Assembly: GCA_030684815.1 (NCBI GenBank)
Contig: JAUXXQ010000041.1
Coordinates: 1-40,152 of the forward strand
Direction: 5' to 3'
From: Methylobacter sp.
Lineage (GTDB): Bacteria > Pseudomonadota > Gammaproteobacteria > Methylococcales > Methylomonadaceae
Length of the DNA: 40,152 bases
Shown here in pieces: positions 1-40,152 of the stretch. The first letter of the stretch is position 1; every line of letters starts with the position of its first letter. The notes beneath the pieces were generated by a model, which saw nothing but the letters and a program-made list of their open reading frames with translations, did no database searches and had not been told where the DNA came from. Position numbers and translations under genes: made by a program.

Positions 1-135
1 ATCGCTGAGCTTATCAGTAACTGTTACGAGCTCCAGCGTGAGTTATTTAATACTGTGGTAGCAAATTCTATCGCGACACTCATGCCTGAAATAAAAAATC
101 TCAATACACAATTTAGGCATTCCGTCAATGCGTAA
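1..135 (+). CDS. C-terminal end of an unidentified protein (partial, maybe phasin-like)
   Basis: An open frame runs in from the left edge and stops with TAA at 133-135, giving 44 residues of C-terminus. The peptide is probably helical, has no obvious membrane segment, and contains the stretch ELQRELFNTVVANS. That style resembles the amphipathic helices of phasin-type proteins, but the piece is too short to assign. The next gene, ftsH, lies 125 bases downstream and appears to have its own promoter, so they need not be co-transcribed. The frame is clear; the identity is a guess. Confidence 0.45.
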   Translation: MAELISNCYELQRELFNTVVANSIATLMPEIKNLNTQFRHSVNA

Positions 136-174
136 GTCCTATAAATATATATACCCTACTTTTTCAAAGATTTA

Positions 175-202
175 TTTTCAATGAAATGAGGCTTATTATA
201 AT
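175..202 (+). promoter_or_regulatory. Candidate sigma-70 promoter for ftsH
   Basis: A perfect -10 box TATAAT at 197-202 is preceded, after a 16-base spacer, by TTTTCA at 175-180, which matches the -35 consensus at four of six positions. The surrounding DNA is AT-rich. The predicted start of transcription near 209 leaves a leader of about 50 bases before the ftsH ATG. No heat-shock sigma-32 type promoter was recognised. Confidence 0.4.
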
Positions 203-260
203 AAACACTGATTGAATTCGCCTTGAAGTACCGTATCTGCAAGGAAACTAGGAGAAACAA

Positions 261-2192
261 ATGAATAAGTATTGGTTTAATATTTTTATCTTCAGCATTG
301 TTATTGCTGGAGCCTATTTAATCTATGACCGCGTCAAAACGACGCCCCCGGCACTGGATTCACTGGCTTATTCGGAATTTATCAGCAAGGTAAAACGGGG
401 GCAAGTTGAGCGCGTGGAAGTGTCCGGCCAACAAATTGGTGTGCGTACTTCAGACGGGCAAAATTACCAGACCTTTAATCCCGGCGACGGCCATTTGATC
501 GATGATCTACTGACAGCAGGCGTGCAAATCAGGACAGTGCCGCCCGAACAGGAATCCTTACTGATGCGGATGTTTATCTCCTGGTTTCCGATGCTGTTGA
601 TGATTTTGGTCTTCATTATTTACATGCGCCGCCAAGGCAGCATGGGCAGCGGCGGTTTTGGTAAAAGCAAAGCCAAAATGCTTGAAGAAGACAAAATGAC
701 CGTGACCTTTAGCGATGTCGCCGGCTGCGAAGAAGCCAAAGCAGATGTCGCCGAACTGGTTGATTTTCTTAAAGACCCGCAAAAATTTCAAAAACTGGGC
801 GGACAAATTCCGCGCGGCATTTTGATGGTCGGCCCGCCGGGAACCGGTAAAACGCTGATTGCACGGGCGATTGCCGGTGAAGCCGGGGTCAAGTTTTTCA
901 CCATTTCAGGTTCGGATTTTGTCGAAATGTTTGTCGGTGTCGGCGCCTCCCGAGTGCGTGATATGTTTGCCCAAGCCAAAGAACACGCGCCGTGCATTAT
1001 CTTTATCGACGAAATTGATGCGGTCGGCCGTCAACGCGGCGGGGCTGGCATGGGCGGCGGTAATGACGAACGCGAGCAAACGCTGAATCAGTTGCTGGTG
1101 GAAATGGACGGCTTTAACGGCAACGAAGGCGTTATCGTCATCGCCGCCACCAACCGCGCCGATGTGCTCGACAAAGCCTTGCTCAGACCGGGCCGTTTCG
1201 ACCGTCAAGTTAATGTCGGCCTGCCCGATGTGCGCGGCCGCGAGCAAATCCTAAATGTGCATATCAAAAAAGTGCCTGCGGCGGCCGATGTCGAATTGAA
1301 ATATATCGCCCGTGGCACCCCCGGTTTTTCCGGCGCAGATCTGGCCAACATCATCAATGAAGCCGCGCTGTTCGCCGCCCGCTCCAACAAGCAGGAAGTC
1401 AGCATGGGCGACCTTGAAAAAGCCAAGGATAAAATCCTGATGGGCGCCGAACGGCACACCATGGTAATGACCGAAGAAGACAAATTATTGACCGCCTACC
1501 ATGAAGCGGGACATTGCATCGTCGGGCAATCATCGCCCGACCATGATGCGGTTTATAAAGTCAGCATCATGCCACGCGGCCGCGCCCTGGGCATTACCAT
1601 GTTCCTGCCCGACCGCGACCAATACAGCGCCAGCAAACGCAAACTAGAAAGCCAGATAGCCAGCCTGTTCGGCGGCCGGATTGCGGAACTGATGATTTAT
1701 GGTGGTGATAGAGTCACCACCGGCGCATCGAATGATATTGAACGCGCCACCGAATTGGCGCGCAACATGGTCACGCGCTGGGGATTTTCCGAAAAGCTCG
1801 GCCCGCTGGTTTATGGCGAAGAAGGCGGCCAAGCGTTTATGGGGCATCCCGGTGTTCAGGGCAGTTCCGTATCGAGCAATGTCGCCCAGCTGATTGACGA
1901 GGAAATTCGCTCGGTGATAGACAGCAACTATCAACGCGCCGAAACCATTTTGAAGGAAAATATCGATATTCTGCACAAAATGGCCGATGCGCTGATGAAA
2001 TGGGAAACCATAGACCGTTTGCAGATTGAAGATTTAATGGCCGGAAAAGATCCCCGTCCGCCTGCGGAATACGATGATTTGAGCAGCAGAAAACCTTCGG
2101 AACCTGGTTCAGAACCTAGTAACGAAGCGCCGAAAAAAGTGGAAAAGGACGTGATTAAAGGCAAAGCCAACAAACCGGCGGGGCAGGTTTGA
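261..2192 (+). CDS. ftsH: ATP-dependent zinc metalloprotease FtsH
   Basis: Membrane-anchored AAA+ protease that extracts and degrades unneeded or damaged membrane proteins and some short-lived cytoplasmic regulators. The 643-residue product has two N-terminal membrane segments (about residues 6-24 and 101-122) enclosing a periplasmic domain. An AAA module follows with Walker A GPPGTGKT at 191-198, Walker B IIFIDEID near 247-252 and the second region of homology [20 protein letters not shown]. The zinc-protease motif HEAGH is at 414-418. The tail after about residue 600 is charged and low in complexity, as is common in the family. A GGAGA ribosome site lies just before the ATG. The length matches E. 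coli FtsH. folP follows in convergent orientation, whereas in many gammaproteobacteria ftsH and folP are co-directional. Confidence 0.97.
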
Positions 2193-2333
2193 GGCATTTA
2201 GCAACGTCGAAAAGAATATAGCAAAAATTAGTTACATCACAGTTAAAAAATTATCGCCAAGGAGGGCATGAAGATTGATTCTTCGTGCTCTTCGTGGCGA
2301 ATAAATATTTTCAACGCCCCTGTTTGAATAATG

Positions 2334-3206
2334 CTACCCGCTTTGCTTAATCGCCCAAGCCACGTCAGCGGCCTGCCGGTTTTCTTTGACATCATGCACA
2401 CGGAACATCTGCACACCCGCCATCACCCCTAAAGCCGTGGTCACTGCGGTTGCGGTCACCAATTCAGAAGGTTCGTTGACAGCACAAATCGTACCCATAA
2501 AACGCTTGCGGCTGGTGCCCAACAACACCGGAAAACCGGTTGCCACCAAGCGATCAAGATGCGCCAGCAAATCCAGATTATCCTGTTTGCGTTTGCCAAA
2601 ACCAATGCCCGGATCAATCGCGATGGCTTCTTTTTTAACTCCCGCTTTTAACGCCATATTGATGCTTTCATCCAGCGCTGACAGCACATCCTCAACCACA
2701 TTGTCATAATGCGGGCTGTCCTGCATGGTTTTTGGCTCACCCTGGCTGTGCATCAAAATAATCGGCGCACCGGTTGCGGCGGCCAGTGCCAAAATCGCTG
2801 CATCCGCCCTGCCCCCGGACACGTCATTGATCATATCGGCACCGGCATCGAGCGCGGCTTTGGCAACTGCACTCAGTGTCGTGTCAATGCTGATTAAAAT
2901 ATTGTCGGCCCATTGTTGCCGGATGGCCTTAATCACCGGCACTACACGTTCAATCTGCTCATTGGCTGACACCGGTTCCGAACCCGGACGGGTCGACTCG
3001 CCGCCGATATCTATCATATCGGCGCCTTCGGATAACATTAACTCGACCTGTTGCAAAGCGGCAGCAAGCCCCGAATATTTGCCGCCATCGGAAAAACTGT
3101 CAGGGGTTACATTTAAAATTCCCATAATCAGTGGGCGATCTCCATGGATGGAGTGAATGCCATCAGCCGGTAGGGAACCGGCATGGCGATTGCTATGACT
3201 GAACAT
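2334..3206 (-). CDS. folP: Dihydropteroate synthase FolP
   Basis: Joins 6-hydroxymethyl-dihydropterin pyrophosphate with p-aminobenzoate to give dihydropteroate in folate synthesis, in the cytoplasm. The 290-residue TIM-barrel protein shows the family signatures in order: GILNVTPDSFSDGG, the pterin loop GGESTRPGSEPV, DVSGG, DPGIGFGKRKQDN and the closing GTSRKRFMG. An AGGAG sequence 11 bases upstream supports the ATG at 3206. The first 25 or so residues precede the conserved core and are somewhat longer than usual. The gene converges on ftsH and is divergent from the tetrahydromethanopterin-type cluster starting at 3292, leaving an 85-base shared control region. This is the true folate enzyme; a distant DHPS-like relative sits two genes away at 3825. 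Confidence 0.96.
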   Translation of the reverse strand: MFSHSNRHAGSLPADGIHSIHGDRPLIMGILNVTPDSFSDGGKYSGLAAALQQVELMLSEGADMIDIGGESTRPGSEPVSANEQIERVVPVIKAIRQQWADNILISIDTTLSAVAKAALDAGADMINDVSGGRADAAILALAAATGAPIILMHSQGEPKTMQDSPHYDNVVEDVLSALDESINMALKAGVKKEAIAIDPGIGFGKRKQDNLDLLAHLDRLVATGFPVLLGTSRKRFMGTICAVNEPSELVTATAVTTALGVMAGVQMFRVHDVKENRQAADVAWAIKQSG

Positions 3207-3251
3207 TGTTTAAAAAACTCCTGCGCACGAAATCGTGCCTATTGATTAATG

Positions 3252-3257
3252 TATAAT
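3252..3257 (+). promoter_or_regulatory. Possible -10 box for the C1 cofactor operon
   Basis: A perfect TATAAT lies 34 bases before the ATG at 3292, within the 85-base gap between divergent folP and the flavoprotein gene. No good -35 sequence is visible at the expected spacing, so an activator or another strong element would be needed. It is the only promoter-like sequence found for the cluster. Confidence 0.3.
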
Positions 3258-3291
3258 GGCCGAATTTTTCGACCTTACTTGAATAAATTGA

Positions 3292-3828
3292 ATGGACAAA
3301 CCACGACTGGCCTGGGCCATTACCGGCTCCGGCCATTATATAGAAGAATGTCTGGACTTCATGCTGACGCTGGATGAGGTCGATGTTTATTTGAGTTTGG
3401 CAGGCGAAGAAGTATTGAAGATGTATGGCATTCATCTTGATGACATCCGCCAAAAATTCCCGGTCTACCGCGACAAAACCGCCTCTGCGCCGCCGGTCGG
3501 GCATTTTTACAAGGGTCATTACCATACCTTTGTGATGGCGCCGACCACGTCGAATACGGTCGCCAAATGCGTGCTGGGCATTGCCGACTCGCTGGTGACT
3601 AATCTGTATTCCCAAGCCGGAAAATGCAAAGTGCCCAGCATCGTTTATCCTTGCGATATCGCGCCGGAAATGGAAACGACCGCACCGGGCGGCAAGGTCA
3701 TGGTTTATCCGCGCAAAATCGATCTGGAAGGCACGGCCAAACTGCGTACCTTTGAATACACCCGCGTCGTTGAAAGCGTCGATGAACTGATTATCACCGT
3801 TAAAGAACGGCTTAAATCGTTAACATGA
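3292..3828 (+). CDS. Archaeal-type flavoprotein, probable dihydromethanopterin reductase (DmrB-like)
   Basis: A 178-residue protein of the flavin-dependent (HFCD-type) fold. Visible features are the N-terminal nucleotide-binding start AWAITGSGHYIEE, the motif SLAGEEVLKMYG, the VMAPTTSNTVAKCVLGIADSL segment and a C-terminal YPCDIAPEMET stretch, as in archaeal flavoproteins related to DmrB. In methanogens DmrB reduces dihydromethanopterin to the active tetrahydro form. In methylotrophs a related protein travels with the C1 cofactor genes, as here. It is the first gene of a tight operon: its TGA overlaps the next ATG by four bases. No clear Shine-Dalgarno sequence precedes the ATG at 3292. Family and context are well supported; the exact reaction in this organism is inference. 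Confidence 0.8.
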   Translation: MDKPRLAWAITGSGHYIEECLDFMLTLDEVDVYLSLAGEEVLKMYGIHLDDIRQKFPVYRDKTASAPPVGHFYKGHYHTFVMAPTTSNTVAKCVLGIADSLVTNLYSQAGKCKVPSIVYPCDIAPEMETTAPGGKVMVYPRKIDLEGTAKLRTFEYTRVVESVDELIITVKERLKSLT

Positions 3829-5213
3829 GCGAACATATCCTTTTTCTTACCGGCAAACTGGCAGAAAAACAGCTGCGCAGTATCCTCGAAAAAATGCAGC
3901 CGGAATTTACCTATACCGTGCATCAACTGGGTCTTAAAGTCGCGGCGCTGATGACTGCCGACATGATAGGCCGCCGCTTGACCGACACCTTTGGCGCCGA
4001 CCGCATCCTTGTTCCAGGCCGCTGCCGGGGCGATTTGGAAGCCCTGTCAAAAAACATGGGCTTGCCGATTGAACGCGGCCCGGATGAACTGAAAGACTTG
4101 CCGATGTTTTTCGGCCAGGCCGCGCACAAGATTGATTTAAGCCGCTACAGCGTCAAAATTTTTGCCGAAATCGTTGATGCGCCCAATGTCAGTGTTGAAG
4201 AGGTGGTCAAGCGCGCCCATTATTACCGGCAAAACGGCGCCGATGTGATCGACATAGGCTGCCTGCCGAGCACCGATTTCCCGCATTTGGAAGAGATTAT
4301 CCGCACTTTAAAACAGGAAGGCTTTACCGTCAGCATCGATTCGCTTGAAGCGGATGATCTGCTCAGGGGCGGTAAAGCCGGTGCCGATTACATGCTCAGC
4401 CTGCACGAAAGCACCTTATGGGTTGCCGATGAAGTCGCGGCGACGCCGATTCTGATTCCCGAAAAACATGAAGATTTGGCTTCATTAGATCGCGCCATCA
4501 ACATCATGCAGGCAAAAAACCGCAGCTTTATTGTCGACCCGATTTTAGATCCGCTGCACTTTGGCTTTACGCAATCCATCGTGCGTTATCATGAAGTCAG
4601 GAAGAACCATCCCGACATTGAAATGATGCTCGGCGTCGGCAATATCACCGAATTGACCCATGCCGACACGATGGGCATGAATGCCTTGCTGCTGGGCATC
4701 TGCTCGGAACTGAACATCAACAGCATTTTAGCGACCCAAGTCAGCAAACATGCCTGCCGTGCGGTGAAGGAAGCCGATCTGGCACGGCGCATTATGTTTG
4801 CGGCAAAAGAGCATGACATGCTGCCCAAACATATCGATCCGGGCTTGTTGGCTTTGCACGAAACCTCGCCTTTCCCTTATTCGCTCGATGAAATCAAGGA
4901 ACTGGCCGGGCAAATCAAGGACCCCAGCTATCGCGTACAAATCAGCGCCGAAGGCGTGCATATTTTCAACCGCGACGGCCTCTACAGCGCCACCGATCCG
5001 TTCGAGCTGTTTCCGAAACTGCAGGTTGAAACCGACGGCGGCCATGCGTTTTATTTGGGGGTGGAACTCGCCCGCGCTGAAATCGCTTGGCAATTGGGCA
5101 AACGCTATACCCAGGATCAAGCGCTGCAATGGGGTTGCGCAACCGACAGCGGCGAAGCTACGGTCGACCTGCACACCTTCAAACCGGCTGGAACCACTCT
5201 AAAGCAACACTAA
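3825..5213 (+). CDS. Dihydropteroate-synthase-like protein of the tetrahydromethanopterin pathway (DUF6513-type N-terminus)
   Basis: A 462-residue protein in two parts. The N-terminal ~110 residues (TGKLAEKQLRSILEKMQPEF onward) match the separate domain found before DHPS-like domains in methanogens and methylotrophs. The remainder is a TIM-barrel DHPS relative: FAEIVDAPN, GADVIDIGCLPSTDFPHLEE, VSIDSLEADDLLRGGKAGADYML, and the later GVGNITELTHADTMGMNALL. It lacks the usual substrate signatures of FolP, so it is not a second folate enzyme. It is believed to act in making the pterin or arylamine-containing part of tetrahydromethanopterin, but its reaction is not settled. It overlaps the flavoprotein gene (ATGA) and is followed after seven bases by the DUF447 gene. 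Confidence 0.85.
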   Translation: MSEHILFLTGKLAEKQLRSILEKMQPEFTYTVHQLGLKVAALMTADMIGRRLTDTFGADRILVPGRCRGDLEALSKNMGLPIERGPDELKDLPMFFGQAAHKIDLSRYSVKIFAEIVDAPNVSVEEVVKRAHYYRQNGADVIDIGCLPSTDFPHLEEIIRTLKQEGFTVSIDSLEADDLLRGGKAGADYMLSLHESTLWVADEVAATPILIPEKHEDLASLDRAINIMQAKNRSFIVDPILDPLHFGFTQSIVRYHEVRKNHPDIEMMLGVGNITELTHADTMGMNALLLGICSELNINSILATQVSKHACRAVKEADLARRIMFAAKEHDMLPKHIDPGLLALHETSPFPYSLDEIKELAGQIKDPSYRVQISAEGVHIFNRDGLYSATDPFELFPKLQVETDGGHAFYLGVELARAEIAWQLGKRYTQDQALQWGCATDSGEATVDLHTFKPAGTTLKQH

Positions 5214-5220
5214 AGCACTC

Positions 5221-5790
5221 ATGATCCAAGAAACCATCGTCACCACCCAAAACAGCTTAGGCGTGGCGCATATTGCGCCTATGGGCATACACATTCCCCA
5301 TGAATCGCAAAACGAATTCATCATCCTGCCGTTCCGCCCCTCGACCACCTTGAACAACCTGCTGGACAACAAAACCGCCGTCATCAATTATTGCGACGAT
5401 GTGCGGGTGTTTGCCGGCTGCCTGACCGGGCGGCGCGAGTGGCCGTTAAAACCGGCGGAAAAAATCAACGGCCAGGTGCTGGCCTGTGCATTGGCGCATA
5501 CCGAAGTCGAACTGGTTCGCATTGAAGAGGACGCCACCCGGCCAAAATTATTCTGTAAAGCCTTACATAGTGCCAATCGTGCGCCCTTTGCAGGCTTTAA
5601 CCGCGCCCAATATTCGGTGTTGGAAGCGGCGATTTTAATCAGCCGCTTAGACCGTTTGCCGCCGGAAAAAATACAAACTGAAATCGACTACCTGCGTATC
5701 GGCGTGGAAAAAACTGCCGGGGAACGTGAGCTGGAAGCTTGGGCTTGGCTGATGACGGTGATTGAAAACTACTTGGGGAACCAGGCATGA
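5221..5790 (+). CDS. DUF447 protein of the C1 cofactor cluster
   Basis: A 189-residue protein recognised as the DUF447 family, found in methanogens and in bacteria with tetrahydromethanopterin. The fold is expected to be a split beta-barrel like flavin reductases. Visible conserved stretches are HIAPMGIHIPHESQNEFIILPFRPSTTLNNL, which cannot be quoted in full as a single motif but spans residues 18-48, then NYCDDVRVFAGCLTGR and NRAQYSVLEAAILISRL. No catalytic residue can be named. The stop codon overlaps the mfnB ATG (ATGA), placing it firmly in the cofactor operon. Its biochemical role is unknown; a flavin-dependent step in cofactor synthesis is only a guess. Confidence 0.85.
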   Translation: MIQETIVTTQNSLGVAHIAPMGIHIPHESQNEFIILPFRPSTTLNNLLDNKTAVINYCDDVRVFAGCLTGRREWPLKPAEKINGQVLACALAHTEVELVRIEEDATRPKLFCKALHSANRAPFAGFNRAQYSVLEAAILISRLDRLPPEKIQTEIDYLRIGVEKTAGERELEAWAWLMTVIENYLGNQA

Positions 5791-6482
5791 CCGGAATGCT
5801 TGCCAGCGTCAACAGCGTGGCCGAAGCCTTGCAGGCATTAAACGCGAATGTCGACATTATCGACCTAAAACAACCGGCATTAGGCGCTTTGGGTGCGCTG
5901 GACACCGCTCTGGTCAAAACCATTGTTGATGAAATTGGCGGACGTTGCCCGGTCAGCGCCACTGTTGGCGACCTGCCGATGCTGCCTGAAATTGTGTTCC
6001 AAGCCGTACAAGCCATGGCCGCAACTGGCGTCGATTATGTCAAAATCGGCCTTTTTCCCGGCGACGATTGGCCGGGAACATTGGAACAATTGGCAACGTT
6101 GACGCCGTCGATGGCCTTAATCGCAGTCTTATTTGCCGATACCGAACCTGATTTTGCCGTCATGGAGCCCCTAAAAAACGCCGGTTTCAACGGCGTGATG
6201 ATCGACACCATGAACAAAGGCAGCGGCTCCTTAAACCAAATTATGACAAAAGCTGCCCTAGCACAATTTGTCCAACTGGCCCGAGAGAAAAACCTACTCT
6301 GCGGCCTAGCCGGTTCGCTCAGGCTGGAAGACATCGCCGGACTCATGCCTTACCAGCCTGATTATCTGGGTTTCAGGGGCGCGTTATGCCTACGACACAA
6401 CAGGACAGCACAATTGGATACAGCGGCAATGAGGCAAATAAAACAGGCTATTGTGGGGTTAACGCCCACATCGCTGCGATAA
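5787..6482 (+). CDS. mfnB: (5-formylfuran-3-yl)methyl phosphate synthase MfnB
   Basis: Condenses two glyceraldehyde 3-phosphate molecules into the furan precursor of methanofuran, or of its bacterial counterpart methylofuran, the carrier used by the formyltransferase/hydrolase complex in methylotrophs. The 231-residue TIM-barrel (former DUF556) shows DLKQPALGALGALD near residue 27, containing the first conserved lysine, the VDYVKIGLF strand, and DTMNKGSGSL near residue 140, containing the second lysine expected to form the Schiff base. GLAGSLRLEDI and DYLGFRGALC complete the barrel. It is the last gene of the four-gene operon and overlaps the DUF447 gene. A repeat element, rather than a clear terminator, separates it from convergent coaX. 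Confidence 0.9.
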   Translation: MTGMLASVNSVAEALQALNANVDIIDLKQPALGALGALDTALVKTIVDEIGGRCPVSATVGDLPMLPEIVFQAVQAMAATGVDYVKIGLFPGDDWPGTLEQLATLTPSMALIAVLFADTEPDFAVMEPLKNAGFNGVMIDTMNKGSGSLNQIMTKAALAQFVQLAREKNLLCGLAGSLRLEDIAGLMPYQPDYLGFRGALCLRHNRTAQLDTAAMRQIKQAIVGLTPTSLR

Positions 6483-6516
6483 AACGTAACTTTTTAGGTG
6501 ATTTCCTGAAAAAGAC

Positions 6517-6656
6517 GTAACTACTCAGCGAAAAAAACAGAACACGGACGGCACGGATAAGACGGATTTACACGGGTATATTTTAGTGCTTTTAAGACGC
6601 CTACTGCTGGTATCCGTGTTCTATTTAGTCATTTTTAACAATCCCTGAGTAGTTAC
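6517..6656. repeat. 140-bp MITE-like repeat with 12-bp terminal inverted repeats
   Basis: The element starts GTAACTACTCAG at 6517-6528 and ends with its exact complement CTGAGTAGTTAC at 6645-6656. Inside are a second pair of facing words, AGAACACGGA near the left end and TCCGTGTTCT near the right end. No coding frame is present. Diverged copies of its right end occur at 12593-12604 and 35694-35705, each next to a TTTTTA run, so this is a dispersed family. It lies between the convergent genes mfnB and coaX. The TTTCCTGAAAAAGAC sequence just outside (6502-6516) matches the end of the repeats at 33621 and 35635. Confidence 0.65.
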
Positions 6657-6670
6657 AAAAAGAAATAGCC

Positions 6671-7402
6671 TTAGGCGTGCCCTTCCAAAACGCACAGCAA
6701 TCCCCGCAGCACTAAACTCGGATCAACAATACAAGGCATTTCAAGCTGTCGGGCGATAAGTTCGGCATCGCCGCCCGTTAAAATCAGCTGCATACCCGTA
6801 GGTTGTTTTGACCGCACATATTTAATTAAACCAACCGCAGCAGCTAAAGTGCCGCTATAAATGGCTGCTTCAGTCATATTAGCAGGCCCAAATGGATGAA
6901 TTTTTTCGGTAAATGTCAGTGCGTCTGTGCCCTGATGCAGTGATTTTTTCATCAGCGTCAAACCGGGGCTAATCAGCCCCCCTTGATGCCGGCCATCAGC
7001 ATCAATTAAATCTATGGTAATAGCTGTTCCACAATCGATGATGCAGGCCGGGCGATGGTATTGTTGCCAAACCGCCACTAAAGACAGCCAACGGTCAACG
7101 CCCAGTTTTTCCGGCTGCGGATAAGCATTAATTACGCCGTAAGCTTGGGCTTGCGCCTTGACCAGAATAATGTCGACATCAAGCCAAAGTTCCCGTGCGA
7201 CCGTCTGCACCAATTCAAGCGATTGGTTTGCGCTGACGCAGGATATGACAACCCGTCTGGGGCGATAGCGGCTACGCCAGAGTTTAATCAGTTCATTGCG
7301 GTTAATTTGGGTATTAACCAACGGCTGGCCGGTAATAAGTTGACCGGCAGTGGTGATTGCCCACTTGAGCCGGGTATTGCCCATATCAATCAGAAAATTC
7401 AT
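6671..7402 (-). CDS. coaX: Type III pantothenate kinase CoaX
   Basis: Phosphorylates pantothenate, the first step of coenzyme A synthesis, in the cytoplasm. The 243-residue protein belongs to the ASKHA fold. It shows the N-terminal phosphate loop DMGNTRLKWA, the PEKLGVDRWLSLVA motif near residue 97, IDCGTAITIDLID, the GGLISPGL loop, and TGGDAE near the C-terminus. The length is typical. Its ATG overlaps the end of birA by four bases, and coaX-birA is a common bacterial pair linking the CoA and biotin pathways. Type III kinases differ from the E. coli CoaA type in resisting CoA feedback; that is family knowledge, not visible here. Confidence 0.95.
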   Translation of the reverse strand: MNFLIDMGNTRLKWAITTAGQLITGQPLVNTQINRNELIKLWRSRYRPRRVVISCVSANQSLELVQTVARELWLDVDIILVKAQAQAYGVINAYPQPEKLGVDRWLSLVAVWQQYHRPACIIDCGTAITIDLIDADGRHQGGLISPGLTLMKKSLHQGTDALTFTEKIHPFGPANMTEAAIYSGTLAAAVGLIKYVRSKQPTGMQLILTGGDAELIARQLEMPCIVDPSLVLRGLLCVLEGHA

Positions 7403-8394
7403 GCGCCTAAGCCGCTAAAACTGACCTCGCCCGATGCAAAAGTCTGCACATTGCCATCTGTACGCTCAAGCAACAACATGCCGTTATCATCGATGCCACG
7501 CACAATGCCTTCAAATTGTTGTTGGCCGATAAACAAGGTTGCGGCATTTCCGTTCAGGCAATCATAACCGCGCCATTCATCAAGATAGGCCTGAATGCCG
7601 CCCCGTTCATATTCGGCGATAACCGACAGCAAATGGTTTAGCAAAATACCGGCTAATGCGTTTCTGGATAATTGTTTGTGCCCGGTAATTTTACTTAAAT
7701 CAGTCCAAGCTTGAGTAATGTTTTCCGCGTCCGTTTCCGGCATAAACAAATTTAACCCCAGGCCAATAACCGCACTGCATGGCCCATCGGATTCACCCGA
7801 CACTTCAACCAAAATGCCGCCCAGTTTTTTGCCCTGATGGTAAATGTCATTAGGCCATTTAAGACCTATGCCGTTAATTTGATGCTGCCTTAAAGCCCTG
7901 ATTACAGCAACGCCAATTGCCAGGCTTAAACCGGAAATGGAGGCAGGGCCTTGCTGAAAACGCCAGAGTATCGACAGGTAGATATTGCTGCCATAGGGCG
8001 AAACCCACTGTCGGCCACGCCTGCCCTTACCGGCGGTTTGGTACTCGGCAAAACAAACCGAACCTGAAGGCGCGTTATGTTGGGCGGCTTCTACTAAATA
8101 ACGGTTGGTCGAATCGATTTGGTGGTGAATGTCCAAAGCCGAAATCAAATCGCCTGTTTGCGGGTTAAGCGCTGCATTGATGGCTGCTACTGCCAACAGT
8201 TCCAAAGGTTTGTCCAGCCGATAACCTTTGCCGCTGACTGCCGCGTGATGTATGCCCCATTGCCCCAGGCCGTTCAGTTGCTTCCACACGGCTGACCGGC
8301 TGATGCCAAGTGTTGTTGCCAATTGCGTGCCGGAATGAAAGGCTCCGTCGGACAACAGGCTAAGAAGTTGTTTTTGCTTATCCGAAATGTTCAC
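7399..8394 (-). CDS. birA: Biotin-protein ligase / biotin operon repressor BirA
   Basis: Activates biotin as biotinyl-AMP and attaches it to acetyl-CoA carboxylase; the N-terminal helix-turn-helix lets it act as a repressor too. The winged helix contains SGTQLATTLGISRSAVWKQL, the ligase core contains the nucleotide loop GKGRRGRQW and the later KWPNDIYHQGKKLGGILVE, and a small C-terminal SH3-like domain ends the protein. The frame is open up to an ATG at 8448, but that start would overlap the upstream PilZ gene by 44 bases. A GTG at 8392-8394 leaves about three residues before the helix-turn-helix, as in E. coli BirA, so it is preferred, although no strong ribosome site is seen. It overlaps coaX by four bases. 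Confidence 0.93.
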   Translation of the reverse strand: MNISDKQKQLLSLLSDGAFHSGTQLATTLGISRSAVWKQLNGLGQWGIHHAAVSGKGYRLDKPLELLAVAAINAALNPQTGDLISALDIHHQIDSTNRYLVEAAQHNAPSGSVCFAEYQTAGKGRRGRQWVSPYGSNIYLSILWRFQQGPASISGLSLAIGVAVIRALRQHQINGIGLKWPNDIYHQGKKLGGILVEVSGESDGPCSAVIGLGLNLFMPETDAENITQAWTDLSKITGHKQLSRNALAGILLNHLLSVIAEYERGGIQAYLDEWRGYDCLNGNAATLFIGQQQFEGIVRGIDDNGMLLLERTDGNVQTFASGEVSFSGLGA

Positions 8395-8404
8395 AAGTGT
8401 ACTG

Positions 8405-8995
8405 CTACTTTTTGTCCCTGATCTGTTGCAATTGCTTTTTGACAACATATTTAATCAGCAATTCCCTATCCTCTTCGCTCATATTGATAAAATCGACACC
8501 GACAAAATACGGATGCTGCCTGTCATTGGAAGTGCTTTTTTTACAAAAAACAACGCGGCCATAAGTCACCACAACCGCTAAGCTTGATGCCAGCAGCAGC
8601 TTGACTTCCAGATAATCATCTTCTTTAAGCTCATCTTCACAATCAAAAGCGATGCCTGTTGCACTGATGTTAACATTGCGGGTCTCGCTTTCCTTGACTT
8701 CAAAACTCTGCATCATGATAGCTTGCGCCAACAGTTCAAACTTGCTGTCCATTAATTTTAAGTAATCCGCCACATCCGGCAAATCCTTTTCTATCCGGCG
8801 CAATAGCACGGTTGATTCTTGCGATGCAAGCCCCATGGCTGTTGACAACGAACAGTTATTCAGCATATTTCCGGAAATACGATGGGGTTCGGTTACCGTC
8901 GCCTCGTCTACTTTTTTATAAAATAGATTGATTTCGTCATCAATTCGAAAAAAACCCCTCCGCTCTTCAGATTTTGCCATATTGGGCAGCTCCAT
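8405..8995 (-). CDS. PilZ-domain protein, probable cyclic di-GMP receptor
   Basis: A 196-residue cytoplasmic protein without signal or membrane segments. The N-terminus has EERRGFFRID, with the paired arginines typical of the first PilZ half-site. A helical middle part follows (about 50-110). A PilZ beta-barrel then carries NVNISATGIAF, matching the (D/N)xSxxG half-site, and ends with the PYFVGVDFINMSEEDRE strand-helix found in many PilZ proteins. It probably binds cyclic di-GMP and acts on motility or surface behaviour, but its partner is unknown. An AGAGG sequence nine bases upstream favours the ATG at 8995 over the internal Met6. A TATAAT reading on the minus strand lies at 9033-9038. It precedes birA-coaX and may be in the same transcript. 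Confidence 0.85.
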   Translation of the reverse strand: MELPNMAKSEERRGFFRIDDEINLFYKKVDEATVTEPHRISGNMLNNCSLSTAMGLASQESTVLLRRIEKDLPDVADYLKLMDSKFELLAQAIMMQSFEVKESETRNVNISATGIAFDCEDELKEDDYLEVKLLLASSLAVVVTYGRVVFCKKSTSNDRQHPYFVGVDFINMSEEDRELLIKYVVKKQLQQIRDKK

Positions 8996-9145
8996 TATCT
9001 ACAACCTCTAAACTGACTATTAATAGGGTTTAATTATACTCATCGCCATTCAACCTTCGCCAGTTTATTGTTTGTCACTGTAGTAGACCCTTGCCTGCAA
9101 TACGCGTTAAACTTAACGGAACGTTATAACCGGATAAAAAAAATC

Positions 9146-9272
9146 ATGCATGATAAATTTGTTTGGAATAAATTTGCACTTGCCCGAAGTGTGTATCGCA
9201 AGACAGCCATGCATGACAAATCCGCCGGGAGCGGATTTGCACTTGCCCGAAGGGGGCATGGCAGGGATAGCC
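9146..9272 (+). repeat. Two tandem copies of a ~64-bp hairpin element abutting hypA
   Basis: Copy 1 (9146-9208) and copy 2 (9209-9272) both begin ATGCATGA and share TTTGCACTTGCCCGAAG. A third ATGCATGA begins at 9273 and is the hypA start itself. Each copy holds an 8-bp stem with a 5-base loop: AAATCCGC/GCGGATTT at 9218-9238 and AAATTTGT/ATAAATTT at 9155-9175. The stems differ at three positions by paired changes (C-G to T-A) and once by a G-T pair, so pairing is kept while sequence changes. The two copies can be read as part of one open frame, but that looks incidental. Confidence 0.8.
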
Positions 9273-9614
9273 ATGCATGAACTTTCGCTCTGCGAAAATA
9301 TTTTGCAGGTTTTAGAGCAACAAGCAGAAAGCCAGCAATACCATAAAGTTAAAACAGTATGGCTGGAAATCGGTGCTTTAGCCTGTGTTGAAATTGATGC
9401 CTTGCGTTTCAGTTTTGATGCTGTCGTACAAGGCTCGATAGCCGAACAGGCCAAGCTTGAAATCATCGAAATACCCGGCCAAGCCTGGTGTACAGCGTGC
9501 CAGCGTAATGTGGCCGTGCAGCAGCTATACGATTTATGCCCACATTGCGGCAGCTATCATTTGCAAGTCAACAGCGGAGATCAAATGCGAATCAAAGAAC
9601 TGGAGGTAGAATAA
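9273..9614 (+). CDS. hypA: Hydrogenase nickel-insertion accessory protein HypA
   Basis: Delivers nickel, together with HypB, to the large subunit of [NiFe]-hydrogenase. The 113-residue product begins [11 protein letters not shown], where His2 is part of the nickel site. It has the structural zinc site made of two CxxC pairs, Cys73/Cys76 and Cys89/Cys92. The frame is open further upstream to 9150, but the added residues come from the tandem repeat. The ATG at 9273 gives the family length and the canonical MHEL start, with AGGGA six to eight bases upstream as ribosome site. The stop codon overlaps the hypB ATG by one base (TAATG), indicating translational coupling. Confidence 0.95.
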
Positions 9615-10405
9615 TGTGCGGTATATGCGGCTGCGGCGAGGGCCATTCCCACTCGCATGATCACGAACATCCTCACGACCATGACCATCATCACGAACAT
9701 GTTGCGGAACATGCTCATGCGCCGGGTTTAAGCAAGTTTCGGATGGTGCAAATTGAACAGGATATTCTGGCCAAGAATAACCGCTATGCCGCTGAAAACC
9801 GTAGCTATTTCGGCGAGCGCGGCGTATTGGCGTTAAATCTGGTGTCCAGTCCCGGTTCCGGTAAGACCACACTGTTGACAGAAACTATCGCCCGGCTGAA
9901 AGACGATCTTGACATTGCGGTCATTGAGGGCGACCAGCAAACCGCCCGCGATGCCGAGCGTATCCGCGCCACCGGCGTAGCGGCCGTGCAAATCAACACC
10001 GGCAAAGGCTGCCATCTTGATGCGCACCGTGTCGGCCACGCGGTCGAAAGTCTGGAACTGAAACAACACAGCTTGTTGTTCATCGAAAACGTCGGCAATT
10101 TGGTTTGTCCATCATCATTCGATCTGGGTGAAGCGCACAAAGTAGTAATTTTGTCAGTCACCGAAGGCGAAGACAAGCCGATTAAATACCCCGATATGTT
10201 CCATGCCGCCGATTTTATGATTTTGAACAAGACCGACCTGTTGCCGTATCTGGATTTCGACACTGAGCAATGCATACAGTACGCAAAACAAGTCAATCCG
10301 CGCATCAAGATCTTGTCGTTATCCGCTAAAACCGGCGAAGGCATGGACAGCTGGCTGCGCTGGTTAAAAGCCGAATTGGACTTGCAGCGTATTGATTATG
10401 CGTAG
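9614..10405 (+). CDS. hypB: Hydrogenase nickel-incorporation GTPase HypB
   Basis: GTP-dependent metallochaperone that passes nickel to the hydrogenase large subunit with HypA. The 263-residue protein begins [10 protein letters not shown], carrying the N-terminal high-affinity nickel cysteines. A stretch of about 15 histidines follows (residues 11-35), able to store nickel or zinc. The SIMIBI-class GTPase domain has the P-loop SSPGSGKTT near 79-86, [14 protein letters not shown], the [16 protein letters not shown] switch region and NKTDLLPY. The start chosen is the ATG overlapping the hypA stop; a longer open frame from 9536 runs through hypA in another frame and is discarded. Downstream, a short palindrome and a small unrelated gene separate it from hypC. 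Confidence 0.96.
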
Positions 10406-10421
10406 CGACCTGCTGTAAAAC

Positions 10422-10438
10422 GGTGCGCACTGCGCACC
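10422..10438. repeat. Short GC-rich palindrome after hypB
   Basis: GGTGCGCA and TGCGCACC form a perfect 8-bp inverted repeat around a single central base, 17 bases after the hypB stop. It could fold into a REP-like hairpin and stabilise the hypAB message. There is no T-run after it, so it is not a typical intrinsic terminator. Confidence 0.5.
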
Positions 10439-10462
10439 CTAACAACCTGTATTACTGAAATC

Positions 10463-10732
10463 ATGTCAGAACTGGAAAAAACATTCGATATTCTATACGG
10501 AATTTACAATAAGCATCGGAGGCAGTATCCAGAGAATTCTCGCGGCTCCGAGCAGATGTGTTTGATGTGGTCAACGGCTGATCCTCCAGATGAAATTGAA
10601 GGCACAGAGCCATTTAATGATATTGAAGAGGCTTTTAATATTGCTATTGATGATGAAGATGCACTTGAATTGTATGACATGACATTAAAAGAGGCTTCAA
10701 TAAGAATTCTTGAGATTCAAGGAGTGATGTAG
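10463..10732 (+). CDS. Small acidic protein of unknown function
   Basis: An 89-residue open frame lying between hypB and hypC. I do not recognise the family. The product is acidic, mainly helical in appearance, without signal peptide or membrane segment, and has a central tract DPPDEIEGTEPFNDIEEAF followed by a helix rich in Asp and Glu. Its base composition is more AT-rich than the flanking hyp genes, which suggests a later insertion. No good ribosome site precedes the ATG. The encoded sequence is of balanced composition and does not look like a shadow of another gene, so it is probably real, but its role in hydrogenase maturation is doubtful. Confidence 0.55.
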   Translation: MSELEKTFDILYGIYNKHRRQYPENSRGSEQMCLMWSTADPPDEIEGTEPFNDIEEAFNIAIDDEDALELYDMTLKEASIRILEIQGVM

Positions 10733-10863
10733 GGCGTGGCCGGACTTAGCTTACGAATCCAAGAAAATTCAGCAGCTTAGCCTAACTCAACGTTCCAGCG
10801 GAGCTTTGCGATCCGCGTCATTCGTGTTCTATTTTTCTAACTACCTTAATCAAAAGTAAAACT

Positions 10864-11127
10864 ATGTGCCTAGCCCTACCCGCCCAAATCGTTGCCCTCG
10901 ACTCAGTCAATAACATGGCGACCGCATCAGTCGGCAATGTCAAAGTCGAAGTGTCATTGGCCTTAGTCGATGATGTCGTGCTCGGCGATTATGTGTTGGT
11001 GCATGTCGGTTATGCGCTGAATAAAATCGACGAGGACGAAGCCTTAAAGACCCTGGCCTTGTTTGCCGAAGCCGGATTAATGTCAGAAGTATGTTTCAAT
11101 CCACATTCGACCTCATCTGCCAAATGA
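10864..11127 (+). CDS. hypC: Hydrogenase maturation chaperone HypC
   Basis: Small chaperone that, with HypD, carries the Fe(CN)2CO unit and transfers it to the hydrogenase large-subunit precursor. The 87-residue product starts MCLALPAQIV, with the essential Cys2 of the HypC/HupF family, and has the conserved GDYVLVHVGYAL segment with its histidine, followed by the helical ALKTLALFAEAG end. The length is at the family average. It is 131 bases after the small unknown gene and 155 before hypD, much looser than typical hyp operons. The gaps carry repeat-derived sequence (for example TTCGTGTTCTATTTTT at 10821-10836) and a series of hairpins. Confidence 0.93.
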   Translation: MCLALPAQIVALDSVNNMATASVGNVKVEVSLALVDDVVLGDYVLVHVGYALNKIDEDEALKTLALFAEAGLMSEVCFNPHSTSSAK

Positions 11128-11139
11128 CTTGTCTTACGA

Positions 11140-11256
11140 CAATCCATCGACATATGGAGGTCGGTGGATTGCCTCGCCGTAAACGACGAGGTCACCTGAA
11201 AGGGTAACGATGCTAAAGCATCGTTGTCAACGTTTAACAAATCTCCCTGAAGGGAG
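11140..11256 (+). other. Cluster of four consecutive hairpins between hypC and hypD
   Basis: Four inverted repeats follow one another. CAATCCATCGAC (11140-11151) pairs with GTCGGTGGATTG (11160-11171) over 12 bp with one G-T pair. CCTCG (11172-11176) pairs with CGAGG (11187-11191). AACGATGC (11206-11213) pairs perfectly with GCATCGTT (11218-11225) around TAAA. CTCCCT (11243-11248) pairs with AGGGAG (11251-11256). The last ends 26 bases before the hypD ATG. None is followed by a T-run. The arrangement could be a structured RNA spacer or a set of REP-like insertions; no known riboswitch was recognised. Confidence 0.6.
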
Positions 11257-11282
11257 AGGTCTCAAATCAACAAGGAAATTTG

Positions 11283-12389
11283 ATGAAATACATCGACGAA
11301 TTCAGGCAGCAAGACCTCGCTAAGCAGCTGTCCAAAGCAATTGCGCAAAGCGTCGATCCTAAACGGCATTACCGTTTGATGGAATTTTGCGGCGGCCATA
11401 CTCATGCCATTTTCCGCTACGGCGTGCAAGACCTGATGCCGGACAATGTCGAATTTATCCACGGCCCCGGCTGTCCGGTTTGTGTATTGCCGACTGGGCG
11501 CATCGACAATGCCATTCAATTGGCCGAGCGCCCGGACGTGATTCTCTGCACATACGCCGATTTGATGCGGGTTCCTGCTACTGGCCGCAACAGCTTGCTG
11601 AAAGCCAAGGCGGGCGGTGCCGATATTCGGATGATTTATTCGACCCAAGACGCGCTAAAAATCGCCAGGGAAAACCCCGAAAAACAGGTGGTATTTTTCG
11701 CTATTGGTTTTGAAACCACCACGCCGCCGACCGCTGTTGCAATCAAGCAAGCGCAGGCCGAGGGGTTGATTAATTTCTCAGTGTTCTGCAACCATGTACT
11801 GACCCCGGCCGCGATGCAGGCGATATTGGATGCGCCGCAACCGGTCGCGATTGATGCTTTTCTTGGGCCGTCCCACGTCAGCACAGTTATCGGCAGCCAA
11901 CCTTATGAAACATTTGCCGAGCACTATGCCAAGCCGATTGTCATCGCCGGTTTCGAGCCGCTGGACGTGATGCAGTCGGCGCTGATGCTGATCCGCCAGC
12001 TCAACGAAGGCCGCCATGAAGTTGAAAACGAATACAGCCGCGCCGTCACCCGGCAAGGCAACCAGAAAGCGCAAGCGCTGGTGCAGGAAGTATTCGAGTT
12101 ACGGCCGCAGTTTGAATGGCGCGGTTTAGGCTTGATTCCCGACAGCGCGTTAAAACTCAAAGCCGCTTATGCCGACTTCGATGCCGAACAACGCTTTGAT
12201 ATGCCTGCAATCCAAGCCAGTGATGTTAAAGGCTGCGAATGTCCGGCTATTTTGCGCGGCGCGAAAAAACCGCAGGATTGCAAGTTGTTGGGCACGGTTT
12301 GTACGCCGGAGAATCCGATGGGCTCTTGCATGGTGTCGTCGGAAGGGGCTTGTGCTGCGTATTGGTCGTATGGGCGGCTTAGAAATTGA
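11283..12389 (+). CDS. hypD: Hydrogenase maturation protein HypD
   Basis: [4Fe-4S] protein that forms the scaffold with HypC on which cyanide and CO ligands are assembled on iron for [NiFe]-hydrogenase. The 368-residue protein has the motifs FCGGHTHAIFRYG near residue 38, GPGCPVCVLP near 65, and IGFETTTPPTA near 145. The C-terminal cysteine cluster comprises CECPAILRG and a later GTVCTPENPMGSCMVSSEG. The start is the ATG at 11283, with AAGGA seven bases upstream; a TTG three bases earlier is not needed. hypE and hypF do not follow, and the next gene is hisC, so the set is completed elsewhere or through paralogues. Confidence 0.96.
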   Translation: MKYIDEFRQQDLAKQLSKAIAQSVDPKRHYRLMEFCGGHTHAIFRYGVQDLMPDNVEFIHGPGCPVCVLPTGRIDNAIQLAERPDVILCTYADLMRVPATGRNSLLKAKAGGADIRMIYSTQDALKIARENPEKQVVFFAIGFETTTPPTAVAIKQAQAEGLINFSVFCNHVLTPAAMQAILDAPQPVAIDAFLGPSHVSTVIGSQPYETFAEHYAKPIVIAGFEPLDVMQSALMLIRQLNEGRHEVENEYSRAVTRQGNQKAQALVQEVFELRPQFEWRGLGLIPDSALKLKAAYADFDAEQRFDMPAIQASDVKGCECPAILRGAKKPQDCKLLGTVCTPENPMGSCMVSSEGACAAYWSYGRLRN

Positions 12390-12457
12390 GGCAGTAGTAA
12401 ACTATCACTTTAAAGAACACCGATGACACTGATTAAACGCGGGTTATCAACTTAACA

Positions 12458-12516
12458 CGGGACAGACCTTCCAGGTTTTAAAAACCTGGAAGGTCTACTT
12501 CGGCATGCTTGTCCCG
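12458..12516. repeat. Perfect 16-bp inverted repeat nested in an outer inverted repeat
   Basis: AGACCTTCCAGGTTTT (12464-12479) is followed, after one base, by its exact complement ending at 12496. CGGGAC at 12458-12463 and GTCCCG at 12511-12516 form an outer 6-bp arm with a bulge of unpaired bases on the right side. It lies 68 bases after hypD and may end that transcript or be a mobile palindromic repeat. To the right, 12541-12604 holds ATCCGTTCC and CTGCGCAGTTAT, a diverged relic of the repeat family seen at 6517-6656. Confidence 0.7.
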
Positions 12517-12649
12517 CTTTAAATGGGAAGCCATTAAACGGATAGTCACTGATTAAAAAATCCGTTCCTCATGTCATCATTTTTAGCAGCCGCTGCGCAG
12601 TTATCATCAACTTTTCCTTATAATTTAGCTGGTTAAATAAATCTCAAAT

Positions 12650-13738
12650 ATGACCCAATCCAATCTGGTTTCCTCTATTTTTCGCAAAGAAATTCAGGCT
12701 ATGTCCGCTTATAAAGTGGCCGACGCGACTGGTTTAATTAAACTGGATGCGATGGAAAATCCCTACAGCTGGCCCGAAGACATCAAGAAAAACTGGCTGG
12801 AGATGTTAAAAGACTGTCCTTTAAACCGTTATCCCGACCCTGAAGCCCGGCAATTAACGGCAACCATTAAGCGTCTGAATCAAATACCGGATCAATTTGA
12901 CGTGTTGCTAGGCAACGGTTCCGACGAAATCATCCAGTTATTGTTAATGGCGTTGCCGCCCAGCGCCTCGGTGTTGGCGCCGAATCCCGGTTTTGTTATG
13001 TATAAACAACTGAGCCTGTGCCTGGGTTTGGCTTATCACAGTATCCCGTTGCTAGAGGATAGCTTTGATCTGGACTTGCCGGCCATGCTGGCAGCCATAA
13101 AACAACACCAACCCTCGGTCATTTTCTTGGCTTATCCAAATAATCCCACCGGCAATTTATTTTCCGAAGCGTCGATTCGGGACATCATAAAAGCCGCCCA
13201 AGGCTTGGTGGTGATTGATGAGGCCTATGCGCCTTTTGCCGATGCCAGCTTCATCGGCAGCCTGGGGCAATATGACAATCTGCTGGTGATGCGCACCGTG
13301 TCAAAACTAGGGCTTGCGGGTTTGCGCCTGGGCTACATTGCCGGGATACCGGACATTATCGAGCAACTGCATAAAATACGCCTGCCCTACAATATCAACA
13401 GCCTAACCCAGCTTAGCGCCGATTTTGCATTGTCCAACAAGGCTTTATTCGACCGGCAAACACAGCAGATTTGCGCCGAACGCTCAGTTGTACTTGGTCG
13501 GCTTAATGCGCTAAATGGCATTACCGCTTATCCCAGCGCAGCCAACTTTATTTTATTTAAAACACCCAAAAACAGGGCTGACGATATATTCGCCTCGATA
13601 AAACAACAAGGCGTATTGATTAAAAACATAAGCGGTCAAGGCGGCCTACTAGCCGATTGTTTGCGGGTAACCATAGGCACGCCGGAAGAAAATACAGCGT
13701 TTACATCCGCATTAACAAAAAGTTTGCTCACTTTGTAA
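12650..13738 (+). CDS. hisC: Histidinol-phosphate aminotransferase HisC
   Basis: PLP enzyme that transaminates imidazole-acetol phosphate to histidinol phosphate in histidine synthesis. The 362-residue fold-type I aminotransferase has LDAMENPY near residue 32, NRYPDPEARQL, LLGNGSDEIIQLL, YPNNPTGN near 162 and VIDEAYAPF. The PLP lysine is Lys219 in SKLGLAGLRLGY. The length is usual. The ATG at 12650 is used here; an internal ATG at residue 18 (12701) would also leave the core intact, and neither has a convincing ribosome site. It stands alone without other his genes, so a broader role toward aromatic substrates is possible but not visible. Confidence 0.93.
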   Translation: MTQSNLVSSIFRKEIQAMSAYKVADATGLIKLDAMENPYSWPEDIKKNWLEMLKDCPLNRYPDPEARQLTATIKRLNQIPDQFDVLLGNGSDEIIQLLLMALPPSASVLAPNPGFVMYKQLSLCLGLAYHSIPLLEDSFDLDLPAMLAAIKQHQPSVIFLAYPNNPTGNLFSEASIRDIIKAAQGLVVIDEAYAPFADASFIGSLGQYDNLLVMRTVSKLGLAGLRLGYIAGIPDIIEQLHKIRLPYNINSLTQLSADFALSNKALFDRQTQQICAERSVVLGRLNALNGITAYPSAANFILFKTPKNRADDIFASIKQQGVLIKNISGQGGLLADCLRVTIGTPEENTAFTSALTKSLLTL

Positions 13739-13879
13739 ACAAAAAAATTAACCCTGTTATTGTCTTTTCTAAAACAACAATATATCGCAATATCATGGGG
13801 TTGTGCATTACACATGGTATTAAGGCCGTTTTAATACTAAAAGCGACGCTATAAGCACTTCAAATCTTATAACCGCTAG

Positions 13880-13888
13880 TGGTATATT
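13880..13888 (+). promoter_or_regulatory. Extended -10 promoter for petABC
   Basis: TGGTATATT at 13880-13888 fits the extended -10 pattern TGnTATAAT with one mismatch. TTCAAA at 13859-13864 is a four-of-six match to a -35 box with an 18-base spacer. Transcription would begin near 13895, about 52 bases ahead of the petA ATG. Upstream, GTATTAA and TTAATAC around 13818-13837 form a weak AT-rich hairpin that might end hisC transcription. Confidence 0.45.
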
Positions 13889-13946
13889 GGCGGCGGAAAA
13901 ATAATGCGCCCTTAAGAAGCGCAGACCTAATCAGGAGAGTTTTATA

Positions 13947-14546
13947 ATGAATACTAAAGGCGTAGACCAGTCCAAACGCCAGTTTTTAACCTCGGCTTTG
14001 ACCGTCGTTGGCGCAGTCGGCACAGGTTATTTAGCAGTTCCTTTTCTTGCTCAAATGCAACCCAGTGCTAAAGCCATGGCGGCTGGCGCGCCTGTTGAAG
14101 TTGACCTCAGCAAAATGGAACCCGGCCAATTAATCAGGGTGGCATGGCGGGGAAAACCGGTATGGATACTCAACAGAACCCCCGAGGTTCTGGAAACACT
14201 AAAAACACTGGATAATGAACTGAGGGATCCGCTCTCAGAGGAATCCATACAGCCGGAATCAAGCAAAAATCCGGTGCGCTCGATTAAACCGGAAGTTTTT
14301 GTTGCAGTGGGCTTGTGCACCCATTTAGGTTGCTCGCCTACATTCCGTCCTGAAATAGCGCCTAATGATCTGGGTGACAAATGGAAAGGCGGGTTCTTCT
14401 GCCCATGCCACGGTTCATGGTTTGACTTGGCTGGCCGCGTTTATCAGGGAGTGCCCGCGCCGACCAACCTGGAAATCCCCCCTTACCGCTATATCACCGA
14501 TACCCAGTTGATTATTGGCGAAGCCCCAGAGGAAGAAAGCGTATGA
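13947..14546 (+). CDS. petA: Ubiquinol-cytochrome c reductase Rieske iron-sulfur subunit
   Basis: Takes the first electron from ubiquinol at the Qo site and passes it to cytochrome c1. The 199-residue protein has a twin-arginine-like N-terminus (SKRQFL, with Lys-Arg in place of Arg-Arg) and a single membrane helix at about 15-35. The [2Fe-2S] ligands lie in the two boxes CTHLGC (Cys124, His126) and CPCHGSW (Cys152, His155), with the disulfide partners Cys129 and Cys154. An AGGAGAG ribosome site lies nine bases before the ATG. Its last codon and stop overlap the petB start (ATGA), making petA-petB-petC an operon. Confidence 0.96.
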   Translation: MNTKGVDQSKRQFLTSALTVVGAVGTGYLAVPFLAQMQPSAKAMAAGAPVEVDLSKMEPGQLIRVAWRGKPVWILNRTPEVLETLKTLDNELRDPLSEESIQPESSKNPVRSIKPEVFVAVGLCTHLGCSPTFRPEIAPNDLGDKWKGGFFCPCHGSWFDLAGRVYQGVPAPTNLEIPPYRYITDTQLIIGEAPEEESV

Positions 14547-15949
14547 AACGTAGCCGCATAACTGAATGTAACGATTGGTTTTTGGAGCGTTTTCCGCTGA
14601 CCAAGCTCTGGAATGAGCACATGACGCATTATTACGCGCCGAAAAACTTTAATTTCTGGTATTTTTTCGGCTCACTGGCTTTGCTGGTGCTGGTCAACCA
14701 AATTTTGACCGGTATCTTTTTAACCATGAATTACAAACCGGACGCCAAACTGGCGTTCGACTCCGTAGAATACATCATGCGCGATGTGAACTGGGGCTGG
14801 CTGATCCGCTACATGCACTCGACCGGTTCATCGGCCTTTTTTATCGTGGTTTATCTGCACATGTTCCGAGGCCTGCTGTACGGCTCGTTCAAGCACCCGC
14901 GTGAACTGGTCTGGATTTTCGGCATGCTATTGTTTGTTGCCTTGATGGCCGAAGCCTTCATGGGCTATCTGCTGCCTTGGGGGCAAATGTCTTACTGGGG
15001 CGCGCAGGTTATTATCTCGCTGTTCAGCGCCATTCCGGTAATTGGCGATGATTTGTCACTCTGGCTCAGAGGCGACTATGTGGTTTCCGATGCGACCTTG
15101 AACCGGTTTTTTGCCTTCCATGTGATTGCCGTGCCATTGGCTTTAGTCATGCTGGTATTCCTGCATATCGTGGCCCTGCATGAAGTCGGCTCCAATAACC
15201 CTGACGGCATTGAAATCAAGGAGTCGAAAGACCCTTGGGGCCACCCTGTCGACGGCATCCCATTTCATCCTTATTACACGGTGAAAGATTTAGTCGGCGT
15301 CGGCGTATTTTTATTGTTTTTCGCCACGATTATTTTTTACATGCCGGAAATGGGCGGTTACTTTCTCGAACACGCCAATTTTATCCCGGCTGACCCGATG
15401 AAAACGCCGGAACATATCGCCCCTGTCTGGTATTTCACGCCTTTTTACGCCATTTTAAGGGCCATTCCCGATAAGTTTGCTGGTGTCATCGGCATGGGCG
15501 GTGCTATTGTCGTGCTGTTCCTGTTGCCTTGGCTAGACCGCAGTCCGGTCAAGTCCATCCGCTACCGTGGCGGCATTTACAAAAAAGCCTTGTGCCTGTT
15601 TGTGATCAGCTTTTTGGCTTTGGGCTATTTGGGCACGCAACCGGCAACACCGACAGCCACAATTGTCGCACGATTTTTTACTGCAATTTACTTCGGCTTC
15701 TTCCTGCTGATGCCGCTGTATACCCGCTGGGAAAAAACCAAACCGGTACCTAAGCGATTGACCTCAGTACACAGCATTGAGGAACAACTGCCCGCGTTAA
15801 TCGAAGAAATTGTACATATAAAACACGGATCTAGCGAGATTGGGCACGCTGCTTTTAAAGGCGCTTCTTTTACCATAACACCTAACCCCAAAGGCATAAA
15901 AAACGTTCTCGGTCGGTTAGTAAAAAATATAAAAGGGAGCCTGGATTAA
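14543..15949 (+). CDS. petB: Cytochrome b subunit of the bc1 complex, with a long C-terminal tail
   Basis: Membrane core of the bc1 complex, with the Qo and Qi quinone sites. The 468-residue protein has eight expected helices. Heme ligands are His92 and His106 in helix B, His193 and His208 in helix D. The Qo motif normally written PEWY reads PVWY here (294-297), lacking the glutamate; PVWY variants are known in some proteobacteria. After the last helix (ending about 393) about 70 charged residues follow, longer than the short tails of many bacterial cytochromes b. The sequence begins at the ATG overlapping the petA stop and is followed by petC after one base. Confidence 0.96.
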   Translation: MKRSRITECNDWFLERFPLTKLWNEHMTHYYAPKNFNFWYFFGSLALLVLVNQILTGIFLTMNYKPDAKLAFDSVEYIMRDVNWGWLIRYMHSTGSSAFFIVVYLHMFRGLLYGSFKHPRELVWIFGMLLFVALMAEAFMGYLLPWGQMSYWGAQVIISLFSAIPVIGDDLSLWLRGDYVVSDATLNRFFAFHVIAVPLALVMLVFLHIVALHEVGSNNPDGIEIKESKDPWGHPVDGIPFHPYYTVKDLVGVGVFLLFFATIIFYMPEMGGYFLEHANFIPADPMKTPEHIAPVWYFTPFYAILRAIPDKFAGVIGMGGAIVVLFLLPWLDRSPVKSIRYRGGIYKKALCLFVISFLALGYLGTQPATPTATIVARFFTAIYFGFFLLMPLYTRWEKTKPVPKRLTSVHSIEEQLPALIEEIVHIKHGSSEIGHAAFKGASFTITPNPKGIKNVLGRLVKNIKGSLD

Positions 15950-15950
15950 T

Positions 15951-16673
15951 ATGAAAAATTTAACAGCATTGCTTTTATTACTAACACTGTCTTTGGGGGT
16001 TGCCGCATCGGAGGGTGTTAAACTACAAAAAGCAAGTATTGACATTGCCAATAGCGCCTCATTGCAGCGCGGAGCAAAACACTTCGTCACTTATTGTCTA
16101 GGCTGCCATTCAATCAAGCATATCCGTTATTTGCGTATTGCGCTTGATATCGATGTCGACCCTAAAAAGGTATTAAAAGATATTGCACCGGAAGGCGCCA
16201 ATATCTACGACCAACTGCATAGCGCCATGAATGCGCATGACGCTGAAAAATGGTTTGGCACCCAGCCGCCCGACTTGTCTTTGATTGCCCGCTCCCGTGG
16301 TGCGGATTGGCTGTATAGCTATTTAAAAAGTTACTACATTGACCCAAAAAGCCCTAGGGGAGTAAATAACCTAATTTTCGAGGATACCGCTATGCCTAAC
16401 CCGCTCTGGCAATTGCAGGGTGACCAGTATGCAGAACCCAGAAAAAATATATGGGGGCATGAATATACCAACTTGGTTACTAAAGAAGTCGGCACGTTGT
16501 CCGATGGAGAGTTTGAAATTTTCGTCAATGACTTGGTCAATTTTTTGGTGTACGTTGGCGAGCCAGTGCAGCTTGAAAGGCAGCGTATCGGAAAATATGT
16601 GATATTTTTTATTTTAATGCTTATCGTTTTAGCCTATCTGCTAAAGAAAGAATACTGGAAAAATATCCATTAA
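15951..16673 (+). CDS. petC: Cytochrome c1 of the bc1 complex
   Basis: Periplasm-facing c-type cytochrome that passes electrons from the Rieske centre to soluble cytochrome c. The 240-residue protein has a cleavable signal peptide (residues 1-19, hydrophobic LTALLLLLTLSLGVAAS). The heme-binding CLGCH is at 49-53, and the axial methionine is expected in AMPNPLW near 148. A single C-terminal anchor helix (YVIFFILMLIVLAYLL) ends in a lysine-rich cytoplasmic tip. Its ATG lies one base after the petB stop, with AAAGGGAG upstream. A strong stem-loop follows the gene. The order Rieske, cytochrome b, cytochrome c1, then sspA is the usual gammaproteobacterial one. Confidence 0.95.
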   Translation: MKNLTALLLLLTLSLGVAASEGVKLQKASIDIANSASLQRGAKHFVTYCLGCHSIKHIRYLRIALDIDVDPKKVLKDIAPEGANIYDQLHSAMNAHDAEKWFGTQPPDLSLIARSRGADWLYSYLKSYYIDPKSPRGVNNLIFEDTAMPNPLWQLQGDQYAEPRKNIWGHEYTNLVTKEVGTLSDGEFEIFVNDLVNFLVYVGEPVQLERQRIGKYVIFFILMLIVLAYLLKKEYWKNIH

Positions 16674-16689
16674 TTATCAAATCATTATA

Positions 16690-16723
16690 GGCCGGGCAAA
16701 CGAAAAAGTCTGTTTGCCCGGCC
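16690..16723 (+). terminator. Stem-loop terminator after petABC
   Basis: GGCCGGGCAAAC (16690-16701) pairs perfectly with GTTTGCCCGGCC (16712-16723) around a 10-base loop, 17 bases after the petC stop. The stem is long and GC-rich. The T-run that should follow is short (CTTAACAT), so termination may be partial, with message stabilisation as a second role. Confidence 0.7.
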
Positions 16724-16755
16724 TTAACATCCGCAAATAAAAACCTCGGCAACCA

Positions 16756-16764
16756 TGTTATAAT
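16756..16764 (+). promoter_or_regulatory. Extended -10 promoter for sspAB
   Basis: TGTTATAAT at 16756-16764 is a perfect extended -10 element (TGnTATAAT). No -35 box is evident, as is allowed for this promoter class. Transcription would begin about 16771, leaving a leader of about 40 bases with a run of eight T before the sspA start. Confidence 0.55.
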
Positions 16765-16809
16765 GGCTCTTTTTTTACTGCCCCACACGTCTCAAAGAGG
16801 TTGTTATTC

Positions 16810-17442
16810 GTGACAAATATTACTCGTAAATCTGTAATGACGCTTTTCTCATCTCCAACATGCGCCATGAGTCACTGCGCCCGCTTTGTTTTACATGAGA
16901 AAGGAGTTGTCGCAGACATAGAATATTATGACCCGACAGAACCACCGGAGGATTTAGTTGAACTTAATCCTAACGGCACGTCACCTACACTGATAGAGCG
17001 TGACTTAGTTCTTTACGATTCCCGCATTATCATGGAATATCTCGACGAACGCTTCCCGCATCCCCCGCTACACCAAATGGATCCGGTTTCACGGGCAACA
17101 GCCAGAATGCTGATTAAGCGCATCGACCAAGACTGGTATCAATTGTTGGATGAAATTTTATTTTCCGGGGAGAAAAAATCTGCCCGGGCAAAAAAACTGC
17201 TCAGGGAAGGCATATTGTCCGCCACACCTATTTTTGCCGCCCGACCCTATTTCATGAGTGACGAGTTTTCGCTGATCGACTGCGTCATCGCACCGTTATT
17301 ATGGCGTCTGCCCAGCATCGGCATTGATATATCAACACCGGATGAAGTGATCACTAATTACGCCCAGCGCATATTTAACCGGCCTGCGTTCAAACGTAGC
17401 CTGAGCGAAGCCGAAAAAGAAATGATCGAGCCCTTAAAATAG
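16810..17442 (+). CDS. sspA: Stringent starvation protein A
   Basis: RNA-polymerase-associated protein of the glutathione-transferase fold that aids stationary-phase and acid-stress gene expression. The 210-residue product has the thioredoxin-like N-terminal domain starting SVMTLFSSPTCAMSHCARF and the DYDPTEPP/LNPNGTSPTLIERDLVLYDS part of the family. The all-helical C-terminal domain has EYLDERFPHPPLHQMDP and the FSLIDCVIAPLLWRL helix. The open frame extends to a TTG at 16801, but the GTG at 16810 gives the family N-terminus (MTNITRKSVMTLF) and has AGAGG nine bases upstream. sspB follows after 15 bases. Confidence 0.94.
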   Translation: MTNITRKSVMTLFSSPTCAMSHCARFVLHEKGVVADIEYYDPTEPPEDLVELNPNGTSPTLIERDLVLYDSRIIMEYLDERFPHPPLHQMDPVSRATARMLIKRIDQDWYQLLDEILFSGEKKSARAKKLLREGILSATPIFAARPYFMSDEFSLIDCVIAPLLWRLPSIGIDISTPDEVITNYAQRIFNRPAFKRSLSEAEKEMIEPLK

Positions 17443-17457
17443 CCCCCCCTTAGTAAC

Positions 17458-17838
17458 ATGACCTCTCTAAAGCCTTATTTAATCCGCTCAATTTATGAAT
17501 GGATTGTCGATAACAACCTGACACCGCACCTGCTAGTCGATGCAGAAAATACCAACGCCATTTTGCCGATAGAATTTATTGAAGACGGCAAAATTGTTTT
17601 AAATATAAGACAGGAAGCCATACAGGGGCTTTCGCTCGGCAATGAAGAAATTGAATTTAATGCCCGATTTAGCGGAAAACCCATGCACATTGTTACGCCT
17701 GTCAGTGCCGTGTTGGCGATTTACGCCAAAGAAAACGGCAAAGGCATGATCTTCGATCAAGAAGACGACAATGACGAACCCCCTCAGCCGCCAGCAAAAA
17801 AAACAGCAGCCAAACCCAATTTACGCGTTGTAAAGTAA
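17458..17838 (+). CDS. sspB: ClpXP protease specificity-enhancing factor SspB
   Basis: Adaptor that binds ssrA-tagged peptides and hands them to ClpXP. The 126-residue protein has the family start TSLKPYLIRSIYEWIVDNN, the peptide-binding core HLLVDAE and IVLNIRQEAIQGLSLGNE, and ARFSGKP. After about residue 105 comes a flexible acidic linker (DQEDDNDEPPQPP). It ends PNLRVVK, the short C-terminal module that binds the ClpX zinc domain. Placement directly behind sspA is the classical arrangement. A stem-loop begins one base after the stop codon. Confidence 0.95.
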   Translation: MTSLKPYLIRSIYEWIVDNNLTPHLLVDAENTNAILPIEFIEDGKIVLNIRQEAIQGLSLGNEEIEFNARFSGKPMHIVTPVSAVLAIYAKENGKGMIFDQEDDNDEPPQPPAKKTAAKPNLRVVK

Positions 17839-17839
17839 A

Positions 17840-17865
17840 AGCCCTTTAATAGACCCAAAAGGGCT
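17840..17865 (+). terminator. Stem-loop after sspB
   Basis: AGCCCTTT (17840-17847) pairs with AAAGGGCT (17858-17865) around ten bases, just behind the sspB stop. There is no T-run after the stem. A second inverted pair, GCTGATGGG (17885-17893) with CCCATCAGC (17915-17923), follows and has a T7 run in its loop. Confidence 0.5.
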
Positions 17866-17918
17866 CGCTGATAACGTCTACGCAGCTGATGGGACAGTTT
17901 TTTTCAACCTCCCCCCCA

Positions 17919-18347
17919 TCAGCCCCGACTATTAGACAAACAAGCCTCCAACCTCCGTTTATATCTTTTGTAGGCTCGTTTTGATAAAAGATGCAATTTA
18001 GTTTTCTTTCTCATATTACGCCGCCCGGAATATCCAGTAGTAAGCTCAACTGCTTGGCGGGTCGGGTTACGGCGGTCACGCTTGCAGCGATCTTGATCAC
18101 GACGGCGCTCAAGATCGATTAATTTTTGATACAGAGCCCACGCCTGCAGTGTTAATTCTCTTGACGCCATAAAACCAACCCCCGCCGTCAGTGTTTGCTT
18201 TAAAAAGCCATACACTAAGCCAAATGACACGGTAACGGTATATCGCCAAACACCTAGAAAAATTCGCTCGCCATTGAAGCGTTCGAAGAAGCCCCCCTGA
18301 AAATATGGAAAAAAGGCCTGGGTGGGCTTAACGGCATGTATGCACAC
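17919..18347 (-). CDS. Doubtful small basic protein
   Basis: An open frame of 142 codons on the minus strand. Its only far-upstream start is a GTG inside the hairpin at 18338-18369, which makes the long form unlikely. An ATG at 18168-18170 gives an 83-residue form beginning MASRELTLQAWALYQKLIDL. That form is very rich in Arg and Lys and is predicted to be helical. I do not recognise it, and no ribosome site is clear. It could be a nucleic-acid-binding remnant of a mobile element or just a chance frame. No other gene competes for this stretch. Confidence 0.25.
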   Translation of the reverse strand: MCIHAVKPTQAFFPYFQGGFFERFNGERIFLGVWRYTVTVSFGLVYGFLKQTLTAGVGFMASRELTLQAWALYQKLIDLERRRDQDRCKRDRRNPTRQAVELTTGYSGRRNMRKKTKLHLLSKRAYKRYKRRLEACLSNSRG

Positions 18348-18369
18348 CGCTAATAAGTGGTGTGCATAC
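18338..18369 (+). terminator. Intrinsic terminator-like hairpin in the gene-poor region
   Basis: GTATGCACACC (18338-18348) and GGTGTGCATAC (18359-18369) form a perfect 11-bp stem with a 10-base loop, followed on the plus strand by CCCCTTTT. This is a credible intrinsic terminator for plus-strand transcription, yet no plus-strand gene ends here. It may close a small RNA or long sspB read-through, or act on the minus-strand transcript of the 26-residue gene to its right. Confidence 0.55.
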
Positions 18370-18415
18370 CCCTTTTAATCGAGATAACAGACAGGAAATG
18401 TTTCTTTCGTACCGT

Positions 18416-18496
18416 CTAATTACCCTGGTCAGTAACGACGGTATAAACGACATAAACGAAAAAAATTACAGTTGAAATATAGATGATCGCTGACAT
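18416..18496 (-). CDS. Candidate 26-residue single-pass membrane protein
   Basis: A short frame on the minus strand with an ATG at 18494-18496 and a TAG at 18416-18418. It has AAAGG nine bases upstream as a good ribosome site. The peptide starts MSAIIYIS and ends VVTDQGN. The roughly 18 residues between Ile4 and Val21 are almost all hydrophobic or aromatic (Ile, Val, Phe, Tyr), making one membrane helix with a short polar C-terminus. Sizes and layout resemble tiny subunits of membrane complexes such as the cytochrome oxidase helpers, but no family match is claimed. An AT-rich stretch upstream could hold a promoter. It is too short for normal gene finders. Confidence 0.5.
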   Translation of the reverse strand: MSAIIYISTVIFFVYVVYTVVTDQGN

Positions 18497-18850
18497 GCTT
18501 GTTTACCTTTCTAAATATTTTTATTGTTTTGTCTAAGTGCACGACGCTTTGGCCGATGTTTTAGACACCCGAATAACGTTTGACATCCCCCCGCCTTAAA
18601 GGACATGGATTCTTACTGCTAGCGATTAATGCGCCAACCATAGCACCACCAACTTTCAATGCCCATTTCAAGATTAAACCGAAAGCGCTTGAAAGTGTAA
18701 TTTAACACGATGCCGCCTACAAGTGATTACCTTATTTCGGAGTTCAAACTACCAGCTTGTTAACCCTATCCGTACTACCTACAATTGAAATCCGACTACC
18801 GTTATGTTGGAATTGCCGCCTGTGCCGCAAAAAAAACGGATCCGTCATTC
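18497..18850. other. Intergenic stretch before pcm
   Basis: No convincing gene is seen. ACTTTCAA at 18652-18659 and TTGAAAGT at 18689-18696 form an inverted pair about 30 bases apart. A minus-strand frame across 18560-18700 encodes a hydrophobic, glycine-rich segment (WALKVGGAMVGALIAS) but has no ATG start at its beginning, only TTG codons, so it is not called. A TTG at 18785 opens the pcm frame early but lies before the family N-terminus. Confidence 0.4.
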
Positions 18851-19540
18851 ATGAAAGATCTACAACACATGTTGAACGATATTGAGAAAGAGGTCAGGCT
18901 GACCCGTCATCTGATTGGCAAGGATGCACTCGATAGCCGAGTGATGGCAGCGATAAAACAGGTGCCGCGCCATGAGTTTTTGCCTGATAATTATCGCTTC
19001 CTTGCCTACGATAACGGCCCGGCGCCTATTGATTGCGGGCAAACCATTTCCCAACCGTATATCGTTGCCCTGATGACCGACTTATTGCATACCCGCGCAA
19101 CGGATACTATTTTGGAAATCGGCACCGGTTCCGGCTATCAGGCGGCCGTGCTGTCGAATCTGGTCAAACAGGTTTATTCACTGGAAATAATAGGCGAGTT
19201 GGCTACCCAAGCGCGCCAACGGCTTAAACAACTCGGTTACGGTAATGTCACGGTTCGCCACGGCAACGGCCATTTCGGCTGGCCGGAGCAGGCTCCGTTT
19301 GACGGCATTATCGTGACTGCGGCTGCGCCGTTTATCCCCCCTGCCCTGATTGAACAATTGCGCACAGGTGCGCGGCTGGTCATTCCGGTAGGCTTGCCGT
19401 ACCGCTACCAGGAGCTACTGGTGATAGAAAAAAAGGCTGATGGCGAGATTAAGGCGCGCACTATTTTTGGCGTCAGTTTTGTGCCGCTGACCGGTGGTGG
19501 CGCTACCGAAACAAATCCAATCACAGGAGAACAACCATGA
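18851..19540 (+). CDS. pcm: Protein-L-isoaspartate O-methyltransferase
   Basis: Uses S-adenosylmethionine to methylate isoaspartyl residues that form in ageing proteins, starting their repair. The 229-residue protein has VPRHEFLPDNYRFLAYDNGP, then the substrate-loop GQTISQPYIVALM, and the SAM-binding motif LEIGTGSGYQAAVLS. It closes with IVTAAAPFIPPALIEQL and GARLVIPVG. The open frame reaches a TTG at 18785, but the ATG at 18851 or 18869 fits the family better; 18851 is used. The stop overlaps the next ATG by four bases, coupling it to the helical protein gene. In E. coli pcm is next to rpoS; here rpoS is 13 kb away. Confidence 0.93.
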   Translation: MKDLQHMLNDIEKEVRLTRHLIGKDALDSRVMAAIKQVPRHEFLPDNYRFLAYDNGPAPIDCGQTISQPYIVALMTDLLHTRATDTILEIGTGSGYQAAVLSNLVKQVYSLEIIGELATQARQRLKQLGYGNVTVRHGNGHFGWPEQAPFDGIIVTAAAPFIPPALIEQLRTGARLVIPVGLPYRYQELLVIEKKADGEIKARTIFGVSFVPLTGGGATETNPITGEQP

Positions 19541-20169
19541 CTGAAACAAACACACAACAGGTGATCCATGCCGTTTCCACAGCAGTCAAATCGAAAACGG
19601 ATGTGCATCATAAAATCAAGGACATCACCCTGAGGGCGCTGACCCTGCACCAGCTGGATACGGAAAATATCAAAGCGGTTGCCGAGGCTGTCAGCCAGGG
19701 CATCCATGACGGTGTCGCCGATCAGGATGAACAGGCCAAAGATCTGTTTATGCACGCGGTCACGGCTCTGGACAATGCCCTGGCCATTGCCGCTGAAGCC
19801 TCGACACTGGCGATTGAAGAGGCGGCGGCGAATGTGGCCGACTATTCCCGGCATGACCTTAATGAGGCGATTAACGATTTAAAGGACAGGGAAAGCCTGT
19901 TTTTCGACACTTTGGAAAAAATCGCCAAAGACGGCAACCAGCGGGTGGCGGACATTATCAATGATTTCATCACCCATGCGCGGCAAAGCGGCACGGCGGT
20001 TGGCGAACAAACCTTAATCGCGCTGGATGCGCTGAAAGACTTGCCAAAGCTCAGCAAGGACATCATCGTATCCAGCGCCGTCGCTACCACCTCCACCCTG
20101 GCGCAAATCGGTAGCGGCATTTTATTGGGTATCGCCGAAAGCCTGCAACCGAACCCTGAAAAAAAATAA
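19537..20169 (+). CDS. Helical protein of unknown function (probably DUF6781-type)
   Basis: A 210-residue protein that appears almost entirely alpha-helical and rich in Ala, Asp and Lys, with no signal peptide. Only the last helix (IIVSSAVATTSTLAQIGSGILLGIAES) is moderately hydrophobic, so it may touch a membrane or a partner. Repeated amphipathic helices give it a phasin-like look, and it resembles the DUF6781 family, though I cannot confirm this without a search. It overlaps pcm by ATGA and is followed after 16 bases by the ABC1 kinase gene, so the three are very likely expressed together. Function unknown. Confidence 0.75.
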   Translation: MTETNTQQVIHAVSTAVKSKTDVHHKIKDITLRALTLHQLDTENIKAVAEAVSQGIHDGVADQDEQAKDLFMHAVTALDNALAIAAEASTLAIEEAAANVADYSRHDLNEAINDLKDRESLFFDTLEKIAKDGNQRVADIINDFITHARQSGTAVGEQTLIALDALKDLPKLSKDIIVSSAVATTSTLAQIGSGILLGIAESLQPNPEKK

Positions 20170-20185
20170 AATCCGGTAGTTCCTT

Positions 20186-21862
20186 ATGTTGTGGGAAATG
20201 CTCAATGCCGCCCGTGATCTGGGCAGGATTCATGATATTGCCTCGGTGTTAATCCGCTACGGTTTCGGCAGCTTTGTGCGCGGCCTGGGGCTGGGCAAGG
20301 CACTGGAGCAGGCAGGACGAGTGCTGCATTGGCAACATGCCGAGGACTTCGCCAGTCTCGACACACCGCAACGGCTACGCCGTGTGCTGGAAGATTTGGG
20401 GCCTACCTTCATTAAACTGGGGCAAATCCTGGCGACACGGGTGGATTTGTTCCCGCCCAACTATATTGCCGAATTTGAAAAACTGCAGGATCAGGCCCTG
20501 CCCATCCCTTTTGAACAGTTGCTGCCGCAGTTGGAAGAAGACTTGGGCGGCTCTGTCGATGAATTTTTTTCCCATATCGACACCCAAGCGCTTGCAGCGG
20601 CATCGATTGCCCAAGTCCACAAAGCCACGCTCAAGGACGGGACGCCGGTCGTTTTAAAGATTCGTAGGCCCGGCCTGCGCAAAATCATCGAAGCCGATTT
20701 GCGCCTGCTGCAGCGCCTTGTTGACATGACCGAATCCGAGTCGTCGGAAATCCACCGCTATCACCCGCAAGAAGTGTTGCGTCAGTTTAACCAGTCATTG
20801 CGCCGGGAGCTTGACCTTGCCACCGAATGCCGGAATGCAGAGAGAGTCGCCGCCAATTTCGCCGATGACGCCAACATCATCATTCCTAAAGTGTATTGGC
20901 AATGGACAGGGGAACGGCTCAATGTGCAGGAATATATTGCCGGTATCGCCGGGCGGGATATTGCCGCCATCGAAGAAACCGGGCTGGACAGGAAATTGCT
21001 CGCTGATCGCGGTACCGAGGCGGTGATCAAGATGATCATGGAAGACGGTTTTTTTCACGCCGACCCCCATGCCGGAAATGTGTTTTATTTGCCGGACAAC
21101 AAACTGGCGTTTATCGATTTCGGCATGATTGGCCGTTTGACCGAAGAGCGCCGGGAGCAGGTGGTCAGTCTGTTGTACGGCATGACCAACCACCTGCCCA
21201 CCAAAGTCGCCGAGATACTGGAAGACTGGTCGGACAACATTTACACCGATGAACAAGTGCTGACCATTGAAATAGAAGCGTTTGTCGACCAATACAGTTC
21301 GCTGACACTGAAGGATTTAAGCCTCGCCAACATGCTGGGCGATTTGATGGCCTTATTGCGCGACCACAAACTGATATTGCCGCCCGACCTAGCCTTGTTA
21401 ATCAAAGCCTACATTACCCTGGACGGCCTGGGCAGGCTACTGAACCCGGAATTCAACACCCTGGTTTTTGCCGCACCCTATGTCCAGCGCATCATGATGG
21501 AGCGTTACCGGCCTGACGCCATCGCCAAACGCGGCTGGCGCAATCTGGTCAGCGTCGCCGACCTGTTGTCCAGTCTGCCTAAAGACCTGCGCAAACTGTT
21601 GCGCGCCAGCCGAAAAGGCGCCATTCAGGTGGACATTACCGTGCGCCGTTTGGATCAGTATGTGAACCATATCGATAACGCCATCAGCCGCCTGACCATG
21701 GGCATCGTCACCGCCGCGCTGATTATCGGCTCATCCATCATCATGACGGTCAAAGGCGGCCCCGAATTATTCGGCTTACCGGCATTCGGCTTTTTGGGCT
21801 ACAGTTTTGCCACCCTCGGCGGCATCTGGCTGCTGCTGTCGATTTGGAAAAGCGGGCAATAA
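20186..21862 (+). CDS. ABC1/UbiB-family atypical kinase
   Basis: A 558-residue membrane-associated protein of the UbiB/AarF/COQ8 family, which supports ubiquinone synthesis or lipid handling. It has the family KxGQ motif in FIKLGQILATRVDLFPP near residue 77, the alanine-rich loop AAASIAQVHKATL near 135, ELDLATECRNAERV, then the catalytic-like ADPHAGNVFYLP and the metal-binding IDFGMIGRL around 285-315. Two membrane helices end the protein (about 508-528 and 534-553). Unlike classical ubiB, it is not with ubiE or ubiJ but with pcm and a helical protein, so it may be a paralogue with another duty. A 14-bp stem terminator follows immediately. Confidence 0.9.
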   Translation: MLWEMLNAARDLGRIHDIASVLIRYGFGSFVRGLGLGKALEQAGRVLHWQHAEDFASLDTPQRLRRVLEDLGPTFIKLGQILATRVDLFPPNYIAEFEKLQDQALPIPFEQLLPQLEEDLGGSVDEFFSHIDTQALAAASIAQVHKATLKDGTPVVLKIRRPGLRKIIEADLRLLQRLVDMTESESSEIHRYHPQEVLRQFNQSLRRELDLATECRNAERVAANFADDANIIIPKVYWQWTGERLNVQEYIAGIAGRDIAAIEETGLDRKLLADRGTEAVIKMIMEDGFFHADPHAGNVFYLPDNKLAFIDFGMIGRLTEERREQVVSLLYGMTNHLPTKVAEILEDWSDNIYTDEQVLTIEIEAFVDQYSSLTLKDLSLANMLGDLMALLRDHKLILPPDLALLIKAYITLDGLGRLLNPEFNTLVFAAPYVQRIMMERYRPDAIAKRGWRNLVSVADLLSSLPKDLRKLLRASRKGAIQVDITVRRLDQYVNHIDNAISRLTMGIVTAALIIGSSIIMTVKGGPELFGLPAFGFLGYSFATLGGIWLLLSIWKSGQ

Positions 21863-21864
21863 AG

Positions 21865-21896
21865 TTGTGGGAGCGGCCGGGTGGCCGCTCCCACAA
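21865..21896. terminator. Shared terminator between the convergent kinase and topB genes
   Basis: TTGTGGGAGCGGCC (21865-21878) pairs perfectly with GGCCGCTCCCACAA (21883-21896) around GGGT. It fills the gap between the kinase stop (21862) and the topB stop (21897) almost exactly and could stop transcription from both sides. A shorter related palindrome, GCTCCC/GGGAGC, occurs at 24267-24282 between topB and ppnN, so a repeat family is possible. Confidence 0.65.
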
Positions 21897-24233
21897 TCAC
21901 CGCGCAAATTCCATTTCCACCTTGCCGTCAACCAATTTCAGGTTGGCTTCAAACTCGGTGCCTTTGCCTGATTTAAAGCCTTTCAACATCCCGGTTTCGC
22001 CTTTGCTGAGTATTTTTTTCGCCATCGCCGCGCTGATTTTTTTTTGCGCGACAGTTTTCCAGATCACCATTTTGCAGCCGCTGCGCCATTCGCTGCAGCC
22101 GTAGGCTTTGGCGGTTTCGACGATTTTTCCGTTACATAACGGACAATCGGCCAGCGCATCTTTGACTATAACCCCCTGCCCCGCTTCGATTTTGTTACAC
22201 CCGGTTTCGCCCTGTTTATTCAGCGTCAATTGGGCATTAAATACGGCGTCGTCGACCTTGACCGCATAACTGAGCAACGTGCGGCCGTTTTGCAGCAACT
22301 GGCTGGCCATGTCGCCACTGACCGGCACGCCGTAAACGTGTTTCCATAACACAAACTGGCAACCGGCTTTCCAGGCGCTGCAACCGTAACCTTTCCGGCC
22401 TTCGATAACCGGCTGCCCGCATAAAGGGCAATCGCCCAAACGGCTTTGGTCGTACAGCGGGCGGTCTGATTGCTCTTTGATGTTGCGGGTAAACTGGATG
22501 ATTTCGGCCATGAACTGATCGGGGTCGTAAGCGTTATGCTCTATCTTCTTGAGCTTGGCCTCCCATTCGCCGGTCATCGACGCAGACTTCAATCTATCAT
22601 CAGCAATAATCGAAATCAGATGCCGCCCCGACTCGGTGCTCAAAAGAGTCTTTTTTTGCCGCTGTATGTAGTTGCGCTTGATCAACACTTCAATAATCGC
22701 CGCGCGGGTGGCAGGCGTGCCCAAGCCCTTTTCTTTCAACGCTTCCTTGAGCTGTTCGTCGTCGCAGGTCTTCCCGGCCGATTCCATGATGCTGAGCAGA
22801 CTGGCTTCGTTATACGGTTTCGGCGGCGTGGTTTTGCCTTGGGAGATAGACGGCTGTTGCGGGCCGCTTTCGCCTTTGACAAAGTTGGGCAGGATTTTTT
22901 GTGTTTTGTCATTCTGATTAGCCGCATCGTTTTTGTACAAGGCTTGCCAGCCGGGCGCTTCGATGATGGTGCCGGTGGTTTTGAATTTAACCGCCTTCGG
23001 GCTGTCATTATTAACCTCGCCCAACACCGTGGTGATTTGTTTGACGCACGGCGGATAAAAAGCGGCAATAAAACGCAACACAATCGCCTCATAAACCTTG
23101 GCTTCATAGCCGGACAACCCGCCCGGCAACGCGGTCGTCGGAATGATGGCATGGTGATCGCTGACTTTGGCATCGTTAAAAATACGGCTGCTGAGCGTTA
23201 GTTTATCCAAATCAAGCGGCTCAATTTGCGCGGCAAATTGTTTGCGCAAGGTGCTCAACAAAGGCTTCATGCCGGACTTCATGTCGTTAGTCAAATGACG
23301 GCTGTCGGTGCGCGGATAGGTGACGTGTTTTTTCTCGTAGAGCTGCTGGGTGCAAGCCAGGGTTTGCTCGGCGGTCAGGCCGTGGCGGATGCTCATGTCT
23401 TTTTGCAGGTCGGTCAAATCGTACAATAACGGGGGGCTCAGCAATTCGCGTTTGCCTTTGACCTCGGTTATTTGAAAATCGCGGCCAGTGATTTGATTTA
23501 ACAGGACTTCTGCAGCCGCTTTGTCGTCGAAACGGCCACCGACATATTGGAAATCGGCGTCCCGGTACAAACTGTGCAACTCCCAAAAATCCTTGGGGAT
23601 GAAATTGCTGATGTCGGCATCTTTTTGCACAATCAGCGCCAACACCGGCGTTTGCACCCGGCCAATCGTCCACAAACTGCCCTGCCCGCCGAATTTGAGC
23701 GTGTACAGCCGGGTAGCATTCAGGCCGACAATCCAGTCCGATTCGCTACGGCATTTGGCGGCGCGATACAGCCCGTCGTAAACATGGCCGTCCTGCAATT
23801 TGGCAAAGCCCTGACGTATCGCATCGTCGGTTAACGAACTGATCCACAGGCGTTTAAACGGCTTTTGCTCGCAGTCAGCCCAGGACACAATGTACCTGAA
23901 AATCAACTCGCCTTCGCGTCCCGCGTCGGTCGCGCAAATGATTTCATCGGCCGCCTTGAGCAAATGTTTGATCGTGTTCAACTGCTGTTGCGCCGAGGCA
24001 TCTCCCCTGGCTTTTAAGCCGAACGGTTCGGGGATGATAGGCAGCGATTCCAAAGACCAGCGTTTCCAGGCCGAATTGTATTCATCCGGCTCTTTCAGCT
24101 CGACCAGATGGCCGAATGCCCAAGTGATTTGATAGCCGTTGCCCTCAAAATAACCGTCGCGTTTACCGTTGATGCCGAGGCATTTGGCAATGTCGCGGGC
24201 GACTGAGGGTTTTTCGGTCAGGATGACTTTCAT
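21897..24233 (-). CDS. topB: DNA topoisomerase III
   Basis: Type IA topoisomerase that decatenates and untangles replicating DNA through a single-strand break. The 778-residue protein starts with the Toprim domain (MKVILTEKPSVARDIAKCLG, and the metal site CATDAGREGELIFRY). The catalytic tyrosine is in the block VTYPRTDSRHL near residue 316. The C-terminal region carries two zinc-ribbon-like repeats of about 65 residues, each with a CPLC pair and a later YGCS ... GC pair, as in longer TopB proteins. The start is the ATG at 24233, matching the family N-terminus. It is transcribed alone toward the shared terminator. Confidence 0.95.
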   Translation of the reverse strand: MKVILTEKPSVARDIAKCLGINGKRDGYFEGNGYQITWAFGHLVELKEPDEYNSAWKRWSLESLPIIPEPFGLKARGDASAQQQLNTIKHLLKAADEIICATDAGREGELIFRYIVSWADCEQKPFKRLWISSLTDDAIRQGFAKLQDGHVYDGLYRAAKCRSESDWIVGLNATRLYTLKFGGQGSLWTIGRVQTPVLALIVQKDADISNFIPKDFWELHSLYRDADFQYVGGRFDDKAAAEVLLNQITGRDFQITEVKGKRELLSPPLLYDLTDLQKDMSIRHGLTAEQTLACTQQLYEKKHVTYPRTDSRHLTNDMKSGMKPLLSTLRKQFAAQIEPLDLDKLTLSSRIFNDAKVSDHHAIIPTTALPGGLSGYEAKVYEAIVLRFIAAFYPPCVKQITTVLGEVNNDSPKAVKFKTTGTIIEAPGWQALYKNDAANQNDKTQKILPNFVKGESGPQQPSISQGKTTPPKPYNEASLLSIMESAGKTCDDEQLKEALKEKGLGTPATRAAIIEVLIKRNYIQRQKKTLLSTESGRHLISIIADDRLKSASMTGEWEAKLKKIEHNAYDPDQFMAEIIQFTRNIKEQSDRPLYDQSRLGDCPLCGQPVIEGRKGYGCSAWKAGCQFVLWKHVYGVPVSGDMASQLLQNGRTLLSYAVKVDDAVFNAQLTLNKQGETGCNKIEAGQGVIVKDALADCPLCNGKIVETAKAYGCSEWRSGCKMVIWKTVAQKKISAAMAKKILSKGETGMLKGFKSGKGTEFEANLKLVDGKVEMEFAR

Positions 24234-24293
24234 AGGTTAGTGAGTTCTAGTCGCGACGTAGGAGTGGCTCCCACGAGGGAGCAGCTTCTTACA

Positions 24294-25664
24294 CTATTTG
24301 ATAATCTTATAACACGGCAAATAACTCTTCCCCGGCAATTTCATCCGCTGTTGCTTGACAAACGAGGCTAGCAAGGAATCCATCAAGGCCATGATTTCGG
24401 CATCTCCGCGAATTTCAAAATGCCCGTGTTGTTCAATTGCGCGTATGCCCTCGTCTTTTACGTTACCGGCAACAATGCCGGAAAAGGCACGGCGAAGATT
24501 AGCGGCGAGCTGATGGTTTTCCTGGTCTTTATGCAGCGCCAGGTTTCTCATGTTGTCATGACTGGGCATAAACGGCTGTTGAAAACCATGGTCGATCGTA
24601 AGCTGCCAGTTGAAATAGTAGGCATCTCCGGTGTCTTTACGAAATTGCCGCACCTGTTTAATGCCTGCCTGCATTTCCCGCGCCACCCGCCTTGGATCAT
24701 CAATAATGATTTGGTAACGCGCCCGCGCCACCTCCCCTAAGGTACCGGCAATGAAACGGTCGATTTCCTTGAAATAATCGACCGCACAGACAGGGCCCGA
24801 AAATATCAGTGGAAACGGCATATCCTTGTTGTCAGGATGCAGCAAGATACCCAAAATATACAGTATTTCCTCCGCCGTACCGGCGCCGCCGGGAAACACC
24901 ACGATGCCATGGCCGGTGCGGACAAAGGCTTCCAGGCGTTTTTCAATGTCCGGCATAATGACCAAATCGTTGACTATCGGGTTGGGCGATTCGGCGGCAA
25001 TAATGCCGGGTTCGGTGATACCCAAATATTGGCCGTTTTTTATCCGCTGCTTGGCGTGGCCGATGGTCGCGCCTTTCATCGGGCCTTTCATCGCGCCCGG
25101 CCCGCAGCCGGTGCAAATGTTCAGACCGCGCAAGCCCAGTTCGTGGCCGACTTCTTTGCTGTAATCGTATTCTATGCGGCTGATTGAATGTCCGCCCCAG
25201 CACACCACCAAATTGGGCGGCGTCATCGGCCGCAAAATATTGGCATTGCGCAAAATATGAAAAACCGCGCTACTGATGCCGTCGGAGCTGTTTAAATCGA
25301 TTTTCGGGTTGTTGTTGATCTCGTCGCTGACATAAATAATATCGCGCAATACGGCAAATAAATGTTCGCTGATGCCTTTGACCATGATGCCGTCAACAAA
25401 GGCATGGGCGGGGGCGGCTTTGAGTTCTAGCTTAATGCCGCGCTGTTCCTGCACCACACGTATGGAAAAATCCGGGTAATTTTCCAGCAACTCCTTGCCG
25501 TCGTCGATGGTGCTGCCGCAATTTAACACCGCCAGCGAGCAATTGCGGAACAACTGATACAAGCCGCCCTGACTGGTGTCGAGCAGTTTGGTGACTTCGG
25601 CCTTGGATAAAATATCCAGGCGGCCTTCAGGGGTGATGTGCGCGTCAATGACGGGAAGTGCCAT
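24294..25664 (-). CDS. ppnN: Pyrimidine/purine nucleotide 5'-monophosphate nucleosidase PpnN
   Basis: Hydrolyses nucleoside monophosphates to a free base and ribose 5-phosphate; the E. coli enzyme (YgdH) is bound by (p)ppGpp and tunes growth against stress. The 456-residue protein has an N-terminal family domain (VIDAHITPEGRLDILSKAEV). The LOG-like Rossmann core contains the glycine-rich GCGPGAMKGPMKGA and the catalytic PGGAGTAEEILYILG motif near residue 277. A C-terminal domain follows. The frame is open 13 codons further upstream, but AGGA six bases before the ATG at 25664 and the E. coli length of 454 residues favour this start. Confidence 0.93.
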   Translation of the reverse strand: MALPVIDAHITPEGRLDILSKAEVTKLLDTSQGGLYQLFRNCSLAVLNCGSTIDDGKELLENYPDFSIRVVQEQRGIKLELKAAPAHAFVDGIMVKGISEHLFAVLRDIIYVSDEINNNPKIDLNSSDGISSAVFHILRNANILRPMTPPNLVVCWGGHSISRIEYDYSKEVGHELGLRGLNICTGCGPGAMKGPMKGATIGHAKQRIKNGQYLGITEPGIIAAESPNPIVNDLVIMPDIEKRLEAFVRTGHGIVVFPGGAGTAEEILYILGILLHPDNKDMPFPLIFSGPVCAVDYFKEIDRFIAGTLGEVARARYQIIIDDPRRVAREMQAGIKQVRQFRKDTGDAYYFNWQLTIDHGFQQPFMPSHDNMRNLALHKDQENHQLAANLRRAFSGIVAGNVKDEGIRAIEQHGHFEIRGDAEIMALMDSLLASFVKQQRMKLPGKSYLPCYKIIK

Positions 25665-25758
25665 AGTAATCCTATTGCTTATTATTGGGTAAAAACGGTT
25701 CATTTATCATTCAGTGAGGTAGCGATATGCTTTTAACACGGCATCACTCGCACAGGCT

Positions 25759-26154
25759 ATGACAATGCATTCAATCATAAAGAAAATACTGCTAATCGTT
25801 TTGGTGCCGCTGCTCACTGCTTGCGTGCATTATCCAAGGCAGCCGGTCTATTATCCCGCCCCGGCTTACCGCAGCGCCTATATTATTGAGCAGAGAAGCT
25901 ATTATGACCCAAGACCGCCGCGTTATGAAAGGCGTTATAGACCACCCGATAGGGTCTATTTACCGCGCCCTCGCCCACATCAACACAACATCAGCCCCCG
26001 TTGGCACAATAATGCCCCAAAACGCCCGCATGAAGGTAGACCACCCGATAGAGTCTATTTACCGCGCCCTCGCCCACATCAACACAACATCAGCCCCCGT
26101 TGGCACAACAATGCCCCAAAACGCCCGCATGAAGGTAGAAGAAACAGGCGTTAA
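25759..26154 (+). CDS. Small Pro/His/Arg-rich lipoprotein with a duplicated segment
   Basis: A 131-residue product with a lipoprotein signal (KKILLIVLVPLLTAC, lipobox LTAC, lipidated Cys22), so it should be anchored to the cell envelope. The mature part is rich in Pro, Tyr, Arg and His. A 33-residue unit beginning RPPDRVYLPRPRPHQ occurs twice in a row (about residues 61-93 and 94-126), and the protein ends in RRNRR. The family is unknown. Its basic, His-rich character might suit binding of metals or acidic polymers, but that is only a thought. The gene is divergent from ppnN and convergent with the large regulator. Confidence 0.7.
   Translation: MTMHSIIKKILLIVLVPLLTACVHYPRQPVYYPAPAYRSAYIIEQRSYYDPRPPRYERRYRPPDRVYLPRPRPHQHNISPRWHNNAPKRPHEGRPPDRVYLPRPRPHQHNISPRWHNNAPKRPHEGRRNRR
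25939..26136 (+). repeat. Direct 99-bp tandem duplication inside the lipoprotein gene
   Basis: Two adjacent 99-base units, 25939-26037 and 26038-26136, differ by only about two substitutions (G to A early in the unit and T to C in the ACAATAATG / ACAACAATG part). The period is a multiple of three, so the frame is kept and a 33-residue segment is doubled. The near identity points to a recent event. Confidence 0.9.
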
Positions 26155-26198
26155 ATGAAAGTGCGCAACGTACCCTGAAATTTTTTTCGTGGACAACT

Positions 26199-29100
26199 TC
26201 AGCTTATGTCACGCCCCATCAAGCGCGCCGCTTCCTGTAAGTCCGGCGTCCCAAAGCCTTCGTTGAACGTGTTATAAACGCCTTCAAGTAAATGTTGCGC
26301 CGCTTCCAACTTATCTTGCTGCTGCCATAACCGCGCCATCGCCATTGTTGCACGCAATTCCAACAAAATGGCACCTTGTTTGCGGCTGACCGCCAGTGCC
26401 TGTTCAAAACACGCTTCAGCCTCGTTTGCGTTATCTTCGGAAAGCCCCAGCAAGCACACGCCCTTGAGGCGATGGAACTCACTTTCAAAAAAACGCGATT
26501 CCTTATTATTCAAGACCTTATGCGCTTCGTTGACCTTATTCAAGGCGGCATCAAACTCAGCCCGATACACCAACACCTCGCACAACGGCGCCAAAAATAA
26601 AATGGTGGAGCCGCTCATGACCGCATTAATCATCTCCAGACAGTGTTGTATTTGTGCCAAACCCGGCGTTTCGCCTTTCATGGCCTGCGACCACCCATAG
26701 GAAATCGAACCCAAACCCAACCAGAACGGAAAGCCATACTCATGCGCTACCGCCATCGCCTGTTGCGCCAAGTGTCCGGTTGTTTCCACCTGTGTCATCC
26801 AGCGATTAACGATTGCGGCAACACTCAGCGCATAAGCCAGGCTATTAGGGTGATTGAGCTGGCGCGCCAAGTCCAGTGTTTGTCGACTGACTGCTGAGGC
26901 TTGGTCTGGAAAGCCCAACAGCCATAACACACACGACAACAAGGAACCGCTTGAGATGCAGATATTTTCACCGTATTGGGCGGCCATAACAGCATGGTGT
27001 TCAGGGCGATAAAGCGCCATCGAATGTTCGAAATGGCACCGTGCGGCCTGTGGATTTCCGGTCATAAACTCACTGTTGCCCATGGCATAATGCGCCGATT
27101 GCAATTGCAGGATATCGTCATTTTGCGTCGCCAAACCCAGCAGTTTATTGGCCAGTTCGAGCGAGTGCTGATGGCCGACACGCGAACTTGATGTCAGCCA
27201 CATGCCCCACAGGGCTTTAAACAGACCCGCGCTGTCGCCGACACATTCAGCCAATGCCAGCGCCTGCGAATAGGCTTGCCCAACTTCAACAGCACCGTAT
27301 CCCTTGCCGGGAATCAGTGCAGTGCCCAAACTAAGGCTTAACTCAAATTCCAGGCGCTCGCGTTCCCTATCAGTAGGCAATGTCATCAACAGCCGCAGTC
27401 CGCTTTGCAACTGTTCAATCGCTTCGGTGTTGGCCGAATTCAAGGTGGCTAGTTGCCCGGCTTTGAGCCAGTATTCAATGGCCGGGCGTATTTCCCCGCC
27501 CGCAGTCAAATGCTGCGCTAAAAGTTCGGGTTGATGGCTGACAAGATCAGGGAAATCACGCTGCAATGTTGCGGCGATACGTCGATGCGCCGCCTGCCGG
27601 TCAAGTTTGGTTTGAGACTGATAGGCCGCTTCCTGAATCAGGGTGTGCTTGAATTGACGGACATTTTCATTCACGTTCAAAATTAATCCGGCTTGCTGCA
27701 GGACAGCTAAACTGTGCGCCAAGGTCGCCGAGCCGCCTGGAAAAATCTTGTCCAATAAATCGACATCGAATTCGCGCCCCAGCGTAGCGGCAAGCTGCGC
27801 GGTGTATTTGGCTTCGCCCATATTGTCGATGCGCGTCGCCAGCAGATCATGCAGCGTTGCTGGAATGTCCACCTGATGGTCCAGGCTATCGATTTTGGTC
27901 ATTTCTTCGACAAACAACGGAATGCCATCGGCGCGCTCGACAATGCGGCGGCGGCTTTCCGAAGTTATACCCTGTAGCGGCGCCAGCATTGCCCCCACTT
28001 CGTCATCAGTCAACTGCGCCAAGGTAAAGTTTGCACTGAGAGCCGCCTGCCAGGGCGGTGTAAATTCAGGGCGACTGGTAAAAACGGCAAGGACGGCGCC
28101 CTTTTTTTCCTGCCGGGCAAATAAGGCCAGCAATTCCAATGTGGACGGGTCTGCCCAGTGTAAGTCTTCAAAGATAAGCAACACCGGATGTTGCACCGAC
28201 AACGCCTGCAACAGTTCCAGAAAAATAGCCATTGTCCGGTCTTTGCGTTTTTGCGGTGAAAACACCAAGGCTTGATGATAGCCGTTAAGCGGCAGCGATA
28301 GTAACCGGCTCAGCAGCGGAACCGCATCTTGGGCAATAGCCGGGTAATGGCTGTCAAGATAGTTTGCCAACTTGGCGAATTTAGCGGGCGGTGGGTCATC
28401 ATGTGCAAACGCAAAAATAGTTTCGAGCAGCGCAATCAACGGATGAAAAGGCGACTGGCTGAATTCAGGAAAACAGTGCAACTCTCGGATGCTATAGGCT
28501 TGGCCGGCTAAGCGTTGCTTTAAGGCATGCAGCAAACGGGACTTGCCGATACCGGCCTCGCCCTGAATTAACACCAGATGGCGCAGACCTTGTGTGACGT
28601 CTTGCCATAGCGCCATCAGCCCGGCTATCTCAGCCTGACGACCGGCAAAACAAGTCAGCGGCATCGCCGCATCCAATCGGTTACGGACGCCGCTCACCTG
28701 CTCCACCTTGAATATTTCCACTGGCTGGGCGAAATCCGTCAAACAATACTCACCCCGGCTGCTGCAGTCGAAATACCACGCGACAATGTTATGCGTCTGT
28801 TGGCTTATGACCACCTCGCCGTAACCGGCATATTGACGTAATTCAATGGCTATTTTCGAAGTCTTGCCGACCCTGTCCGGCACTGCCGCATCGCCGCCGG
28901 TGATGATCAGGCCGGTGTGGACGCCGACGCGGATAGCAATGCTTTGGGTCGCCTCGCCGGTGACCGCCAAAGCAGCCTGCACCGCACGGCGGGCAGCGTC
29001 TTCCTGAGCTTGCGGATAACCAAAATAAGCCAGCAAACCGCCGCCATGGGTCTGCACGATGTAACCTGAAAACTGCCGGATAATCGCCATACAGCGGGAC

Positions 29101-30005
29101 TGCGGCGGCTGCAGCATCATCAACTCATCGGGGTCGTCAGCCAACATCACGGTCAACTCGCAATACAATACAGTCACTTGGCGCTGCTCCGCCGGTGGCG
29201 GTAACGGCGCAGTCACGACATTGTCGGTCGAACGGCGCGGCAGCTCACCATCACGGATACAATTGATCAGCTGCTGGGTTTCTTCGCCAGGTAAAACGCC
29301 AAGCTCCTGTTTTATCAGGCGGCAACAAATTTCATATTGGCGGATTGCCGCATTTTTTTGGCCGTTTAAAGCATAAATGCGTATCACGCGGCGGTGGGCG
29401 TCCTCATCCCAAGGCTCCAATTCAATATGGCGCAACGCGAATTGCAGGGCTTTACCATAGCCACCGGCTTGAGCGTGGTGATTCGCCAGCTGTTCCAATA
29501 GCGCCAGCGCCCTTCGGTGCAATGCTTCACGCTGCAACAAAAGCCACGCTTCGAATTCGGGACTGTCGGACACTGATAAGCCCGCCAAAAACTCACCCCG
29601 GTACAAGCCGATAATCTTCTCTTCATTATAGAGGGCACCATTTTTCGCCGAGGCTAGCGGCTGTTGATTGAACTCAAGCGCATCAACATAAGCGTCCGGT
29701 ATAAAACGGATACTGTGCTTGGTGGTTGCAAACATCAGCGCGCCACCCGGCACTTCCAGCGCACTGCGTAAATGCGACAGTGTCCGGCGCAGATTGCCGC
29801 GCGCCGTAACCGGGTCGTTGTCACCCCACAACAATTCAGCCAACACTTCCCGGCTATGCTCCTGTTCCCGCTCCATCGCCAAATAAGCCAATAATGCGCG
29901 CATCTTGACATAAGAAATGCCAGCGACAGGATGGCCATTTAGACGGGCATCAAAACCGCCCAGCAGCCTAAGTTCGAGATTATGGCCGACAGAAATTGGA
30001 TTCAT
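26199..30005 (-). CDS. Large SARP/BTAD-type regulator with degenerate cyclase domain, ATPase and TPR repeats
   Basis: A 1268-residue multidomain regulator. Residues 10-105 form an OmpR/SARP winged helix (LELRLLGGFDARLNG, LAYLAMEREQEHSREVLAELLW). Residues 105-250 match the bacterial transcriptional activation domain (FEAWLLLQREALHRRALALLEQL in parts). A class III nucleotide cyclase-like domain spans about 276-435. An AAA/STAND ATPase follows with Walker A GEAGIGKS at 482-489 and LLIFEDLHWADPSTLELL as the Walker B region. TPR-like helices fill the last 500 residues. In the cyclase domain the first metal Asp is Glu (CEL, residue 283) and the second is Gly (HGGG, residue 322), so cyclase activity is unlikely. 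Targets and the inducing signal are unknown. Confidence 0.88.
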   Translation of the reverse strand: MNPISVGHNLELRLLGGFDARLNGHPVAGISYVKMRALLAYLAMEREQEHSREVLAELLWGDNDPVTARGNLRRTLSHLRSALEVPGGALMFATTKHSIRFIPDAYVDALEFNQQPLASAKNGALYNEEKIIGLYRGEFLAGLSVSDSPEFEAWLLLQREALHRRALALLEQLANHHAQAGGYGKALQFALRHIELEPWDEDAHRRVIRIYALNGQKNAAIRQYEICCRLIKQELGVLPGEETQQLINCIRDGELPRRSTDNVVTAPLPPPAEQRQVTVLYCELTVMLADDPDELMMLQPPQSRCMAIIRQFSGYIVQTHGGGLLAYFGYPQAQEDAARRAVQAALAVTGEATQSIAIRVGVHTGLIITGGDAAVPDRVGKTSKIAIELRQYAGYGEVVISQQTHNIVAWYFDCSSRGEYCLTDFAQPVEIFKVEQVSGVRNRLDAAMPLTCFAGRQAEIAGLMALWQDVTQGLRHLVLIQGEAGIGKSRLLHALKQRLAGQAYSIRELHCFPEFSQSPFHPLIALLETIFAFAHDDPPPAKFAKLANYLDSHYPAIAQDAVPLLSRLLSLPLNGYHQALVFSPQKRKDRTMAIFLELLQALSVQHPVLLIFEDLHWADPSTLELLALFARQEKKGAVLAVFTSRPEFTPPWQAALSANFTLAQLTDDEVGAMLAPLQGITSESRRRIVERADGIPLFVEEMTKIDSLDHQVDIPATLHDLLATRIDNMGEAKYTAQLAATLGREFDVDLLDKIFPGGSATLAHSLAVLQQAGLILNVNENVRQFKHTLIQEAAYQSQTKLDRQAAHRRIAATLQRDFPDLVSHQPELLAQHLTAGGEIRPAIEYWLKAGQLATLNSANTEAIEQLQSGLRLLMTLPTDRERERLEFELSLSLGTALIPGKGYGAVEVGQAYSQALALAECVGDSAGLFKALWGMWLTSSSRVGHQHSLELANKLLGLATQNDDILQLQSAHYAMGNSEFMTGNPQAARCHFEHSMALYRPEHHAVMAAQYGENICISSGSLLSCVLWLLGFPDQASAVSRQTLDLARQLNHPNSLAYALSVAAIVNRWMTQVETTGHLAQQAMAVAHEYGFPFWLGLGSISYGWSQAMKGETPGLAQIQHCLEMINAVMSGSTILFLAPLCEVLVYRAEFDAALNKVNEAHKVLNNKESRFFESEFHRLKGVCLLGLSEDNANEAEACFEQALAVSRKQGAILLELRATMAMARLWQQQDKLEAAQHLLEGVYNTFNEGFGTPDLQEAARLMGRDIS

Positions 30006-30315
30006 GAACGATTAGTGAACGGTAACGTTGTAAGCTTAAAATCAACCCATACAAATTAATGTAATGCCGCCAAACTATACCAGAACATCGGGTTAAGAAA
30101 AATTTAAGGGAGGCCTTTAAAGGCTGTTGCATAAGTAACCTGTTAGATAAAAATGTACGGACAAACATAAAACAATAGGGCTTACGTACACTAAAACACG
30201 CTTGAATCCTTTCACAGAAATTATTATTTAGATTGAACATTATGTATTCAGCTAAGTTTTTTACCGTGCATCAAAATACTAAGGCCGCTGTTCAAACAAT
30301 AAATAGGGGGCGAAA
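30006..30315. other. Divergent control region between the large regulator and the GGDEF-EAL gene
   Basis: No gene is seen in these 310 bases. The stretch is AT-rich and must hold promoters for both divergent genes. Visible structure includes the palindrome GCCTTTAAAGGC near 30113-30124 and the facing words TGTACG and CGTACA around 30152-30190. TTGAAT at 30202-30207 resembles a -35 box for the plus strand, but the following -10 region is poor. The large regulator may bind here, but no repeated operator is obvious. Confidence 0.4.
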
Positions 30316-32511
30316 ATGTTAATGGAAACATTGCTGTCTACCTTCGATGCGCTTTCCTCGCGTCCCCTGCAACGGGTGAAAGAAGCCATTAGCCGCCAAA
30401 AAGACGGACAGCCAATGACCCATACCAGCCAGCCAGTCCCACTGGCGTTCCAGTTCCAGTTATTTGCCGACGGCCGCTACTGTATCCCTTATATGGATGA
30501 TGCTATCCGCACACTTTATCGAATCGCCCCGGAACACAGCGACCAGGAGCTTGGCAAGCGACTGCTGGCTATGGTACATCCAGGCGATCTGAATAAACTC
30601 AAGGCTTCGTTCAACCTATCAGCCCGAAATTTAACGCCGTGGCATGAGGAATACCGTTTGCAGTTTGACGATACGCCACCCTGTTGGCTATCCGGCACTG
30701 CCCTGCCCCAACACCAGGCAGACGGCTCGGTGATTTGGCAGGGCATTTTGACTGACATCACCCGGCAAAAGCAGGACGAAGCCAACCTTCGTATCGCCGC
30801 CACCGCCTTTGAATTGCAAGATGCCATACTGGTCACCGACGCGGATGGGGGCATCCTCAAAGTCAACCAGGCCTTTACCCGTATCACCGGCTACAGTGCC
30901 GACGAGGTTATTGGGCAAAAGCCCAGCATGCTCAGTTCCGGCCTGCACAATAAGGATTTTTATGCCGCCATGTGGGAGAGCCTCAACCGCACCGGCAACT
31001 GGCGAGGCGAAGTATGGAACCGGCGCAAAGACGGCGAAATCTATCCCCAATGGATTATCATCACCGCAATCAAAGACGCCACAGACAAAATCAAGCACTA
31101 CGTCGCCTCTTTTTCCGACATTAGCTCCCGCAAAGCCGCTGAAGAAGAAATCAGGCAAATGGCCTTTTATGACCCGCTGACCCAATTGCCCAACCGTCGT
31201 TTATTACAGGAACGGCTTAAACACAGCATCGATGTAGAGCGGCGCGACAACAAGCGCCTGGCCATATTGATGCTCGATCTGGATCGCTTTAAAAACGTCA
31301 ATGACAGTTTCGGCCATTTGGCGGGTGACGAATTGCTGCAACACGTGGCGGCACGGATCTTAGACAGGCTACGGGATGTCGATATGGTGTCGCGTTTAGG
31401 CGGTGATGAATTTGTAGTCTTACTGGAAGACATAGCCCACCCGGAAGATGCGGCACGGATAGCAGCTGAAATTATTGCCGAATTAAGCCATCCGTTTCAA
31501 CTTAGCCAATGCAGCGATGTGCAAATCGGCACCAGCATCGGCATCAGCCTGTATCCCGAACACGGCGACACTGACGAAATACTGCTAAGTTGCGCCGATA
31601 CGGCGTTATATCAAGCCAAAGAGCAGGGGCGCGGCTGCTATGCCTATTTTTCTGCCGAACATACCCAAGCCGCCCGCGAACGCATTGCGCTGGAAACCCG
31701 TTTGCGCCACGCCGTAGAACAACAGCAACTGCGGGTTTTTTATCAACCGCAAGTGGATATCGAAAGTGGCCGCATTGTCGGTGCAGAAGCGTTGGTACGC
31801 TGGCAAGATCCCGTAGCAGGCTTGGTTCCGTCGCTACACTTTATCGCCCTTGCGGAAGAAAGCGGGCTGATTTTTAAAATCGGCGAATGGGTGTTGCGGG
31901 AAACCTGTCGCCAAGGCCGCCAGTGGCAGGATGCCGGTTTGCCGCCGCTAAATTTGGCCGTCAACATTTCCCCAAAACAGTTTCAGCGCGGTGACTTAAC
32001 CGCGTTGGTTATTGAAGCGCTCAACGAAACCGGTTTTCCGGCGCATCGCTTGGAGCTGGAACTGACCGAAAGGGGGCTGATGGACAAACAGACCGATGTG
32101 TTGGCGCTACTGAACAAACTACACGCACTGGGTGTGCGCTTGACCTTGGACGATTTTGGCACCGGTTTTTCATCATTGGCTCATCTCAAGCATTTTCCGC
32201 TGGATACGCTGAAAATAGACAGCAGCTTTATCGCTGACATTCCTCACGCCAAAGATGACATGGAAATTACCGCCACCATCATTGCGATGAGTCGGATTCT
32301 AGGCTTCAAGGTGCTGGCCGAGGGCGTGGAAACACCGGAACAACTGGCTTTTTTGCAGGAAAAAAATTGCAACTTGTATCAGGGCTACCTCAAAAGCCCC
32401 GCCGTATCCGCACAAGTTTTCACCACACTGTTACATAACCAAAAGGCAGCGGACAGGCTCCATGAATTCAAACTGCGGCCACTTCATCGGGCTATGGAAC
32501 TGACCGTATGA
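30316..32511 (+). CDS. PAS-PAS-GGDEF-EAL cyclic di-GMP turnover protein
   Basis: A 731-residue cytoplasmic protein with both synthesis and breakdown modules for cyclic di-GMP. Residues 45-150 are a degenerate PAS-like domain and 160-275 a clear PAS/PAC (ATAFELQDAILVTDADG, NQAFTRITGYSADEVIG). The GGDEF domain has an intact GGDEF motif at 362-366 and an inhibitory-site RDVD at 353-356 with the usual five-residue gap. The EAL domain keeps EALVRW at 491, ELELTE, LDDFGTGFSSL, LKIDSSFI and EGVET, so the hydrolase site looks complete. There is no membrane segment. GGGGG six bases before the ATG is the ribosome site. It is followed by a terminator and then rpoS. Confidence 0.95.
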   Translation: MLMETLLSTFDALSSRPLQRVKEAISRQKDGQPMTHTSQPVPLAFQFQLFADGRYCIPYMDDAIRTLYRIAPEHSDQELGKRLLAMVHPGDLNKLKASFNLSARNLTPWHEEYRLQFDDTPPCWLSGTALPQHQADGSVIWQGILTDITRQKQDEANLRIAATAFELQDAILVTDADGGILKVNQAFTRITGYSADEVIGQKPSMLSSGLHNKDFYAAMWESLNRTGNWRGEVWNRRKDGEIYPQWIIITAIKDATDKIKHYVASFSDISSRKAAEEEIRQMAFYDPLTQLPNRRLLQERLKHSIDVERRDNKRLAILMLDLDRFKNVNDSFGHLAGDELLQHVAARILDRLRDVDMVSRLGGDEFVVLLEDIAHPEDAARIAAEIIAELSHPFQLSQCSDVQIGTSIGISLYPEHGDTDEILLSCADTALYQAKEQGRGCYAYFSAEHTQAARERIALETRLRHAVEQQQLRVFYQPQVDIESGRIVGAEALVRWQDPVAGLVPSLHFIALAEESGLIFKIGEWVLRETCRQGRQWQDAGLPPLNLAVNISPKQFQRGDLTALVIEALNETGFPAHRLELELTERGLMDKQTDVLALLNKLHALGVRLTLDDFGTGFSSLAHLKHFPLDTLKIDSSFIADIPHAKDDMEITATIIAMSRILGFKVLAEGVETPEQLAFLQEKNCNLYQGYLKSPAVSAQVFTTLLHNQKAADRLHEFKLRPLHRAMELTV

Positions 32512-32532
32512 TAAACCAAGGCCGCTGCTGAA

Positions 32533-32559
32533 CAGGCGAAAGAAATCGCCTGCATTTTT
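32533..32559 (+). terminator. Intrinsic terminator between the GGDEF-EAL gene and rpoS
   Basis: CAGGCGA (32533-32539) pairs with TCGCCTG (32546-32552) around AAGAAA and is followed by CATTTTT. It lies 21 bases after the GGDEF-EAL stop and 45 bases before the rpoS ATG, so rpoS most likely has its own promoter or depends on read-through. Confidence 0.6.
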
Positions 32560-32604
32560 CACACGAAAAACAATAACACTGAACAATGTAAATAGAGAGG
32601 GATC

Positions 32605-33591
32605 ATGAAAACAGAATTACTTGAGCAACTGGATGGTGAGGCCTGTGTATTATTTGACGAAGATTTTTCTTATGACAATGAAGACTTGCTTACTTTAGCC
32701 ACTGCCGAGACATTACCGGATAGTAATGAAAGAAACGCGGTAAAACCGCAACCGGACAAAAGCATCGACACTACCCGGGTTTATTTGAATGACTTGGCGC
32801 GTTCGCAATTACTGACCGCCGACCAAGAAAAACTTTATGGCGCTAAAGCGTTACAAGGCGATGAAGGCGCACGCCAAATCATGATTGAAAGCAATTTGCG
32901 CCTTGTGGTTAAAATTTCCCGAAGCTATCTGAACAGGGGGTTGCCATTATTGGACTTGATTGAGGAAGGCAATCTGGGCTTGATCCGTGCCGTTGAAAAA
33001 TTCGACCCTGAGCGCGGTTTCAGGTTTTCAACCTATGCCACCTGGTGGATCAGGCAAACCATTGAGCGGGCGATCATGAACCAGACCCGAACCATTCGCC
33101 TGCCCATTCACATTATTAAAGAAATGAATGCCTATCTGAGGGTGCAACGTCATTTAGCGCAGGCGCTTGATTATGAACCCAATGCTGAAGATATCGCCCG
33201 TTATTTGGACGTATCGGTCAATAAAGTTGAGAAAATGCTCAAACTCAATGAGCGGGTGACCTCAATCGACCTGCCGAGTGGCAAAGAATTTGAGCAGCCG
33301 TTGATTGAATCGGTTTTCGACGCTGAAAGCTTGTCGCCTGCTGAAAAAATACACCGGGACAGCATTAACACCCAGATTACCGAATGGTTGTTTGAATTGC
33401 CTGAAAAACAACGGGAAGTCATTTGCCGCCGCTATGGGCTGTGCGGCTATGAAGGCTCAACCTTGGAACAGGTCGCTAAAGAACTTGGCGTGACCCGTGA
33501 GCGTGTCAGACAAATCCAAATGGATGGATTGAAAAGGATGAAAGAGATTCTGGAAGACAGCGGCTATTCTGTTGACGCTATTTTTAATTGA
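32605..33591 (+). CDS. rpoS: RNA polymerase sigma factor RpoS
   Basis: Sigma factor for stationary phase and general stress. The 328-residue protein has a short acidic N-terminus, then region 1.2 [21 protein letters not shown]. The region 2 core is [68 protein letters not shown] distinguishes RpoS from RpoD. Region 4.2 ends with [18 protein letters not shown]. The ribosome site GAGAGGG lies five bases before the ATG. Its upstream neighbour is a GGDEF-EAL gene rather than nlpD. A stem-loop covers the stop codon. Confidence 0.93.
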
Positions 33592-33601
33592 AAATAGCGT
33601 C
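33574..33601 (+). terminator. Hairpin containing the rpoS stop codon
   Basis: GACGCTATTTT (33574-33584) pairs perfectly with AAAATAGCGTC (33591-33601). The loop TAATTG carries most of the stop codon, TGA at 33589-33591. The left arm encodes the last residues of RpoS. No T-run follows, so it is probably an mRNA 3'-end stabiliser or a weak terminator. Confidence 0.55.
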
Positions 33602-33620
33602 CACGAACAGTATTTAGGGG

Positions 33621-33737
33621 ATTCCCTGAAAAAGACATACCAAAAATTGTCCACAAAAAGCACGAAAATTTCGTGTCTTTCGTGGACTCTATTTTTACAG
33701 GCCATGATCATCAAGGGATGTTATTTCTCGGAAATGG
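33621..33737 (-). repeat. Dispersed repeat, copy A, right of rpoS
   Basis: The reverse complement of this stretch aligns along its whole length with 35510-35635 on the other side of the multicopper oxidase gene, at roughly 75-80% identity by eye. It contains CACGAAA/TTTCGTG around one base within an outer GTCCAC/GTGGAC pair, and the end word CTTTTTCAGG. The outer end also matches 6502-6516. Confidence 0.75.
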
Positions 33738-33795
33738 CCTTATGACCTGAAGGAAGGGGCTTTAAGGACTTTTTTGGTAAAGCACTTTTAAAAAA

Positions 33796-35397
33796 TCAGT
33801 TGATCAGGTAATCCCGCATCATGCCCATGTCCTCATGCTCCAAATTGTGGCAATGGTACATAAACAGGCCTTTAAAATCGTTAAACGGTTTTAATATCGT
33901 GACTTTTTCGCCCGGCATCACCAGTACCGTGTCTTTCCAGCCGCTGTTGATGAAGCCTGCTGACACACTGGTGTATTGTTCGCCAGCGTGCGCGCTGACT
34001 TCCCTTTTGACAACCTGAAACTGTTCGCCATGTAAATGCATCGGATGCGGCATGTCCATCATGCCGTGCATACCGCCGCCGCTAAAGCCGTTATCGAACT
34101 CGATTAATTGCAGGCTGTTCACCGGAATCATTTCATCCGGCTGAATATCGTTCATTTTATAGGAACGCCCATTCAACAAAGCCGACATGTGCCGCATGGA
34201 TAAGGTGATGGTTCTGGGATTGGCCGCATTCGCCGTATTTTTGACACTCAGTGCAGTGATGGGCGTCAACGCCTTAGGCAAGGTATCGCTGCCCTGCTCT
34301 TTTTTAGCCACCCGCACTTTCAGAAGCGGATAATCAGACCCGGATGGCAGGGTGCTGACTGACATCATGCCGCCGCCCATCATGCCCATACGCCCACGAC
34401 CGCCCATCATGCCCATGCCGCCATGCGAGGCGGCGGCAAACTCAAGGCTGCGTAAATTCAATTCCGAACCGACTGCCCGGCCGCTAAAATCCATCCATAG
34501 TTCCAGCCGTTCCCCCGGCGCCAGCATCACGTAAGCATGTTGCTCAGGCTTTTCCAACAAGCCGCCGTCAACACCGATAACGGTGAGCGGAGTACCGTCA
34601 TCCCAAGCCAATTTGTAAATGCGCGAATTTGAAGCATTCAAAAGCCGCAGACGGTAAGCGCGGGTCGAAACCGGCAACACAAAATCAGGACGGCCATTAA
34701 CTAAAATCTGATCGCCCAAAAAACCTTGCATCCGTTGCATCATGTGTGCCGAATAAGACAGCTGATTTTTCTCGTCAAAGCTGCGATCCTGAATCGCCAG
34801 CGGCACATCAAAAGCGCCGCCCGGCAAATTCAGCGCCTGTTCCTGCTCGTCACTGACGATCAGCAATCCCGCCAAGCCGGAATAGACCTGTCTGGCGGTC
34901 ACACCGTGGGTATGTGCATGATAAAAATAAGTGCCCGCCCGGTTTAATATCTCGAACTCATAAACATAGGTTTGTCCCCTATCAATCGCATACATCGGAT
35001 TGCCGTCCATGTTGGCAGGCACATGCAAACCATGCCAGTGCAAAATAGACTGTGCCGGTAAATTATTATTAAGGATAATCCTGACTTTCTGGCCTTTTTT
35101 AAAGCGCAAGGTTGGCGCCAGATAAGTGCCTTCATTATTGTCCAGCACATTGGCCGAGCCGTTGATGACCTTGCCGGTGACTTTCCAGACCCGGGTTTTT
35201 TCACCTTTTAACACAGCGACATCTGCCGTGTTCATAGTCAATTCAAGCTCAACATCGGGCAGAAAATCGGCAGACGGCGCGTTGACCCTGACAAACCCGC
35301 CCGTTTGCGCCCAGCTCGGGTAAGTGGCGGCTCCCGCGATACCCATCACGGCATATTTTAATAGTTTGCGGCGTTGTAAATCAGTCGGTGTTTTCAT
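33796..35397 (-). CDS. Tat-exported multicopper oxidase, CueO/CopA-like
   Basis: A 533-residue periplasmic copper oxidase that probably oxidises Cu(I), or organic substrates, with O2. The signal has a twin-arginine motif (QRRKLLKYAVMG). The copper ligands are complete: HWHGLHVP, YHAHTHG, the C-terminal HPMHLHGEQF and HCHNLEHEDMGMM (type 1 and trinuclear sites). A methionine/glycine-rich insert near residues 329-350 (MGMMGG and GRMGMMGGGMM parts) resembles the CueO copper-sensing loop. The length and the Tat signal fit CueO. It lies convergent to rpoS and has no neighbouring copper genes. Copper handling is of special importance in methanotrophs, but the substrate here is unproven. Confidence 0.92.
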   Translation of the reverse strand: MKTPTDLQRRKLLKYAVMGIAGAATYPSWAQTGGFVRVNAPSADFLPDVELELTMNTADVAVLKGEKTRVWKVTGKVINGSANVLDNNEGTYLAPTLRFKKGQKVRIILNNNLPAQSILHWHGLHVPANMDGNPMYAIDRGQTYVYEFEILNRAGTYFYHAHTHGVTARQVYSGLAGLLIVSDEQEQALNLPGGAFDVPLAIQDRSFDEKNQLSYSAHMMQRMQGFLGDQILVNGRPDFVLPVSTRAYRLRLLNASNSRIYKLAWDDGTPLTVIGVDGGLLEKPEQHAYVMLAPGERLELWMDFSGRAVGSELNLRSLEFAAASHGGMGMMGGRGRMGMMGGGMMSVSTLPSGSDYPLLKVRVAKKEQGSDTLPKALTPITALSVKNTANAANPRTITLSMRHMSALLNGRSYKMNDIQPDEMIPVNSLQLIEFDNGFSGGGMHGMMDMPHPMHLHGEQFQVVKREVSAHAGEQYTSVSAGFINSGWKDTVLVMPGEKVTILKPFNDFKGLFMYHCHNLEHEDMGMMRDYLIN

Positions 35398-35509
35398 GGG
35401 GATTTACCTCTGTTTGATTGATATTGAAAGCGGGGATCTGCAAATTCATATCATAGTCTTCGTCATGGGAGGACACCACAAAATAAACTATTTTTTAGAA
35501 AGGTACCGG

Positions 35510-35705
35510 GGATTTCCGGGAAAGACCATCCCCTGATGATCTTGGACTGTAAAAAATAGAGTCCACGAAAAACACGAAAATTTCGTGGCTTTCGTGTTAA
35601 ACGTGGACAATCTTTGGTATTTCTTTTTCAGGAAATGGCCTTATCTGTTTTATCAGTGCCATCCGCGTTCTAATCCATTATTTTTAATAACCGCTGAGCA
35701 GTTAC
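35510..35705 (+). repeat. Dispersed repeat, copy B, plus a relic of the 140-bp element
   Basis: 35510-35635 is the inverted partner of the repeat at 33621-33737, with the palindrome CACGAAA/TTTCGTG and the outer GTCCACG/CGTGGAC. To its right, 35655-35705 contains TGCCATCCGCGTTCTA and CTGAGCAGTTAC, matching the right end of the element at 6517-6656. The whole gap 35398-35709 between the oxidase gene and phoH holds nothing else recognisable, apart from the likely promoter region of the oxidase. Confidence 0.7.
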
Positions 35706-35709
35706 CCCA

Positions 35710-37125
35710 CTACAAAATATCCGAAGCATAATCAGCCAAACGCGAGCGTTCGCCACGGCGCAAAGTGATGTGGGCGCCATGCGGCCAAGTTTTAAACCGG
35801 TCTACCACATAAGTTAAGCCGGACGTGGTCGCGGTCAAATACGGCGTGTCTATTTGCGACAGGTTGCCGATGCAGATGATTTTTGTCCCCGGCCCGGCGC
35901 GGGTTATCAGTGTTTTCATTTGCTTAGAGGTCAAGTTTTGGGCTTCGTCGATAATCAGGAAACGGTTAAGAAAGGTGCGTCCGCGCATAAAATTCAGCGA
36001 CCTGATTTTGACCCGGCTCATGACGATGCTATTAGCGGCTCCCTGCTCCCATTCGCCTTGTTCTGCATTATGGCTAAGCAGTTCCAGGTTATCCATTAAC
36101 GCGCCCATCCACGGCGCCATTTTTTCTTCTTCAGTACCGGGCAAAAAACCGATGTCTTCGCCGACCGGAATCGTTTCCCGCGTCATGATGACTTCCTGAT
36201 AACTTTTATTTTCCAGCGTTTGGTTAAGCCCTGCAGCTAAGGCCAACAGGGTTTTGCCGGTGCCTGCTGTGCCCAACAAGGTGACAAAATCAATATCGGA
36301 GTCTAGCAATACATTGAAGGCAAAATTCTGCTCGCGGTTTCTGGCATTTATGCCCCAGATATTGTGGTGCTTGCTGCGGTAATCTTTTGCCAGTTCCAAT
36401 ACGGCACTATGGCCGTCACAGCTTCTGACAATCGCTTCAAAATTGCTTTCATCCTCGATATAGACATATTGGTTGGGATACCATTCGGACACGATAGGGT
36501 CTTCCAGACGGTAAAAAGTGCGGTCTTTTTCCTTCCAAGAATCCATTTTAGTGCCGTGCAAGTTCCAAAAGTCCTTGTCCAACGCCATTGCGCCGCTGTA
36601 GAGCAGGTCAATATCATCCAGGGTTTGGTCGTTATGGTAATCTTCTGCGGGCAGTTCAAGCGTTGCCGCTTTGATGCGCATGTTGATGTCTTTCGACACC
36701 AAAATGACGTTAACATCAGGCAGTTTTTTGGTCAGCGCGAGAACAATGCCGAGTATGGAGTTATCGGCCAAACTGCCGGGCATACTTTCCGGCAACAAGG
36801 CCGTCAGCGCGCTGGTTTGGAAATATAAGCGCCCGCTGTCGCCGGTATCGCTATCAGGCCTATGCTTGATGCCCGATAACGGCAGGCCGTCGTTGATGGT
36901 TTGCTGGCTGGCGTCGCGGATCAATTCATCGAGAAAGCGGCTGACCTGTCTAACGTTGCGTGCCAGTTCGGTGAGGCCTTTTTTGGCATGATCGAGTTCT
37001 TCCAAAACGATCATCGGGATAAAAATATTATGTTCTTTAAAGCGGAAAATGGCGGCCGGATCATGCATCAGCACGTTGGTGTCCAGGACAAACAGTTTTT
37101 TATCCGGTGATGTTTGAATATTCAT
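35710..37125 (-). CDS. PIN-domain / PhoH-like ATPase (YlaK-type)
   Basis: A 471-residue protein joining a PIN nuclease-like domain (residues 1-130, KKLFVLDTNVLMHDP, with the acidic residues DTN and later) to a PhoH P-loop ATPase. The ATPase has Walker A GTAGTGKTLLALAAGL near 255, the VGEDIGFLPGTEEEKM motif, Walker B LIIDEAQNLTSKQM and GNLSQIDTPYL. Such PhoH2-type proteins are RNA-unwinding and -cutting enzymes in studied cases. The frame is open to 37200, but the extra residues overlap bcp; the ATG at 37125 lies two bases after the bcp stop, with GGCGAG as ribosome site. It ends the gcvR-bcp-phoH operon. Confidence 0.92.
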   Translation of the reverse strand: MNIQTSPDKKLFVLDTNVLMHDPAAIFRFKEHNIFIPMIVLEELDHAKKGLTELARNVRQVSRFLDELIRDASQQTINDGLPLSGIKHRPDSDTGDSGRLYFQTSALTALLPESMPGSLADNSILGIVLALTKKLPDVNVILVSKDINMRIKAATLELPAEDYHNDQTLDDIDLLYSGAMALDKDFWNLHGTKMDSWKEKDRTFYRLEDPIVSEWYPNQYVYIEDESNFEAIVRSCDGHSAVLELAKDYRSKHHNIWGINARNREQNFAFNVLLDSDIDFVTLLGTAGTGKTLLALAAGLNQTLENKSYQEVIMTRETIPVGEDIGFLPGTEEEKMAPWMGALMDNLELLSHNAEQGEWEQGAANSIVMSRVKIRSLNFMRGRTFLNRFLIIDEAQNLTSKQMKTLITRAGPGTKIICIGNLSQIDTPYLTATTSGLTYVVDRFKTWPHGAHITLRRGERSRLADYASDIL

Positions 37126-37127
37126 GG

Positions 37128-37598
37128 CTACTCGCCTGTCAGTTGATGTAAGGCCTGAAGGACTTCTGCACAATGGGTTTTGACTTTGACCTTGCGCCAT
37201 TCGCGAACCAGCACGCCGTCCGGGTCAAGCAAAAAAGTGCTGCGTTCGATGCCGCGCACCTGTTTGCCGTACATGTTTTTCATTTTGATCACATCAAACA
37301 GCTGGCACAGCGTTTCGTCAGCGTCGGAAAGCAAATCAAAAGGGAACTGCTGTTTGTCTTTAAAGCCTTGATGGACGCGCACGCTGTCACGCGACACGCC
37401 CAGGATGACGGCGTTTAATGTATTGAATTGCTCGATATTGTCGCGAAAGGCTTGGCCTTCCTGAGTGCAACCGGGCGTGTTGTCTTTGGGATAAAAATAA
37501 AGCACAAGATATTTGCCCCGGTAATCGGCCAAGGCAATGGTTTTGTCGCCGGTAGCGACGGCTTCAAAGTCAGGTACACAATGGCCGATACTTATCAT
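37128..37598 (-). CDS. bcp: Thiol peroxidase Bcp (PrxQ-type peroxiredoxin)
   Basis: Reduces hydrogen peroxide and lipid hydroperoxides in the cytoplasm. The 156-residue thioredoxin-fold protein has the AhpC/TSA start GHCVPDF, the strand LVLYFYPKDNTPGC with the peroxidatic Cys44, and GVSRDSVRVHQGF. The usual resolving cysteine five residues later is Gln49 here, so it must use another cysteine (Cys7, Cys97 or Cys142 are candidates) or an outside thiol. The ATG at 37598 gives the family length. It follows the gcvR-like gene by eight bases and precedes phoH; gcvR-bcp is a common gammaproteobacterial pair. Confidence 0.93.
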   Translation of the reverse strand: MISIGHCVPDFEAVATGDKTIALADYRGKYLVLYFYPKDNTPGCTQEGQAFRDNIEQFNTLNAVILGVSRDSVRVHQGFKDKQQFPFDLLSDADETLCQLFDVIKMKNMYGKQVRGIERSTFLLDPDGVLVREWRKVKVKTHCAEVLQALHQLTGE

Positions 37599-37606
37599 GG
37601 TTCAGT

Positions 37607-38167
37607 TTAGCGTTTGATGGGCTCAAGAATGGCGTCTATGTTTAACTGGTCGCAAAAATCCAGAAACTCTTCACGCAATGACAGCAACGGCAGTTGCGGT
37701 GGAATCAAGATAACAAACTTGGTTGAAAATACCGAGGTTTGTATATAGGGCGCCTGATAGCAACTGCCGGTTATTTCTTCAATTTCCACGTCCCGATCGA
37801 ACAAAAAAGAAGCAATGGATTCGGTGACATTATCACGATCCAGGGAGATTGTTTCCAATGAGTAAGGCAGGTATTCCTTGGTCTTGCTTTTTTGTTCAGG
37901 CCGCAAAGTGTGGATTTTAATGTCCAGCCGCTTTTGTATCATCTCCAGCGTACTTTCAAACTTGGCAATCTGGTTCCAGTTACCCTGAATAAGCAGATAC
38001 GCCGCTGTAGACTGTGCGAGGCGGGATGACCTTATTTCCAGAATACTACACTTACAATCGCGCACAGCGGGTAATATTTCGCCAATAAAATTAATCTGAT
38101 GGTTGCCTAAGGCGGTGATAGCTAGCTGCATATTCTTTCTTGAAAGTTTTTTTGGGAAGTTTAGCAT
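37607..38167 (-). CDS. GcvR-like double ACT-domain regulator
   Basis: A 186-residue protein with two ACT domains, similar to E. coli GcvR, which represses the glycine cleavage system through GcvA. The first domain begins QLAITALGNHQINFIGEI and includes CKCSILEIRSSRLAQ, typical of the GcvR strand-helix pattern. The second covers about residues 95-180 (ETISLDRDNVTESIASFLFD). The ATG at 38167 is chosen, just after a TTG; an internal ATG at about residue 13 would give a start closer to E. coli GcvR. No ribosome site decides the matter. It heads the operon with bcp and phoH. Identity as a true glycine-responsive repressor is an inference from family and position. Confidence 0.8.
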   Translation of the reverse strand: MLNFPKKLSRKNMQLAITALGNHQINFIGEILPAVRDCKCSILEIRSSRLAQSTAAYLLIQGNWNQIAKFESTLEMIQKRLDIKIHTLRPEQKSKTKEYLPYSLETISLDRDNVTESIASFLFDRDVEIEEITGSCYQAPYIQTSVFSTKFVILIPPQLPLLSLREEFLDFCDQLNIDAILEPIKR

Positions 38168-38300
38168 CAAATCAATGAATCTTTATGAAACATTAAGCTT
38201 ATTTGGTATTAAAATAAAAATTATTTTTTCACCGAAAAATACCGGCATATAGCCCTCTATGCTTGATGGTTATTTTACAACGCATGACTGAGCCCCCAAT

Positions 38301-40152
38301 ATGACTGATTCAATGGATAAAAAACTGAAAGAAAAACGCGACAATTTCGATGTTGATCTGGATGCCATGCAGGATGAGGCGGAACCGTCTTTTCTTTCGG
38401 ACAATGAGTTTCAGATTGAAGATGATGCCATTGATAGATTACTGATGAATACTGGCTTTGATGCCGATAACCCGTCAATGCAAGCTGGCGCAAACCCACG
38501 TACGGATAGTGAAGAAAATGCCGATACGCATGATGAATTGGACGAATTTTTAAATTTTGGCAATGATCTTGACAGGTTACTGATGGACATCCCATTGGGT
38601 TTAGATGATGTGCAGCCGCAAACTAACGAAGAAATGGATGCACTGCTTAAAGAACTGGATGACATTCCAGACGTTAGCGACGCGCATCAACCCGAGCTAC
38701 CGGCTGAGGGCTTATTTGCCCATATTGACACGGCTTTATCGGACGCAATGGCTGACGATTCGGGCACTGACGAAGCATTAACTGAATCAAGCTGGCTAGA
38801 GAGTGACGAGACTGCAGATTTGATGACTGCCGCCGATGCCTTGCCCGACCAAATGCTAGATAATGGAAATGAACAGCCTATCCTGACGGAAGATGAAACA
38901 GACGAATTTTCAGACTTTAGCGATTTTAATGAGCCTGACATACAAACGGAAACCGACGCTGAAACATCGGCACCGGCCATAGAAGAATTGCCTTATGCCG
39001 ATGCCCTGCCCGACCAAATGCTGGATGATGGAGCTGGACAACCTATCCTGACGGAAGATGAAACAGACGAATTTTCAGACTTTAGCGATTTTAATGAGCC
39101 TGACATACAGACGGAAACCGACGCTGAAACATCGGCACCGGCCATAGAAGAATTGCCTTATGCCGATGCCCTGCCCGACCAAATGCTGGATGACGGAACT
39201 GAACAACCTATCCTGACGGAAGATGAAACAGACGAATTTTCAGACTTTAGCGATTTTAATGAGCCTGACATACAGGCGGAAACCGACGCTGAAACATCGG
39301 CACCGGCCATAGAAGAATTGCCTTATGCCGATGCCCTACCCGACCAAATGCTGGATGACGGAACTGAACAACCTATCCTGACGGAAGATGAAACAGACGA
39401 ATTTTCAGACTTTAGCGATTTTAATGAGCCTGACATACAGGCGAAAACCGACGCTGAAACATCGGCATCCGCCTCAGAAGATTTGCCTGCTGCTTTCACG
39501 GAACCAACAGACGACAGTTCCGGTTTCAATGAACCCAACTGGTTGCAGGATGATGAAGCCGAACCGGCCTCAGAATCCAACTGGCTACAGGATGATGAAG
39601 CCGAACCGGCTACAGAACCCAACTGGTTGCAAGATGATGAGGCCGAACCGGCTACAGAACCCAGCTGGCTACAGGATGATGAAGCCGAACCGGCAACAGA
39701 AGAAGAGTTGCCTGCTGCTTTTGCGGAGCCAACAGACGACAGTTCCGGTTTGAATGAAACCAACTGGTTGCAAGATGATGAAGCCGAACCGGCGACAGAA
39801 GAAGAGTTGCCTGCTGCTTTCGCGGAGCCAACAGACGACAGTTCCGGTTTGAATGAACCAAACTGGTTGCAAGATGATGAGGCCGAACCGGCTACAGAAC
39901 CCAACTGGTTGCAAGATGATGAGGCCAAACCGGCTACAGAACCCAGCTGGCTACAGGATGATGAGGCCGAACCGGCGATAGAAGAAGAGTTGCCTGCTGC
40001 TTTCGCGGAGCCAACAGACGACAGTTCTGGTTTGAATGAACCCAACTGGTTGCAGGATGATGAAGCCGAACCGGCCTCAGAATCCAACTGGCTACAGGAT
40101 GATGAAGCCGAACCGGCTACAGAACCCAACTGGTTGCAAGATGATGAGGCCG
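38301..40152 (+). CDS. Very acidic protein with two layers of tandem repeats (partial at right edge)
   Basis: An uninterrupted frame from the ATG at 38301 to the window end, 617 codons with no stop. The first ~177 residues are acidic and non-repetitive, with motifs such as AIDRLLM and ELDEFLNFGNDLDRLLM. Four 55-residue repeats follow (38832-39491). Then come at least eleven 14-residue modules with a conserved Trp (consensus NWLQDDEAEPATEP) broken by a spacer segment containing LPAAFAEPTDDSSGLNE. Asp and Glu dominate, Cys is absent and there is no signal peptide, so the visible part should be intrinsically disordered. I do not recognise the family; a folded domain may lie past the edge. No good ribosome site precedes the ATG, and Met5 is an alternative start. 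Confidence 0.85.
   Translation, partial: MTDSMDKKLKEKRDNFDVDLDAMQDEAEPSFLSDNEFQIEDDAIDRLLMNTGFDADNPSMQAGANPRTDSEENADTHDELDEFLNFGNDLDRLLMDIPLGLDDVQPQTNEEMDALLKELDDIPDVSDAHQPELPAEGLFAHIDTALSDAMADDSGTDEALTESSWLESDETADLMTAADALPDQMLDNGNEQPILTEDETDEFSDFSDFNEPDIQTETDAETSAPAIEELPYADALPDQMLDDGAGQPILTEDETDEFSDFSDFNEPDIQTETDAETSAPAIEELPYADALPDQMLDDGTEQPILTEDETDEFSDFSDFNEPDIQAETDAETSAPAIEELPYADALPDQMLDDGTEQPILTEDETDEFSDFSDFNEPDIQAKTDAETSASASEDLPAAFTEPTDDSSGFNEPNWLQDDEAEPASESNWLQDDEAEPATEPNWLQDDEAEPATEPSWLQDDEAEPATEEELPAAFAEPTDDSSGLNETNWLQDDEAEPATEEELPAAFAEPTDDSSGLNEPNWLQDDEAEPATEPNWLQDDEAKPATEPSWLQDDEAEPAIEEELPAAFAEPTDDSSGLNEPNWLQDDEAEPASESNWLQDDEAEPATEPNWLQDDEA
38832..39491 (+). repeat. Four tandem 165-bp units (55 residues each)
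   Basis: Units start at 38832, 38997, 39162 and 39327, each with GCCGATGCC. Each encodes ADALPDQMLDDG, then QPILTEDETDEFSDF, then NEPDIQTETDAETSAP. The period of 165 keeps the reading frame. Copies 2-4 are nearly identical at the DNA level; copy 1 and the end of copy 4 are diverged, as expected of an array growing in its middle. Confidence 0.92.
39537..40152 (+). repeat. Array of 42-bp Trp modules in higher-order blocks
   Basis: At least eleven copies of a 42-base module (AACTGGTTGCAAGATGATGA core) are present. They come in runs of four, one, three and at least three, separated by a spacer block that encodes LPAAFAEPTDDSSGLNE. The array continues past the window edge. Differences are mostly silent (TTG/CTA, CAG/CAA, GAA/GAG) or swap Asn for Ser before the Trp, so the protein sequence is under constraint. 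Confidence 0.9.

Follow-up and report, generated by a model that had tools for sequence, protein, structure and literature searches.

The open reading frame at the end of the analysed stretch of DNA (here called the window, 40,152 nucleotides of a Methylobacter genome) is most likely the 5' part of a gene for a large protein with a C-terminal SPOR domain, and its sequence features support well that this is a single-pass inner-membrane SPOR protein with the N-terminus in the cytoplasm. We take the host genome to belong to the type I methanotrophs, in whose envelope the protein is apparently a component yet to be characterised, and the nearest named records belong to Methylobacter in the order Methylococcales (L005; L006, which is M. 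tundripaludum OWC-G53F; L007). As to its role, we favor with a probability of roughly 55% a septal or polar scaffold, in which the SPOR domain would be positioned at septal glycan and the acidic tail would serve as a multivalent docking chain; both the localisation and the scaffolding are what we infer.

The window corresponds to contig C94 of the source genome, and the frame (38301-40151, forward strand) stays open up to the end of the contig, which cuts it within the repeats. A genome search with the C-terminus of a relative recovered the other gene half on contig C95, which is open from base 1, begins within the same repeats and closes with a stop codon. This half encodes first additional Trp modules, then a transmembrane helix followed by a predicted helical segment and a basic linker, and finally the C-terminal SPOR domain. 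A DNA pattern describing the Trp core occurs 20 times genome-wide, 11 times at the end of C94 and nine times on C95, always on the forward strand, and the reversed pattern, used as control, has no occurrence in the whole genome. As every Trp core lies at one or the other contig end and none on the reverse strand, the contigs most likely broke inside one gene. The ends share no exact overlap of 10-599 bases, and the 617 and 885 codons (Table 1) are the two parts seen, with any gap between the contigs uncounted. An artefact of the contig ends is unlikely, because the flanking genes match those of relatives; the gene that comes after the C95 half, 5'-nucleotidase-like as read by eye, is the same as in relatives.

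Table 1. Coordinates of the gene part and its repeats within the window
Feature	Position	Strand	Remarks
Gene of the SPOR protein, 5' part	38301..40152	+	617 codons; rest most likely on C95:1-2655 (885 codons and stop)
Head motif DAIDRLLMNTGFD	38424..38462	+	most widely shared cytoplasmic element of the family; 38 of 45 sequences
Second head-like motif LDRLLMD	38568..38588	+	similar copies in relatives
55-residue unit 1	38832..38996	+	contains DEFSDFSDFNEPD at 38901-38939
55-residue unit 2	38997..39161	+	TRF
55-residue unit 3	39162..39326	+	TRF
55-residue unit 4	39327..39491	+	last residues diverge
14-residue Trp-module array	39528..40152	+	core WLQDDEAEPA; cut by contig end

An earlier note on the window had described an acidic N-terminus, four 55-residue repeats and an array of Trp modules, and this layout is confirmed: the four units measure 165 bp each (TRF score 1181), and the array contains 11 Trp cores, ten of which belong to complete 14-mers. 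The cores are spaced by 14 or 33 residues, the larger spacing arising where 19 additional residues, such as EEELPAAFAEPTDDSSGLN, come between two modules, and the recurrence of the Trp module is far beyond chance. The note had also regarded the module differences as mostly silent and as a sign of selection on the protein. Both points stand for the 14-mers, for which the pooled pairwise pS is 0.417 and the pN 0.065, but not clearly for the 55-mers, where the excess is weak (pS 0.105, pN 0.047) and 22 synonymous pairwise differences compare with 37 non-synonymous ones; in neither set are the pairs independent. Opposite the repeats, a 275-residue open frame on the reverse strand (39323-40150) seems to be a side effect of the codons that make up the repeats. 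Elsewhere in the window, two 99-bp tandem copies (25938-26139, 98% alike) overlap a 131-codon ORF at 25759-26154, and a PAS-GGDEF-EAL protein (30316-33591) adjoins a factor of the sigma-70 family that has regions 1.2 to 4.

The cytoplasmic part as far as it is seen comprises 1,216 residues with 392 Asp/Glu, 26 Lys/Arg, a net charge of -366, 29 Trp and no Cys. No recognised domain was found along these about 1,200 residues, which are probably disordered, judging by their composition. The acidic part is followed by a basic cluster, one hydrophobic segment, a helical segment predicted at low confidence on the relative L005, a basic Lys/Pro/Ala linker and the SPOR domain. Within the 15 residues flanking the membrane helix, this protein has four Lys/Arg before and none after the helix, and the number before is at least that after in 42 of 43 sequences with a helix, the exception being G135 with two versus three; this bias points to a cytoplasmic N-terminus. 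The apparent absence of a signal peptide agrees with the hydrophilic N-terminus; the internal location that it had been taken to indicate holds for the repeats, but the protein crosses the membrane further on. Calcium or metal binding by the repeats had also been proposed, for which their high density of Asp/Glu speaks, as had a role as spacer for a C-terminal enzyme beyond the edge. We consider these ideas together very improbable, and the enzyme version is contradicted by the C95 part: the gene part in the window has no match to a calcium- or metal-binding family at E up to 1 and the cytoplasmic part lacks Cys in the portion seen, although loose binding of ions may still occur, and past position 40152 the C95 part provides a transmembrane helix, a linker and SPOR, the latter being the only Pfam domain found there.

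The C-terminal domain scores 36.3 bits against PF05036 in the C95 part, and 41.1 bits in the genome search, which is above Pfam's curated cut-off of 21. A SPOR fold is predicted on the relative L005 only, in a model of the C-terminal part that was built from only three sequences and has low overall confidence (mean pLDDT 45); its SPOR block reaches a pLDDT of about 68-79 and displays the E-H-E-E-H-E order expected for SPOR. With this model, the six best Foldseek matches are either SPOR-type chains, with the structures 1x60, 6i05, 6ztg and 6i09 among them (best E 9.4e-3), or 6ozd, an exported protein with a match of its own to the SPOR profile, and no match was obtained at E up to 0.001. The glycan-contacting Gln of the domain (Gln270 in P. 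aeruginosa RlpA), which is preferred but neither universal nor a strict criterion, is Asn in all 17 members of the A1 alignment, composed of the SPOR block of this genome and 16 chosen among relatives, which weighs against the role favored here. The resident RlpA, as read by eye, has Arg at the equivalent position.

A PF05036 search identified five SPOR proteins in the genome, all above the cut-off. Since the other four are placed by gene neighborhood as FtsN, DamX, DedD and RlpA, the present protein is the fifth. The neighbor gene names (argS, folC, cvpA-purF and so on) were read by eye from the sequences, and the adjacency of damX and aroB in E. coli is the sole neighborhood order that was verified. 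The resident FtsN owes its name to its position after argS, because its TIGR02223 score of 66.5 bits is under the cut-off of 107.65. The resident DedD is found between folC and cvpA-purF and scores 30.4 bits with the DedD model, under the cut-off of 150, while the resident DamX, with an AAA-like and a SPOR domain, has aroB and hemE as its neighbors, and a gene of its own encodes the resident RlpA, which scores 171.4 bits to TIGR00413 (cut-off 82.15). Each of these identities was tried for our protein and rejected. For FtsN, the C95 part has no TIGR02223 match, L005 reaches 20.1 of the 107.65 bits, and the position after argS is taken; for DamX and DedD, the aroB-side and the folC/cvpA-purF positions are held by other SPOR proteins, and no AAA domain is present here; for RlpA, the C95 part has no DPBB match. 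An assignment to HubP/FimV was rejected as well, with only SPOR in the C95 part, no match over the cut-off in the window part, and a separate FimV in the genome. That FimV scores 90 bits (cut-off 43.45), and with FimV present the idea that our protein replaces it is rejected. Its frame (L116, on G000:C72) contains recurring acidic motifs of the SSFS type, for example DFDLSSFSVEL and NFDLSSFSLEM. A defence system was considered and rejected, as PADLOC gave no hit with an E of 0.01 or less.

A query with the 177 N-terminal residues matches 25 of 61 relatives, among them all 23 of the genus. With E up to 1e-12 as the limit, the SPOR-block profile has matches in 142 of the 201 family genomes (116 of the 159 high-quality ones, and 23 of 29 genera), where weak matches within the family may partly be other SPOR proteins. 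In the order sample 83 of 151 genomes match and in the class sample five of 232, namely the source genome and G032 of the family and three weak ones (G303, G373 and G350). Of the latter, G303 has a different architecture, and G373 possesses the acidic part, the membrane helix and SPOR, so that the same plan may also exist outside the family. Second matches to the profile (G001:C61:12611-12862, G004:C178:773-1045 and G405:C362:10356-10616, in frames of 199, 324 and 323 aa) are possible paralogues. The locus usually has a GcvR-like gene upstream (27 of 31 loci tested) and the nucleotidase downstream (19 of 31), counts that are affected by loci cut at fetch or contig ends and by a nucleotidase that is truly elsewhere in some genomes. 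The frame is intact in homologues that carry few repeats or none, and no stop codon occurs just past the window edge; the earlier note had named a broken frame in repeat-less homologues, or such a stop, as making a functional role unlikely. Among literature mostly outside subscription journals, no such protein was apparent from titles and the beginnings of abstracts on SPOR in methanotrophs or with acidic cytoplasmic repeats, and PMC12918733 contains SPOR only in its reference list.

Before the membrane helix, the fraction of Asp/Glu is 0.23-0.35 in a first set of sequences with a helix and 0.19-0.32 in eight further ones. Such a tail might act non-specifically, as an electrostatic or entropic brush (a crowder, spacer or counter-ion buffer) for which only charge and disorder matter and whose repeats drift by slippage. 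High charge is indeed retained while sequence and length vary widely, and tandem DNA repeats expand easily. Against this explanation, which we think is unlikely, stand specific motifs beyond composition: of 20 same-genus genomes, 16 contain SDFSDF and 11 contain SDLIQD, compared with at most three for any 6-mer in 20 shuffles. This count excluded the head and juxtamembrane parts and covered 20 of the 23 same-genus genomes, omitting G003, G016 and G022, in which the gene is split across contigs. The head pattern, in 38 of 45 family sequences versus 0.9 expected in shuffles, argues in the same direction, and further patterns recur in that set, DEF[SAG] in 34 sequences (9.2 expected), FDI[TSA] in 31 (1.1 expected) and the QDDE pattern in 18 (1.5 expected). 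The set of 45 includes two pieces each for G000 and G003, plus other partial frames; for 18 further loci, a script found no frame in seven, and eight of the remaining 11 entered the motif count, from which the distant G303, G373 and G052 were left out, and G153, whose frame the script had missed, was read later. These patterns, like those for the Trp counts, were devised after reading the sequences, which makes the same-genus 6-mer count the less biased one; motif sharing is partly common descent, which shuffles do not model and which the 6-mer count cannot separate from selection. With this qualification, the motifs shared among relatives support the earlier suggestion of short linear motifs in an acidic chain.

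The repeats themselves differ between lineages. There are 12 and 17 Trp in the two parts from this genome, ten in the nearest relative G005 and 0-2 in other same-genus sequences, and same-genus relatives have Leu, Met or Ile at the Trp position of the same motif. Relatives possess their own arrays in the gene, of 99 bp (L005), 261 bp (G012), 147 bp (G001), 108 bp (G036), 111 and 87 bp (G153), 93 bp (G035) and 132 bp (G029), and 23 of the 24 TRF periods listed for arrays of relatives are divisible by three, so the arrays are mostly in frame. Independent Trp-acid repeats of different sequence occur in L128 (G153) and L097 (G035), orthologues from another genus (DDDGWITGDEDD; DDDWMKQMEDLDEE).

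Some relatives have lost parts of the protein or the gene itself. In G026 (L100), G031 (L155) and G065 (L156), the acidic part and the membrane helix (read by eye in the latter two) are kept at the same locus without SPOR, for which there is no room ahead of the nucleotidase gene. In G114 the gene has disappeared, its two neighbors being at most about 125 bases apart, and such a gene is also missing next to GcvR in G062, G127 and G145; eight genomes without an A1 match were examined in total (seven of the family and G039 of another), and six of them were read at the locus. Tail and helix thus persist in places where SPOR is missing, which counts against a purely SPOR-driven role, as targeting by SPOR is then dispensable in some relatives; nor is the protein itself universally needed. 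The SPOR-less relatives, which retain the head motif, and the many others with short tails without long arrays also fit the idea that the core function resides in the membrane helix and the head and FDI motifs, for example by activating a peptidoglycan synthase, a role that has been proposed for DedD and DamX, with SPOR being accessory and the arrays dispensable. We give this idea little credence, in view of the retention of SPOR in most family genomes at the cut-off used and of arrays that were built in several lineages.

In the favored scaffold, the SPOR domain would bind peptide-stripped glycan at the division septum, as SPOR is described to bind denuded septal glycan in the part of PMC6895207 available to us, and would thereby concentrate the protein there. 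The cytoplasmic tail would act as a flexible chain with many docking sites: its short acidic-hydrophobic motifs (IDRLL..GF, DEFSDFSDF and [W/L/M][L/I]QDDE) may be recognised by some cytoplasmic component of the division or polar machinery, and the number of binding sites would be set by the array length, which could shift by in-frame recombination. A more far-reaching version, which we put forward tentatively, is that of a fifth kind of SPOR protein, largely of one methanotroph family, that forms a septal or polar hub of an origin independent of HubP, with a multivalent docking or condensate-forming tail whose motifs have been re-amplified time and again in various lineages and which, together with its membrane anchor, works even after loss of SPOR. 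The natural variants (short, long, SPOR-less and lost) make the roles of repeat number and SPOR targeting directly testable.

Among the known SPOR proteins, DamX shares the cytoplasmic N-terminus, one membrane helix, the periplasmic linker and the C-terminal SPOR domain, and the cytoplasmic part of E. coli K-12 DamX is Asp/Glu-rich too (0.32), but just 105 residues precede the helix there, at a net charge of -10. The resident DamX differs by its AAA-like domain and its location beside aroB, away from the present gene, which encodes no AAA domain. FtsN and DedD are also inner-membrane SPOR proteins, but those of this genome have their own genes and only 37 and 11 residues, respectively, before the helix, while RlpA shares the SPOR domain and differs by its DPBB transglycosylase domain. 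In outline the protein resembles HubP/FimV without being one; HubP/FimV, according to the portions of PMC8789113 and PMC12918733 that were accessible, combines a peptidoglycan-binding domain outside, one membrane helix and a large acidic cytoplasmic region. Our protein has acidic repeats as read directly from the sequence, and these may recruit clients. In HubP, LysM is needed for polar targeting and the partners bind mainly to the acidic cytosolic modules (PMC8789113, in the portion seen), and the repeat number varies between related species (PMC12918733, likewise). HubP/FimV differs in having LysM instead of SPOR, the opposite order and a C-terminal TPR (FimV) domain. The protein could thus work like HubP/FimV, with a wall anchor, one membrane helix and an acidic cytoplasmic tail, SPOR standing in for LysM and the orientation being opposite, and, if the hub reading is true, it would represent a second possible route to a HubP-like scaffold.
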